Of a stretch of 50,186 nucleotides of DNA, positions 1-50,186 are shown one piece after another; position 1 is the stretch's first letter; every line of letters begins with the position of its first letter. A model generated the notes under the pieces. The model had not been told where the DNA came from and ran no database searches. It worked only from the letters and a program-made list of their open reading frames with translations. The position numbers and the translations under genes were made by a program. The DNA is from Anaerolineae bacterium (GTDB lineage: Bacteria > Chloroflexota > Anaerolineae > Aggregatilineales > Phototrophicaceae): assembly GCA_030950085.1 (NCBI GenBank), contig JAUZRW010000180.1, positions 1-50,186 of the forward strand. The letters are read 5' to 3'.

Positions 1-82
1 CAATCTGCCCACGCATCTCCAAGATGATGTCAATCAGTTGTTCTTTATTCAGTTGTCTCAATTGCTCGCGTATCTCATTCAT
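1..82 (-). CDS. Partial gene, N-terminus only (unrecognised)
   Basis: An ATG at 82 reads leftward without a stop to the window edge. It gives 27 residues beginning MNEIREQLRQLNKEQLIDII, a short charged amphipathic helix. Such helices occur at the start of IS66-type transposases, but also in many other proteins, so I do not assign a function. No Shine-Dalgarno is visible. A TACAAT hexamer ends 7 bases before the ATG, which would fit a leaderless transcript. The gene is divergent from the one starting at 185. Confidence 0.45.
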   Translation of the reverse strand, partial: MNEIREQLRQLNKEQLIDIILEMRGQI

Positions 83-184
83 GTTTCAGATTGTACCATC
101 TTTTCTCAATTTCCGTTACAATACCCCTGAGCAGTTACCAAAATTCACGTTAAAATAGACACAGCAAATGTACAGGAGACATAT

Positions 185-619
185 ATGGGAGCAATTCAAG
201 CACTCAAGACAGAACAAATTGAGGCTTCGTTTGATGAGACACGAGGCTTGTTGCTAGTCAAATATCGTGGCAAATTATTATCCGTTGTGACCAATCAATT
301 TTACGCTTGGCTCATGGCAAACATGAAAGCTAATCCCGAAAAAGTAACAGAGGCACGCGGGTCAATTTACGATTTTCGGGATGTAACGGATTTTGAGATT
401 GATAATTTATCTGCGCCACAACAGGGCAGTAAGCAACTGACGAGTCAATCTGATGTCACTGGGCATCCCGTAGCCCTCATTGTCAATGATATTTACCAAG
501 AAGGTATGGTCAAATTGTCGATGCAACTCACAGAACAACAAGACCGCAAACGCATTGTCAAGTCAACGGATGAGGCAGTCGCTTTTATCGACAATTGGTA
601 CAAAGAACACAGCACCTAG
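185..619 (+). CDS. Small soluble STAS/SpoIIAA-like hypothetical protein
   Basis: This 144-residue protein has no signal peptide or membrane segment. The ATG is preceded by AGGAG at 174-178, which supports the start. The pattern of alternating strands and helices (LLLVKYRGKL, then a conserved GSIYDFRDVTDF strand, then HPVALIVND, then a C-terminal helix ending in DNWYKEH) resembles the STAS/SpoIIAA-like fold. The protein at 27160 has the same size and order of elements and may be a distant relative. The family assignment is by fold pattern only. No catalytic residues are evident, so a regulatory or binding role is possible but unproven. It stands alone, 92 bases before the EEP pair. Confidence 0.65.
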   Translation: MGAIQALKTEQIEASFDETRGLLLVKYRGKLLSVVTNQFYAWLMANMKANPEKVTEARGSIYDFRDVTDFEIDNLSAPQQGSKQLTSQSDVTGHPVALIVNDIYQEGMVKLSMQLTEQQDRKRIVKSTDEAVAFIDNWYKEHST

Positions 620-711
620 ATAATCTCTAATGATTAGTGAATCTATCTGCAAGGACTTTGGGAATGCTGTAAGATTAACAGTGATTTGATGTTGTTTTCT
701 TGTAGGAATTT

Positions 712-1704
712 ATGGCAGAACCACAAAAACCATCGTTGTTGCGGCGTTGGTTGACAAGTCTTTTGTTTTTGTACGCCTTGGTGCTGGTGATTTATTTGCT
801 ATTACGTTGGATTGTACAAGCCAATTGGTCACTATTGCTCTTAGGACATACTATCGCCTTTTACCTCTTTTTGCCCGTTATTGCTGGACTCGTCATAGCG
901 ATGTTGTTGCGTGCGCGGCGTTTAGCAGGCTTCTATTGGCTGCTGACAATTATCGGGCTTGTTTGGTTTGTGCCGCGTATGATGCCACCACTATCTGAAC
1001 CCCAACAAAATGGGACTTCATTGAAAATTATCAGCTTTAATATGTTTCCTGAAAATCAACGACTAGACGATGTGACGACATGGTTGTTGGCGCAAGATGC
1101 CGATGTGATTGGCTTGCAAGAAATTGGGGTAGATTTACCATTACTTGCAGACGAATATCCTTATTTTGTGTCGCAAGATGTTGTGAATGGACAGGCACTT
1201 TTCTCACGCTATCCCATTCAAATGACTGAGACCGTTCAGTTAGGTGATATACCACAACAACGGCATCTGTTAAATATCAACGGGCTGCCGGTGGTGTTGT
1301 ATAACTTACACCTCTATATGCCGCTTAATGAAGATGAATCACAAACGCTATTCTTGCGCTATGATGAGTCACGTCGCAATCGGCAAATCAATGAATTACT
1401 GACCTTCATTGCTGGAGAAAATCAACCGACGATTGTTATGGGCGATTTCAACATGAGCGAGTTCTCGCCAATATATGGACGACTTAACGCTCGTTTGCAT
1501 GATGCTTATCGAGTCACCTCATGGGGTTTAGGGCAAACATGGCCCGGCGGTGCATCGGAAGAATTAGGCGATAATTTCCCCCCTCTTTTCCGATTAGATT
1601 ATGTATGGTATACCGATGGCATACAGGCACTAGAGGCACAAGTCGGCTCGCGTCTCGGCAGTGACCATCTTCCGTTGATTGTGAACTTGGATATTCGTGG
1701 ATGA
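712..1704 (+). CDS. Membrane-anchored endonuclease/exonuclease/phosphatase (EEP) family protein, copy 1
   Basis: This 330-residue protein has three hydrophobic segments within about residues 12-95, followed by an EEP-fold domain. The metal-binding Glu lies in LQEIG. GDFNMS is at residues 244-249 and the catalytic His in GSDHLP at 316-321. These match the Mg-dependent phosphoesterase/nuclease superfamily (DNase I, sphingomyelinase and AP endonuclease folds). The domain probably faces outside the membrane. The substrate cannot be told from sequence; phospholipid, nucleic acid or inositol phosphate are all possible. Its last four bases (ATGA) overlap the start of a paralogue at 1701, so the two are translationally coupled and probably arose by tandem duplication. 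Confidence 0.85.
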   Translation: MAEPQKPSLLRRWLTSLLFLYALVLVIYLLLRWIVQANWSLLLLGHTIAFYLFLPVIAGLVIAMLLRARRLAGFYWLLTIIGLVWFVPRMMPPLSEPQQNGTSLKIISFNMFPENQRLDDVTTWLLAQDADVIGLQEIGVDLPLLADEYPYFVSQDVVNGQALFSRYPIQMTETVQLGDIPQQRHLLNINGLPVVLYNLHLYMPLNEDESQTLFLRYDESRRNRQINELLTFIAGENQPTIVMGDFNMSEFSPIYGRLNARLHDAYRVTSWGLGQTWPGGASEELGDNFPPLFRLDYVWYTDGIQALEAQVGSRLGSDHLPLIVNLDIRG

Positions 1705-2702
1705 CATCGTATCGCAATTTTTGGTTATCATTGTTGAATATTTATCATCTGTTGCTGGGTATTTACTGGATACTACGTAGCTTGTTTGGGGGTACATTCT
1801 GGTGGTTAGCCTTACTGAACACATTCGCGCTGTTTGTCATTATCCCTCTGCTGCTGACCGTGCCTGTGACGTTGCTCTTGCGTGGGAAACGAAGCACTGC
1901 AATTGCCATTATTTTAACCGTTATTGCCATCGCCAAATACGTCCCACTCCCAAAACCGGCACCGCCACCATCGAATGATACGATACGGGTTATCAGCTAC
2001 AATGTCTGGAATCGCAATCCACAACTGAATAGCGATATTGACTGGCTATTAGAACAAGATGCCGATGTTATTGTGCTGGTTGAAGCGGTTAATCATCATC
2101 TCCCTGTTTTATCGCGCCTCATGAATCACTATGCTTATCAATATACGTTAGTTGGCGGCATTATGATTGTGTCGCGTTACCCGATTCTCGAAAATCAAAT
2201 AGTCGTCTTAGAAGTTGCCGACTCAGAGAATAAAGGGCGTGTGGCGCTTCGTTCGCAACTCGACGTAAATGGACAAGCTATCTCTGTGTATAGTGTGCAT
2301 TTATCCGTACCGCGCAGTCCTGCTCAGCATTTTCCATTTGTACCTTATCAGAGATTTATCTATACGATTCAGCATTATGATGAAAGCCGTCGCAACGCCC
2401 AGATTGCTGTTTTGCTAGAATATGTGGGAAAAGAAAACAATCCAGTGCTTATTATGGGTGATTTCAACATGAGTCACACATCGGCGATTTATGATGATTT
2501 CGTGGCGGCTGGTTTGGTGGATAGTTATGCGGCGGCGGGCAATGGTTTTGGCTTATCTTGGTCATTGAAGCCATCGCTACCCCCTGTTTTACGGATAGAT
2601 TATGTTTGGCATAGTTCATCATTACGAACAGTTCAGGCGCAGATTGGCGAACGGCGCGGCAGTGACCATTTACCTGTGATTGTGGACATCGCGCTGGACT
2701 AA
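1701..2702 (+). CDS. Membrane-anchored EEP family protein, copy 2
   Basis: This 333-residue paralogue of the preceding gene has the same architecture: N-terminal hydrophobic segments (about residues 8-85), a Pro-rich linker (KPAPPPS), then the EEP domain. It keeps the catalytic landmarks (VISYNVWN, a Glu in VLVEAVN, MGDFNMSH and RGSDHLPVIV). The two copies share DADVI, HYDESRRNAQI-type and GDFNMS blocks but differ in the loops, so this is an old duplication rather than a recent one. The start codon overlaps the stop of the upstream gene. Downstream lies a 95-bp element with inverted ends. Confidence 0.85.
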   Translation: MTSYRNFWLSLLNIYHLLLGIYWILRSLFGGTFWWLALLNTFALFVIIPLLLTVPVTLLLRGKRSTAIAIILTVIAIAKYVPLPKPAPPPSNDTIRVISYNVWNRNPQLNSDIDWLLEQDADVIVLVEAVNHHLPVLSRLMNHYAYQYTLVGGIMIVSRYPILENQIVVLEVADSENKGRVALRSQLDVNGQAISVYSVHLSVPRSPAQHFPFVPYQRFIYTIQHYDESRRNAQIAVLLEYVGKENNPVLIMGDFNMSHTSAIYDDFVAAGLVDSYAAAGNGFGLSWSLKPSLPPVLRIDYVWHSSSLRTVQAQIGERRGSDHLPVIVDIALD

Positions 2703-2725
2703 TGTAAAATCTGGAAAAAGGTGAA

Positions 2726-2820
2726 TAGTACTTGACCAATTTAATTCTTGAAGATTAGATTTGTATTTTTCGGGCGCAATGCCTTGCGCCCCTACATAAA
2801 ACTTTTTTGGTCGAGTACTA
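2726..2820. repeat. MITE-like 95-bp element with 14-bp inverted ends
   Basis: TAGTACTTGACCAA at 2726-2739 is matched by the inverted TTGGTCGAGTACTA at 2807-2820, 13 of 14 positions. Between them lies a strong hairpin: GGGCGCAA at 2772-2779, loop TGCC, TTGCGCCC at 2784-2791. This hairpin belongs to the GTAGGGGCG palindrome family seen elsewhere in the window. No coding capacity is visible. The right end overlaps the TAG stop codon of the S9 peptidase (2818-2820). The hairpin may also act as a terminator between the two convergent genes. Confidence 0.6.
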
Positions 2821-4923
2821 CGTTGACGCAGATTCAGTTTTTTGCAATTTCTCTGGTTGAATATAGGTATTGAACCAATTTATCATCTCACGTAAACGAC
2901 TCATGCGATGTTCTGGTTCACCACTGCGCGAGAGTTCATGTCCTTCGCGTGGATAGCGTATCAATTTAACAGGGGTATCAGTTGCGCGACGAATCCATGC
3001 AAAGAGTTGTTCACCATCGGCAATCGGCACACGAAAATCATTGTCGCTATGAATAATCAGTGTGGGTGTTTTGATATTGTGAGCATAGGCTAAGGGAGAA
3101 TGTTGCCAGTATTTGGCATAATCTTGCCATGGCTCAACATCAAATTCGGAACTCATCAAAATCGGCACATCACTCGTACCGTAAAAACTAGCAATGTTAT
3201 ACACGCCGCGTTGCGATACAGCACTCGCAAAGCGGTCGCTATTGCCGATTATCCACGCGGTCATATAACCGCCGAACGAACCGCCTGTGATTGCCATGCG
3301 CGTTTCATCGACAAAGCCTTTTTCGATGATAGCATCAACACCCGCCATGATATCTTCCATTGTGACAGTACCCCAATTGCTATGAATCGCTGCCAAATGC
3401 TCCTGACCATAGCCATCGCTACCACGCGGATTACAGAAAAAGACCACATAACCGGCTGCGGCGTGAGATTGCCATTCGTGCCACATTGCCCGATGACTAG
3501 CTGTCCACATGACATGCGGTCCCCCGTGAATATTGAGGGCGAGTGGGTATTTTTTATCCGCTTCAAAATTCGGCGGCAGAATATACCAACCCTGTAACTC
3601 TTGTCCATGAGGGTTTTTGAACCAGAAATCATGGGTTTCTAGTACCTGTACGTCATCCAGAAATTCAGTGTTGGCATGGGTCATTTGCTGCGCTTGACCA
3701 TCTGCTGCTTTGAAAAATAGTTCGTCTAAGCGGTTTGTTGTGCGCGAGACAAAAGCCACATCACCTGACTTGCTAAAATCAGCATCCCAGATAGATTGTT
3801 CATCGCTAACAACCGTTGTGAAGTTTTTCGTTTTGGGGTCAATCTTATGAATTTCGACTCGTCCTGTTGTTAGTATCGTCGCCATAATCGTCCCATCGTC
3901 TAGCCAATCAAAATCGGCAGGTGGGCGACTCAGTTCCAGATTCAAATCGACAAAATCGCCGCTTCCTTCTAATGGAACAATTGTCAGGCGCGTTAGGGCA
4001 TCGGTTTGTCCGCGTGGTGAGCGAACGCAAAGTAGCCAATCGCCATCATAAGACGGCACTGCCCCGTAATAGCTAAAATCATCATCTTTGATACGGCGTT
4101 CGACACCGCTATCGACTTCAATCAGATAGATATTGCTATATTGCCAACTTTCATCAGCTTCGGGATTCCATGAGCGTGTCGTGACAATGTGCCGCCCAGA
4201 TTTCGACCACTGCGGCGCATCATAGTCAGCATCTGCATTTGTCAGGCGACGCGGTTTTGCCTCATCTTCTTCGAGACCTTCCGCTGTGGCTATCAGGTAA
4301 ATTTGGCTGTGGCGGTCATCCATAAACGATGTTCCCGTCCGATAAGGGATGCGCTCAATTGTGCGGGGGTCAAAGCGATTTTTCTCATCTTCGGCTTTAC
4401 GCTCTTTACGATGCTTACCGTCTAGTTCATCTGTAGGCGCTTCTGATTCTTCATCACTATCTTCTTCTGCACGCTCGGCAGCATTCATGCGCGATAGATA
4501 AGCAATTTGTTTGCCATTCGGCGACCATGCCGGAGCAAATGCGCCATTATCATGACTCGTCAGGGCGCGAGGTTCACCGGGTCTAGTCATGGGCAAAATA
4601 TAAATTTGTGGTTTTTTATCCGCACGCGAGGAGACAAAGGCTAATTGTGAACTATCCGGCGACCAACACGGAGACGAATCTTTGCCACTGCGCGTAACTT
4701 GAATCGGCTCGCCACCGGAAGCAGAGACGATATAAATATTCGTATCATAACTTTTTTTCGTGGCGTTCGGGCTTCGCAAGACATAAGCAATCCACTGTCC
4801 ATCGGGGCTAATCTGTGGGTCTTCGACATATTTAATGTTGTTGATATCCTCAATTGTAATCAAACGTTTTTCATCGCTCACAGGGCAAGACCTTCCATCC
4901 ATTTGAATTTTTTTCATTGGCAT
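2818..4923 (-). CDS. S9 family peptidase (prolyl oligopeptidase / acylaminoacyl-peptidase type)
   Basis: This 701-residue protein has an N-terminal seven-bladed beta-propeller with TolB/PD40-like repeats (ISPDGQWIAYV, CWSPDSSQLAFVS, AWSPNGKQIAYLS), followed by an alpha/beta-hydrolase domain. The nucleophile Ser549 lies in GGSFGGYM. The acid is in HSDNDFRVP near residue 630, and the His is in REGHELS near 665. A Glu/Asp-rich insert lies at about 150-180. There is no signal peptide, so it is probably a cytoplasmic oligopeptidase. Two ATGs (4923 and 4917) are possible starts and neither has a Shine-Dalgarno. A TATAAT on the minus strand at 4950-4955 could be its -10 box. Its stop codon lies within the inverted end of the 2726-2820 element. 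Confidence 0.93.
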   Translation of the reverse strand: MPMKKIQMDGRSCPVSDEKRLITIEDINNIKYVEDPQISPDGQWIAYVLRSPNATKKSYDTNIYIVSASGGEPIQVTRSGKDSSPCWSPDSSQLAFVSSRADKKPQIYILPMTRPGEPRALTSHDNGAFAPAWSPNGKQIAYLSRMNAAERAEEDSDEESEAPTDELDGKHRKERKAEDEKNRFDPRTIERIPYRTGTSFMDDRHSQIYLIATAEGLEEDEAKPRRLTNADADYDAPQWSKSGRHIVTTRSWNPEADESWQYSNIYLIEVDSGVERRIKDDDFSYYGAVPSYDGDWLLCVRSPRGQTDALTRLTIVPLEGSGDFVDLNLELSRPPADFDWLDDGTIMATILTTGRVEIHKIDPKTKNFTTVVSDEQSIWDADFSKSGDVAFVSRTTNRLDELFFKAADGQAQQMTHANTEFLDDVQVLETHDFWFKNPHGQELQGWYILPPNFEADKKYPLALNIHGGPHVMWTASHRAMWHEWQSHAAAGYVVFFCNPRGSDGYGQEHLAAIHSNWGTVTMEDIMAGVDAIIEKGFVDETRMAITGGSFGGYMTAWIIGNSDRFASAVSQRGVYNIASFYGTSDVPILMSSEFDVEPWQDYAKYWQHSPLAYAHNIKTPTLIIHSDNDFRVPIADGEQLFAWIRRATDTPVKLIRYPREGHELSRSGEPEHRMSRLREMINWFNTYIQPEKLQKTESAST

Positions 4924-4969
4924 TGTACCGTGTTTTGCGTGAATAAGGTATTATAGATGGTTATAACCC

Positions 4970-5797
4970 TCATTCGTCTGATAATTTTGCCCACAAGACA
5001 CGATAAGTCGCATTGTCACGGATAGAATTTAGCATTTCATCGCGCAGCAATATTGGGGCATTTTCCAGTGCAGCGTTGCATCGGCTGATAGAACGCTCTA
5101 AATTATCGGATAAGGCATCTAATAAGCCCAGATTAAAAGCAATTGTGGGGTCTTTGGGCAGCAGCGTTTGGGCTAATTGGTAATGTTCGCGTGCGCTGCT
5201 GATTTGCTTTAGGCGACGAAGGGCATGGGCAAGTGCTAAAATCACCCGTGCCTTGGTTGCTTGTAAATAATCGGCACGCATCACGCCATGGTATTTTTCG
5301 AGTTGCGCCAAAACTGCCTGATAGACGATTACTGCCTGTGCATCATCTCCTATCAGTACCCATAAGTCTCCTTCATATTGTAACCAGCGCCAAGATTGTT
5401 CTTGCTCTTGTACTAATTTTAGAGCTTCGTCATATTTTTTTTGCGACATCAGCAAATTGAGCAGACGTTCTGTTAGGCGTTCGTTGTCGGGCGATAATTG
5501 GCGTGCCTTGACCATCGCTGCAATTGCCTTATCGACATTGCCTAAACGCTCTTCTAGCACCGATAGGCGCTGATAATCATCAACTATCATAGCGCCTAAA
5601 GCTGTGATATCCGCGAGGGCATAATGCAGGTAATCGTCACCGTCACCCCCTAGCCGCAAAAACACATCAATTCTTAAGCGGCGTGCGTCCTTATCTTGGG
5701 GATATTCATCTAATTGCTGATTGAGAGCATCTAGTGCATCAGCTAATTCACCCGTTTTGACAAAGGCTTCGGCAAGTTGCATGGGAGAATAAGGCAT
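4970..5797 (-). CDS. TPR-repeat protein
   Basis: This soluble protein of about 275 residues is built of tetratricopeptide-like helical pairs (LAEAFVKTGELADALDAL, ARQLSPDNERLTERLL, AREHYQLAQTLLPKDPTIAF). It is probably a protein-interaction scaffold with no enzymatic motif. The ATG at 5797 is chosen because AAAGGA sits 9 bases upstream. A longer frame from 5830 would overlap the subtilase stop. With the 5797 start the gap to the upstream subtilase gene is 14 bases, so the two are almost certainly cotranscribed. Confidence 0.82.
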   Translation of the reverse strand: MPYSPMQLAEAFVKTGELADALDALNQQLDEYPQDKDARRLRIDVFLRLGGDGDDYLHYALADITALGAMIVDDYQRLSVLEERLGNVDKAIAAMVKARQLSPDNERLTERLLNLLMSQKKYDEALKLVQEQEQSWRWLQYEGDLWVLIGDDAQAVIVYQAVLAQLEKYHGVMRADYLQATKARVILALAHALRRLKQISSAREHYQLAQTLLPKDPTIAFNLGLLDALSDNLERSISRCNAALENAPILLRDEMLNSIRDNATYRVLWAKLSDE

Positions 5798-5811
5798 TGG
5801 AAACGAGTCCT

Positions 5812-7221
5812 TTATCCACCTGTATCGCAATTGGGAATGTTATCGGGCGGATACAAGAAGACTATGCCATCTTCCGTGTTCAAAGGCGAATCAAAGGATT
5901 CTGTCATCGCTGTAATGCCGGATACAATCGGTGCAGCAAATGATGTGCCTGATTCAAAGTTATAACCGCCATCGAGTGTCGTTGTTAAGATATCACGTCC
6001 GGGAGCCCAGATGTCGATATCTGCACCATAGTTGCTGAATGAACTGCGTTGTAAATCGGGGTCAATCGAACCTACAGCAATAACAGACGGGAATGCTGCC
6101 GGATAGAAGGCTCGTTCGCGCCCTTGATTACCCGCCGCCGCCACAATCACGATACCGTTTTTAACTGCATAGGCGACTGCATCAGCCATTATTTGTGAGT
6201 AGGTGGGTCCAGCAAGACTCATGTTGATGATATCTGCGCCGTTATCTGTTGCATAGACTATCGCCATCGCAATGGACGCATAATTGCCAATGCCGCTTGC
6301 ATCTAAGACGCGCAACGGCATAATCTGAACATTAGGCGCGACTCCGGCAATCCCGATACCATTATTGGCATTCGCAGCAATCACGCCAGCGACACTACAG
6401 CCATGCCCAAAAACATCCGCAGGGTCGTTATCATTCTCAACAAAATCATAGCCGCTGACAATACGCCCAACTAAGTCTGGATGATTGGCACAAATACCAC
6501 TATCAATCACCGCCACGATGACACTACGACCTTCTGGTATCGCCTCCCATGCTTCGGGCAAGCCGACAATCGGGAAACTCCATTGCTCCAGATAACGGGT
6601 ATCGTTGGGGTCATTGGTCTGTGTGGCAGAAGCAATTTCATTGATTTCAGCCGTGACGACAATCGCACTTTCCGGCAAACGGTCTGGGCGCACATTGGGA
6701 CCCAAGAGTACAATATAAGTATTCAAAACAGCGATTTCTTGGCGTAATGTGCCAATACTACGAATATAGGCATCACGGTCATCGGCTGTAGAATCCGGTG
6801 TAAATTGAATCATGACTTCGGGGCTATTTTCCCCAAGTATTGATGCGGCTCTGCTACCACCTCCACCAACCCCGACTCCACGTGGTTCTGTACCGGGGAA
6901 CGGTTGCCCGTTAGGGAGTGTGCGCGGTGCTGTAGCCCGTTGGGTACTGGCATCAATCACCACCCCACTTGCCGAGGCGAGACCTGTACAGCCATCGGAT
7001 GAGGTAATGGGTACGGGAACAGTGGCATCTGCATCCGGTATGGGTGTACTACCGGGTTCTGTTGTCTGAGTAGGTGAAAGTGTATGGGTCGGGAGTGGAG
7101 GTTGGTCGCTGCCCGTCAATGAATCCAATAAGCCCCAATCTAAGGGGTCGAGCATAATAAATACGGCGGTTGCTCCCACGAGTAAGATTAAAAACACCAG
7201 TAAGGTAAATAAGCGGCGCAT
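5812..7221 (-). CDS. Membrane-anchored subtilisin-like (S8) serine protease
   Basis: This 469-residue protein has an N-terminal hydrophobic segment at about residues 4-27 (signal or anchor), then a Pro/Thr/Ser-rich linker (about 40-70). A prodomain-like region follows, then a complete S8 catalytic domain. The triad is visible: Asp about 239 in AVIDSGICANHPDL, His about 272 in FGHGCSVAGVI, and Ser427 in GTSFAAP. The oxyanion Asn is in AAAGNQG. It should act outside the cell or on the outer membrane face. It is followed closely by a TPR gene, probably in the same operon. The specific substrate is unknown. Confidence 0.93.
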   Translation of the reverse strand: MRRLFTLLVFLILLVGATAVFIMLDPLDWGLLDSLTGSDQPPLPTHTLSPTQTTEPGSTPIPDADATVPVPITSSDGCTGLASASGVVIDASTQRATAPRTLPNGQPFPGTEPRGVGVGGGGSRAASILGENSPEVMIQFTPDSTADDRDAYIRSIGTLRQEIAVLNTYIVLLGPNVRPDRLPESAIVVTAEINEIASATQTNDPNDTRYLEQWSFPIVGLPEAWEAIPEGRSVIVAVIDSGICANHPDLVGRIVSGYDFVENDNDPADVFGHGCSVAGVIAANANNGIGIAGVAPNVQIMPLRVLDASGIGNYASIAMAIVYATDNGADIINMSLAGPTYSQIMADAVAYAVKNGIVIVAAAGNQGRERAFYPAAFPSVIAVGSIDPDLQRSSFSNYGADIDIWAPGRDILTTTLDGGYNFESGTSFAAPIVSGITAMTESFDSPLNTEDGIVFLYPPDNIPNCDTGG

Positions 7222-7349
7222 GGTTGATTCACCCTTCCATGATATGAATTACGCTATTCTCTCTAGTATGGTGTAATTTCCCCGACTGCGCTAGATATGC
7301 CTCATAAATAGACTGTCAAGGAGTGTTCACAGGCGCTCCTGACTCACTC

Positions 7350-7378
7350 TTGACCTTAAACCCCGACACATCTATAAT
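7350..7378 (+). promoter_or_regulatory. Promoter of rplJ-rplL
   Basis: TTGACC at 7350-7355 and TATAAT at 7373-7378 are separated by exactly 17 bases, a near-consensus vegetative sigma factor promoter. Transcription should begin near 7385, leaving a leader of about 190 bases before rplJ. Upstream, from 7222 to 7349, I see nothing else. Confidence 0.75.
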
Positions 7379-7420
7379 ATTTGCTTGTCAATTGCATACG
7401 GTTTACTCTATACCATAGAC

Positions 7421-7529
7421 AGCCGGAGGGCATGATGCCCTTAATTATCCTGCCGAGGCAAAGAGTCGCAATTCACCATTAGACTATAAAAACTAATGGG
7501 CGACCTCGGCGTTTGCGGGTCGCTTTTTT
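7421..7529 (+). promoter_or_regulatory. Ribosomal L10-type leader with attenuator
   Basis: Two exclusive folds can be drawn. In the first, GCCGAGG at 7452-7458 pairs with CCTCGGC at 7504-7510 and encloses a CCATTAG/CTAATGG hairpin (7476-7482 with 7493-7499). In the second, GCGACC at 7500-7505 pairs with GGTCGC at 7518-7523, followed by six T (7524-7529), which is an intrinsic terminator. CCTCGGC overlaps the terminator stem and loop, so formation of the long stem prevents termination. L10-L12 autoregulation through rplJ leaders is known in bacteria. That the protein binds here, probably around 7421-7450, is inference. Confidence 0.7.
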
Positions 7530-7575
7530 GATTTCGGGTTGGTCGTTTATCGACTAACAGAAAGGAACGTCAGTC

Positions 7576-8136
7576 TTGCCTATTTCAAGAGAACGCAAAG
7601 AAGAACTTGTTGCGGAGTATAAGGAGCTGTTGGACGAAAGCAATGGTTTCGCATTGGTGGCGGCAAGCGGTATGTCCGTTGGTCAAACCCAAAATCTCCG
7701 TAAGAAGGTTTACGAGGCTGGTGGCGTATACGTCGTTGCGAAAAACACCTTACTTCGGATTGCTTTGGAGCAAGCAGGTTGGACAGTCCCTGATGAGGAA
7801 CTGCAAGGTCCAACCGCGATTGTTTTTGGTCGTGATAACTTCCCCGGTGTGGCAAAAGCCGTGCTTGGATTTATCAAAGACGAAAAGATGGACGAGAAGA
7901 TGTCAGTCAAAGGTGGTGTCATGACGGGCGAGGATGTTCTCAGTCCTGCCGATGTCAAAGCCATTTCAGAACTGCCGACTCTGCCGGAATTACAAGCGCA
8001 GATTATCGGTCTTATCGTTGCGCCATCGCGTAATCTGGTTACAATCCTTCAAAATGCCGAAAGTGGCGTGGTCAATGTCTTGCAAGCATGGCTCGACAAA
8101 GACGACAATGAAGGTGGCGACGACGAAGCTGCTTAA
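7576..8136 (+). CDS. rplJ: 50S ribosomal protein L10 (uL10)
   Basis: This 186-residue protein forms the base of the ribosomal stalk, binding 23S rRNA and L12 dimers. Typical uL10 features are the N-terminal MPISRERKEELVAEYKELL helix, the VAKNTLLRIALE segment, GPTAIVFG, and the C-terminal L12-binding helix. The start is a TTG at 7576 preceded by AAAGGA at 7561-7566. No ATG gives the correct N-terminus. It is the first gene of a two-gene unit behind the attenuated leader. The usual rplK-rplA partners are not upstream; a subtilase gene lies there instead. Confidence 0.97.
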   Translation: MPISRERKEELVAEYKELLDESNGFALVAASGMSVGQTQNLRKKVYEAGGVYVVAKNTLLRIALEQAGWTVPDEELQGPTAIVFGRDNFPGVAKAVLGFIKDEKMDEKMSVKGGVMTGEDVLSPADVKAISELPTLPELQAQIIGLIVAPSRNLVTILQNAESGVVNVLQAWLDKDDNEGGDDEAA

Positions 8137-8234
8137 AGTTTCGTGATTTCTCAGTCACATAATGTTGCTGAAAATTTCTACCCTATTCAATAAACAGGAG
8201 ACGATGAGTCTCATCACAGAAAGGACAGCTAATC

Positions 8235-8618
8235 ATGGCAGATATTCAAGGTTTAGTAGAAGCAATTGGTAGTTTAACGCTGTTAGAGGCGAAAGACCTC
8301 AAAGAAGCTCTCGAAGAAGCTCTCGGCGTAGAAGCTGCTTCGGGTGGCGGTATGATGATGATGGCTGGTCCCGTAGCTGGCGGTGCAGTTGAAGAAGCTG
8401 AAGCCCAAACAGAATTTGATGTCGTGCTGAAAGACATTGGACCCAAGAAAATCAATGTCATCAAGGCGCTGCGTGCGCTCACCAGTCTCGGACTCAAAGA
8501 GGCAAAAGAACAGGTCGAAAGCGCCCCTGTCACCGTTATGGAACAAGTCGGCAAAGACGCAGCCGAAGACGCGAAGAAACAACTCGAAGAAGCTGGCGCA
8601 GTTATCGAAGTCAAATAA
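8235..8618 (+). CDS. rplL: 50S ribosomal protein L7/L12 (bL12)
   Basis: This 127-residue stalk protein recruits translation factors. It shows the N-terminal dimerisation helix ([18 protein letters not shown]), a Gly/Met/Ala hinge ([14 protein letters not shown]), and the conserved C-terminal domain with [20 protein letters not shown] and GAVIEVK. Length and order are standard. It follows rplJ after 98 bases and ends before an intrinsic terminator. rpoB, the usual next gene, is not downstream. Confidence 0.98.
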
Positions 8619-8659
8619 GCTATCCCGGCAATCGAACGAGACCCGCATTGACACAAAAG

Positions 8660-8686
8660 GCAGTCGGTTTTATCCGGCTGCTTTTT
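8660..8686 (+). terminator. Intrinsic terminator after rplL
   Basis: GCAGTCGG at 8660-8667 and CCGGCTGC at 8674-8681 pair over 8 positions (one G-T) around a 6-base loop, followed by five T. It separates rplL from the convergent FKBP gene. Confidence 0.85.
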
Positions 8687-8709
8687 GATTCCTAGTGACG
8701 ATAGTGACG

Positions 8710-9096
8710 CTATTTGACCTTAATCAGTTCAACTTCAAAAATGAGGGTACTATAACCGGGGATGGGACCGATACCGCCATCGCCATAGGCTAAGTGATAG
8801 GGAATGGCAAATTTATAGTGTGCGCCTTCTGTCATCAATTGCAAACCTTCTGCCCAACCGGCAATCACACCATTTAGCGCAAATTCAATGGTCTCGCCTC
8901 TATCATAGGAACTATCGAAAGTCGTGCCATCAATAAATGTCCCTTTGTAATGCACTTCAACCCTATCGGTTGCGCTCGGCGATTTACCCGTCCCCTCGCG
9001 TAATACTTCATATTGCAAACCGGATGCCGTCGGCTCAACCCCGTCACGCTTGAGGTTATTCTGCAAAAATTGAATGCCATCTTCTTTTACGCCCAT
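8710..9096 (-). CDS. FKBP-type peptidyl-prolyl cis-trans isomerase
   Basis: This 128-residue protein is a single FKBP domain with a short N-terminal extension. Signature segments are VEVHYKGTFIDGTTFDSSYDRG, here split by the strand order of the fold, then GVIAGWAEGLQLMTEGAHYKFAIP and LAYGDGG, ending in LIFEVELIKV. There is no signal peptide, so it acts in the cytoplasm, catalysing proline isomerisation during folding. GAAAGG lies 6 bases before the ATG at 9096. The gene is single, convergent with rplL. Confidence 0.95.
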   Translation of the reverse strand: MGVKEDGIQFLQNNLKRDGVEPTASGLQYEVLREGTGKSPSATDRVEVHYKGTFIDGTTFDSSYDRGETIEFALNGVIAGWAEGLQLMTEGAHYKFAIPYHLAYGDGGIGPIPGYSTLIFEVELIKVK

Positions 9097-9220
9097 TATG
9101 TGCCTTTCGCTTTTATGAATATTGTCAGTATTATAGCATGAGTGGTCTGTATGGATGTAGTTTTATCAGTTGCAAATGGCTATGGTAGAATGAGTCGATG
9201 TTAATTTTCAAGGAGTCTAT

Positions 9221-9688
9221 TTGATGTCTGATATTGCTGTACGGATTGCCACGATTCGGGATTTTATACCGCAACTGCGCCAACAAATCGACGGCTTATC
9301 TGCCGAACAAGTCACCACGCAATATAATCCGCCAGAATGGACAATCGCGCAAAATATCCATCATCTAGTCGATTCGCATATCAACAGTTATATTCGCTTC
9401 AAGCTGATTTTAACCGAAGACAATGCTGCTATACGTCCTTATGACCAAGACTTATTCGCAGAATTAGCGGATGCCAAAGATGCCCATATTGAAGATTCGC
9501 TTCTGATTTTGCAGGGCTTACATATACGATGGTCACGGATGTTAGATAATATCACTGATTGGGACAAAGCAGGCTATCACCCTGAATTGGAACAACCTGT
9601 CACCCTGTATGACTTGCTGGTGGTTTATTCTGACCATTGCCATGCCCATACCAAGCAGATTCAGGCAGTTTTGGATAAAATGGCATAG
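9221..9688 (+). CDS. DinB/YfiT-like metal-binding protein, copy 1 of 3
   Basis: This 155-residue four-helix-bundle protein of the DinB/YfiT superfamily has likely metal ligands in the first helix pair (NIHHLVDSH) and near the C-terminus (DHCHAHTKQIQ). Family members use three His to bind Ni or Zn and often act as thiol transferases or hydrolases using bacillithiol or mycothiol. The cofactor here is unknown. AAGGAG precedes the ATG. Two more paralogues follow directly, making a tandem triplication in one orientation and probably one operon. Confidence 0.85.
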   Translation: MMSDIAVRIATIRDFIPQLRQQIDGLSAEQVTTQYNPPEWTIAQNIHHLVDSHINSYIRFKLILTEDNAAIRPYDQDLFAELADAKDAHIEDSLLILQGLHIRWSRMLDNITDWDKAGYHPELEQPVTLYDLLVVYSDHCHAHTKQIQAVLDKMA

Positions 9689-9730
9689 GCATCGTAATTT
9701 GATACTCAAATATTTTCAGGAGAATCGACC

Positions 9731-10201
9731 ATGACAACACCCACTGTAGAAGAACGTATTGCAACGATTCGAGATTTTGTGCCGCGTTTGCGTGACTTGA
9801 TTGACGGTCTCAATGATGAACAAGTGACCACCCAATATAATGCGCCAGAATGGACAATCGCGCAGAACGTTCATCATCTAGCCGATGCCCATATGCACGC
9901 TTTTTTACGCTGCAAACAAATCTTGACACAAGATGAGGCGCAATTGTTCGGTTGGAATCCATCCGAATATGCCAAAGAACCGGATGCGATGGATGCCAAT
10001 GTTGAACTCTCGCTGAAAATTTTGGAAGGTATTCATGCACGTTGGACAACGATGTTTGAGAATGTAACGGATTGGGATAAATCCGGCTGGCACACTGGCG
10101 CAAATAAACATATCTCACTCGATACCCACCTTTCGACCTATAGTCGCCATGGTGACGCGCATTATCGCCAAATTCAAGAAGTGCTAGAAAAAATGCCTTA
10201 A
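9731..10201 (+). CDS. DinB/YfiT-like metal-binding protein, copy 2 of 3
   Basis: This 156-residue paralogue of the gene at 9221 shares ATIRDFVPRLRDLIDGL, APEWTIAQNVHHLADAHMH and a C-terminal RHGDAHYRQIQEV. The three candidate metal-binding His (HHLADAH, RHGDAHYRQ) are kept. AGGAG lies before the ATG at 9731. It differs from copy 1 mostly in the middle helices, which line the active-site pocket in this superfamily, so the copies may have different substrates. Confidence 0.85.
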   Translation: MTTPTVEERIATIRDFVPRLRDLIDGLNDEQVTTQYNAPEWTIAQNVHHLADAHMHAFLRCKQILTQDEAQLFGWNPSEYAKEPDAMDANVELSLKILEGIHARWTTMFENVTDWDKSGWHTGANKHISLDTHLSTYSRHGDAHYRQIQEVLEKMP

Positions 10202-10212
10202 TCCAAGTATTC

Positions 10213-10240
10213 TGTAGGGGGCATAGTGTGTGCTATGCCC
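10213..10240. repeat. GTAGGGG-family palindrome (B2)
   Basis: TGTAGGGG at 10213-10220 opens a hairpin in which GGGCATAG (10219-10226) pairs perfectly with CTATGCCC (10233-10240) around TGTGTG. It lies between copies 2 and 3 of the DinB-like genes and has no T-run. The same TGTAGGGG...CCC layout recurs at 2771, 22852, 31536, 44301 and 47934. Confidence 0.6.
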
Positions 10241-10268
10241 AACATTTTGCTAAGGACAAATACTCAGT

Positions 10269-10742
10269 ATGACCCGTAACGAAAAAACAGACATTATCCG
10301 TGCTTGTGTGCCGCGCTTGCGTGAACTCATTGCTGGATTATCAGACCAAGAATTGATAACCCCCTATGATTCAGGAGAATGGACAATCGCGCAGAATATT
10401 CATCATCTGGCAGATACTCATCTTAATACCTATTTGCGCTTTAAGTTCATATTGACCACAGAGAGTCCAACACTTCCTATGATTCTCGCTCCAGAAATGG
10501 CACAACTGCCGGATGCGTCGGATGCCAATGTGGAGGCATCGCTCACGATGTTAGAGGGTATTCATTTGCGCTGGATAAATATGATGCAGCAGATTGATGA
10601 CTGGTCACAAAGCGGCTACTACCCACGCCTTGAACTTGACTTCTCCCTAGAAGGACTGCTCGATTATTATTCGGAGCATTGCAATATCCACTATCGCCAG
10701 ATTCAAGGAGTGATGGCGAAAATGCCTGAATCACTGGCTTGA
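10269..10742 (+). CDS. DinB/YfiT-like metal-binding protein, copy 3 of 3
   Basis: This third tandem paralogue has 157 residues. It retains GEWTIAQNIHHLADTH in the first part and EHCNIHYRQIQGV near the C-terminus, so the predicted three-His metal site is intact. The start at 10269 lacks a strong Shine-Dalgarno (a weak AAGGA about 15 bases before). It is separated from copy 2 by a 67-base gap containing a palindromic repeat, and is followed after 27 bases by a secreted SH3b-SGNH protein. Confidence 0.84.
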   Translation: MTRNEKTDIIRACVPRLRELIAGLSDQELITPYDSGEWTIAQNIHHLADTHLNTYLRFKFILTTESPTLPMILAPEMAQLPDASDANVEASLTMLEGIHLRWINMMQQIDDWSQSGYYPRLELDFSLEGLLDYYSEHCNIHYRQIQGVMAKMPESLA

Positions 10743-10769
10743 TGTATAACTTGAAAGGAATCGTGCTAG

Positions 10770-12209
10770 ATGTCTCGATGGATTGTCCTCGTTTTACTGA
10801 TGCTTATGATGACTATGAACACCTTTGCACAAGAGCCGAATGCCCGTGTCGTGAATATGTGGGAAATGCTCAATATACGGAATGCCCCTACTAATGATGG
10901 GGCAGTCGTTGGCGAACTGACAGGGCGCACACCGCTATTTGTCAGTGGACGTACTCGTGATAATCGCTGGTATCAGGTGCAAACAAGCGATGGCATCAGT
11001 GGTTGGGTGGCATCGGGCTTTATCGAACTGCGAAGTATTGAACAAGCTGCGATTCCGATTATTTTTGACCCTCAAACTGCGCCTGTTGCTGAGACAGCAT
11101 CGGAATCTGCTCCGCTAGAATCTGTCGCCTCTGTGCTTTCTGATAGTGCGAGCAATGCGCGGATAATTGCTGCTGTGCTGAATGTCCGAACTGCGCCTTC
11201 CGTAGATGGCAGTCTCATGATGCGCTTGCCGATAAACACACGCATTCAAGCCATTGGGCGTAGTAGCGATAATGCGTGGCTCAAAGCCCAATTGAGCGAT
11301 GGCACGCTGGGATGGCTTGCAGCAGCTTATGTTGCATTAGACGTGGATATCAACACATTGCCGATTGTTTCGGGTGAAGTCGCAGTCGCCGATGTTCCTT
11401 CCGAAATTGTATCGTCGGACGAAGCAGCCCAGCCGCCGCCACCGAATGGTTATTTGGCAATGGGAGCATCCGCATGGAATATCTTCGCTAACGGGCAAGC
11501 CTTGGGCAATCAAGCGACTGTTTTTTCTAAAATTGGTGATAGTATCACAGTCGCCGAGTCAATGTTCACGCCGATTGGTTATGGGCAATATAATTTAGGT
11601 GATTTTGGCTATCTGCAAGCGACGATTAGTTTTTTCTCTACGCCAACAGCCACCGGCGCAAATTCATTTGCTGGTGTATCCGTCGCTGCTAATAATGGTT
11701 GGACAACAAATACGGTTCTCAATCAAGCATTTGCCAATCCGAACTTGTGCCAAGCAGGTGAATCGCCCCTACAATGTGAATATCGCATCAATCGCCCAGC
11801 CGTCGCTTTGATTATGTTCGGCAGCAATGATGTCATCGTCGTCCCCTCAGAAGAGTATGCCCGTAACCTACGAACGATTACCGAGTTCAGCATCTCACAG
11901 GGAGTCATTCCAGTGCTGAGTACCATTCCGCCGCGTCGAGGCTTTGAAGACCGCACGACATTTTATAACCAACTTATTCGGGAAACAGCCGCACAATACG
12001 GCACGCCACTATGGGATTATCATGCTGCTATGCTGACATTGCCTGATAGTGGACTCAGTGACGATGGCTTGCACCCATCAGCACCGCCGAATCCGTTCGA
12101 GAATGGTGCGAATTTCACAGGTGATAATCTGCGTTATGGCTATGTCATGCGGAATCTAACAGCCTTACAGGTCTTAGATACGCTGCGGCGTGAGGTTTTA
12201 GCGCGATAA
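10770..12209 (+). CDS. Secreted SH3b-SH3b-SGNH hydrolase-like protein
   Basis: This 479-residue protein begins with a signal peptide (about residues 1-20, cleavage after NTFA). Two bacterial SH3 domains follow at about 25-90 and 130-190, each with the LNIRNAPT/LNVRTAPS and GWVASGF/GWLAAAY signatures. After a Ser/Pro linker comes an SGNH/GDSL-type domain: block I GDSITVAES, block III with Asn in GSNDV, and block V DGLHPS carrying the Asp-x-x-His pair. Together these suggest a cell-wall-bound esterase or lipase, with SH3b domains binding peptidoglycan. The substrate is unknown. AAAGGA precedes the ATG. Confidence 0.82.
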   Translation: MSRWIVLVLLMLMMTMNTFAQEPNARVVNMWEMLNIRNAPTNDGAVVGELTGRTPLFVSGRTRDNRWYQVQTSDGISGWVASGFIELRSIEQAAIPIIFDPQTAPVAETASESAPLESVASVLSDSASNARIIAAVLNVRTAPSVDGSLMMRLPINTRIQAIGRSSDNAWLKAQLSDGTLGWLAAAYVALDVDINTLPIVSGEVAVADVPSEIVSSDEAAQPPPPNGYLAMGASAWNIFANGQALGNQATVFSKIGDSITVAESMFTPIGYGQYNLGDFGYLQATISFFSTPTATGANSFAGVSVAANNGWTTNTVLNQAFANPNLCQAGESPLQCEYRINRPAVALIMFGSNDVIVVPSEEYARNLRTITEFSISQGVIPVLSTIPPRRGFEDRTTFYNQLIRETAAQYGTPLWDYHAAMLTLPDSGLSDDGLHPSAPPNPFENGANFTGDNLRYGYVMRNLTALQVLDTLRREVLAR

Positions 12210-12233
12210 ATGTACCAGATAGCATTTCCATTT

Positions 12234-13580
12234 TTATTCAATGGCGCTGGTGTTGCTTTCTTGCCCCATGACAATGCGTGCGACTCGTCGTCCCATACGC
12301 ACAGAGAAATTCGTGCCTCTATCCCATGGATACACTTGTGACATACTCGCCCAAATCACATTCGGCATCGGGGTTTGTAACGGTGGCAGGTTCTCGCTAT
12401 GATACCGAGTCGGAATCGGCTGGGCATACGGCGCACGGAAAACCCACCACTTCCGCACCCAATCGCGGTCAAAATCAGGATTCACTTTTTTCATGGATGA
12501 CATGAAGTGTTCGGCAAGGTCTACTTCGCTCATCTGAAAATAGTCATGGTCTGGCGCGACATAATCCCCACAATAGATAATATGGTCGCCGCCATAATGT
12601 TCTTTATCCATGAAGTTGGTATGTTCTACCAACGCCAAATAGGGAAATTCGTTATCGTGATAATCGGGCGACACAGCCGGCAGATTCAACCAGTAGGTAT
12701 CATCATTCATCAATTTATGCTTGAGAGCGTAAACTACGCACAAGCCGCCGATGCTTTTGAGGTCTGCCATTTTGTCGCCATAAGCGGTATCGACAAGGCG
12801 CGGCGCAAGTTTCAGCATAATTTTGGGCGATGTTGTGCTGATGACAAAATCGACCCGTGCAGTTTCGCCATTAACCGTAATTGTCGGCTGCAGACCGTCC
12901 AACTCGATTTTCTCAACGGGTGTATTCGTGCAAATAGTCACGCCATGTTGCTTAAGCGTATCTGCTAGAGCATCCAGAAATGCCTGAAATCCACCGCGAA
13001 ATGTCCCAAGTTTGAGACTGCGTGCTTTGACTCGCGCCCAAATCCATGCTGCATTCACTTTGTCGTAGTCTTCACCGAATTTGCCAATCAGCAATGTACG
13101 GAAAAAACGATTATAGCCTTCTTCGCCCATCCACTCTTTCATCCACTCATCGGCTGTATAGCCTTCCAACATTTTCCAGAAGGGTGTTAGCTTGAGGAAT
13201 GCGCCGCCGAGCATAAATTTGACTTTGCCGCGTAAGGTCATCGGCAACTTAAGGACACTTATTGGCTCAATTTCGCTGCGAACGATGTCACCATTCATCC
13301 AAAAACTGGTTTTCGGACGTTTGAAAATGACATTCTCACTTTGCCCGATGTCATCAATCAGGAACAGCATATCGCTATCACCTTCAAACCAATGATGATA
13401 AAATTTTTCTAGTGTCCAGTCCCACTTATCATCTTTGAAGCCGGCTGCTAATCCGCCCACGCGATCTGTCGCTTCATATATTGTGACGCTGTGTCCGGCA
13501 CGAACTAAGTCCCACGCGGCGGACATGCCAGCGAGTCCGGCACCGATAATGGCAATGTTGAGTTTTTCATTCTGAGTCAT
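12234..13580 (-). CDS. NAD(P)/FAD-dependent amine-oxidase-like oxidoreductase
   Basis: This 448-residue flavoprotein has an N-terminal dinucleotide-binding motif GAGLAGMSAAWDL followed by an acidic residue in IYEATDRVGG, the classic start of the protoporphyrinogen-oxidase/amine-oxidase/phytoene-desaturase superfamily. The C-terminal FAD-contact segment (PNVIWASMSQVYPWDRG) is also present. No cofactor-domain truncation is seen. The substrate is not evident; sugar-nucleotide mutases, sterol/isoprenoid and porphyrin enzymes share this layout. It is transcribed divergently from a LysR regulator, so it may be that regulator's target. Confidence 0.82.
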   Translation of the reverse strand: MTQNEKLNIAIIGAGLAGMSAAWDLVRAGHSVTIYEATDRVGGLAAGFKDDKWDWTLEKFYHHWFEGDSDMLFLIDDIGQSENVIFKRPKTSFWMNGDIVRSEIEPISVLKLPMTLRGKVKFMLGGAFLKLTPFWKMLEGYTADEWMKEWMGEEGYNRFFRTLLIGKFGEDYDKVNAAWIWARVKARSLKLGTFRGGFQAFLDALADTLKQHGVTICTNTPVEKIELDGLQPTITVNGETARVDFVISTTSPKIMLKLAPRLVDTAYGDKMADLKSIGGLCVVYALKHKLMNDDTYWLNLPAVSPDYHDNEFPYLALVEHTNFMDKEHYGGDHIIYCGDYVAPDHDYFQMSEVDLAEHFMSSMKKVNPDFDRDWVRKWWVFRAPYAQPIPTRYHSENLPPLQTPMPNVIWASMSQVYPWDRGTNFSVRMGRRVARIVMGQESNTSAIE

Positions 13581-13638
13581 AAGTTGATAATTGCTCGATT
13601 ATGATTGATTAGCGGTCATTGTCTGACATGCTGCCATT

Positions 13639-13666
13639 CTATCAAATGGACTTGGCGTTTTGATAG
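13639..13666. promoter_or_regulatory. Inverted repeat in LysR-oxidoreductase divergent region
   Basis: CTATCAAA at 13639-13646 and TTTGATAG at 13659-13666 form a perfect 8-base inverted repeat with a 12-base spacer. It lies about 60 bases upstream of the oxidoreductase start and 120 bases upstream of the LysR start. The dyad has the size of a regulator operator. The only further dyad seen is GCTAT-TT-ATAGC near 13713-13726. Confidence 0.4.
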
Positions 13667-13785
13667 GCTTGTGATGATTGATTGTAGAACGGTTACGAAT
13701 CAACACGATTTTCAGCTATTTATAGCGCAGATGCACAGTTGACGGTTTAATAGAGATATGAAGTTAGATTATTTTAGGAATTGCG

Positions 13786-14706
13786 ATGCTTAGTTTGTAT
13801 AAACTCGAAATTTTTGCGGCTGTTGTCCAAGCAGGTAGTTTTAGTGCGGCTGCTCAACACCTCTATATGACACAACCAGCCGTGAGCCAACACATCCAAG
13901 ATTTGGAATTGAGCTTAGGAATATCGCTATTCATACGTGGGCGGCGTGGTGTCACCCTGACCTCACAGGGCGAAAAGCTCCATCATTATACAGAGCGTAT
14001 TTTACAACTCGTTGCCGAAGCAGAAAGTCAGGTGACGAATGTTGAGAATCTTGAAAGTGGACAAATTACAATTGGGGCGACTTCAGGCGTGAGTGTTTAT
14101 CTGCTGCCTAATTGGATTAATGATTTTCGCAGCAAATACCCTAAATTGAATGTGTCACTACAAACAGGGGTTACGACACAAAATGTTATCGGCGTGATGG
14201 AACATAAACTCGACATAGCGATTGTCGAAGGCGAACTCGATAAAATTCAGCGAAAAGGTCTCGGCAATTTGACGATTCGCCCTGTGAAAATGCTGGTCGT
14301 TGTCAGCCCAGACCATCAATGGGCGCAGCACGACACAATTCATATCAACATGCTTAATGACCAACCCTTTATCACGCGCCAATATAATAGTCGCACCCGT
14401 ATCTGGATTGATGCTTTGCTGAAAAAACATGGGGTCAATGTCAATATAGTTGGAGAATTTGATAATCAAGAAGCGATTAAGCAGGCGGTGATATCGAATA
14501 TGGGTCTCACTATCATGCCCGATTATGCGATTGAACGTGAATGTGCTGCTAACTTGTTGCATCCCTTGACTGTTGATGGGATTGACTTACAGCGTCATAT
14601 TAAGATTCTGTGGGATTCCAATGCCCCATTTACGCCGCTTGCGCGGGCATTGCTAGTACATCTCAGTGAAAAATTTCCGTCAATCCAAGCATTATTAAAA
14701 ACCTAA
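13786..14706 (+). CDS. LysR-family transcriptional regulator
   Basis: This 306-residue protein has a winged helix-turn-helix at residues 1-60 (FAAVVQAGSFSAAAQHLY, then TQPAVSQHIQDLE) and a linker helix. The type-2 periplasmic-binding-like effector domain starts near QITIGATSGVSVYLLP at about residue 92. It resembles the CysL/CbbR branch of the family. Effector and targets are unknown. LysR regulators usually control the divergent neighbour and themselves, which here points to the FAD oxidoreductase at 12234-13580. Confidence 0.92.
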   Translation: MLSLYKLEIFAAVVQAGSFSAAAQHLYMTQPAVSQHIQDLELSLGISLFIRGRRGVTLTSQGEKLHHYTERILQLVAEAESQVTNVENLESGQITIGATSGVSVYLLPNWINDFRSKYPKLNVSLQTGVTTQNVIGVMEHKLDIAIVEGELDKIQRKGLGNLTIRPVKMLVVVSPDHQWAQHDTIHINMLNDQPFITRQYNSRTRIWIDALLKKHGVNVNIVGEFDNQEAIKQAVISNMGLTIMPDYAIERECAANLLHPLTVDGIDLQRHIKILWDSNAPFTPLARALLVHLSEKFPSIQALLKT

Positions 14707-14777
14707 ACTGACGTTCTAGTGACAAACCTTGACAGAGTGGCTTTGTCTGCACATCATATATCAATATGAGAATGGCA

Positions 14778-14872
14778 CTTTTAACGCAAAGAGGCAAAGG
14801 ATGAAAGTCGCAAAGAGAGGCTTTTGAACCCGTATCTTTGTGTTCTTTGTGCCTTAGTGGTTCAATCCTTTT
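14778..14872. repeat. Decayed copy of the 142-bp repeat family
   Basis: AACGCAAAGAGGCAAAGG at 14783-14800 and the opposing CTTTGTG...TTCAATCC half (to about 14872) match the two arms of the elements at 21561, 36197, 38733 and 44109. The outer inverted ends are no longer recognisable. It lies in the 221-base gap between the LysR gene and the TPR gene; I see nothing else there. Confidence 0.6.
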
Positions 14873-14927
14873 GCTACTGTGAATAGATGCAGCACTCAGA
14901 GCGTTGAACTCAGGACTAAAAGTTGCT

Positions 14928-16256
14928 ATGTATCACCATAACCGAAAAATCAAGCGCGATTATAATAAGCCCTTTTTCCATCGCCGCAACCATCGGACAC
15001 GGCTCATTTTCGTTACGCTGATGTTGCTGCTCATTGCGGCAATCCCCTTGTTTGCTTTTTGGCAATATGATCGCCTGCAACTGAGCGCCCTTGATGCCTT
15101 GGGTTACGCCCCGACAGCAACCCCTTTTGCCAGTGATAGAGCGTCGCTGGGTGCAGACTTTTATCGACAAGGTGATATTGAAACAGCCGCTTTCTACTTC
15201 GAGTTGGCAGCGAATCAGCAACCGGAAAATATCAGCTATCTCTATGAGTATGGTATTTTGTTGATTGAACTAGACCGCAATGATGAAGCCGCCTTGTTGG
15301 GTGAGCGTATGATGGCGATTGACCCTGACGACCCACGCGGTTATGCCTTAAAAGCATCTGCCATCGCGTGGCTTGACCCGACAGAGGCAATACCTGTAGC
15401 GCGGCAAGGTATCGAAATTGAAGGCGATAGGCAGTTCGCACCACTTCATAGTGCCTTGGCAATTGCTTTTACGCGCATCGGGCGCTATGAAGAGGCATTA
15501 CGAGAAGGTGATTTGGCGATTCGCATTGATGAGATGGATGCCAATGCCCGTCGTAGTATCGCCTATCCACTCATTTTTACAGGCAATTACAGCGAAGCTA
15601 TCCGCCAATTAGAACGCGCCGTGAGCATTAACCCTAGCCTGACGGGTCCCTACTTTGAATTAGCGAGTTTGTATCGTAATCCAGTTATCAATCGCCCAGA
15701 AGTGGCTTTAGCGATTTTTGAAGCTATCTTAGAAATCGAGCCGGATAATAAACGAGCCTGGTTGCGTATCTGTGAGACCTATGCTGCCGTTGGTCTTTTC
15801 CAAGAGGCTGAACCGTTTTGCGAAAACGCCATTGATATTGATGCGAATTATGCCTCAGCGCATCGCATGAATGGTCAGTTACGCTATAGTCGCCGCAATT
15901 ACGAAGGCGGTATTGAAGAATTTACGACCTGCCTTGTCTTATATGCCGAACAAGAAACGGGGCAAGACTACGACAGTGAAGCAGAGATTGACTTTCCGAA
16001 CCTTGACTTAGGCGGTCTTGATATTGAGTGTCTTTATCTGCGTGGATTAGCCTATTATTTTCTAGGGCAATGTGATTTGGCTTGGGAGTGGCTCAATACG
16101 TCGTTAAATCATCCCGCAGCACAGGGTCCCATCTTAGATGCCATTTTGACAGGCTTAGAAAACACGACTATCAATTGTGCAGGCTATCAAAATCGTGGCT
16201 TACCCACACGAGTCCCCCCAACACCGATTCCCCCGACACCTATCGGGGGATATTAA
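14928..16256 (+). CDS. Membrane-anchored TPR protein
   Basis: This protein of about 442 residues has a basic cytoplasmic N-terminus, one transmembrane segment at about 25-45 (VTLMLLLIAAIPLFAFW), then an extracytoplasmic domain of about eight TPR motifs (YRQGDIETAAFYFELA, RIGRYEEALREGDLAI, FTGNYSEAIRQLERAV). A Cys-containing C-terminal region and a Pro-Thr tail (PTPIPPTPIGGY) follow. The ATG at 14928 is preferred over the in-frame TTG at 14904. It probably serves as a scaffold at the envelope. It is convergent with the PsbP-like gene. Confidence 0.8.
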   Translation: MYHHNRKIKRDYNKPFFHRRNHRTRLIFVTLMLLLIAAIPLFAFWQYDRLQLSALDALGYAPTATPFASDRASLGADFYRQGDIETAAFYFELAANQQPENISYLYEYGILLIELDRNDEAALLGERMMAIDPDDPRGYALKASAIAWLDPTEAIPVARQGIEIEGDRQFAPLHSALAIAFTRIGRYEEALREGDLAIRIDEMDANARRSIAYPLIFTGNYSEAIRQLERAVSINPSLTGPYFELASLYRNPVINRPEVALAIFEAILEIEPDNKRAWLRICETYAAVGLFQEAEPFCENAIDIDANYASAHRMNGQLRYSRRNYEGGIEEFTTCLVLYAEQETGQDYDSEAEIDFPNLDLGGLDIECLYLRGLAYYFLGQCDLAWEWLNTSLNHPAAQGPILDAILTGLENTTINCAGYQNRGLPTRVPPTPIPPTPIGGY

Positions 16257-16267
16257 CGTAGCTGATG

Positions 16268-17005
16268 TTATTGCGAAGGCAGAAGCTGAATTGACTCGGC
16301 GACTGCTGTGACAGTGCTTTGGGTCATTGGGAATTCGTCAACTGTTCCTAGACCTATAACCATCATTATTGATGGTGTCTTAGCCTCACCATAATCTATC
16401 AATTCAAATACCATGCGAATATTGTCGCCAATATCACCCACTGCGCGGAAAGCGTCACGTCCATTGACCGTTACCGAATGTGTCTCTTCGACAATTTCAA
16501 AATCACTATCACCAGCAAAGTCATTCAGGATTCCCGATGCTATTTCATCAAATGCTTGTCCTGCAAGTGGAATACTGATAATGCCAAGCGCCCTATCGCC
16601 CACATCGAGACTTTCAGGGAGTTCATCATCAATGGCATCTATTACCTCAGCCGATGTCGCTATTAGGTATGCACCTTCATTCTCATCTTGGAGTACCCAA
16701 TTTTCAGGATATAGGAAGGCAATACTACCATCTTCTGCGACGAATTCTTGCATTGCAATTTCATCAATTGCTACTTCAAGCGTGTCATCATCACCAAGAC
16801 AACCCTCAGCGATAGCACTTAATGTCGCACTCAATTCTTGTAGGGTTGTTGCAGCCGCCACTGCATCACCACTATCAGCCTGACTCTGCGCGTCTTTTAG
16901 GACATTCACTTCATCTTCAAGGTTGATATCACAATTGCCCTGTGCTTGAAGCGACAACGGCATAACAAGTAAAACGAGTAAGAAAAGAAAACCAACTTTT
17001 TGCAT
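16268..17005 (-). CDS. Secreted PsbP/DUF1795-like protein
   Basis: This 245-residue protein has a clear signal peptide (MQKVGFLFLLVLLVMPLSLQ, cleavage near QAQG). A helical segment follows, then from about residue 85 a mixed alpha/beta domain starting with the strand pattern FLYPENWVLQDENEGAYLIA, as in PsbP/MOG1-like proteins. Two Cys (CDIN and GCLG) could form a disulfide. AAGGA lies 6 bases before the ATG. The domain assignment is by pattern only, and the role is unknown. Confidence 0.7.
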   Translation of the reverse strand: MQKVGFLFLLVLLVMPLSLQAQGNCDINLEDEVNVLKDAQSQADSGDAVAAATTLQELSATLSAIAEGCLGDDDTLEVAIDEIAMQEFVAEDGSIAFLYPENWVLQDENEGAYLIATSAEVIDAIDDELPESLDVGDRALGIISIPLAGQAFDEIASGILNDFAGDSDFEIVEETHSVTVNGRDAFRAVGDIGDNIRMVFELIDYGEAKTPSIMMVIGLGTVDEFPMTQSTVTAVAESIQLLPSQ

Positions 17006-17073
17006 AACGATTCCTTAAAATCATGTGGATATCACACTATTTTATGAAGAATTGCCGAGTAAGGCAAATGTGT

Positions 17074-18846
17074 TTATCGACGCTTCAGCACAAGCCGCCC
17101 GATTTGAAGCGCAGCAATGAGGCAAATGGCTAGAGTGGCGAGTAGGGGCAAGGTGATATTTTTTGCGCTACGGTCACTAATGCTAATGCTATCGACTATA
17201 AATGGCATATCGCTCTCAAGTGTGAAGTGATGATTGTCGCGCCACAGCGTTTGATAGATGGTGACAGTCTGCCAACCTCTAGCCGGCGCAATCGGTTTTT
17301 CGGTGAATGTGCCATCGCGGATGACCTGTACGTCATTTTCTGCCCAAATACGTAGGCGAATATCGGTGCCTTCTGCCACGAAAACTAGATTATTCGTTTC
17401 GATAGCTGTCTCAAACTGCGCCGCTTCAACTAACACGACTTGCGGATTTTCGGCTGTGATTTCCCAACTTTCTGCCTGATGTGTCCCGGTGTATAAAGTG
17501 GGTGATGTCGTCGCTTCACGAATGTAATCTTGCATAGCGAAATAGATGGGCAATGGCGTAAAAGTCGGATACTCGGCGCTGTAATCCGGTTCTGCCATGC
17601 GAAAATAGAAAAACGACTGATTCGCCTCGAAGTCAGTGGCACGGGTGAAAAACCAATAACTGATTTGTCCAATCCAGGGCCAATCTTCTTGTGCGCGTTG
17701 ATAAGCAAGCGGCATATAACGAGCGGCTTGCGCTTCGGTGACTTCACCATAGGCACTAAAGGCCTCAATTTGCTCCGGCGGCAATTCGGCATCCAACACC
17801 GGATTCCACGCCGCTTCACTAAGCCAAATTGCTTTCTGCGAATCACCATACTGCACCATGATATCCCGATAGTAAATATGGCGCTGATAGCCAAATTGGT
17901 TAAAACGCAAGCGTTCGTCTGTGGGTCCACTGAATAAACCGTATCCTTGCGCGGCTAAAATATCAAAACAGTCGCCTGCACCTGCCTCATACATATTTGT
18001 CAGAAAAACCAAGTCTTGATAATTCAAACCGCCAAGTGCCTGTGTCGGGGCAATTGCACCACTGACAACGACGATATCAGGGTCAACGGCTTTTAGGGCA
18101 TCATAAGTCCGACACAGTAAATCCGTATAGGCGATAGGGTCAGGCTCTTGATTGCCCCATTCTGGGAAAATATTCGGCTCATTCCATACTTGATAGTAGT
18201 GAATCCGTCCTTGATAGCGTTCGGCAACCGCAACAGCATAATTGACGAAATCATCAAAATCATCGGGAGGCGCATAATTGCTACTATCGGGATTGCTACG
18301 AGACCACGTTGGCGGATTGCTCAGACGAACGAGCATCGTCACGCCGTATTCTTCGGTCAAGTCAACGATATTATCGTACTTAAGCCAACTGCTAATCGTA
18401 TCCGCTTCACCATCGCCATCATAATCATTGCGTGTATCCGTGAATTGTCCGCGCCCATCAATTTCGAGGTCTTCCCATGGAAATTCTTCTCGAATCCAGC
18501 CAAAGCCTGCGGCGGTAATCATGCGGAGTTGTTCTTCGCGCTTCGCCTCTTCTGCTTCTTGGTGCAAAAAAGTGTTGATGCTATAAGGAATCGCATCGGT
18601 ATGGGCAATCGGGACAAGCGGCTTTGTTTGCGGCTGGGGGCGCGTGAAATTGCCGAGCCATTGAATCGTACCTAAGATTTGCCCGACAGGAGCTTCTTCG
18701 CCTGTTTTCGACCACATGAATTGCCATGCCAGCCCACGAAATTGTAAATCGACTAACAGCAGAATCATTAAAATGAATAACACGCCAAGGCTTGCCCCGA
18801 TGACGCGCCAACGAATAGGTTTCGCTTGATTATTTGTCTCAGTCAT
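17074..18846 (-). CDS. Membrane-anchored glycoside-hydrolase-like protein (clan A type TIM barrel)
   Basis: This 590-residue protein has an N-terminal membrane segment (about 14-32) and a C-terminal one (about 565-587, LPLLATLAICLIAALQIG), so the catalytic domain is held at the cell surface by both ends. The barrel has the clan GH-A landmarks: a likely acid/base Glu about 221 in WNEPN and a likely nucleophile Glu about 344 in WLSEAAWN. Similarity is closest to GH39/GH5-like cellulase-fold proteins, with an accessory beta domain (about 470-560). The substrate is not predictable. A TACAAT hexamer ends 7 bases before the ATG, with no Shine-Dalgarno, so the transcript may be leaderless. Confidence 0.78.
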   Translation of the reverse strand: MTETNNQAKPIRWRVIGASLGVLFILMILLLVDLQFRGLAWQFMWSKTGEEAPVGQILGTIQWLGNFTRPQPQTKPLVPIAHTDAIPYSINTFLHQEAEEAKREEQLRMITAAGFGWIREEFPWEDLEIDGRGQFTDTRNDYDGDGEADTISSWLKYDNIVDLTEEYGVTMLVRLSNPPTWSRSNPDSSNYAPPDDFDDFVNYAVAVAERYQGRIHYYQVWNEPNIFPEWGNQEPDPIAYTDLLCRTYDALKAVDPDIVVVSGAIAPTQALGGLNYQDLVFLTNMYEAGAGDCFDILAAQGYGLFSGPTDERLRFNQFGYQRHIYYRDIMVQYGDSQKAIWLSEAAWNPVLDAELPPEQIEAFSAYGEVTEAQAARYMPLAYQRAQEDWPWIGQISYWFFTRATDFEANQSFFYFRMAEPDYSAEYPTFTPLPIYFAMQDYIREATTSPTLYTGTHQAESWEITAENPQVVLVEAAQFETAIETNNLVFVAEGTDIRLRIWAENDVQVIRDGTFTEKPIAPARGWQTVTIYQTLWRDNHHFTLESDMPFIVDSISISDRSAKNITLPLLATLAICLIAALQIGRLVLKRR

Positions 18847-18888
18847 GCGCCGTATTGTACGGATAACAGCGCGTGCGGCTAGGGCTAA

Positions 18889-19068
18889 TCAATCAGAGAA
18901 CAACCGTTTCTGAAAATTGGCGAATTCTTCTTCGACCATCGCCACATATTCAGGCATCATATCAATGCCGATAGCATTACGCCCCATTTCATATGCGGCA
19001 AAGAGTGTTGTCCCTGAACTCATAAACGGGTCTAGTACCGTTAATATGGTTTGTACCGAATCTAACAT
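18889..19068 (-). pseudogene. C-terminal remnant of a DNA methyltransferase
   Basis: A 59-codon minus-strand frame carries VLDPFMSSGTTLFAAYEMGR followed by NAIGIDMMPEYVAMVEEEF. This is the SAM-binding motif and following strand-helix unit found at the C-terminal end of beta-class N4/N6 DNA methyltransferases (DPFxGSGTT, AIGID). The rest of the enzyme is missing. An in-frame TAA lies 8 codons upstream of the ATG at 19068, and no catalytic DPPY-type motif is present. I read it as a decayed R-M gene. Confidence 0.75.
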
Positions 19069-19155
19069 ATTACCATCAATGATATTAGCTTACAGATGCT
19101 TTCTATTATAACGTTTGTTCGGTTTCTGACCAGTACCTCTCATTTATGAACTATC

Positions 19156-20649
19156 CTAGAACAAGGGCGCTTTCTCGATTTCATCATAATCACAAGCGAG
19201 GTTACGCCATGCACGCCCTAAACGACGGAAACCAGCTTCAATGCGTTCTGGTGTTTGCAAACCAAAGTTCAAGCGCATGTGATAACTACCGCCACCATTG
19301 AGGTAGAAGATATTCCCAATCATGAAGGCGACTTGATTTTGAATCGCCGCGATGAATAACTCAGCAGCCGTAGGTCCGGTTTGTGGCAATTTTGCCCATA
19401 AATACAAACCACCTTCTGGAACATTCCAAGTGGTTCCCGGTGGGAAGTGTTCTTCGGCAGCCGCAATGGCAGCATCACGCCGCCGACGCAATTCTCGATT
19501 ATTGCGTTCCAGATGATGCGACAATACCCCACGTTGCAATAGAAGATGAATCGCTCGTTGATTTAAGCCAGATGTACTAATATCGGCAGCTTGTTTGACG
19601 CGCACAAGGCGTTCAAATTGTGACCCCCCGGCAATCACATAGCCAATCCGCATCCCCGGTAAGAGCATCTTGGTAAAACCACTGATATGAAAGACATAAT
19701 CATTATCGTCTAACGCCTTCAGTGGGGGTGGGGCATCTCCGTTATAGCGAAATTCATGATAAATGGCATCTTCGACTATCGGGACATTATACGTTTCTGC
19801 CAGATTTATCAGTTGACGGCGGCGATGCAGTGGCATGACGTGTCCGGTAGGGTTTTGAAAACTGGGCATAACAAAAATCAGGCGCGGCGTATTTTCCATC
19901 AGATAATGTTCAAGGCAATCTAAGCGGATACCGTCTTTATCAGTGGGGATACCATGTATCTGAATACGACGAGTACGAGCAATATCAATCATGCCAAGAT
20001 AAGTCGGATTCGATGTCACAATTGTTTCACCCTCAGCGACAAGTGCCTGAATCACCAAATCGAGGGCTTGTTGCGTTCCGCCTGTAATCAACACATTGTC
20101 GGCACGGGTACGAATCCCTAATGCGCTCACATAATCGCGCACCGCCGCCCGTAGAGGAGGATAGCCTTCCGCCATTTCATAAGTGAGCGCAGTCGCACCA
20201 TCGCGTTCAAGCACCGTATTGAGCGCATCGCGTAACATAGCAACCGGAAAAAATTCTGGTGGCGGCGACCCATGCGAAAAGTTGACAATCCCATGACGAC
20301 GGGCTAATCGCATCAAATCTCGTAGCGATTGGTCTGGCAAATTATTATTCTCAACCATTGTTCCATTGCTAATCGGTGTTGTGGCTGCTGGGCTACTATC
20401 TCTGGAAACGAACGTTCCGCGTCCGGCATGGGCGCTGAGATAACCTTCTGCACGCAGTTCTGCATAGGCATTGACAACACTAATACGGCTCACATCAATC
20501 CGTTTAGCCAATGTCCGACTCGCAGGCAGACGTGTGCCGGCTGGTAATTCGCTGCTTTCAATTTGCATCTGAATTTGGCGAATCAGTTGGCGATAGATTG
20601 GCTCTTCGCTTTCGCGGTCTATGCTGATGGATATAGCGGGTGTGGGCAT
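19156..20649 (-). CDS. MocR-type regulator (GntR winged helix fused to aminotransferase)
   Basis: This 497-residue protein has an N-terminal GntR-type winged helix (about residues 10-80; LPAGTRLPASRTLAKRIDVS and GYLSAHAGRGTFV), a linker, and a fold-type I PLP aminotransferase domain. The Schiff-base Lys is in SGFTKMLLPG near residue 323, and the substrate-binding region includes PSFQNPTG. MocR/PdxR proteins use PLP as a sensing cofactor to control vitamin B6, GABA or amino-acid genes, and often bind direct repeats. GAGGGAGAG before the ATG supports the start. Phased repeats lie upstream (20701-20812). Confidence 0.93.
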   Translation of the reverse strand: MPTPAISISIDRESEEPIYRQLIRQIQMQIESSELPAGTRLPASRTLAKRIDVSRISVVNAYAELRAEGYLSAHAGRGTFVSRDSSPAATTPISNGTMVENNNLPDQSLRDLMRLARRHGIVNFSHGSPPPEFFPVAMLRDALNTVLERDGATALTYEMAEGYPPLRAAVRDYVSALGIRTRADNVLITGGTQQALDLVIQALVAEGETIVTSNPTYLGMIDIARTRRIQIHGIPTDKDGIRLDCLEHYLMENTPRLIFVMPSFQNPTGHVMPLHRRRQLINLAETYNVPIVEDAIYHEFRYNGDAPPPLKALDDNDYVFHISGFTKMLLPGMRIGYVIAGGSQFERLVRVKQAADISTSGLNQRAIHLLLQRGVLSHHLERNNRELRRRRDAAIAAAEEHFPPGTTWNVPEGGLYLWAKLPQTGPTAAELFIAAIQNQVAFMIGNIFYLNGGGSYHMRLNFGLQTPERIEAGFRRLGRAWRNLACDYDEIEKAPLF

Positions 20650-20700
20650 ATAAATCTCTCCCTCAAATTAACCGTGTGCGTTTTGGAGATAGGTGGGAAG

Positions 20701-20812
20701 CTCATGAATAAGGCTATTCTACACGAAATATGCCTATATCCATTGCTACATCATTAAGACCAATCCTGCACAAATTCATGAGTAATTCATGAGAGTGACC
20801 GCGTGTGACCGC
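20701..20812. promoter_or_regulatory. Helically phased direct repeats upstream of the MocR gene
   Basis: AATTCATGAG occurs at 20773-20782 and 20784-20793 (11-base period). CTCATGAAT at 20701-20709 is an inverted copy of ATTCATGAG. Immediately after, GTGACCGC occurs at 20795-20802 and 20805-20812 (10-base period). These sit 50-165 bases upstream of the regulator's start in a 305-base gene-free gap (20650-20954). The remainder of the gap shows nothing I can name. Confidence 0.5.
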
Positions 20813-20954
20813 TAAAGATACACCACAATCTTCACTTGTTATAAGATACAACATTTTGGGTTACGATTGGACATATGATTCAAATATCGTGTTATCGGCA
20901 CTTCCATTAAGAGTTTGAACTCAAAATGCTAAAGTACGATTTCGCCATCAGGCA

Positions 20955-21509
20955 TTACGATTCACCGCGTACAACCCATTTGTCTTCGGGGATATCGGCT
21001 TGTTTATTTTCATAACGGGCAGCCGTAAAAAGCCAATCCGATAAGCGATTGAGGTAGATGAGTGCCTGTTCATTGACCGCTTCGTTGTCAGCAAGGGCAA
21101 CGACTAAACGCTCTGCGCGCCGACACACCGTTCGGGCGACATGCAAATTTGCCCCGACAACAGAGCCACCCGGCAAGATGAAGTTTTTCAGGGGGGCTAA
21201 ATGTGCGCTAAATTGGTCAATGCGATATTCGAGCCACTCAACTTCTTTAGCAGTAATGCGAATCAACCACTCTGCTTTGGCATCCATCGGTGTGGCTAAA
21301 TCTGCACCCAGCCGAAAGAGATGTTCTTGTATGTTAATCAGTTCTTTTTCTGTGGGTATTGATGGCTTATGAGCGCGAATAACGCCAATATGCGAATTGA
21401 GTTCATCGACTGTTCCATAAGATTCGACTCGTAAATGATTTTTGCCAACACGCCCCCCACTGAACAAACTCGTTGTACCATCATCGCCTGTTTTGGTATA
21501 AATTTTCAT
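20955..21509 (-). CDS. Cob(I)alamin adenosyltransferase, PduO type
   Basis: This 184-residue enzyme transfers the adenosyl group of ATP to cob(I)alamin to make adenosylcobalamin. The N-terminal ATP-binding segment IYTKTGDDGTTSLF, the VESYGTVDELNSHIG segment, and the C-terminal motif (RTVCRRAERLVVAL ... LNRLSDWLFTAARY) are all present. Full length for the family. AAAGGTG lies 5 bases before the ATG. It is a single gene with no cobalamin riboswitch visible upstream; the 256-base upstream gap holds repeats. Confidence 0.96.
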   Translation of the reverse strand: MKIYTKTGDDGTTSLFSGGRVGKNHLRVESYGTVDELNSHIGVIRAHKPSIPTEKELINIQEHLFRLGADLATPMDAKAEWLIRITAKEVEWLEYRIDQFSAHLAPLKNFILPGGSVVGANLHVARTVCRRAERLVVALADNEAVNEQALIYLNRLSDWLFTAARYENKQADIPEDKWVVRGES

Positions 21510-21560
21510 CTGTTCACCTTTTCCTATTTAGGGCTTACACTGAATGACTGTTGTTTCATT

Positions 21561-21702
21561 TGTAGAATCTGGAAAAAAACTTAGAAAAAAGATGAACCGC
21601 CAAAACGCCAAAACGCCAAGATTTCTATTCAAAATCTTTCTTTGCGCCTTTCACCCTTTGCATCTTTGCGTTACGCTTTTTCAAAAATTGCCGGACTCTA
21701 CA
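21561..21702. repeat. 142-bp MITE-like element (copy 2, inverted orientation)
   Basis: The ends TGTAGAATCTGG (21561-21572) and CCGGACTCTACA (21691-21702) are inverted repeats matching at 10 of 12 positions. Inside are the two arms typical of the family: a GATGAACCGCCAAAACGCC half and the opposing CCCTTTGCATCTTTGCGTTA half. Just before it, 21528-21553 carries TAGGGCTTACACTGAATGAC, resembling the left end of the separate element at 44273. The gap between the PduO and GT39 genes is otherwise empty. Confidence 0.65.
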
Positions 21703-21765
21703 TATCAAGTGTATCAAAAATAGTTAAAATTCCTATCGGATTCGATTATCGGCGAATAATGCGCT

Positions 21766-23307
21766 ATGTCCTCTTTTTCCCAAAATAAATTAAAGCGCTT
21801 TTTCGGTTTAATAGTTGTAATTTATAGCGCTATGATATTCACGACCCTTGCCTTGCATCAGGCGCGGCGCTGGCATCCTGACGAAGCCTTTTATATGACG
21901 ATTGCTCGTAATGCGGCTATTCACGGCGATTGGATGCTAGTCAGTGAACCGTTGGATAAACCGCCGTTCAGCTACTATAGTAATGCACTTGCCCTCGTTT
22001 TTTTGGGGATTAAAAGCGATGAAAACGGTGTCTTATTTTTGGATGTTTATCAGGGCGAATTTGCTGGACGTATCCCCTCACTGTTGATGAGTGTCCTACT
22101 GGTTGCTGTGATTATAGCAATAGCAAAATCTGTTTGGCGTGATGATTGGCGCAGTGCTGCCATAGCAGGCGTATTCGCGGCACTATCGCCGTTGCGAATC
22201 GTTTTTGCAGCAACTGCCTTTACGGATATACCGATGTTACTCTTTGCTACGTTAGCACTATGGATGGCGCTTCGCGGCAAATGGGGCTGGTCGGGAATCT
22301 GGTTTATGATGTCACTGGCTGCCAAACCGCAGAGTATCTTTTATGCGCCAGTGCTTATTGGAATTGGCATTTTGCAAATGAGGCAATCTCGCAATTGTAA
22401 GCAGGGATTGATACGCTTCGCATTTGCTGTCGGGCTTGGGATAATCATATTATGGCTCTGGGATGCAATGCGCGTCAATATGGGGGCATCGAGTTTTTGG
22501 CAACTTGGGCAAGCCTATTACACCCCAACTCAAATCACAGCATTTGCCGATTATCCGAGACGGATAGGCGAATTATGGGCGACAGTGCAATATTTATTTG
22601 GACAAGGAATCATCACTACATTTTTCTTGATTGTGGCTGCCATCAACACGATTCGGCGGCGCAATGATTTGGGCTTACTTTTCTTAGCATGGTTACTCGG
22701 ATTTTTGATACTCCATATTGCCTTGACATTGAATCTGTTTGACCGCAATTTGTTGTTACTCTTGCCTGTCGCCTCTGTTTTAGTGGGGAGGGCATTTTCA
22801 ACGCCTAGTGCATCTACAAATATTTCTCAAAAAATACCGATTTACCAGTTTCGGGCGCAATGCCTTGCACCCCTACAGTCACCTCGCCACTTTTTCGTTT
22901 TTGTGATTCAAGGGGGGGGCGTATTGATTTGTGCTGTTTTCGGCTTTATTGCGGCGACAGGAGCATACAATATTGGAGGAGATGATGGGCGACATGATGG
23001 CATTGATGACGTGGCAAATTATCTCAATAGCAAGCCGATAGCCACTGTCATCTATGACCGATGGCTGGATTGGGAACTCGATTATTATATGGGTGAATGG
23101 ACAAATAAGCGCCGTGTTTACTATCCCACAGCCCAACAATTGGTCAATGGCGCACGGCAATTAGAAGAAAGTGGGACACGTTATTTCGTCGTACCCACTA
23201 TACAGAATGTGTCTGATTGGCTAAACGCATTATCATCATCTGGATTTGAAATCACAATCGACTACGAATCGTATCATTTTCGTATTTATGCGCTGCAACT
23301 GCCTTAA
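21766..23307 (+). CDS. GT39-family (ArnT/PMT-like) membrane glycosyltransferase
   Basis: This 513-residue polytopic membrane protein has about ten hydrophobic segments. The first extracytoplasmic loop has HPDEAFYM with the Asp-Glu pair expected for catalysis in the GT-C/GT39 superfamily, followed by EPLDKPPFSYY. Such enzymes transfer a sugar from a polyprenyl-phosphate donor to lipid or protein on the outer membrane face. The donor and acceptor are unknown. A 26-base palindromic repeat sits in frame at residues 363-371 (RAQCLAPLQ), between two membrane helices. Its last four bases overlap the convergent response regulator. Confidence 0.85.
   Translation: MSSFSQNKLKRFFGLIVVIYSAMIFTTLALHQARRWHPDEAFYMTIARNAAIHGDWMLVSEPLDKPPFSYYSNALALVFLGIKSDENGVLFLDVYQGEFAGRIPSLLMSVLLVAVIIAIAKSVWRDDWRSAAIAGVFAALSPLRIVFAATAFTDIPMLLFATLALWMALRGKWGWSGIWFMMSLAAKPQSIFYAPVLIGIGILQMRQSRNCKQGLIRFAFAVGLGIIILWLWDAMRVNMGASSFWQLGQAYYTPTQITAFADYPRRIGELWATVQYLFGQGIITTFFLIVAAINTIRRRNDLGLLFLAWLLGFLILHIALTLNLFDRNLLLLLPVASVLVGRAFSTPSASTNISQKIPIYQFRAQCLAPLQSPRHFFVFVIQGGGVLICAVFGFIAATGAYNIGGDDGRHDGIDDVANYLNSKPIATVIYDRWLDWELDYYMGEWTNKRRVYYPTAQQLVNGARQLEESGTRYFVVPTIQNVSDWLNALSSSGFEITIDYESYHFRIYALQLP
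22852..22877 (+). repeat. Palindromic repeat inside a coding sequence (B3)
   Basis: These 26 bases match the intergenic repeat at 2771-2796 in 25 of 26 positions. The reading frame passes through without a stop. They add RAQCLAPLQ to a loop after about residue 360 of the GT39 protein. Confidence 0.75.
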
Positions 23308-23699
23308 GTCCGTCGCCCTTGTTCCAAAACTTCACGGACTGTTTTGATGAGATTGTTGGCGAGGTACGGTTTCGTCAGATAACGGTCTGCCCCTTCATCT
23401 AAACCTTCGCGGATTTGTTCGGGGTCTGCTAGGGCGGATAAGATGATAACCGGCAGTTGTTCCAATTTTGGCTGGCTACGAAATTCTTTGAGCAAATCAA
23501 TCCCACTAATTTCTGGTAGCATTAAATCCAGCAAAACCAAATCTGGCAAGCGGTCTTGGTCTAAAGCCTCGCGTGCTTGGCTACCATCCATCGCTGAAAT
23601 AGCCTCCATATCGCCGCGCCTAAGCAGCGAAACAATCAATGTTTGTAATGCTGGGTCATCATCAATTACGAGAATTAATGGCTTGCGTACATCACTCAC
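23304..23699 (-). CDS. Single-domain response regulator (CheY-like receiver)
   Basis: This protein of about 131 residues is one receiver domain: acidic pocket IDDDP, phosphoacceptor Asp in LVLLDLMLPEISG, a Thr/Ser switch position in IILSALAD, and the conserved Lys in YLTKPY. There is no output domain, so it works through protein contacts. A GTG at 23699 is taken as the start because AAGGAGG ends 5 bases upstream of it; the in-frame ATG at 23726 has no such site. No histidine kinase is adjacent. The only kinase nearby is the Ser/Thr kinase at 24058. Confidence 0.93.
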   Translation of the reverse strand: MSDVRKPLILVIDDDPALQTLIVSLLRRGDMEAISAMDGSQAREALDQDRLPDLVLLDLMLPEISGIDLLKEFRSQPKLEQLPVIILSALADPEQIREGLDEGADRYLTKPYLANNLIKTVREVLEQGRRT

Positions 23700-24057
23700 A
23701 CAACCCTCCTTGGTTAAATGTGTCAATCTATATTGATGAGTATATCGGTATCCCGCAGCACTGACAATCTAAGGAATTGGATGAATTGGAGTCTAATATT
23801 CGAGTTTTTAGTTTACAATTCACAGTTTTCAGTACAATAGCCAACGAATTAGCGCCTCTGTAAACTGACAGCCGATGGCTCATAACTGTGCTAAACATCA
23901 TTGCAATGTGAAAGTCTGACAAATTGACAAGGACGTAATCTCAGTCAAGAGCCTATCGGAACAACTTTTTTACTTTTCTCATCATACTGGAAAAATTCAA
24001 TTGAACTACAATATAGCATAGCAATAAACATACCATAGAAGTTAGGGTTATTGACTA
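23700..24057. other. Gene-free divergent gap
   Basis: This AT-rich stretch of 358 bases lies between the divergent response regulator and Ser/Thr kinase genes. The AAGGAGG of the response regulator lies at its left end. I see no convincing coding frame and no repeat belonging to the families of this window. Promoters for both genes must lie here, but I cannot pick them with confidence. Confidence 0.5.
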
Positions 24058-24888
24058 ATGACAAACATGCTGGGTCGTACCGTGCGGTCATACAAGATTA
24101 AAGCATTTGTCGGTAAAGGGGGGCATGGGGCAGTTTATCGGGCGCAACATACAGAAACAGGCAAAGATTATGCGATAAAAGTCATTTTGCCCGAACACGA
24201 AAACGACTCCACCTTGCTAGTACGCTTCCAACAAGAGGCAGAAATTATCCGCGATTTGAACCATCCACATATCGTCCATTTGGAAGAATTTTGGGAAGAT
24301 GAATACGGCATGTGGGTGGTGATGCAATGGCTCGGCGGCGGCGATTTGCGCCAATATCTGGAAGCAAAGGGTAAGATGCCACCCAAGACATTGGCAAAAA
24401 TACTCACGCAAATTACGGGCGCATTAGATGAAACTCATGCCGCAAATATTATTCACCGCGATTTGAAGCCCGATAATATTGTGCTGGATGAAAAAGGCGC
24501 TGCGTATTTAACCGATTTTGGCATTGCCAAGCGCATCGGGTATAAGCCGATTACCAGTCTGGGCATTGTCGTTGGCTCTCCAAATTATCTATCGCCAGAG
24601 CAAATTCTTGGGGAAACTGTTTCGGCACGCACAGATGTTTTTGCCTTGGGATTCACTATTTATGAAATGCTCATAGGGCAACACCCATTTCATCATATTC
24701 GTAGCCGCGTACAATTGATGATGGCAATCATGCAGCAAGATATCCCTGTCATGACAGATTTAGACCCCAAAATTGTCGCGGACATCAACGGCTTGATTCA
24801 ACGGGCTACAAATAAGCAGACTGACAAACGCTATCCCACAGCATCGGCTTTGTCACAGCATTTTAGTCAGATTGTGGGCGCTTGTTGA
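24058..24888 (+). CDS. Minimal Ser/Thr protein kinase (PknB-like catalytic domain only)
   Basis: This 276-residue protein is entirely a Hanks-type kinase domain. It has a glycine-rich loop (GKGGHGAVYRA), the ATP Lys in YAIKVI (about residue 42), catalytic HRDLKPDN (about 134-141), DFG in LTDFGIAKR, a GSPNYLSPEQ activation segment, and a helical C-lobe. There is no juxtamembrane or transmembrane part and no sensory domain, unusual for PknB relatives. It should be cytosolic, with an activity partner supplied in trans. It is divergent from a lone receiver protein. Confidence 0.92.
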   Translation: MTNMLGRTVRSYKIKAFVGKGGHGAVYRAQHTETGKDYAIKVILPEHENDSTLLVRFQQEAEIIRDLNHPHIVHLEEFWEDEYGMWVVMQWLGGGDLRQYLEAKGKMPPKTLAKILTQITGALDETHAANIIHRDLKPDNIVLDEKGAAYLTDFGIAKRIGYKPITSLGIVVGSPNYLSPEQILGETVSARTDVFALGFTIYEMLIGQHPFHHIRSRVQLMMAIMQQDIPVMTDLDPKIVADINGLIQRATNKQTDKRYPTASALSQHFSQIVGAC

Positions 24889-25206
24889 CTTTGATTTGGC
24901 TACAATGTGGGCGGCAGATGTTTTTTCAGAAGCGCCATTAAACTGTAAGGCGGCTGGGTTTTGTATCCCATGCCGCCGAACAAACAACGTTTAAGCAGAT
25001 TTTTAAGTCTTTGCCATATTAAATGTACCGCATCTAGTGGCAATTTACAAATCGAATTTCAGGGCAATTGCTACGAATGCTTAACGCGCCCTAATACCCG
25101 AAAATCCATAGTTTTCCGAAAAACACATTTCCTGAAACTATGGATTGTTGGATTCATAGATAATTGTCATCTTCTCATGAAAATGTGTGCTAAGAAGTTT
25201 GCAATC
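24889..25206. other. Gene-free gap with a 12-bp inverted repeat
   Basis: AATCCATAGTTT at 25103-25114 pairs perfectly with AAACTATGGATT at 25135-25146 around a 20-base loop. It lies between two convergent genes and may be a terminator or RNA-processing hairpin, although no T-run follows. A frame opening at 24961 has no recognisable product. Confidence 0.5.
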
Positions 25207-26340
25207 CTAAGTAGTGGCTTCGCGCATTTTCTCAAGCGCCGTTAGAGGAGATACATAATCGAGATTAAATGCCTCTGCGACACCGGGATAAGTAATCTGC
25301 CCTGCGAATGTATTGAGTCCCTTCAAGAAGCCCTCATCTTGCAGCAGCGCATCAGTACCAACATCAGCGAGGCGTAGCGCATAGCGTAATGTCGCGTTGG
25401 AGAGTGCGAGGCTACTGGTACGCGGAACGGCACCGGGCATATTAGCGACACCATAATGCAGCACCCCGTCTACAAAGTAAGTCGGGTCACTGTGCGTCGT
25501 GGCTTTGGTGGTTTCAACACAACCGCCTTGGTCAACGGCAACATCGACAATGACACTGCCTCTTAGCATCATCGGCAGCATCTCACGAGTGATGAGTTTT
25601 GGCGCACGCGCACCCGTAATCAAGATTCCGCCAATCACGGCATCGGCTGTTTGGATGCTTTCGGCAATATTAGCCGCATTGCTATATAAGGTCTGGAAAT
25701 TACCGTGCATCACATCATCAAGGTAACGCAGGCGTTCAATATTGATATCAAGCAGCGTGACACGCGCCCCCATACCGAGCGCCATTTTTGCAGCATTTGT
25801 CCCGACAGTGCCACCACCGAGAATGACAATATGCGCCGGATGCACACCCGGAACACCGCCCATCAGCACACCCCGTCCGCCGGCGTGTTTTTCGAGATAA
25901 TGGGCGACAACTTGCGAAGCCATCCGTCCGGCAACTTCACTCATCGGCTCTAGTAAGGGGAGGCGTGCCTCACTATCTTCCACTGTTTCGTAAGCAACCC
26001 CTGTGACGCGAGTTTCTATCATAGCACGGGTGAGTTCTTCATCGGCGGCAAGGTGTAGATAGGTAAATAAAATGAGGTCTTCGCGCATAAAACCATATTC
26101 GCTGGCTTGCGGCTCTTTGACCTTGACCACCATATCAGCCTTATTCCATGTATCGGCGGCTGTCACTTGGATACTTGCTCCGGCGGCTTCATAATCTTCA
26201 TCACTAAAACTACTACCCTTACCGGCTCCCGTTTGCACATAAACCGTATGCCCATGCTTGACCAGTTCAGCAACACCATTAGGTGGCAACGAGACGCGAT
26301 TTTCATCTATTTTGATTTCGGCAGGAATTCCGATTTTCAT
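25207..26340 (-). CDS. ald: Alanine dehydrogenase
   Basis: This 377-residue cytoplasmic enzyme oxidatively deaminates L-alanine to pyruvate with NAD, and the reverse. It shows the N-terminal signature IGIPAEIKIDENRVSLPP, the catalytic YLHLAADEEL region, the Rossmann nucleotide motif VILGGGTVGTNAAKMALGMGA followed by Asp in TLLDIN, and VDVAVDQGG. Length and order match the Ald family. AAGGA lies before the ATG at 26340. The gene is apparently monocistronic, linking amino-acid and central carbon metabolism. Confidence 0.97.
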   Translation of the reverse strand: MKIGIPAEIKIDENRVSLPPNGVAELVKHGHTVYVQTGAGKGSSFSDEDYEAAGASIQVTAADTWNKADMVVKVKEPQASEYGFMREDLILFTYLHLAADEELTRAMIETRVTGVAYETVEDSEARLPLLEPMSEVAGRMASQVVAHYLEKHAGGRGVLMGGVPGVHPAHIVILGGGTVGTNAAKMALGMGARVTLLDINIERLRYLDDVMHGNFQTLYSNAANIAESIQTADAVIGGILITGARAPKLITREMLPMMLRGSVIVDVAVDQGGCVETTKATTHSDPTYFVDGVLHYGVANMPGAVPRTSSLALSNATLRYALRLADVGTDALLQDEGFLKGLNTFAGQITYPGVAEAFNLDYVSPLTALEKMREATT

Positions 26341-26512
26341 CGCTTTTGTTTCCTTATAGAATTAGGTAATTGAATGTATCCCATTGTATATTAATTTGCA
26401 CAGAAAAAAACGTTTAGCTTTGTGCAGATTACCAAACTTAGTTTAAGAAGACTAAAGTTATGCGTTTTCTGTTTTGTAGTCCATTTCCTAAACTGATAAC
26501 GAAAACTCACAA

Positions 26513-26968
26513 TTATTCACTCTCTGGGCGTTTCAAAAATAGGGCTGAACGGGTGACTTCAATTACAATCTTGCCATGTTGGTTACGTCCATAATGTGTC
26601 ATGGTGACAATACCCGTATTGGGGCGCGACTTACTCTCGCGGGCAGCGATGACTTCAGTTTCGACATACACGGTATCGCCATGAAAGACCGGATGCGGGT
26701 GCTTGACATTTTCATAACCGAGGTTAGCAATAATCGTGCCTGTGGTGATGTCATTGACACTGATACCCACAACCAAAGCCAATGTAAAAAGCCCATTCAC
26801 TAGCCGTTGACCAAATTCAGTTTTGCTGGCGAAATCTTGATTGGTATGGAGCGGCTGCATATTCATTGTTAGCATACTGAAAAAGGTATTATCGGATTCA
26901 GTAATCGTGCGTCCCCATTCATGTTTGATTGTCTTGCCAACAGGTAAATCTTCATAATACATGCCCAT
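26513..26968 (-). CDS. MaoC-like hot-dog-fold dehydratase
   Basis: This 151-residue single hot-dog domain starts with the YYEDLPVGKTIKHEWGRTIT segment and has the hydratase region around QPLHTNQDFASKTEFGQRLV. This is typical of MaoC / (R)-enoyl-CoA hydratase proteins. Such enzymes hydrate or dehydrate an acyl-CoA double bond; some act on mesaconyl-CoA. The exact acyl chain cannot be predicted. AAGGA lies 8 bases before the first ATG (26968), so that start is chosen over an ATG two codons in. It stands alone. Confidence 0.9.
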   Translation of the reverse strand: MGMYYEDLPVGKTIKHEWGRTITESDNTFFSMLTMNMQPLHTNQDFASKTEFGQRLVNGLFTLALVVGISVNDITTGTIIANLGYENVKHPHPVFHGDTVYVETEVIAARESKSRPNTGIVTMTHYGRNQHGKIVIEVTRSALFLKRPESE

Positions 26969-27159
26969 GAAAAAATCCTTTTGTTATCGTGACTAAACTT
27001 ACATGATTATTGAGGGCTATTGTAGCGCAATTGCAGCAAAAACCTGTAACACGCTAACAAGTTGCTGGAAACTAATGGAGGTTTGTACTCTTAATCTTAG
27101 TATTTCGCATTTTCTGGTATCATTGATGAAGTACAAGTAAAAAGTTAAGGACAATCATA

Positions 27160-27561
27160 ATGGCACACGAAGTTTCTTGGATGAAGGCGAATCGTGTTCT
27201 CTATGCGAATTATAAAGGACACCAAACAACAGAGACGATTACCGCTTGCCTTGACGATATGGTTAGAGAATTGGATACGGTTGAAGAGCCTGTAATTGTA
27301 CTCATTAACTGGCTTGAAGTCACCGAAACTGACCCGAAGGCATTGTTCAATGTACAGGGGCATCGTGCTTATAGCCACCCAATGGCAGCACGAGGGGTAC
27401 TTGTCGGGATGCCGGGGCAAGCTAAATTTGAAAATGAAGTGACATCAATTCGTACTCGTGAATCGAAGAATACACAGTATTATGATACTTTAGAAGAGGC
27501 ACTCCATTATCTTCGATATTTTCTCAGTGACGATTTCTTGGATACTGCTTCTGAAGCATAA
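27160..27561 (+). CDS. Small STAS-like hypothetical protein
   Basis: This 133-residue soluble protein has the order strand (VLYANYKGH), helix (TITACLDDMVRELD), strand (PVIVLINWLEV), helix, strand (ARGVLVGMPG), and a helix near the C-terminus (TLEEALHYLRYFL). This resembles the STAS/SpoIIAA-like fold, and the protein has size and pattern in common with the one at 185-619. I do not recognise a specific family, and no catalytic residues are evident. It is followed by a hairpin at 27571-27592. Confidence 0.65.
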   Translation: MAHEVSWMKANRVLYANYKGHQTTETITACLDDMVRELDTVEEPVIVLINWLEVTETDPKALFNVQGHRAYSHPMAARGVLVGMPGQAKFENEVTSIRTRESKNTQYYDTLEEALHYLRYFLSDDFLDTASEA

Positions 27562-27570
27562 GCATAAATA

Positions 27571-27592
27571 AGACGCAAGGTAGGGTGCGTCT
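27571..27592. terminator. Hairpin between convergent genes
   Basis: AGACGCA (27571-27577) pairs with TGCGTCT (27586-27592) around an 8-base loop, five bases before the end of the convergent acyltransferase gene. There is no long T-run on the plus side, so function as an intrinsic terminator is uncertain. Confidence 0.45.
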
Positions 27593-27596
27593 CTCG

Positions 27597-28253
27597 TCAT
27601 GATGAATTTTCGATACTCGCAAGTACCTGTTCTGTTGCCTTTTGTCGTGCCTGAGCGATATCTTTTGGACGTAATAGCACTTTCCCGACATTTTTCGGGT
27701 ATTTTCCGCGCCCATATTGTTCTTGATAGGCTTTGATTTGTTCAAAATCTGCTTCGATATCGCCCGTCGGTTTGAAGACCAAATCGAGATAGAGTATTTT
27801 TTCCTCATAATTAAGGGCAACACACAAAATCCGAGTATCCGCACCGAGCGCCACATGATAAAACCCTGCTTTCCAATGGTCGGTATAACTCCGTGTGCCT
27901 TCCGGTGTGAACACCATCAAAATCGGTTTCGTATTTTTGACTTTTTCTGTAATTTGCTCAACAATGCCTTTCGGATGTTGCCTATCAATCGACACTCCCC
28001 CCAATAAGCGTAAAATCCAACCGACTGGTGGGAAGAACAATTCTTTTTTGACTGTCACAAAGGGGCGGCGACGGAGGTAAGTAATCGCCAGCAAAAACAG
28101 ATAATAATCCCAATTGCTCGTATGAGGCGCACCTGTCACAACGAGACGTGTATCAGGCGGTATAGGTTGCGAAATTTGCCAGCCACTCAAATACCAGAGT
28201 AAGACAATCGGCAAGCGTATCGTTTCTAATAATATGCGTTGGATAAATTTCAT
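27597..28253 (-). CDS. PlsC-like 1-acylglycerol-phosphate acyltransferase family protein
   Basis: This protein of about 218 residues has an N-terminal hydrophobic helix (residues about 5-25) and the acyltransferase motifs: the HX4D box in APHTSNWDYYLF, GGVSIDR, and PEGTRS. Such enzymes transfer a fatty acyl group to lysophosphatidic acid or similar acceptors at the membrane. The ATG at 28253 is chosen because GGTGAGG lies 8 bases before it; an in-frame GTG at 28271 would overlap that site. The acceptor specificity is unknown. Confidence 0.9.
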   Translation of the reverse strand: MKFIQRILLETIRLPIVLLWYLSGWQISQPIPPDTRLVVTGAPHTSNWDYYLFLLAITYLRRRPFVTVKKELFFPPVGWILRLLGGVSIDRQHPKGIVEQITEKVKNTKPILMVFTPEGTRSYTDHWKAGFYHVALGADTRILCVALNYEEKILYLDLVFKPTGDIEADFEQIKAYQEQYGRGKYPKNVGKVLLRPKDIAQARQKATEQVLASIENSS

Positions 28254-28436
28254 TCGCCACACCTCACCCACTTTTCATCAATTCTGATATGCTACAACAC
28301 TATCCTGAATAATGCGTTATCATTTTGCAAGAATGGATTAGAGCTGATGTTACCTCAGTTAAGAATGAAACAAACAGCTTACAAAAGCCGTATACAATGG
28401 TAATCAGTGTATGTCACTAGAGAAAGAGAGTATTGG

Positions 28437-29267
28437 ATGGGTTTACAAGAGCAAATCGCAGAAGCTATTATCATAGCCTTTGATGAATTAGGCGGCGACC
28501 CACAAGATGCAGTCGATGCCGCTACACAACATGATACGGTTGATAGTTGGCTACAACAAGAAACGACTAAAATCGCTATTGCAGGCGGTGTCGAAGCGGC
28601 TATCCCCGGTTTTGCTATGTTGGCTATTCCGGCTGGAATCAGTTATTTGCTGCATAAGATGGCACATATTAGTTGGGGCATCGGTGCGATACGGGGTTGC
28701 TATGTGGTAGAAACACCGCAATATTCGGACTTACGCAATATCCTCACCTTATGGGCAAATTCGTCTTACTACAACGCGCATATCATTGATTATATGGCGG
28801 TTGGCATTGATGCTTTTGAGTATGCCTTAACAGATGATGGTCAGAAGGCGCTTGACAAGGCAGTCAAAAAAGTACCTCAAGATGAGCCTAAAAATGTCGT
28901 CTTGAAAACATTAGAGGTTGTGCAACTTTTGACCTATGACTTCGGAGCAGATGAACGAGCGCAACGTTTAGTTCAATCTATCACAGGCGAAGAACACCTA
29001 CAAGAATTAGTCGTGCGAGCAAAAGATAATGTGCCAGAAAACAGCAATAAGAATGTGCCACTGCTCAATCGTCGTATCAGCACGAAATTAGCCTTAAAGC
29101 TCTCGACACGCATCAGTACGCGGCTGGCAACAAAACTTCTGAGCAATATTCCGTTTGCGGGTCCCGTTGTGAATGCTTTCTTCAATGCCCAAACGTTGCG
29201 TGGTATGGCGGATAGTGCCGATAAGTATTATAGCAATGTCCTGCGCGAAGACAGCCTCAAAGCATAA
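28437..29267 (+). CDS. EcsC-like protein
   Basis: This protein of about 276 residues has a hydrophobic stretch at about 50-75 (AAIPGFAMLAIPAGISYLL) and a C-terminal part typical of the EcsC family. That part combines repetitive Lys/Leu/Thr-rich helices (ISTKLALKLSTRISTRLATK) with a conserved IPFAGPVVNAFFN-type hydrophobic segment. EcsC proteins are poorly understood; some are linked to ABC transport and protein secretion. The ATG at 28437 is favoured because AGAGAG lies upstream; the in-frame GTG at 28407 lacks one. An intrinsic terminator follows. Confidence 0.72.
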   Translation: MGLQEQIAEAIIIAFDELGGDPQDAVDAATQHDTVDSWLQQETTKIAIAGGVEAAIPGFAMLAIPAGISYLLHKMAHISWGIGAIRGCYVVETPQYSDLRNILTLWANSSYYNAHIIDYMAVGIDAFEYALTDDGQKALDKAVKKVPQDEPKNVVLKTLEVVQLLTYDFGADERAQRLVQSITGEEHLQELVVRAKDNVPENSNKNVPLLNRRISTKLALKLSTRISTRLATKLLSNIPFAGPVVNAFFNAQTLRGMADSADKYYSNVLREDSLKA

Positions 29268-29296
29268 TGTCTTGGCACAAAAAACGCGCCTTATAT

Positions 29297-29326
29297 AAAA
29301 CGCAGGGCAACACACTCTGCGTTTTT
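29297..29326. terminator. Bidirectional intrinsic terminator
   Basis: AAAACGCAG (29297-29305) pairs with CTGCGTTTT (29317-29325), followed by T and preceded by A on the other strand. It sits between the convergent EcsC-like and EamA genes. Confidence 0.8.
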
Positions 29327-29354
29327 CTGTTAGAATGATGATGAAAATCCACGA

Positions 29355-30284
29355 CTAACGAATCAACAAGATACCGACAAAAGCCACACCTGTCCAGAAT
29401 ATTTTACGCCATAAGGTTTCAGCACGAATATCTTCTTTGAAAATGTGCGGCTTCCACAAGGTCAATCCCCAACCAGCGATGACAGCGAAAAATACATTTG
29501 TACTGCCCACGACGGCAATCAAAGAAGCTGGACCCAATGTCAATGCCATAAACCAAGCACATTGCCGTAGTATAAATACTACTTTGATGCTCATCATGGA
29601 TAGATAGGCACGCGGACGGACTGTCAATAGATGGCTGTTAAATGCTTGACGCACTTGTGGCACAAACAAATAGATTGCCATCCCACTCAGAAACTGCCCC
29701 ACACCTGTATACGTGAGCGATAGTAGCAGTGATGGCACATCAACGACAATACGATTGACAATACTGGCTGTTAGCACTGTTCCACTAGCGATTATCAGGC
29801 TTGCGATAGCCATCATGCCAAGCACAGGTGAAAATGAAAAAATTGCCTCGCCTGACTGTGTTTTTTCTGTCTGTTGAATACTCACGCCGATTGCTGCGCC
29901 GAGTATTAGCACAAAGCCGATGCCCTGTATGATGGACAGTGTTTCATCTAAGAATAGGACACTCAGTATCAGCACAAAGATAGGTATCAATTGCAACATG
30001 ACAACGATGCGGCTGGTTTCTTCTTGGGCGACAGCTTGAAAATAAAAATAACCGGCTAGTGAGGGTATTGTCCCGACAAGTAGCAGCATCATACTATCGT
30101 TGAAAGCAAGACGTTCAAAACCACTGAGTACCCACAACACGGGAACAGTCATTACGTTCAATGCCGTAAAAAATATCATTACTGCTAACGGATGACCGAC
30201 TTCGTTTTCAATGACAAATTTATCGCCAAAATTAACAATAGTCAGCATAACTGTTGCCAGCAATGCTAGTGAAAACCAACCCAT
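29355..30284 (-). CDS. EamA/DMT-superfamily transporter
   Basis: This 309-residue protein has about ten transmembrane helices arranged as two EamA repeats. The end of the first repeat shows the family landmark FVLILSVLFLDETLSIIQGIGFVLILG-like pattern, with the Glu in FLDETLS. A polar linker (SIQQTEKTQSG) separates the repeats. Such drug/metabolite transporters export amino acids, nucleotides or other metabolites; the substrate is not predictable. GGAG lies 8 bases before the ATG. Confidence 0.9.
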   Translation of the reverse strand: MGWFSLALLATVMLTIVNFGDKFVIENEVGHPLAVMIFFTALNVMTVPVLWVLSGFERLAFNDSMMLLLVGTIPSLAGYFYFQAVAQEETSRIVVMLQLIPIFVLILSVLFLDETLSIIQGIGFVLILGAAIGVSIQQTEKTQSGEAIFSFSPVLGMMAIASLIIASGTVLTASIVNRIVVDVPSLLLSLTYTGVGQFLSGMAIYLFVPQVRQAFNSHLLTVRPRAYLSMMSIKVVFILRQCAWFMALTLGPASLIAVVGSTNVFFAVIAGWGLTLWKPHIFKEDIRAETLWRKIFWTGVAFVGILLIR

Positions 30285-30353
30285 GAAGAGACTCCAATTT
30301 GTGTGGGCGTGTAATAAATAAAACTTAGGATGTCCTGAAGCTGAATCAATATT

Positions 30354-30953
30354 TTATTCGGTATGCGTTTGGGGGAATGAGACATTCTCGTAGACATCAG
30401 CTAGCGCCAATGTACAGGAGATAGAGCGTATGTCGAAATGGGCATCTAAGCCGATAGCCTCTGAGAGATTCCATGTGCCATTTTCTTGTCGTGTATAGCC
30501 TTCAATGTGCGGCTTGTCTTGCGAAATCAGTAGATAATTTTGCAAGGTTTCGATTGAGCGATAATGCTGGAATTTCTCGCCTCTATCATAGGCTTCAGTT
30601 GACTTGGATAGCACTTCAATCAAGACGATGGGGTTAACGAGGGTATCAAATTCATTCCCTGCGAATTTGGGTTCGCCACATATTACAGTGATGTCAGGAT
30701 AGGTATAGAGCTTTGTTTTCGTCACCTTCAAGCGCAAATCACTCGGACTCACTTTGCAAGATTCCCCACGTAATTGCGGCAACAATGACGCGATAATCGA
30801 AGAACAAATCATATTATGTTCCCAACTTGCGCCTGCCATGGCGATAACGTCGCCATAGATATACTCATGCTTGATGTCACTATTGCGCTCGAACACGAGA
30901 TATTCTGATTCTGACATTTTCAGAGGGTTTTGTTTATCTGTTAAGGCAACCAT
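30354..30953 (-). CDS. Uma2-family putative endonuclease (DUF820)
   Basis: This 199-residue protein has the DUF820/Uma2 pattern: an N-terminal helix, SESEYLVFE, the HEYIYGDVIAMAG strand, and a PD-(D/E)XK-like core with Asp in TYPDITVICGEP and Glu in VLIEVLSKSTEAYDRG. This family is numerous in cyanobacteria and Chloroflexota, and its substrate is unproven. AGGA lies 6 bases before the ATG. It is a single gene with no obvious partner. Confidence 0.9.
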   Translation of the reverse strand: MVALTDKQNPLKMSESEYLVFERNSDIKHEYIYGDVIAMAGASWEHNMICSSIIASLLPQLRGESCKVSPSDLRLKVTKTKLYTYPDITVICGEPKFAGNEFDTLVNPIVLIEVLSKSTEAYDRGEKFQHYRSIETLQNYLLISQDKPHIEGYTRQENGTWNLSEAIGLDAHFDIRSISCTLALADVYENVSFPQTHTE

Positions 30954-31006
30954 GTTTTTTCCTGTGATATCATTCAGTCTAGTATATCATGCGTCTAAGT
31001 ACCAAT

Positions 31007-31513
31007 TCACAGGCGCAGATTCATATAATATTCATCATAATATCTGCCATCCACGAAAAGAGCCTCTGGTTCTGTTCCCCATACATTGAAGCCATAAGAC
31101 TGGTATAATTTGAGTGCTATTGTATTGGTCGTCACGACTGTCAGCGATACATGGCGCAACCCATCAATTTGATGAATATGAGTCATCATCGCATCCATCA
31201 ATTGCCGCCCAAGACCGTTGCCGCGTGCTTGTGGGTCAACAAAAACACCCCATATCATCGCACGATGCCTCATCTTTTGCTGTTCGGGACGCAACAAGCC
31301 AATCATGCCCATAAGTTGCCCATTGTCTTCGGCAACAAATATGACACTATCGCTATTGGGTTCGGGAATACGCCCACGAAAAAATTCTAAATCGTGTTCG
31401 CGGCTATCTTCGTATGCACTACCGAAAGCCTCTGGATTGGTTTTTAAGGCACGTAGCCGCAAATCTCGATAGGCTTCGGCATCGGCTTTTAGCATCTTGC
31501 GAATCTGAATCAT
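31007..31513 (-). CDS. GNAT-family N-acetyltransferase
   Basis: This 168-residue protein is a GNAT fold: N-terminal IRKMLKADAEAYRDLRLRAL, the central MIWGVFVDPQARGNGLGRQLM acetyl-CoA-binding motif (V/I-x-P-x-x-R-G-x-G), and a C-terminal TVVTTNTIALKLYQSYGFNVWG. It transfers acetyl from acetyl-CoA to an amine, either a small molecule or a protein. AAAGGTTAG before the ATG at 31513 supports the start. The substrate is unknown. Confidence 0.92.
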   Translation of the reverse strand: MIQIRKMLKADAEAYRDLRLRALKTNPEAFGSAYEDSREHDLEFFRGRIPEPNSDSVIFVAEDNGQLMGMIGLLRPEQQKMRHRAMIWGVFVDPQARGNGLGRQLMDAMMTHIHQIDGLRHVSLTVVTTNTIALKLYQSYGFNVWGTEPEALFVDGRYYDEYYMNLRL

Positions 31514-31535
31514 CTAACCTTTAATCATTAAAATT

Positions 31536-31563
31536 TGTAGGGGTGTTACCTATATGTACGCCC
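31536..31563. repeat. Degenerate GTAGGGG-family palindrome (B4)
   Basis: TGTAGGGG at 31536-31543 is followed by an imperfect arm (GGGTGTTAC against GTACGCCC) ending at 31563. The surrounding gap (31514-31614) holds nothing else. Confidence 0.45.
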
Positions 31564-31614
31564 ATCAATACAACAAATATCGTTAATTTCCAAGTAGGCT
31601 CTTATATTAGCGAA

Positions 31615-32913
31615 CTAGCCTCCAACAGATGGCGTTGCAGTCAATGCCGGAATAGGATTTTCGCCATTAAAAAAGCATAAAATCCCATTAATGATTCCTT
31701 CGGCAATTAAATCTTGCCGCTGAGTCAGTAACTCGCGGTCATTTCGTAAAAACCCTAATTCGACAATGACAGCCGGCGTGGTAGCGTGAATCTCGCGGAA
31801 ACTGTGATAATCGGTCATATCAAGCGTCAGTGTAAAGAGGCGTTCTTTCTGTGTAGAACGTCCATAATAGAGGGCAATACACTCTGCAAGTACATCATCG
31901 AAACCACCTGATGGACGCGCAGCCGCCCGTGCGACCATATAACCCGTCGCCACACCTTCCCCATAATCAGTGCAATCATTGGAATGGAGTGACACAAGCG
32001 CCGCCCCCTGAAATCCTCGTAAACGGGGGTCAAATTCATCCAGCAAATCAACCGTAAAACCGCGTGTCCGCAAGTCACGAACGACAATTTGTGACACACT
32101 AAAATTGATTTCGGCTTCAGTGAGTCCATCCGCACAAACAGCACCGGGGTCATTTTCGGGTCCACGATGCCCTGTCACAATGCCGATACGCTGCATAAAA
32201 TTAGGAGTGATAGGAATATTGGTCGGGTTTAGAGGCGCGGCGGCTGCAATACTGGTCGCATCTGCCACTTGCAAATCTGAGGCGACACGCGGCGTAATAA
32301 ATTCTGGAGCAGTGAACCATGTAAATATTGTTGAGGCAAGTGCTGCCGAAAAAATAGCAATAAATACCGTGCGTAAAAAACCGCCTACAATGCCGACACG
32401 CCGCCGTCTTGTCCGTTCTCTGCGTCGGCGAATACGACGAATACGTTGTGCTTCTAGCAATGCCTCACGGTCATCAGGTGCAATCGTATCTTCTGTTGCC
32501 GGAGGGGTATAAATAGGTCGTTGCGCCCTAATTTCAACATCTTGATTTGGGGCATCAGTTGGGATATCAAATTCATGGGGAATAGGGTCATCGTCTGTTT
32601 GTGATACAGGGATTTGAGCCTCAAATTCTGGCGCAATGTTTGGCTCATCACCATTTTCTTGCGAATCGAGATAGTCCTCTTCTAGCAGCATTGGTTCATA
32701 GGGAATAGACTCTTCATTAAATTCTGGAAATTCTGGCGACTCTGGAATCAGTACTTCTATTTCTTCGGGCGGCATCGGCTCTAGCGGAACAGGTTTATCG
32801 GCATGACGAGCCGCCTCGCGCATCATTTCTAAGAATAAGGCAGAAGGAGAAACATTCGGTTGTTCTTCGTCATCGGTTTCTTCAGGACGTTTATCATCAG
32901 GCATCGGGGGCAT
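31615..32913 (-). CDS. Membrane-anchored N-acetylmuramoyl-L-alanine amidase (amidase_3 type)
   Basis: This protein of about 432 residues has a long acidic Pro/Glu-rich N-terminus (about 1-150), an Arg-rich stretch (RIRRIRRRRERTRRRR), one membrane segment (about 175-198), and a C-terminal zinc amidase domain. Candidate ligands and active-site residues are visible: VTGHRGPENDPG, Glu in LTEAEINF, SLHSND and VIVELGFLRND. It should cleave the bond between muramic acid and stem peptide during cell-wall remodelling. The start is uncertain (GTG 32919, ATG 32913 or ATG 32904), and the middle ATG is used here. Confidence 0.83.
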   Translation of the reverse strand: MPPMPDDKRPEETDDEEQPNVSPSALFLEMMREAARHADKPVPLEPMPPEEIEVLIPESPEFPEFNEESIPYEPMLLEEDYLDSQENGDEPNIAPEFEAQIPVSQTDDDPIPHEFDIPTDAPNQDVEIRAQRPIYTPPATEDTIAPDDREALLEAQRIRRIRRRRERTRRRRVGIVGGFLRTVFIAIFSAALASTIFTWFTAPEFITPRVASDLQVADATSIAAAAPLNPTNIPITPNFMQRIGIVTGHRGPENDPGAVCADGLTEAEINFSVSQIVVRDLRTRGFTVDLLDEFDPRLRGFQGAALVSLHSNDCTDYGEGVATGYMVARAAARPSGGFDDVLAECIALYYGRSTQKERLFTLTLDMTDYHSFREIHATTPAVIVELGFLRNDRELLTQRQDLIAEGIINGILCFFNGENPIPALTATPSVGG

Positions 32914-32993
32914 CCCCACAAGTTGGCTTCACTATCGTTTCATATTCTAGGTGAACTATGGCGAAAAGGCTACTTAAGAATTGTTCGGTCTAT

Positions 32994-33023
32994 TTTCTCT
33001 GCGCTCTTTGCGGTTCAAAAAAA
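32994..33023. repeat. Fragment of the 142-bp repeat family
   Basis: TTCTCTGCGCTCTTTGCGGT followed by TCAAAAAAA matches only one arm of the elements at 36197 and 38733. It lies in the gap before the TIR-STAND gene. Confidence 0.5.
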
Positions 33024-33076
33024 TAACATGGAAGATTACAATACAAGATGATAATCAAGCATAGGAATCTGCCGCG

Positions 33077-36000
33077 ATGTCTGCACCCAAGCCAAAACAT
33101 ATTTATATTATCCATACACGAGCCGATGCCGAAGCAGTGAAGCGTCTCATAACCGAATTGCGTCATCAGGACATTCAAATTTGGGTTGATGATACGGGTC
33201 TCAAAGTGGGAACGCACGATTGGGAACAGACCTTACGCGATGTTATACATAATGCCTATGCGGTGTTATTGGTCGCCTCACCGCATGTTCGCCGTTTTCC
33301 CTATTTGCGTGACGAAGTCGCCCTAGCCACAATGGAAAATATTCCTGTGTATCCGCTATGGCTAGCGGGCAACGTTTGGCGCGACTGTGTTCCGACAGGC
33401 TATGATTATTCGCGCTTTATAGATATTCGTGATGCCGCATATGAAGTCGGTGTCGAGCAAATCCGCCGCGCCCTAGAAGGCAAGCCGATTCAGTTGCAAA
33501 CCCAAGAATTTGCCGCCATTAGTGACGATTCCGACGTGTCAGACGAAGATACAAGTCCACCACTTGAACCGGATGCAGTACGTCGCAATCCGTATACGGG
33601 GCTACACGCTTTCACAGCAGCCAATAGCCGAGATTTTTTTGGACGCGGCGCAGTTTTACAAGAATTGATTGACGATGTGCGCGATGGTATTGCAACATTG
33701 CCTTTTTTATGCCTTGTCGGAGCATCCGGCAGTGGGAAATCAAGCCTGCTCCACGCTGGATTATTGCCTATATTACGCGAAGGGGAAATTTCTGGCAGTG
33801 GCGATTGGTTGTACGCCGACACTTTCTCGCCATCAACTCAGCCCATGACACACCTTGCGCGAGTGTTACAGCCATTTCTCTCACAAACGCCTCTCGAAAA
33901 TATCTTGGAAACACTCAATCACCCATCAAGTGGCGGCTTGCATCGCTTGGCAGAGCAAATAGTCAATCTGCCTCATCAACGCCTCGTTTTGGTCGTTGAT
34001 TCACTGGAAGGGTTGTTCACGCTGACACAATCCGACGATGAACGGCAGCAATTCATGGATGTCGTCACTACAGCAATTGAAATTCCGGATAGTCGGGTAT
34101 TGATACTCGCCGCGTTGGATGCGGAGTATTATGACAGACCCTTGCAATATGGGCATTTCGGGCGCTTGTTGGGAGAGCGTCATCGGGCGATTTTGCCTTT
34201 CTCACTGACCGAAGTCTATCGTGGGATTCATCGTCCAGCACAATTGTCGGATGTGCAAGTCCGCTTTGAAAGTGGACTGGTTGCCGAATTAGCTTTTGCC
34301 CTGCGTGGAGACCGCGATGCCTTGCCTTTGATGCAAATGACATTGACACAACTTTTTTATCGGCGGTATGGGGATAAACTCACATGGGCAGCGTATGAAG
34401 TCATTGGTGGGATTTATAGGGTGATTGATGTACTTGCCGAACGCACAATGTCACAACTGCCTACGGATAGTCATCGTAAAGCTGCTCGGACATTATTTCT
34501 GGGCTTAATTCACTTAGGCGTTTCCGAAGCCGATACTATGCCGCAAACAGCGAAACGCAGTGACTTGACTTCGCCTACGGGTGTTTTAGAAGAAACTGCG
34601 ACTGCATTTTTGAATACGGGTTTACTGGTCAATGAAACACAAGCCGACGAGACCGTGATTCGCATCACACACCCGATTGTCTTGCGCCGTTGGGAACGTT
34701 TGCAGCATTGGATAAGTGAATCCCGTCAAGATGAACAGTTTGCACCACTATTTGCAGATGATGTTGCCCTGTGGATAAGTAGTTCACAAGCACCTGAACG
34801 ACTCTATAAAAGTGTCCAATTAGCACAAGCTATCGCATGGGCAGAGCGCAATTCCGTTACAGATGATGAAGAAGCATTTTTGCAAGCCGCGATACAGTGG
34901 CGTGATGCACAAGAGATGCTCAACAAGGAAGTCTTGCAAGCCGCTCAAATTAGTAATGAACGGATGCTTAAACGGGCGACTGCCTTACGCAGTATCAGTG
35001 TTTTTGTGCTGATTGTGGCGATTGCTGCTTTTATCTTTGCCGGATTCGTTTTTCTACTAGCACAAAATCAACGACAAACGGCGGCGGAATTGGCAGGGCG
35101 TGAACCGACCTTTGAAATGCTGCAAATCATGGCTGATGCACAATCGACTGCGGCGGCTGAGTCACAGTTAGAGATTATGACAGCCCAAGCCGAAGTCACC
35201 ATCGCTAATCAAGAGTTGCAGACTGAGGCAACTGTAGCGTATCAGCAAATTGAAGCGCAAATGACGCAATTAGCCAATGAACGGGCATATGATGAACGGG
35301 TGCAGCAACGGGCGGCAACCCTAGCGGCTGGAGCGATTATTGTGCCATTCGCAGATATGACGATTGAACCTCTGTCATTTGTCGCTACACAAACACAAGT
35401 TGCCACACTCAATAACTGGCAGATTGTTGAAATGGTCGATGATTTTGCTATCCCGATGGTGCAAGTTCCGGCGGGATGTTTCTATATGGGCAGTCTCGCA
35501 CAGCTAGATGAACAACCCGCACATTTACAATGTTTCGATACAGCATTTTGGATAGACAAGTTCGAGATGACCAATGATTTCTATACACAAGTGACGAATG
35601 AAGCCGCAGGAAGCCAGTTTCCGAACGGGTCAAATCCAGTTGATAGCATTTCGTGGTTTGCAGCACGCGATGTCTGCTTATTGCGTGAGGCTCATCTGCC
35701 AACAGAGGCGGAATGGGAATATGCCGCACGGGGAGTCGATAGCTTACTATTTCCATGGGGCAATGTCTTCGTGCCAGAAAATGTCGTCTATCAACGCTTA
35801 GAATCAGAGGGTGCATTGGCGGTTATATCCGCTACAGGTAGCCCACTGCGTCCAGAAAGTTCCTCATGGGTCGGTGCTGTTGATATGTTGGGCAATATTG
35901 AAGAATGGACAAGTACGATTTTCGATGAACTCGATTTTTCACAGCAAACCTTCGATTTTCAGCATCTTTTTCCGTACCCCTATCGTGCCGATGATGGACG

Positions 36001-36181
36001 CGAAGCAGATGAAAGCCGTGTGCAATTTCAGGAGCGTGTGAGCAGCGCGTCGATTTTTACATTGCGTGTCTTGCGCGGCGGGTCATATAGCAACATAGAA
36101 GGTCTACGGGCAGCGAATCGCAGTTGGGATGATGCCGATGATGAAGATGTCACCAGTGGTTTTCGCTGTGTACGCTCTTAA
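33077..36181 (+). CDS. Transmembrane TIR-STAND-FGE-fold receptor-like protein
   Basis: This protein has 1034 residues. A TIR domain spans about 5-135, with a candidate catalytic Glu80 in YLRDEVALA. An acidic linker follows, then a STAND-type NTPase (about 170-610) with Walker A GASGSGKSS (215-223) and a Walker B-like LVLVVDSLEGL near 303-313. One membrane helix (about 641-661) is flanked by a basic cytoplasmic side, then a helical, Gln/Ala-rich stalk (about 665-760). An FGE/C-type-lectin-like domain (about 794-1034) has PTEAEWEYAARG, MLGNIEEWT and VLRGGSYSN. The two catalytic cysteines that follow RGGS in true FGEs are absent. The predicted topology has TIR and NTPase inside, and the lectin-like domain outside. 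TIR domains can cleave NAD. A defence or surface-sensing role is inference. Confidence 0.82.
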   Translation: MSAPKPKHIYIIHTRADAEAVKRLITELRHQDIQIWVDDTGLKVGTHDWEQTLRDVIHNAYAVLLVASPHVRRFPYLRDEVALATMENIPVYPLWLAGNVWRDCVPTGYDYSRFIDIRDAAYEVGVEQIRRALEGKPIQLQTQEFAAISDDSDVSDEDTSPPLEPDAVRRNPYTGLHAFTAANSRDFFGRGAVLQELIDDVRDGIATLPFLCLVGASGSGKSSLLHAGLLPILREGEISGSGDWLYADTFSPSTQPMTHLARVLQPFLSQTPLENILETLNHPSSGGLHRLAEQIVNLPHQRLVLVVDSLEGLFTLTQSDDERQQFMDVVTTAIEIPDSRVLILAALDAEYYDRPLQYGHFGRLLGERHRAILPFSLTEVYRGIHRPAQLSDVQVRFESGLVAELAFALRGDRDALPLMQMTLTQLFYRRYGDKLTWAAYEVIGGIYRVIDVLAERTMSQLPTDSHRKAARTLFLGLIHLGVSEADTMPQTAKRSDLTSPTGVLEETATAFLNTGLLVNETQADETVIRITHPIVLRRWERLQHWISESRQDEQFAPLFADDVALWISSSQAPERLYKSVQLAQAIAWAERNSVTDDEEAFLQAAIQWRDAQEMLNKEVLQAAQISNERMLKRATALRSISVFVLIVAIAAFIFAGFVFLLAQNQRQTAAELAGREPTFEMLQIMADAQSTAAAESQLEIMTAQAEVTIANQELQTEATVAYQQIEAQMTQLANERAYDERVQQRAATLAAGAIIVPFADMTIEPLSFVATQTQVATLNNWQIVEMVDDFAIPMVQVPAGCFYMGSLAQLDEQPAHLQCFDTAFWIDKFEMTNDFYTQVTNEAAGSQFPNGSNPVDSISWFAARDVCLLREAHLPTEAEWEYAARGVDSLLFPWGNVFVPENVVYQRLESEGALAVISATGSPLRPESSSWVGAVDMLGNIEEWTSTIFDELDFSQQTFDFQHLFPYPYRADDGREADESRVQFQERVSSASIFTLRVLRGGSYSNIEGLRAANRSWDDADDEDVTSGFRCVRS

Positions 36182-36196
36182 CTCAAATACCCATTA

Positions 36197-36340
36197 TGTG
36201 AAATGTCTGGCATAAAATAGTCTTTCATATCCTCTTCTTTGAACCGCAGAGACGCAAAGAACGCAGAGAAATTGTAGGAAATGGCTTTCACCCTTTGCCT
36301 CTTTGCGTTTAGGCATTTTATAAAATATATCGAAGGTTAC
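36197..36340. repeat. 142-bp MITE-like element (copy 3, inverted orientation)
   Basis: Ends TGTGAAATGTCTGG (36197-36210) and GAAGGTTAC (36332-36340) enclose GAACCGCAGAGACGCAAAGA and the opposing CCCTTTGCCTCTTTGCGTTT arm. Read in reverse, its right end matches the left end of the copy at 38733 over about 50 bases with few differences. Length is about 144. Confidence 0.65.
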
Positions 36341-36348
36341 TATTAATG

Positions 36349-36486
36349 TCATCGTATATGAAAGTAGCCATTGCCCTTGCCAAAATAATCATTATGTGGA
36401 GTGTTTCTATAGCACTCCCAGCACATCGCCTTATCCTCAAACGTTAAATCTCCATAAGATTTTTTAGCAGAAGCCCAATAAGCCTG
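36349..36486 (-). pseudogene. Possible 45-codon coding remnant, unrecognised
   Basis: On the minus strand, a stop-to-stop frame reads [20 protein letters not shown] then CWECYRNTPHND and ends NGYFHIR before a TGA at 36349-36351. The composition is protein-like, with no stop for 45 codons in an otherwise non-coding stretch. No upstream start or Shine-Dalgarno fits. I suspect the C-terminal end of a lost transposase or other gene, but I do not recognise the family. It abuts a MITE-like element on one side and the groESL promoter on the other. Confidence 0.4.
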
Positions 36487-36495
36487 CTAAGTATC

Positions 36496-36524
36496 TTGAC
36501 CATAATTGACCTCTATGGTATTCT
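36496..36524 (+). promoter_or_regulatory. groESL promoter
   Basis: TTGACC at 36496-36501 and TATTCT at 36519-36524, with a 17-base spacer, give a vegetative-type promoter. Its predicted start of transcription lies just before the CIRCE element. Confidence 0.7.
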
Positions 36525-36538
36525 TTCCACAGTTTCGT

Positions 36539-36565
36539 TTAGCACTCACATGGATAGAGTGCTAA
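36539..36565 (+). promoter_or_regulatory. CIRCE operator (HrcA binding site)
   Basis: TTAGCACTC (36539-36547), 9 bases, GAGTGCTAA (36557-36565): this is a perfect match to the CIRCE inverted repeat. It overlaps the start of the groESL transcript, where HrcA repressor binding blocks transcription until heat shock. hrcA itself is not in the window. Confidence 0.97.
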
Positions 36566-36645
36566 AAATAGTCAGTAAAGCGTTTGGTGCAACCTGCGCC
36601 GATTATCTAATGATAAGCATATATTTTCAGTTGGAGGGATACCCA

Positions 36646-36945
36646 ATGGCAGAAATTAACATTCGCCCCCTTGGTGACCGTGTGGTTGTGGAAGCCATGG
36701 AACAAGAAAACACCACAGCAAGCGGTTTGGTACTGCCAGAGACGGCAAAAGAAAAACCACAGCAAGGTAAAATTCTCGCTGCTGGTCTGGGCAAAAAAGA
36801 CGACGATGGCGAACGCATTGCGCTAGATGTTGCAGTCGGTGACATTGTACTTTTCGCCAAGTACGCTGGTACCGAAATCAAGCTGGACGGCAAGAAAGTC
36901 CTCATTATGAAGGAATCCGACATCTTGGGTGTTATCGAGAGCTAA
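36646..36945 (+). CDS. groES: Co-chaperonin GroES
   Basis: This 99-residue protein is the heptameric lid of the chaperonin. Typical segments are [57 protein letters not shown] and [14 protein letters not shown]. The ATG at 36646 is preceded by GGAGGGA at 36633-36639. A longer frame opening at 36496 would run through the promoter and CIRCE element and is rejected. It forms a two-gene heat-shock operon with groEL, 69 bases downstream. Confidence 0.98.
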
Positions 36946-37014
36946 GTGCCTCGCTAATCCGCCAAGATTTTTTCATCTCTCGCACAAACCTAAACATTTA
37001 CACGGAGGCATTTA

Positions 37015-38661
37015 ATGGCTAAACAACTCATTTTCCGTGACGAAGCACGCCGCAAACTCCAATCCGGCGTAGACAAAGTCGCAAACGCAGTCAGCACAAC
37101 ACTTGGTCCTAAGGGGCGCAATGTCGCACTCGACAAGAAATTCGGCGCACCGACAGTTACTCATGATGGTGTGACGGTTGCTAAAGAAATTGAACTGGAA
37201 GACCCCTATGAAAATATGGGCGCTCAGTTACTCAAAGAAGCTGCTACAAAAACCAATGATATCGCAGGTGATGGCACAACCACTGCAACTGTATTGGCAC
37301 AAGCTATCGTCACCGAAGGTCTGAAAAATATTGCTGCCGGTGCCAACCCGATGCTGCTGAAAAAAGGTATTCTATCAGCCGCTAGTGAAGTCGCTAACTT
37401 CATCCGCGAACAAGCCACCCCAATTGACACCAAAGACCAGATTGCCAATGTTGCCAGCATTTCCGCACAAGACAGCGAAATTGGTAAATTGATTGCTGAA
37501 GTGATGGACAAAGTGGGTAAAGATGGTGTGGTACAAGTTGAAGAATCACGCGGTCTGGAATTTGAAGTGGAATATGTTGAAGGTATGCAATTTGACCGTG
37601 GCTACATCAGCCCCTACTTCATCAGCGACCAAGACACAATGGAAGCAGTCATTGAAGAACCTTATGTCTTGATTTATGACAAGAAAATCAGTGCTGCCCA
37701 AGATATCGTGCCGCTTCTGGAAAAACTGATTCAGATTGGCAAGCGCGAACTGGTCATCATCTCTGAAGATGTCGATGGTGAAGCATTGGCAACCCTCGTG
37801 CTGAACAAGCTGCGTGGTATGCTCAATGTTCTGGCAATCAAGGCGCCCGGTTTCGGAGACCGCCGCAAGGCTATGTTGCGTGATATCGCCGTGCTGACAG
37901 GTGGTACGGTCATCAGCGAAGAAACAGGTCGCAAACTCGATTCAGCCACTGTCCAAGATTTGGGTCGTGCAGGCAAAATCGTCAGTAGCAAAGACAACAC
38001 TGTTGTTGTTGATGGCGCAGGTGAGGAAGACAATATCACAGGTCGCATCAACGAAATTCGTGCTGAGTTTGAAGCCAGCAGCAGCGACTATGACCGCGAA
38101 AAATTGCAAGAACGTCTCGCAAAATTGACGGGTGGTGTTGCTGTTATCCGCGTCGGTGCGGCAACTGAAACCGAACTGAAAGAAAAGAAGCATCGCGTCG
38201 AAGATGCCCTCAGCGCAACTCGCGCCGCCGTTGAAGAAGGTATCGTTCCCGGTGGTGGTGTCGCACTCATCAATGCAGTAGAGGCTCTCAACGGCTTCAA
38301 GCTGGGTAGTGACGACGAAAACACGGGTGTCAACATCATGCGGAAATCGCTTGAAGTGCCGATGCGTAAACTCGCTGCTAACGCAGGTCAAGATGGTGCA
38401 GTCATCATCGAAGGTGTGCGTCGCTTGCAAAAGAGCCGTAAGAATTCTCGCGTTGGTTACAACGTCATGACCGGCGAATATGTCGATATGGTAGAAGCGG
38501 GTGTCCCTGACCCCGCAAAAGTGACACGCGGCGCTGTGGAAAATGCGAGTTCAATCGCAGCCATGATTCTAACCACCGAAGCTCTCATCACAGACATCCC
38601 AGAAGAAGCACCTGCTAGTATGCCTGACCCCGGTATGGGTGGCATGGGCGGCATGTACTAA
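37015..38661 (+). CDS. groEL: Chaperonin GroEL
   Basis: This 548-residue Hsp60 subunit assembles into a double seven-membered ring that folds proteins in an ATP-dependent cycle. It has the ATP-binding segments ([28 protein letters not shown]), the apical domain, the conserved [11 protein letters not shown] near the C-terminal equatorial domain, and the usual Gly-Gly-Met tail (GMGGMGGMY). GGAGG lies before the ATG. It is regulated together with groES through CIRCE/HrcA and followed by an intrinsic terminator. Confidence 0.99.
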
Positions 38662-38689
38662 GCCAAACATTGCAATAATCGAAAAACAA

Positions 38690-38718
38690 AAGACCATCCG
38701 AACAGGGTGGTCTTTTTT
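38690..38718 (+). terminator. Intrinsic terminator after groEL
   Basis: AAGACCATCC (38690-38699) pairs with GGGTGGTCTT (38705-38714) around a GAACA loop, followed by T to 38718. Confidence 0.88.
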
Positions 38719-38732
38719 GTATTCTACATCAC

Positions 38733-38874
38733 GTAGCCTTCATTATTTTTGTATAAAATGCTTAACGCAAAGATGCAAAGAGTGGAAGGCGCAAAGAAAA
38801 TTTTGAACTTGAATCTCTGCTCTCTGCGTCCTCTGTGCTTCATCTTTTTTTCAAGTCATTGTCCAGACTCTACA
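38733..38874. repeat. 142-bp MITE-like element (copy 4)
   Basis: It starts with GTAGCCTTC at 38733 and ends with CCAGACTCTACA at 38863-38874, enclosing AACGCAAAGATGCAAAGAG (from 38764) and the opposing TCTCTGCGTCCTCTGTGCTT arm. It occupies most of the gap between groEL and the restriction enzyme gene. Confidence 0.68.
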
Positions 38875-38966
38875 TTATTAGAGAACCCAAAATAGCGTAT
38901 TTTAGTTAAGATAGGCTACAATCAACTGATGGACATATTTTAGAACTGAGGAGGAGTCGAGATCTT

Positions 38967-39623
38967 ATGGATAGACTCACAATCCAGCATCTCAAATCAA
39001 GTGTCACTGATTTTCTGCGAAGTGTGTCAAACACTCCTATTGCTGAGTTATACGGCGTAACAGATGGTAAAGCTGTCGGAACTTATGTCGAGCGCCAATT
39101 CACACAATATTTGAAACAGAAATTCATTTTTGAAGAAGGCAATGCTGCTAAAGGTATTGATTTTCCCGATATAGCGGTTGATTTGAAGGTGACATCATCT
39201 CGGCAACCCCAATCCTCATCTCCATTCAGGTCTGCAAGTCAAAAAGTATACGGATTAGGATATCATTTATTAGTGTTTGTCTATAACAAGGTTGATGATG
39301 ACGCACAATCTGTCACAAAGTTAATCTTTGAAAATGCCATTTTTGTGCATCGTGACCATACTGCTGATTTCCAAACGACACGCGGTATTCTGGATATTCT
39401 AAGTCGGGATGGTAATCTTGATGATATTGATGCTTTTCTTGAAGACCGTAATTTGCCCGTAGATGAAATGGGTAGACGGCAACTCGCTGAACGTATTCTA
39501 CAAAACCCGCCACAGCAAGGTTATATCACAGTCTCGAATGCTTTGCAGTGGCGATTGCAATATGGCAGAGCGATTCGCCTAGCAAGTGAGGGCGGAAGTG
39601 AAGGTTTGACAAATCTTTTATGA
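38967..39623 (+). CDS. Probable type II restriction endonuclease
   Basis: This 218-residue cytoplasmic protein overlaps a DNA methyltransferase gene by four bases (ATGA), the arrangement typical of type II restriction pairs. A PD-(D/E)XK-like active site can be drawn in GIDFPDIAVDLKVTSSR (Asp and the D-L-K triplet, residues about 63-72). A basic/aromatic segment (SASQKVYGLGYHLLVFVYNK) follows. I do not recognise the specificity. GGAGG lies upstream of the ATG but a little far (about 12 bases). Its coding composition is more AT-rich than the neighbouring groEL, consistent with transfer. Confidence 0.72.
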   Translation: MDRLTIQHLKSSVTDFLRSVSNTPIAELYGVTDGKAVGTYVERQFTQYLKQKFIFEEGNAAKGIDFPDIAVDLKVTSSRQPQSSSPFRSASQKVYGLGYHLLVFVYNKVDDDAQSVTKLIFENAIFVHRDHTADFQTTRGILDILSRDGNLDDIDAFLEDRNLPVDEMGRRQLAERILQNPPQQGYITVSNALQWRLQYGRAIRLASEGGSEGLTNLL

Positions 39624-41179
39624 CGAAACGTAAAGCATATGGCGATTTTCAAACGCCAATCGACTTAGCACAACAGGTTCTTGAGCTTGTCCAACGTGAC
39701 TTTGGTAGTGACAGGTCGCGTATTTTAGAACCCACTTGTGGACTAGGCAATTTCATTCAAGCGGCACTCAATACATCAGACTCATTTGATGAAATCATCG
39801 GTATCGAAATTCAATCCGATTATGTACAACAAGCACGACATATTCAGAAACCGAATACTCGAATCGAAATTATTCAGGATAATATTTTTACGACAGATAT
39901 GCAGCACTTGGATTGGCATACAGAAGGTAATTTGCTCGTTATCGGTAATCCCCCTTGGGTAACAAATGCAGAATTATCGGCTCTTGGTAGTAACAATATT
40001 CCTAAGAAATCAAATTTCAAACAGCATAAGGGTTTGGATGCCATCACAGGTAAAGCTAATTTTGATGTGACAGAATATATCTGGGTAAAATTGCTGAATG
40101 AGTTACAAACAGAGAACACTTTAATAGCGTTACTCTGTAAAACAAGTGTGGCGCGTAAAATATTTAAGTATTGCCGCAACAACAAACTACCCATCTCAGA
40201 GATGAGTCTGTATCGCATTGATGCTGCAAAATGGTTTAATGCGGCTGTTGATGCTTGCTTATTTGTTGTCGCTATTGGCACACTGTCATCTGATTATACA
40301 CTCAAGGTATATCAAGATTTTGAATCTCATACGCCAGATTCAACGATTAATTTTCATGATGGGCGGCTGATTTCAGATTGGGCAACTTTTCAACGTTTGT
40401 CGCATTTCTATGGTCAATCTCAGATAGAATGGCGGCAGGGTGTCAAACATGACGCGGCATCTGTTTTAGAGTTAGCGCAAACTGAACTTGGCTGGATGAG
40501 TAAACGTGGTGAGATTGCCGATGTTGAAGCGGAGTACTGCTATCCGTTATTGAAAAGTTCTGATGTTCGTCCCGATAAAATGACAAATATTGATAAAGCT
40601 GTTATCTTGCCACAACGCAAGTTAGGCGAAAATACGGCACTATTAGAACAGCAAGCGCCACGTCTATGGGCTTATTTGAAGCACCATCAATCTGTGTTTC
40701 AACAGCGAAAATCTTCAATTTATCGAAATAAGTCAGAATTTGCGATATTTGGTGTCGGCGATTACACATTTGCACCCTACAAAGTCTTAGTATCTGGTTT
40801 TTATAAAGAACCTTTTTTTCTTCCCGTGAGCCATTTTGAGGATAAGCCGATTGTTTGTGATGATACGGTCTATATGCTTCCATGTGATTCTCTCATGCAG
40901 GCAATTTTGATTGCAACACTCCTCAATCACCAAGATGCACAAGCATTTATCCAAAGTATTGCTTTCTCGGACTCAAAGCGCCCCATTACCAAATCACTTT
41001 TGCAAATGATTGATTTAGAAGCCTTACTGTATCATCTTCCCCTCAATGACATTCACGCCGCTATATTGAATTGGGGACGATTGTTGCACCTTGATGATAA
41101 TCAAGTTCTTATATCGCACAATCTATCAGATTATCGGCACCTCATCTCAGAAAAACAGTATCAACTGCCGCTTTTCTGA
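39620..41179 (+). CDS. Type II DNA adenine methyltransferase (N6 type)
   Basis: This 519-residue enzyme has the SAM-binding motif I in LEPTCGLGNFIQAAL and the acidic strand end in IIGIEIQSDYV. The catalytic motif IV is NPPW (LLVIGNPPWVTNAEL), which marks N6-adenine methylation. A following block LDAITGKANFDVTEYIWVKL is typical of type II gamma-class enzymes. The C-terminal part (about 300-519) should contain target recognition. It is paired with the nuclease at 38967 and protects host sites. The recognition sequence is unknown. Confidence 0.9.
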   Translation: MTKRKAYGDFQTPIDLAQQVLELVQRDFGSDRSRILEPTCGLGNFIQAALNTSDSFDEIIGIEIQSDYVQQARHIQKPNTRIEIIQDNIFTTDMQHLDWHTEGNLLVIGNPPWVTNAELSALGSNNIPKKSNFKQHKGLDAITGKANFDVTEYIWVKLLNELQTENTLIALLCKTSVARKIFKYCRNNKLPISEMSLYRIDAAKWFNAAVDACLFVVAIGTLSSDYTLKVYQDFESHTPDSTINFHDGRLISDWATFQRLSHFYGQSQIEWRQGVKHDAASVLELAQTELGWMSKRGEIADVEAEYCYPLLKSSDVRPDKMTNIDKAVILPQRKLGENTALLEQQAPRLWAYLKHHQSVFQQRKSSIYRNKSEFAIFGVGDYTFAPYKVLVSGFYKEPFFLPVSHFEDKPIVCDDTVYMLPCDSLMQAILIATLLNHQDAQAFIQSIAFSDSKRPITKSLLQMIDLEALLYHLPLNDIHAAILNWGRLLHLDDNQVLISHNLSDYRHLISEKQYQLPLF

Positions 41180-41229
41180 GATTGTGATATTTAAGAAGTA
41201 GCTTTTGCGAACCTGTACTCGCTAACGGT

Positions 41230-41269
41230 GCAATTTTGTGTGAGGCGCGATGAAACCCCGAAAGGGGCT
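41230..41269. repeat. 40-base repeat with short hairpin (copy 1)
   Basis: GCAATTTTGTGTGAG is followed by a variable part and then GAAACCCCGAAAGGGGCT. It matches 46610-46649 at 36 of 40 positions. The hairpin CCCC-GAAA-GGGG abuts the stop codon of the GlcD-GlcF gene (41268-41270) and probably acts as a terminator. Confidence 0.6.
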
Positions 41270-44093
41270 ATTCCAGCAAATCGACAATGACTTCAAGCGG
41301 ATGTTTTGCGCGATAACCTGCATCGTGAATTTGAGCGCGGCATGATGTTCCTGTTGCGGCAATGGTCGCATTAGGGTTAGCCTCTATTGTCGGTAATAAG
41401 CGGTCATTGGCAATCTTCATCGAGACATCGTAATGTTCATAGCCGAAACTACCTGCCATGCCACAACAGCCGGAGTCAATCTCGCTGACCTGTGTTTGTG
41501 GGATAAAGCGCAGTAATTTCAGCGTGTCGGCTGTTCCCCATAATGCCTTTTGATGACAATGCCCATGCAGCATAATAGGTTCACTGCTTTTGCGCCAATT
41601 GAGCATGTTGTTTTCGAGTTTTTGCGCGAAAAATTGCTCCACCGTGAGGCAGCGTTGCGCGATTTGTACTGCGTCGGCTTGCTGTGTGGGTTCAACCAAT
41701 GTCAGATAATCATCGGTGAAAGCTGATAAGCAACTCGGCTCAATGAAAAGATAGGGAATATCGCCATTTTGTTGCGATAGTGCGCGGATATTCTCTTCTG
41801 CCATCTTTTTAGCATTATCCAGTAAACCTTTGCTGATTGCCGGACGACCACAACATCCTTGTTCGGGAAGGCGCATCACATTGACTTTGAGGCTAAGTTT
41901 CTCTGCTAAGGTCATCACAGCTTGCCCAATTTCGGGATGATTGAACTCCGTGAAGGTATCAATAATGAGTACCGCATCGGGATTGTCGTATTGTGCAAAT
42001 GGCATGACTTGTGAAAATCGCTTAGGGGCATAATTGGGCAGATTACGCTCAAACGAGATTCCGAATAGGCTGCTTAATCCCCATTTTCCTAGTGGATGAT
42101 TGAGCATCGTATTACTGAGGCGTGGCAATAATCCACCGATTTTGTTCATGCGATGAATATTGCCAAATAATTGTGCGCTGAGGGGGGTGCCATTTTCATC
42201 ATAATACAGCGCTAGAAATTCTGACTTGATACGCGCAACATCCACAGAAGAGGGACATTCTGTCTGACAGGCTTTGCATGACAAGCACAAGTCATAGATA
42301 GCTTTTAGGCTTTTATCGCCGATACCGCCTGATAATTTGCCTGAGATTGCGGCACGTAAGGCATTAGCACGTCCGCGAGTAGAATGTGCCTCATCATGAG
42401 TCGCCATATAAGACGGACACATTGTCCCTGTATCTTCTTTACGACAAACCCCTGCGCCATTGCACATTTCTATTGTGCCATTGAAGCCTTCATCGCGTGA
42501 CCAATCGTGGCGTGTTTGCAAGGGTATAACGGTATAATCGGGCGAATAGCGCAGCACAGTTCGGTCATCCATGCGCGGAACATTCACTACTTTACCGGGA
42601 TTCATGCGATTATCAGGGTCAAATAAACGTTTAACACCGGCAAAGGCAGACATCAATTGTGCGCCAAAGAGATGATGCGTAAATTCGCCACGGACAATGC
42701 CTTGACCATGCTCGCCTGTAATTGTGCCTTGATACTTCATCACCGTTTGAGTGACACGCTCGGCGATATTGCGATATTGTTGCAATCCCTTGAGCGACTT
42801 CAGGTTAATGAGTGGGCGCACATGCAAGCAGCCGGCACTCGCATGGGCATAAATCGCATATGTTGTGCCTTCATCAAAAATTATTTTCTCAATATCAGTA
42901 ATGTAATCTGCTAGATGTTCGACAGGTACGGCCGCATCTTCCACAAAAGAAATTGGTTTAGCCTCGCTGCGCTCACTCATCATCAAGCCCAAACCGGCTT
43001 TACGCACTGTCCAAACATCATTTTGCTGTGATGCACTACGCGCAATCGTGAGGGCGATATGGCGTTTGCTCTTATCAAGATAGGCTTCAAGGCGCTTGAT
43101 ATGTGCCTCTAAGTCAGCCGAAGAATCTCCCACAAATTCGACGAATAATAATGCCGCAGGGTCGCCTTCGACGAATGTTAGATATTGCTGATAGCCCTTT
43201 GCTGTACGGGTCTTATCTAGCAGAAATTTATCGGCGAGTTCAATTGCTGTCGGATTCAACTTAAGCAGTTTGGGAGTTTCTTCTAGTGAGGTTCGGATGG
43301 AATCGTAATGCACAACAGCGAGAATCTTCTCTTGGGCAGTCGGGCGCGATACGAGATTCAATACAGCGCGAACCACTGTTCCGAGTGTGCCTTCTGCCCC
43401 TGCAAAAAGCCAATTCAGGTTGACATTATCAGGGTCGATTTTGTTGAGAGCATAGCCAGCTACCGTGCGCCATGTTTTGGGATAGCGTGCCTCAATTTCC
43501 GCCTGATTGTTTCGCACAATCGCGGCAATATCTGAGCGAATACGATTCAGTGTCGGATGGTCTTCATCAAGCCAAACCAAGTCACCATCGGGCAAAACGA
43601 CTTGCAGCCGTTTAATATGGTCAGCCGTCATACCATAGCGGATGCTGTGCGCTCCGGTAGAATTGTTGCCGATAATGCCGCCTATGGTTGCCCGTTCTGC
43701 GCTGGCAGGGTCGGGTCCAAACATCAAACCGAGTGTTTGCAAACTCTGGTTGAGATGACCTAGCACGAGTCCGGCTTCAACATCGACTGTTTTTTCTTCG
43801 GCATTGATACTGCGAACACGGCGCATGTGACGGCTTAAGTCGATGATAACCGCTTGACCAATCGCTTGTCCGGCGAGGCTACTGCCCCCCCCACGCGGCA
43901 AAATGGGCGTGTGATAGCGTTTCGTAATCTGATGAATAGCGATTACATCGTCGATATGGCGCGGGAAAGTGACACCAATAGGCATAATCTGGTAATTGCT
44001 GGCATCGGTGCTATAGAGAATGCGCGTCATTTCATCAAACTTGACATTTTCCGTACCAAGTATTTGGGTTAAATCTTGTAGCAAGTTATTCAT
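41268..44093 (-). CDS. GlcD-GlcF-like FAD/iron-sulfur oxidoreductase fusion
   Basis: This 941-residue protein has an N-terminal FAD-binding (PCMH/FAD_binding_4) part with PILPRGGGSSLAGQA and IGGIIGNNSTG, then the FAD-oxidase C domain. A ferredoxin-like segment follows, with Cys clusters CNGAGVCRKEDTGTMCPSY and CLSCKACQTECPSSVDV. Two C-terminal CCG domains (PEQGCCGRPAI and DSGCCGMAGSFGYE) complete it. Relatives oxidise D-lactate, glycolate or other 2-hydroxy acids and pass electrons to the quinone pool. No Shine-Dalgarno is seen before the ATG. In many bacteria these two halves are separate genes. Confidence 0.95.
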   Translation of the reverse strand: MNNLLQDLTQILGTENVKFDEMTRILYSTDASNYQIMPIGVTFPRHIDDVIAIHQITKRYHTPILPRGGGSSLAGQAIGQAVIIDLSRHMRRVRSINAEEKTVDVEAGLVLGHLNQSLQTLGLMFGPDPASAERATIGGIIGNNSTGAHSIRYGMTADHIKRLQVVLPDGDLVWLDEDHPTLNRIRSDIAAIVRNNQAEIEARYPKTWRTVAGYALNKIDPDNVNLNWLFAGAEGTLGTVVRAVLNLVSRPTAQEKILAVVHYDSIRTSLEETPKLLKLNPTAIELADKFLLDKTRTAKGYQQYLTFVEGDPAALLFVEFVGDSSADLEAHIKRLEAYLDKSKRHIALTIARSASQQNDVWTVRKAGLGLMMSERSEAKPISFVEDAAVPVEHLADYITDIEKIIFDEGTTYAIYAHASAGCLHVRPLINLKSLKGLQQYRNIAERVTQTVMKYQGTITGEHGQGIVRGEFTHHLFGAQLMSAFAGVKRLFDPDNRMNPGKVVNVPRMDDRTVLRYSPDYTVIPLQTRHDWSRDEGFNGTIEMCNGAGVCRKEDTGTMCPSYMATHDEAHSTRGRANALRAAISGKLSGGIGDKSLKAIYDLCLSCKACQTECPSSVDVARIKSEFLALYYDENGTPLSAQLFGNIHRMNKIGGLLPRLSNTMLNHPLGKWGLSSLFGISFERNLPNYAPKRFSQVMPFAQYDNPDAVLIIDTFTEFNHPEIGQAVMTLAEKLSLKVNVMRLPEQGCCGRPAISKGLLDNAKKMAEENIRALSQQNGDIPYLFIEPSCLSAFTDDYLTLVEPTQQADAVQIAQRCLTVEQFFAQKLENNMLNWRKSSEPIMLHGHCHQKALWGTADTLKLLRFIPQTQVSEIDSGCCGMAGSFGYEHYDVSMKIANDRLLPTIEANPNATIAATGTSCRAQIHDAGYRAKHPLEVIVDLLE

Positions 44094-44108
44094 GATATTT
44101 TTCTATGA

Positions 44109-44250
44109 GTGACCTTTAGGATGTTTTTAGAAAATGCTTAACGCAAAGATGCAAAGGGTGAAAGGCGCAAAGAAAAAATCTTGAACTGGATCCTCTGTGT
44201 CCTTTGTGTCTCTGTGGTTCATCTTTTTGTAGTTTTTTGCCTGATGTTAC
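44109..44250. repeat. 142-bp MITE-like element (copy 5)
   Basis: It begins GTGACCTTTAGG and ends CCTGATGTTAC (44240-44250), enclosing AACGCAAAGATGCAAAGGG (from 44140) and the opposing CTTTGTGTCTCTGTGGTTCA arm. Its length by hand count is the same as that of copies 2 and 4. Confidence 0.68.
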
Positions 44251-44272
44251 TTTGTTTTAGGGTTATCAAATA

Positions 44273-44356
44273 TAGGACTTACGCAGTTGACTGTTATTTT
44301 CGGGCGCACACGCGGGTACGCCCCTACAATTTTTGTACGCAAGTGCGTAACTTCTA
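44273..44356. repeat. 84-bp element with 17-bp inverted ends (TAGGACTTACGCA type)
   Basis: TAGGACTTACGCAGTTG (44273-44289) and CAAGTGCGTAACTTCTA (44340-44356) are inverted, 14 of 17 positions. Between them lies a GTAGGGGCG-family palindrome (44301-44328). Left-end sequence reappears near 21528-21553. Confidence 0.6.
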
Positions 44357-44422
44357 AAATAATTAAAAATGGACGAACGCTGTACGGGTTCGCCCATAGG
44401 ATTTTATCATATGCAAGTCGCT

Positions 44423-45838
44423 TTAGGGTTGGAGTGTATCAAGGAAATCTTGCGCTTCGCTGAAAGATGCGATAGCTAACTGTGCTTGTGCCAACCCAGC
44501 AATCGCGGCGGATGCTGGGTCTTCTGCTCGGCAAGCTGCCGCAAAACCGGAAACAGAGTCACGCAATGCTGCTAATCCTGTATTGACACTCGATGCTGCC
44601 GAAGCCAATTCTGGGAATTGATTGCCAAGGTCAACGGGTAAATCATAATCTTCTGGCGCGACGATAGTTGGCTGTTCACACCCTTCTGATGAGCCAAAGT
44701 CAATTAGATTTTGCCAAAAAACTTCTTGACGAGTCGCCTCCCCCCGTACAGGAGCAGTCATGCGTGAAATAATGCTCGTCAAAGTATCGAAGTGTGGGCG
44801 AATAATACTAAAATCAAGGGTCGGCTGTGGGCTTGGACTCACAATTGGAGTTGGCGTAAATTCGAGTGTCGGTGGGGCGACTGCACCTGTTTCTTCTCCG
44901 AATAAATCTTCTGCAATGGCACGCAAGTTCTTTTGCACATTAATAACGGATTGCGCTAATTCCAAACCTGTGCTGCGTGCGATAGCTTGCCCCGTATTAC
45001 ACGCATTCTGGAAAGCATCCCGAATGGGAAGAAGGGCATCGCGCTGTTCATTCAATTGGTTTGTGACAGTGATGAGGATTTCATCACCCTGACGTGGTTG
45101 TGACAAGCTGTACGGCTGTGGATTGCTGAAGACAATGCTACAATCTTGAGATTGCGACTGCGTCACCGTGGACATTTGCCCCTGCAAGACTCGCGCATCA
45201 TTATTGAGGACAGTGTAGTAGGCACTTAATTCGTCCACAGCAGATTCAAAGGTATCTTCTGTTGGGGTAGGCGCTAATTCAGTCTCGACGGCAACGGCTG
45301 TTGCGCGGCTGGCTTGCTTCGCAGAAGAAAATTGCCCTGCTGCAAAACCGATCATCATGAGTACGACAAAAGAAATGACTAAGCCAATTTGAGGCAGCAT
45401 AAATTGTGAGCGATTGAAACGCTTGCCCAATTGACCGCGAAAGATAATATCTTCGGAAATATCATAAACTTGTTCTTGCTGTTCGGGATTATCCCAAATA
45501 TTTTTGAGTGCCTTGAACATGCCCAGCGAATAGGTCGCCGCTTCTTTCATCCCTTTGGTTTTGTCACGCTTATAGACCAGTACCAATTCTGGGATAGCTT
45601 GTGGGTCGCCGGCTTCTCCGAGCCAATATGCGGCGGCGATACGCTCTTTTGCTGGATAATGTTTAGGTCTCCGCAGCATTTCCCGTCGCTTGACGACATT
45701 TTGCTCAAACTCTTCTTGGAGGCGTTCGCTGTCAGCGTAGGACAAGACAGGTTGACCATCATCTTCATAACCTGCCGTAATATCAGCACCTACTTCGTTT
45801 TCATCATCTGCTGCGAAATTGTCGTCTAAATTCGCCAT
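44423..45838 (-). CDS. HEAT-repeat membrane protein
   Basis: This 471-residue protein has an acidic N-terminus and a small HEAT-repeat-like pair (about 62-115; ERIAAAYWLGEAGDPQAIPE and KEAATYSLGMFKAL). One membrane helix lies at about 148-168 (IGLVISFVVLMMIGFAAGQF). The C-terminal part is extracytoplasmic and mostly alpha-helical, with Pro/Thr linkers and four isolated Cys. The HEAT part would be cytoplasmic. No family beyond HEAT is recognised for the large C-terminal region. No Shine-Dalgarno is evident. Confidence 0.7.
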   Translation of the reverse strand: MANLDDNFAADDENEVGADITAGYEDDGQPVLSYADSERLQEEFEQNVVKRREMLRRPKHYPAKERIAAAYWLGEAGDPQAIPELVLVYKRDKTKGMKEAATYSLGMFKALKNIWDNPEQQEQVYDISEDIIFRGQLGKRFNRSQFMLPQIGLVISFVVLMMIGFAAGQFSSAKQASRATAVAVETELAPTPTEDTFESAVDELSAYYTVLNNDARVLQGQMSTVTQSQSQDCSIVFSNPQPYSLSQPRQGDEILITVTNQLNEQRDALLPIRDAFQNACNTGQAIARSTGLELAQSVINVQKNLRAIAEDLFGEETGAVAPPTLEFTPTPIVSPSPQPTLDFSIIRPHFDTLTSIISRMTAPVRGEATRQEVFWQNLIDFGSSEGCEQPTIVAPEDYDLPVDLGNQFPELASAASSVNTGLAALRDSVSGFAAACRAEDPASAAIAGLAQAQLAIASFSEAQDFLDTLQP

Positions 45839-46083
45839 AAGCCGTCTGGTTTTGATGTTGATTCAGGATAAATGGTAAGAAAGTACGCATCTGTGTATGA
45901 AAATTAGAGGGCGCACTCACCCCACCCGAAAATATTATACACTAGGTAATTTCTAAAGGTAGCTTAATTATAGTTCATATTTACCATCTTGCAAAGTCAT
46001 CGTTCAATCCGAATCTACATTTGATAACCGTGCGGCGTTATAATGGCATTGTTTCGGCTCATTGGTACAGAAAGATACCTGAT

Positions 46084-46560
46084 ATGAGGCACTGGCTTTC
46101 GTTACAAGCAGCAATGGATTTACGGCAGCAACTCGACCAATCTAACAAGCGGTTGGTCTTTACCAATGGGGTCTTTGATTTGCTGCATGTGGGGCATCTC
46201 GATTATCTGGAAAAAGCGCGGCAATTAGGCGATGCGCTGATTGTTGCCATTAATGACGATGCCAGTACACGCCGCTATAAAGGAGACGGTCATCCACTGA
46301 TTCCTGCCGATGAACGCGCTCGATTGTTACTCGCCTTGCAACCTGTCGATGCCGTCTTAACCTTTAGTGAAGCCACGGCTGACCGACTACTGACAGCGAT
46401 TCAGCCGCATATTTATGCCAAAGGCGGCGATTATACGCCTGAAACCTTGCCCGAATACCCGACAGTACAAGCCTATGGCGGACGTGTCGCGCTGATTGAC
46501 TATCTACCGAATCATAGTACCAGCGACCTCATCCGCAAAATCAAAGCCTTGCCAGAATGA
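46084..46560 (+). CDS. rfaE2: RfaE2-like nucleotidyltransferase (heptose-1-phosphate adenylyltransferase type)
   Basis: This protein of about 158 residues is a cytidylyltransferase-like domain with the HxGH nucleotide-binding motif in FDLLHVGHLDYLEKAR and KGDGHPLIP-DERARLL further on. Its C-terminus has YLPNHSTSDLIRKI, which carries the conserved TxxII/STS-type end of RfaE2/HldE. It would activate a sugar phosphate as the nucleotide-sugar for envelope polysaccharide. The ATG at 46084 is chosen over an in-frame TTG at 46021; a TATAAT at 46039-46044 fits a promoter between them. Nucleotide specificity (ADP or GDP) is not resolved. Confidence 0.88.
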   Translation: MRHWLSLQAAMDLRQQLDQSNKRLVFTNGVFDLLHVGHLDYLEKARQLGDALIVAINDDASTRRYKGDGHPLIPADERARLLLALQPVDAVLTFSEATADRLLTAIQPHIYAKGGDYTPETLPEYPTVQAYGGRVALIDYLPNHSTSDLIRKIKALPE

Positions 46561-46609
46561 CTTGTTTAACAAACTATCTAAGATAACACTCTAACACTTG
46601 CCTCACGTT

Positions 46610-46654
46610 GCAATTTTGTGTGAGACACGGCGAAACCCCGAAAGGGGCTTTTTT
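46610..46654 (+). terminator. Terminator carrying the 40-base repeat (copy 2)
   Basis: The CCCC-GAAA-GGGG hairpin (46636-46647) followed by C and six T (46649-46654) lies about 75 bases after the RfaE2-like gene. The 40 bases leading to it match the copy at 41230. Confidence 0.7.
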
Positions 46655-46745
46655 AGAATCTCTTTTTGCGAAAATCGGCAAAATCGCTTAAACTCCCCTT
46701 AACAAAACACTGTTTGATTTAATCTTTTGTAAAAGGAGTTTTATA

Positions 46746-47831
46746 ATGCGTAAACTGGTCTTGTTAACCAGCCTAATGCTTCTCATCGTGTCCTTGGGCG
46801 TGGTGAGCGCACAAGAAGATACTCTCACTGTGCTTTGCACCCCACAAATTGAATGGTGCGAAGCGATGCGCGATGCCTTCCAAGCCGAAACCGGCATCGA
46901 AACCTCGTTCGTGCGGATGTCATCGGGCGAATCACTGGCGCGTATCCGTGCGACTGCTGATGACCCCGAATTTTCCGTTTGGTGGGGTGGTCCAGCCGAT
47001 GCCTTTATCGCTGCCTCAGGCGAAGGTTTGCTTGAACCGTATGAATCACCAAATGCTGCAATGATTGCTGATGACCAACGTGATTCCGAAGACTTCTTCT
47101 GGACAGGTGTTTATGTTGGCGCACTCGGTTTCTGCTCCAATATAGAAATTTTAGATGAACTTGGCGTTGACCCCCCGACATCATGGGACGATTTACTGAA
47201 CCCGGCACTCGAAGCGAATGTCGCAGTCGCTCATCCGGCAACATCCGGCACATCATTCACCGCTTTCTGGACAGTTGTAACACTCAGAGCCGATGAATTA
47301 GAAGCTGAAGAAGAAGGCACGGGTTATGATGAAGATGGCGCTCCGACTGAAGCGGCTGTCGATAATGCCTTTGATTACTTCGCAGAACTGAATAACAACA
47401 TCTTGCAATACACACGCTCTGGTAGCGCACCGGGACGTATGGCAGGTGCTGGTGAAGTTGCCGTGGCGATTATCTTCTCGCATGATTGTGTCGCACTACA
47501 GGTCCAAGGCTTTGAAGATATTTTGACTGTTTCCTTTGCTGAAGAAGGCACAGGTTTCGAGATTGCAGGCATGGGTATTATCAAAGATGGTCCCGAACCA
47601 GAAAATGCACGCGCATGGTATGATTGGGCGCTGACGGCTGATGCACAGGCACTTGGCGTAGGCGCAAATGCTTTCCAAATTCCGACGAACCCCGATACAC
47701 CATTGCCAGAACTCGCGGTTAATTTGGACGATGTTAACTTGGTTGATTACAATTTTGATGCCGCAGGCGCGAATCGCACGGCGATTGCCGAACGTTTCGA
47801 TGAAGATATTGCAACCACACCGACTGAGTAA
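46746..47831 (+). CDS. ABC transporter substrate-binding protein (iron(III)/AfuA-FbpA type)
   Basis: This 361-residue exported protein has a signal peptide (about 1-22, cleavage after VVSA) without a lipobox Cys. The body is a type-2 periplasmic-binding fold, starting DTLTVLCTPQIEWCEAMRDA, with GLLEPYESP and VAHPATSGTSFTAFW in the order found in Fe3+-binding proteins. Ligand could also be a phosphonate or organic anion. AAAGGAG lies before the ATG. The permease at 48182 and the ATPase at 49942 complete the importer. A 350-base gap separates it from the permease. Confidence 0.9.
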   Translation: MRKLVLLTSLMLLIVSLGVVSAQEDTLTVLCTPQIEWCEAMRDAFQAETGIETSFVRMSSGESLARIRATADDPEFSVWWGGPADAFIAASGEGLLEPYESPNAAMIADDQRDSEDFFWTGVYVGALGFCSNIEILDELGVDPPTSWDDLLNPALEANVAVAHPATSGTSFTAFWTVVTLRADELEAEEEGTGYDEDGAPTEAAVDNAFDYFAELNNNILQYTRSGSAPGRMAGAGEVAVAIIFSHDCVALQVQGFEDILTVSFAEEGTGFEIAGMGIIKDGPEPENARAWYDWALTADAQALGVGANAFQIPTNPDTPLPELAVNLDDVNLVDYNFDAAGANRTAIAERFDEDIATTPTE

Positions 47832-47933
47832 TTCATCTGTGTTTGTGCAATAAATGGTATGTCTTGCGTTTCAATGGGATGTTGAAAAAAGCGGATATCG
47901 TGATATGTTTAACAAAATAATACGGAAATCTAT

Positions 47934-48003
47934 TGTAGGGGCGAAGCCGTGTGTTCGCCCGTTACCTAATTCTCGCGAGATGACCCATGGGTCATCCCCT
48001 ACA
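47934..48003. repeat. 70-bp composite palindromic element (B6)
   Basis: TGTAGGGG at 47934-47941 and CCCCTACA at 47996-48003 face each other. Inside are the hairpin GGGCGAA/TTCGCCC and the perfect 18-base palindrome GATGACCCATGGGTCATC. It sits in the gap between the binding-protein and permease genes, where it could cut transcription or stabilise the upstream message. The rest of the 350-base gap (47832-48181) shows nothing else. Confidence 0.6.
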
Positions 48004-48181
48004 TAAGACCCTATTTAATGTCAATTTGGATTATCGCGTCCGCTGAAACGAATCTTTATCATCTGCAAGGCAAATCAATCTATCGCGTTAAATAATGTTG
48101 GGGAGGGTTTTAGCGCCCTCCTCAATACAATTATCGTCTTATATTTCAGTATGGCGATTTTTTTGTGAATGGAGGTCTGGG

Positions 48182-49939
48182 TTGTTATCATTGAATATGC
48201 CCCGTCGGTATCTCAGAGAATTTAAGCAAATTGGTCAAGACCCCGTACTTGCTGTGGGTTTAGCGGTTGTCACATTATTTATTATCTTGTCGATTATCTT
48301 GCCCTTGTTGGCGATGGTAGGCGAAAGTGCCTCTGTAGAAGGCTTGCCACGCTTCGGCGATTTTCTTGGTAGTTTTGTTTACCAAACAGTGATTAAAAAT
48401 ACCATCGTCATGGGATTGATGGTCGGTGCAGGTGGTACATTGCTGGGTTTTCTCTTTGCTTTTGTACAAGTGAAAATGGATGTCCCCTATAAACGGGTGA
48501 TACACATTGCAGCCCTCGTGCCAATTATTTCGCCGCCCTTTGCAGTGGCAGCGGCTGTGATTATGCTTTTCGGACGTAGTGGCATGATTTCCAAAGATAT
48601 ATTCGGTGTCCGCTATAACATTTATGGGCAAGATGGTCTGACAATGGTACTCATTTTATCGTATTTCACCATCGCCTATCTTAATCTCAAGGGAATGTTA
48701 GAGGCGCTTGACCCTGCCCTAGATGAAGCCGCTACCAATATGGGTGCCAGCAAATGGCATATCTTCCGCACAATTACCTTGCCGATGCTCATTCCGGGCT
48801 TTTTAGGCTCGTTTCTACTCTTGTTTGTCGAATCAATTGCTGATTTGGGCAACCCCCTGATTCTGGGTGGCGATTATGATGTACTAGCAAGTCGTATTTA
48901 TATCCAAGTTGTTGGTTTGTATGATACGACAGGTGCGGCTGTGTTATCTGTGATTTTGCTTGTTCCATCGCTAACTGTCTTTTTTATCCAACGCTATTGG
49001 GTTAGTCGCATGTCGGTTGTTTCCGTGACGGGCAAACCATCCGGCACACCGCAAAAGGTTAATCATCCACTGGTACGTTGGCCGCTCTATGGGTTAGTGA
49101 TGGCTATTGTCGCCCTCATTTTCACAATTTATTTGACAATTTTTGCAGGTGCTTTTACAAGGGTACTCGGTGTCAACAATGCTTTAACGCTTGAGCATTT
49201 TGAATTTGTTTTTCGTGGTGTCGGTGTTGAATCAATCGGCGATACGACCTTACTGGCAGTCATTTCGACACCGATAGCTGGCGTACTCGGTATTTTGATA
49301 GCCTTTTTGGTGGTACGCAAAAACTTTCTTGGGCAGAGTGCGCTTGATTTCACAACTATGTTGGGCATTGCTGTCCCCGGTACTGTATTAGGCATCGGTT
49401 ACTTGCTAATGTACAATACCCCCACGCAGATTCCGATTCCATTTTTAGGCACACCCGAAGACCCCTTTGCCCTGACGATTATTCCTAAAATAACGGGTGG
49501 ACGCGGTTTGTTTGGGGGCGCACTAGCGATTGTGGTTGTCTTTGTAGTACGCAGTGTTCCGGCAGCATTGCGAACAGGGGCGGCTTCACTGTCACAGATT
49601 GACCCCTCAATTGAAGAAGCCTCTATAAGTTTGGGTGCAGATAACGCTCGTACTTTCTTAAACATCACATTGCCTTTAGTCCGTCCGGCATTTTTCGCTG
49701 GCTTGATATATGCCTTTGCCCGTTCGATGACTTCCCTATCGGCTATTATTTTCCTCACCACGCCAAAAACACAAATCATGACTCATCAAATCTTGAATGA
49801 AGTTGAGGGGGGGCGATTTGGTAATGCCTTCGCTTTTTGTGTGGTCTTGATTGGCATAGTCTTCACGGCGATTGGATTTCTCTATTTAACAGTAGGTTCA
49901 GCTACGGGCGCGGAACGGTCACTAGAAGGAGTCGCGTAA
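48182..49939 (+). CDS. Iron(III)-type ABC transporter permease, fused two-domain
   Basis: This protein of about 585 residues has two BPD_transp_1 permease domains in tandem, about 12 helices in total. Each carries an EAA loop that docks the ATPase: [16 protein letters not shown] (first) and [16 protein letters not shown] (second), as in FbpB/SfuB-type permeases. A TTG start at 48182 is favoured because GGAGG (48171-48175) lies 6 bases upstream. An ATG at 48197 is too far from it, and the ATG at 48095 would add a non-membrane N-terminus with no ribosome-binding site. It ends 2 bases before the ATPase gene. Confidence 0.92.
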
Positions 49940-49941
49940 GG

Positions 49942-50186
49942 ATGATTGAAAAAGTAAAGAATGATAATCAAGGCGGCAGTTTAACACTTGAGTTGGTTGC
50001 AAAAATTTTTCCTCAACGCGGTGAGGCGGGTGAAGTAGTGGCAGTTGACCATGTTTCGCTGACTATCCAGCGCGGCGAATTTGTGACGCTGTTGGGTCCT
50101 TCTGGTTGTGGTAAAACAACCACTCTACGCCTGATTGCGGGCTTTGAGTTACCGACGAGTGGCAAAATATTTCTCGATAATATGGA
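49942..50186 (+). CDS. ABC transporter ATPase, N-terminal part (cut by window end)
   Basis: The ATG at 49942 follows the permease stop by 2 bases. The visible 81 residues contain the Walker A motif [20 protein letters not shown] and the start of the nucleotide-binding fold, as in FbpC/PotA-type importers. GAAGGAG within the end of the permease gene can serve as its ribosome-binding site. It completes the importer operon; Walker B and the signature motif lie beyond the window. Confidence 0.95.

Follow-up and report, generated by a model that had tools for sequence, protein, structure and literature searches.

A mobile GTAG-tagged palindrome, probably a REP, read in frame within a glycosyltransferase gene of an Anaerolineae bacterium

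Within the window considered here (the whole stretch of DNA that was analysed, 50,186 nucleotides from an Anaerolineae bacterium), a short repeated hairpin is translated as part of a glycosyltransferase. This 24–28-bp element is probably a GTAG-tagged REP, one of several sister families presumably moved by transposases, and a solo copy of it probably entered, in phase, a loop of variable length in a GT-C glycosyltransferase. Elements of this type are short palindromes with the tetranucleotide GTAG at the foot, thought to move as single-stranded DNA via REP-associated tyrosine transposases (RAYTs). An in-frame GTAG REP in a glycosyltransferase is a known kind of event, as intragenic REPs have already been published; the part that may surprise the specialist is the recurrence of in-frame REPs in the linkers of RAYT genes.

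The hairpin in the glycosyltransferase gene

A GT-C / PMT_2 glycosyltransferase gene of 513 amino acids (PF13231, E 1.1e-5) occupies positions 21766–23307 of the plus strand, and carries at 22849–22877 (TTTCGGGCGCAATGCCTTGCACCCCTACA) a solo hairpin with its GTAG tail on the minus strand, where the element reads GTAG followed by GGGTGCAAGGCATTGCGCCC. The tetranucleotide stands at one foot of the hairpin (TGTAGGGG, minus strand), as it does in the genome-wide alignment. A second, intergenic copy at 2768–2796 (minus strand) is identical at 28 of 29 bases, a match found in none of 100 shuffles. The preliminary description had paired 22852–22877 with 2771–2796 at 25 of 26 bases, a pairing that holds and extends to the longer interval. 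Its label of 'intergenic repeat' for the second copy is right as to location, but the copy is not bare, sitting instead in a MITE of ~90 bp (about 2729–2817), and its view of the repeat was understated, with 193 copies in the genome as a whole. Read in phase within the ORF at 21766–23307, the codons TTT CGG GCG CAA TGC CTT GCA CCC CTA CAG give FRAQCLAPLQ (residues 362–371), and this copy departs from the consensus only by a synonymous change of GCG to GCA. The earlier statement that RAQCLAPLQ is encoded without a break of frame is thus confirmed, with 22849–22877 in phase inside an intact ORF for a protein of 513 residues.

The repeat was said to occupy a loop, and it does lie in one, which varies in length and is flanked by hydrophobic segments at residues 329–347 and 377–395. 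Homologues of the glycosyltransferase were matched in 58 of 61 related genomes, many of them across both halves of the protein; the best of them, from the same genome family, are 42% identical, a first contig scan for close homologues found none, and the genome itself holds a single match to the protein, that is, no paralogue. In the alignment, the linker from the DR(Y/N)LL motif to the GID motif spans 86 residues in this protein, against 65 in its two closest homologues, L040 and L041, and 47–81 in the others, and conservation resumes downstream of the repeat (e.g. 47% identity over residues 391–511). Because linker length varies and conservation returns beyond the repeat, the loop is a variable one in an intact-looking protein, in which translation of FRAQCLAPLQ would be tolerated and the enzyme presumably remains functional. 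The proposal that alignment would reveal an insertion at about residues 360–372 fared less simply: the loop is indeed ~21 residues longer than in the nearest homologues, but this excess is greater than the 8–10 codons of the hairpin, and other homologues vary over 47–81 residues. Strict insertion is inferred as the likely origin of the hairpin; no empty-site allele was found among the homologues, the nearest of which is 42% identical.

The repeat family and its genomic setting

Across this genome (5.09 Mb in 266 contigs), the 24-mer core recurs in 193 copies at up to three mismatches, against none for a reversed-pattern control. The consensus on the minus strand is GTAG then GGGCGCAAGGCATTGCGCCC, a stem-loop with a stem of 8 bp and a loop of 4 nt, in keeping with the 20–40 bp of GTAG-tagged REPs, folding at -10.8 kcal/mol (z -4.1); in the glycosyltransferase copy the stem contains a single mismatch. 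The hairpin element is open in five of its six frames. Sister families share the ends GTAGGGGCG...CGCCC around different centres, and the pattern GTAGGGGCG N{2,18} CGCCC gives 275 matches over both strands, some counted twice, with a control of 0. Two such related GTAG REPs lie in the window, at 44302–44327 on the minus strand (GTAGGGGCGTACCCGCGTGTGCGCCC) and at 47935–47960 on the plus strand (GTAGGGGCGAAGCCGTGTGTTCGCCC).

Context was read, with flanks, at 99 distinct sites out of the 193 copies. Full copies of a ~90-bp element, MITE-A, account for 53 of these and partial copies for 16 (69/99 together), with two other contexts, type B (15) and type C (4), making up a further 19 and the remaining 11 falling elsewhere. 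Terminal inverted repeats TACTTGACCAA/TTGGTCGAGTA characterise MITE-A, and of 48 full copies that were aligned, 39 show a 4-bp NTAN target duplication, against a mean of 7.3 and a maximum of 16 under permutation. The copy that holds the 2768–2796 hairpin, placed at about 2729–2817 by family alignment and running from TACTTGACCAA to TTGGTCGAGTA, has ATAG/CTAC borders and no exact duplication. Most copies of the hairpin in this genome now also ride inside a TIR-type MITE, and because these MITEs have DDE-type target duplications, recent spread may have been by MITE transposition. Hairpin-less copies of MITE-A, sought in order to define a nested insertion, numbered 0 of 21.

The glycosyltransferase copy is solo, with neither MITE flanks, terminal inverted repeats nor a target duplication; other solo copies occur at L087, L022, L070 and L117. 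It is also the only one of the 99 sites where the frame stays open for 40 codons or more in each direction (364 and 151), the other 98 not lying deep in a long open frame, so that the family is dispersed mainly between genes, intragenic copies are strongly depleted and the glycosyltransferase site is the exception. A search for further in-frame copies in the genome, as had been suggested, therefore revealed no general habit: it yielded this one deep site in 99, plus one sister REP in frame in a RAYT gene.

Several other repeats were observed in the window. The TAG stop codon of a minus-strand prolyl oligopeptidase gene (2818–4923) is supplied by CTAC, the MITE's right border (2818–2821). A second dispersed family (TTAACGCAAAGATGCAAAGGGTGAAAGGCGCAAAGAAA ...) occurs in both orientations at 14781–14864, 21586–21687, 36285–36324, 38737–38813 and 44108–44228, and a third repeat (CAATTTTGTGTGAGGCGCGATGAAACCCCGAAAGGGGC), adjoining gene ends and including a terminator-like hairpin, at 41222–41272 and 46602–46652, as well as in L083 and L259. 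An inverted repeat at 25098–25151 is similar to the outer part of context B, with the hairpin absent.

RAYT-like genes and in-frame copies elsewhere

A search of the genome with PF01797 (Y1_Tnp) returned only a degenerate domain in which a clear HUH motif was absent. The corresponding reading, that the genome has no RAYT, proved false: the NF047646 profile picks up two RAYT-like genes at 64.8 and 56.7 bits, under the curated cut-off of 80, with HUH motifs MPNHFH and MPNHVH and Tyr regions NYYERIIR and NYWERIIR. One, on the minus strand of contig C29 (10792–11367, equivalent to L258:1465–2040), lies between inverted copies of GTAGGGGCGCATGGCAATGCGCCC in a REPtron architecture, the flanking REP being a sister whose centre differs from that of the glycosyltransferase hairpin. 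In the other, on contig C13 (L259:1099–1719), the linker that follows the HUH strand includes GTAGGGGCGCAGCGCGCTACGCCCCTAC, read in frame as VGAQRATPL. Exact copies of the glycosyltransferase hairpin do not border either gene on both sides. A RAYT, predicted to act on single-stranded GTAGGGGCGCAAGGCATTGCGCCC, presumably moved the copy that came to lie, in phase, in the variable-length glycosyltransferase loop. Of 298 genomes of the class, 118 have RAYT homologues; in other REP-bearing genomes, PF01797 matches were mostly ordinary IS200-type genes with no REPs nearby.

The linker from the HUH motif to the following FK helix was scanned at 31 RAYT loci (the best matches to one query, L262–L291 among them), which are mutually related and not independent trials. 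An exact GTAG-tagged palindrome was present at 12 loci by scan and also in L287 and L289, giving 14 of 31; with two mismatches allowed, the scan gave 17 and the total rose to 19 of 31 linkers with an in-frame GTAG palindrome, compared with 3 of 6200 codon-shuffled linkers. At least nine different stems were seen, varying from genome to genome, with both arms changed together and most reading VGA...AP. Among four genomes sampled, three (G042, G193 and G073) had the internal stem repeated within 20 kb of surrounding sequence at the RAYT but in none of four other stretches, and the fourth (G105) had them in the RAYT-bearing stretch and none in three others. We suggest, tentatively, that RAYT genes in this class carry a linker REP after the HUH motif, such that one gene would encode an enzyme and also, as part of its coding sequence and mRNA, the hairpin that serves that enzyme as substrate, and that the same machinery could seed in-frame peptides (VGAQGIAP, RAQCLAPL) elsewhere. 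The linker REP may serve in autoregulation or may mark a tolerant hot spot for insertion. The open literature searched gave no earlier account of a REP within a RAYT gene, which is weak evidence of novelty.

The exact 24-mer is widely scattered: among the matches listed it occurs in Cyanobacteria (Nostoc, Brasilonema and Scytonema), Chloroflexota, Acidobacteria, Geobacter, Calditrichota and Gallionella, and the exact motif is present in 7 of 199 genomes of the same class. As GTAGGGGCGCAAKGCMTTGCGCCC had no copy in the viral contigs searched, phages are not an evident carrier; a search of plasmids gave one Nostoc plasmid only. In three of four in-frame cases the hairpin reads VGAQGIAP, and in the fourth the same codon register is used on the opposite strand. 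The three comprise an alpha-2-macroglobulin lipoprotein with A2M, MG2, bMG3 and Big_5 domains (L140), a XerC-like tyrosine recombinase (L173; Phage_integrase, 2.2e-35) and, from Calditrichota, a protein without a Pfam match whose tail is rich in Pro and Glu (L171). Homologues of the alpha-2-macroglobulin, 38–62% identical over the region, are mostly 4–5 residues shorter at the place of the hairpin. A paralogue of the XerC gene with 92% DNA identity (L225, in G133 C331) was considered as an empty site and rejected: at the REP site, between GAGGAACG and CTGTTCCTC, it has another segment of equal length that is itself a strong in-frame hairpin, so that the pair shows one segment replaced by another and not a clean empty site. 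Long ORFs across copies in GC-rich genomes (L132, L133, L159 and L163) were discounted, being probably spurious. Tandem hairpin arrays, with GAQCLDPQRHRRP repeated in one open frame, were observed in L187 (G069) and L163, from a Thermoflexia genome.

Several other explanations of the glycosyltransferase copy must be weighed against a solo REP insertion. It might be the eroded remnant of a whole MITE-A insertion made by a DDE transposase, as would suit an element that sits in MITE-A at 69 of 99 sites, with 4-bp target duplications, and a loop excess of about 63 nt (~21 residues) that is larger than a REP; we regard this as unlikely, given that MITE flanks have left no trace beside a nearly perfect 29-bp match, that none of the 21 MITE-A copies examined lacked the hairpin and that further solo copies are known. 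Somewhat less probable still is a coding-adapted element selected for translation in the manner of Rickettsia palindromic elements. The open state of five of six frames and the several proteins with in-frame copies in a shared register are what one might expect of such an element, but a position deep within a gene was seen at just 1 of the 99 sites read in this genome, and the tail is GTAG rather than CGTC (PMC3733652).

An assembly chimera, joining two unrelated gene pieces at the repeat, comes to mind with any high-copy repeat in a draft of 266 contigs; it is very improbable here, as a common set of homologues aligns, in one frame, to both sides, and the genome, lacking a glycosyltransferase paralogue, offers one match only to the protein. 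Chance or convergence of coding sequence is refuted by the counts (no match in 100 shuffles; 193 copies versus 0 in the control) and deserves next to no credence. Insertion of a solo GTAG-tagged REP is therefore the reading we prefer. Its wider significance is that a mobile hairpin of 24–28 bp, identical in many phyla among the matches listed, can turn into protein sequence. RAYT genes with a REP in their own coding sequence also constitute a testable system: if the RAYT binds or cuts the copy inside its gene, a direct test of whether REP spread limits itself comes within reach.

Comparison with known mobile palindromes

The small dispersed repeats (SDR) of Nostoc, said to have been described by Elhai and colleagues in 2008, are reportedly hairpins of 21–27 nt nested in mini-transposons. 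Their reported size and nesting are very similar to those of the present repeat, whose exact 24-mer occurs in Nostoc, Brasilonema and Scytonema. MITEs with TA-type targets are IS630-like, and MITE-A, with its terminal inverted repeats and NTAN target duplications, is of similar form, whereas the glycosyltransferase copy is without terminal repeats.

The likeness to Rickettsia palindromic elements (RPEs) drawn in the preliminary description survives as an analogy, in that a palindromic repeat lies in frame inside an otherwise normal protein, but not as membership: RPEs of R. conorii end in CGTC (PMC3733652), RPE-1 is longer and RPEs are common in genes, whereas here the tail is GTAG and frequent in-frame copies in the same genome were not found (1/99 intragenic, plus the sister REP in the RAYT gene).

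The closest parallel is with REPtrons, the pairing of GTAG REPs with RAYT/TnpAREP genes. Di Nocera et al. 2013 (PMC3733652) gave an account of GTAG-tagged REPs, RAYTs and intragenic REPs, with the GTAG-15 family of Anabaena variabilis reported as associated with longer palindromic sequences. In vitro work on other members has demonstrated that TnpAREP recognises GTAG together with a palindrome (PMC8266576). Shared features are the GTAG foot, a 20-nt stem-loop, high copy number, and a mostly intergenic distribution with occasional intragenic copies; a RAYT-like gene that scores below the profile cut-off also lies between inverted copies of a sister REP. The assignment is to GTAG REPs as a kind, of which 24 families have been published. 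The present system differs in that most copies are nested in TIR MITEs, in that its RAYTs are divergent and their linker often includes an in-frame REP, and in that an identical 24-mer recurs, among the matches listed, in many phyla.
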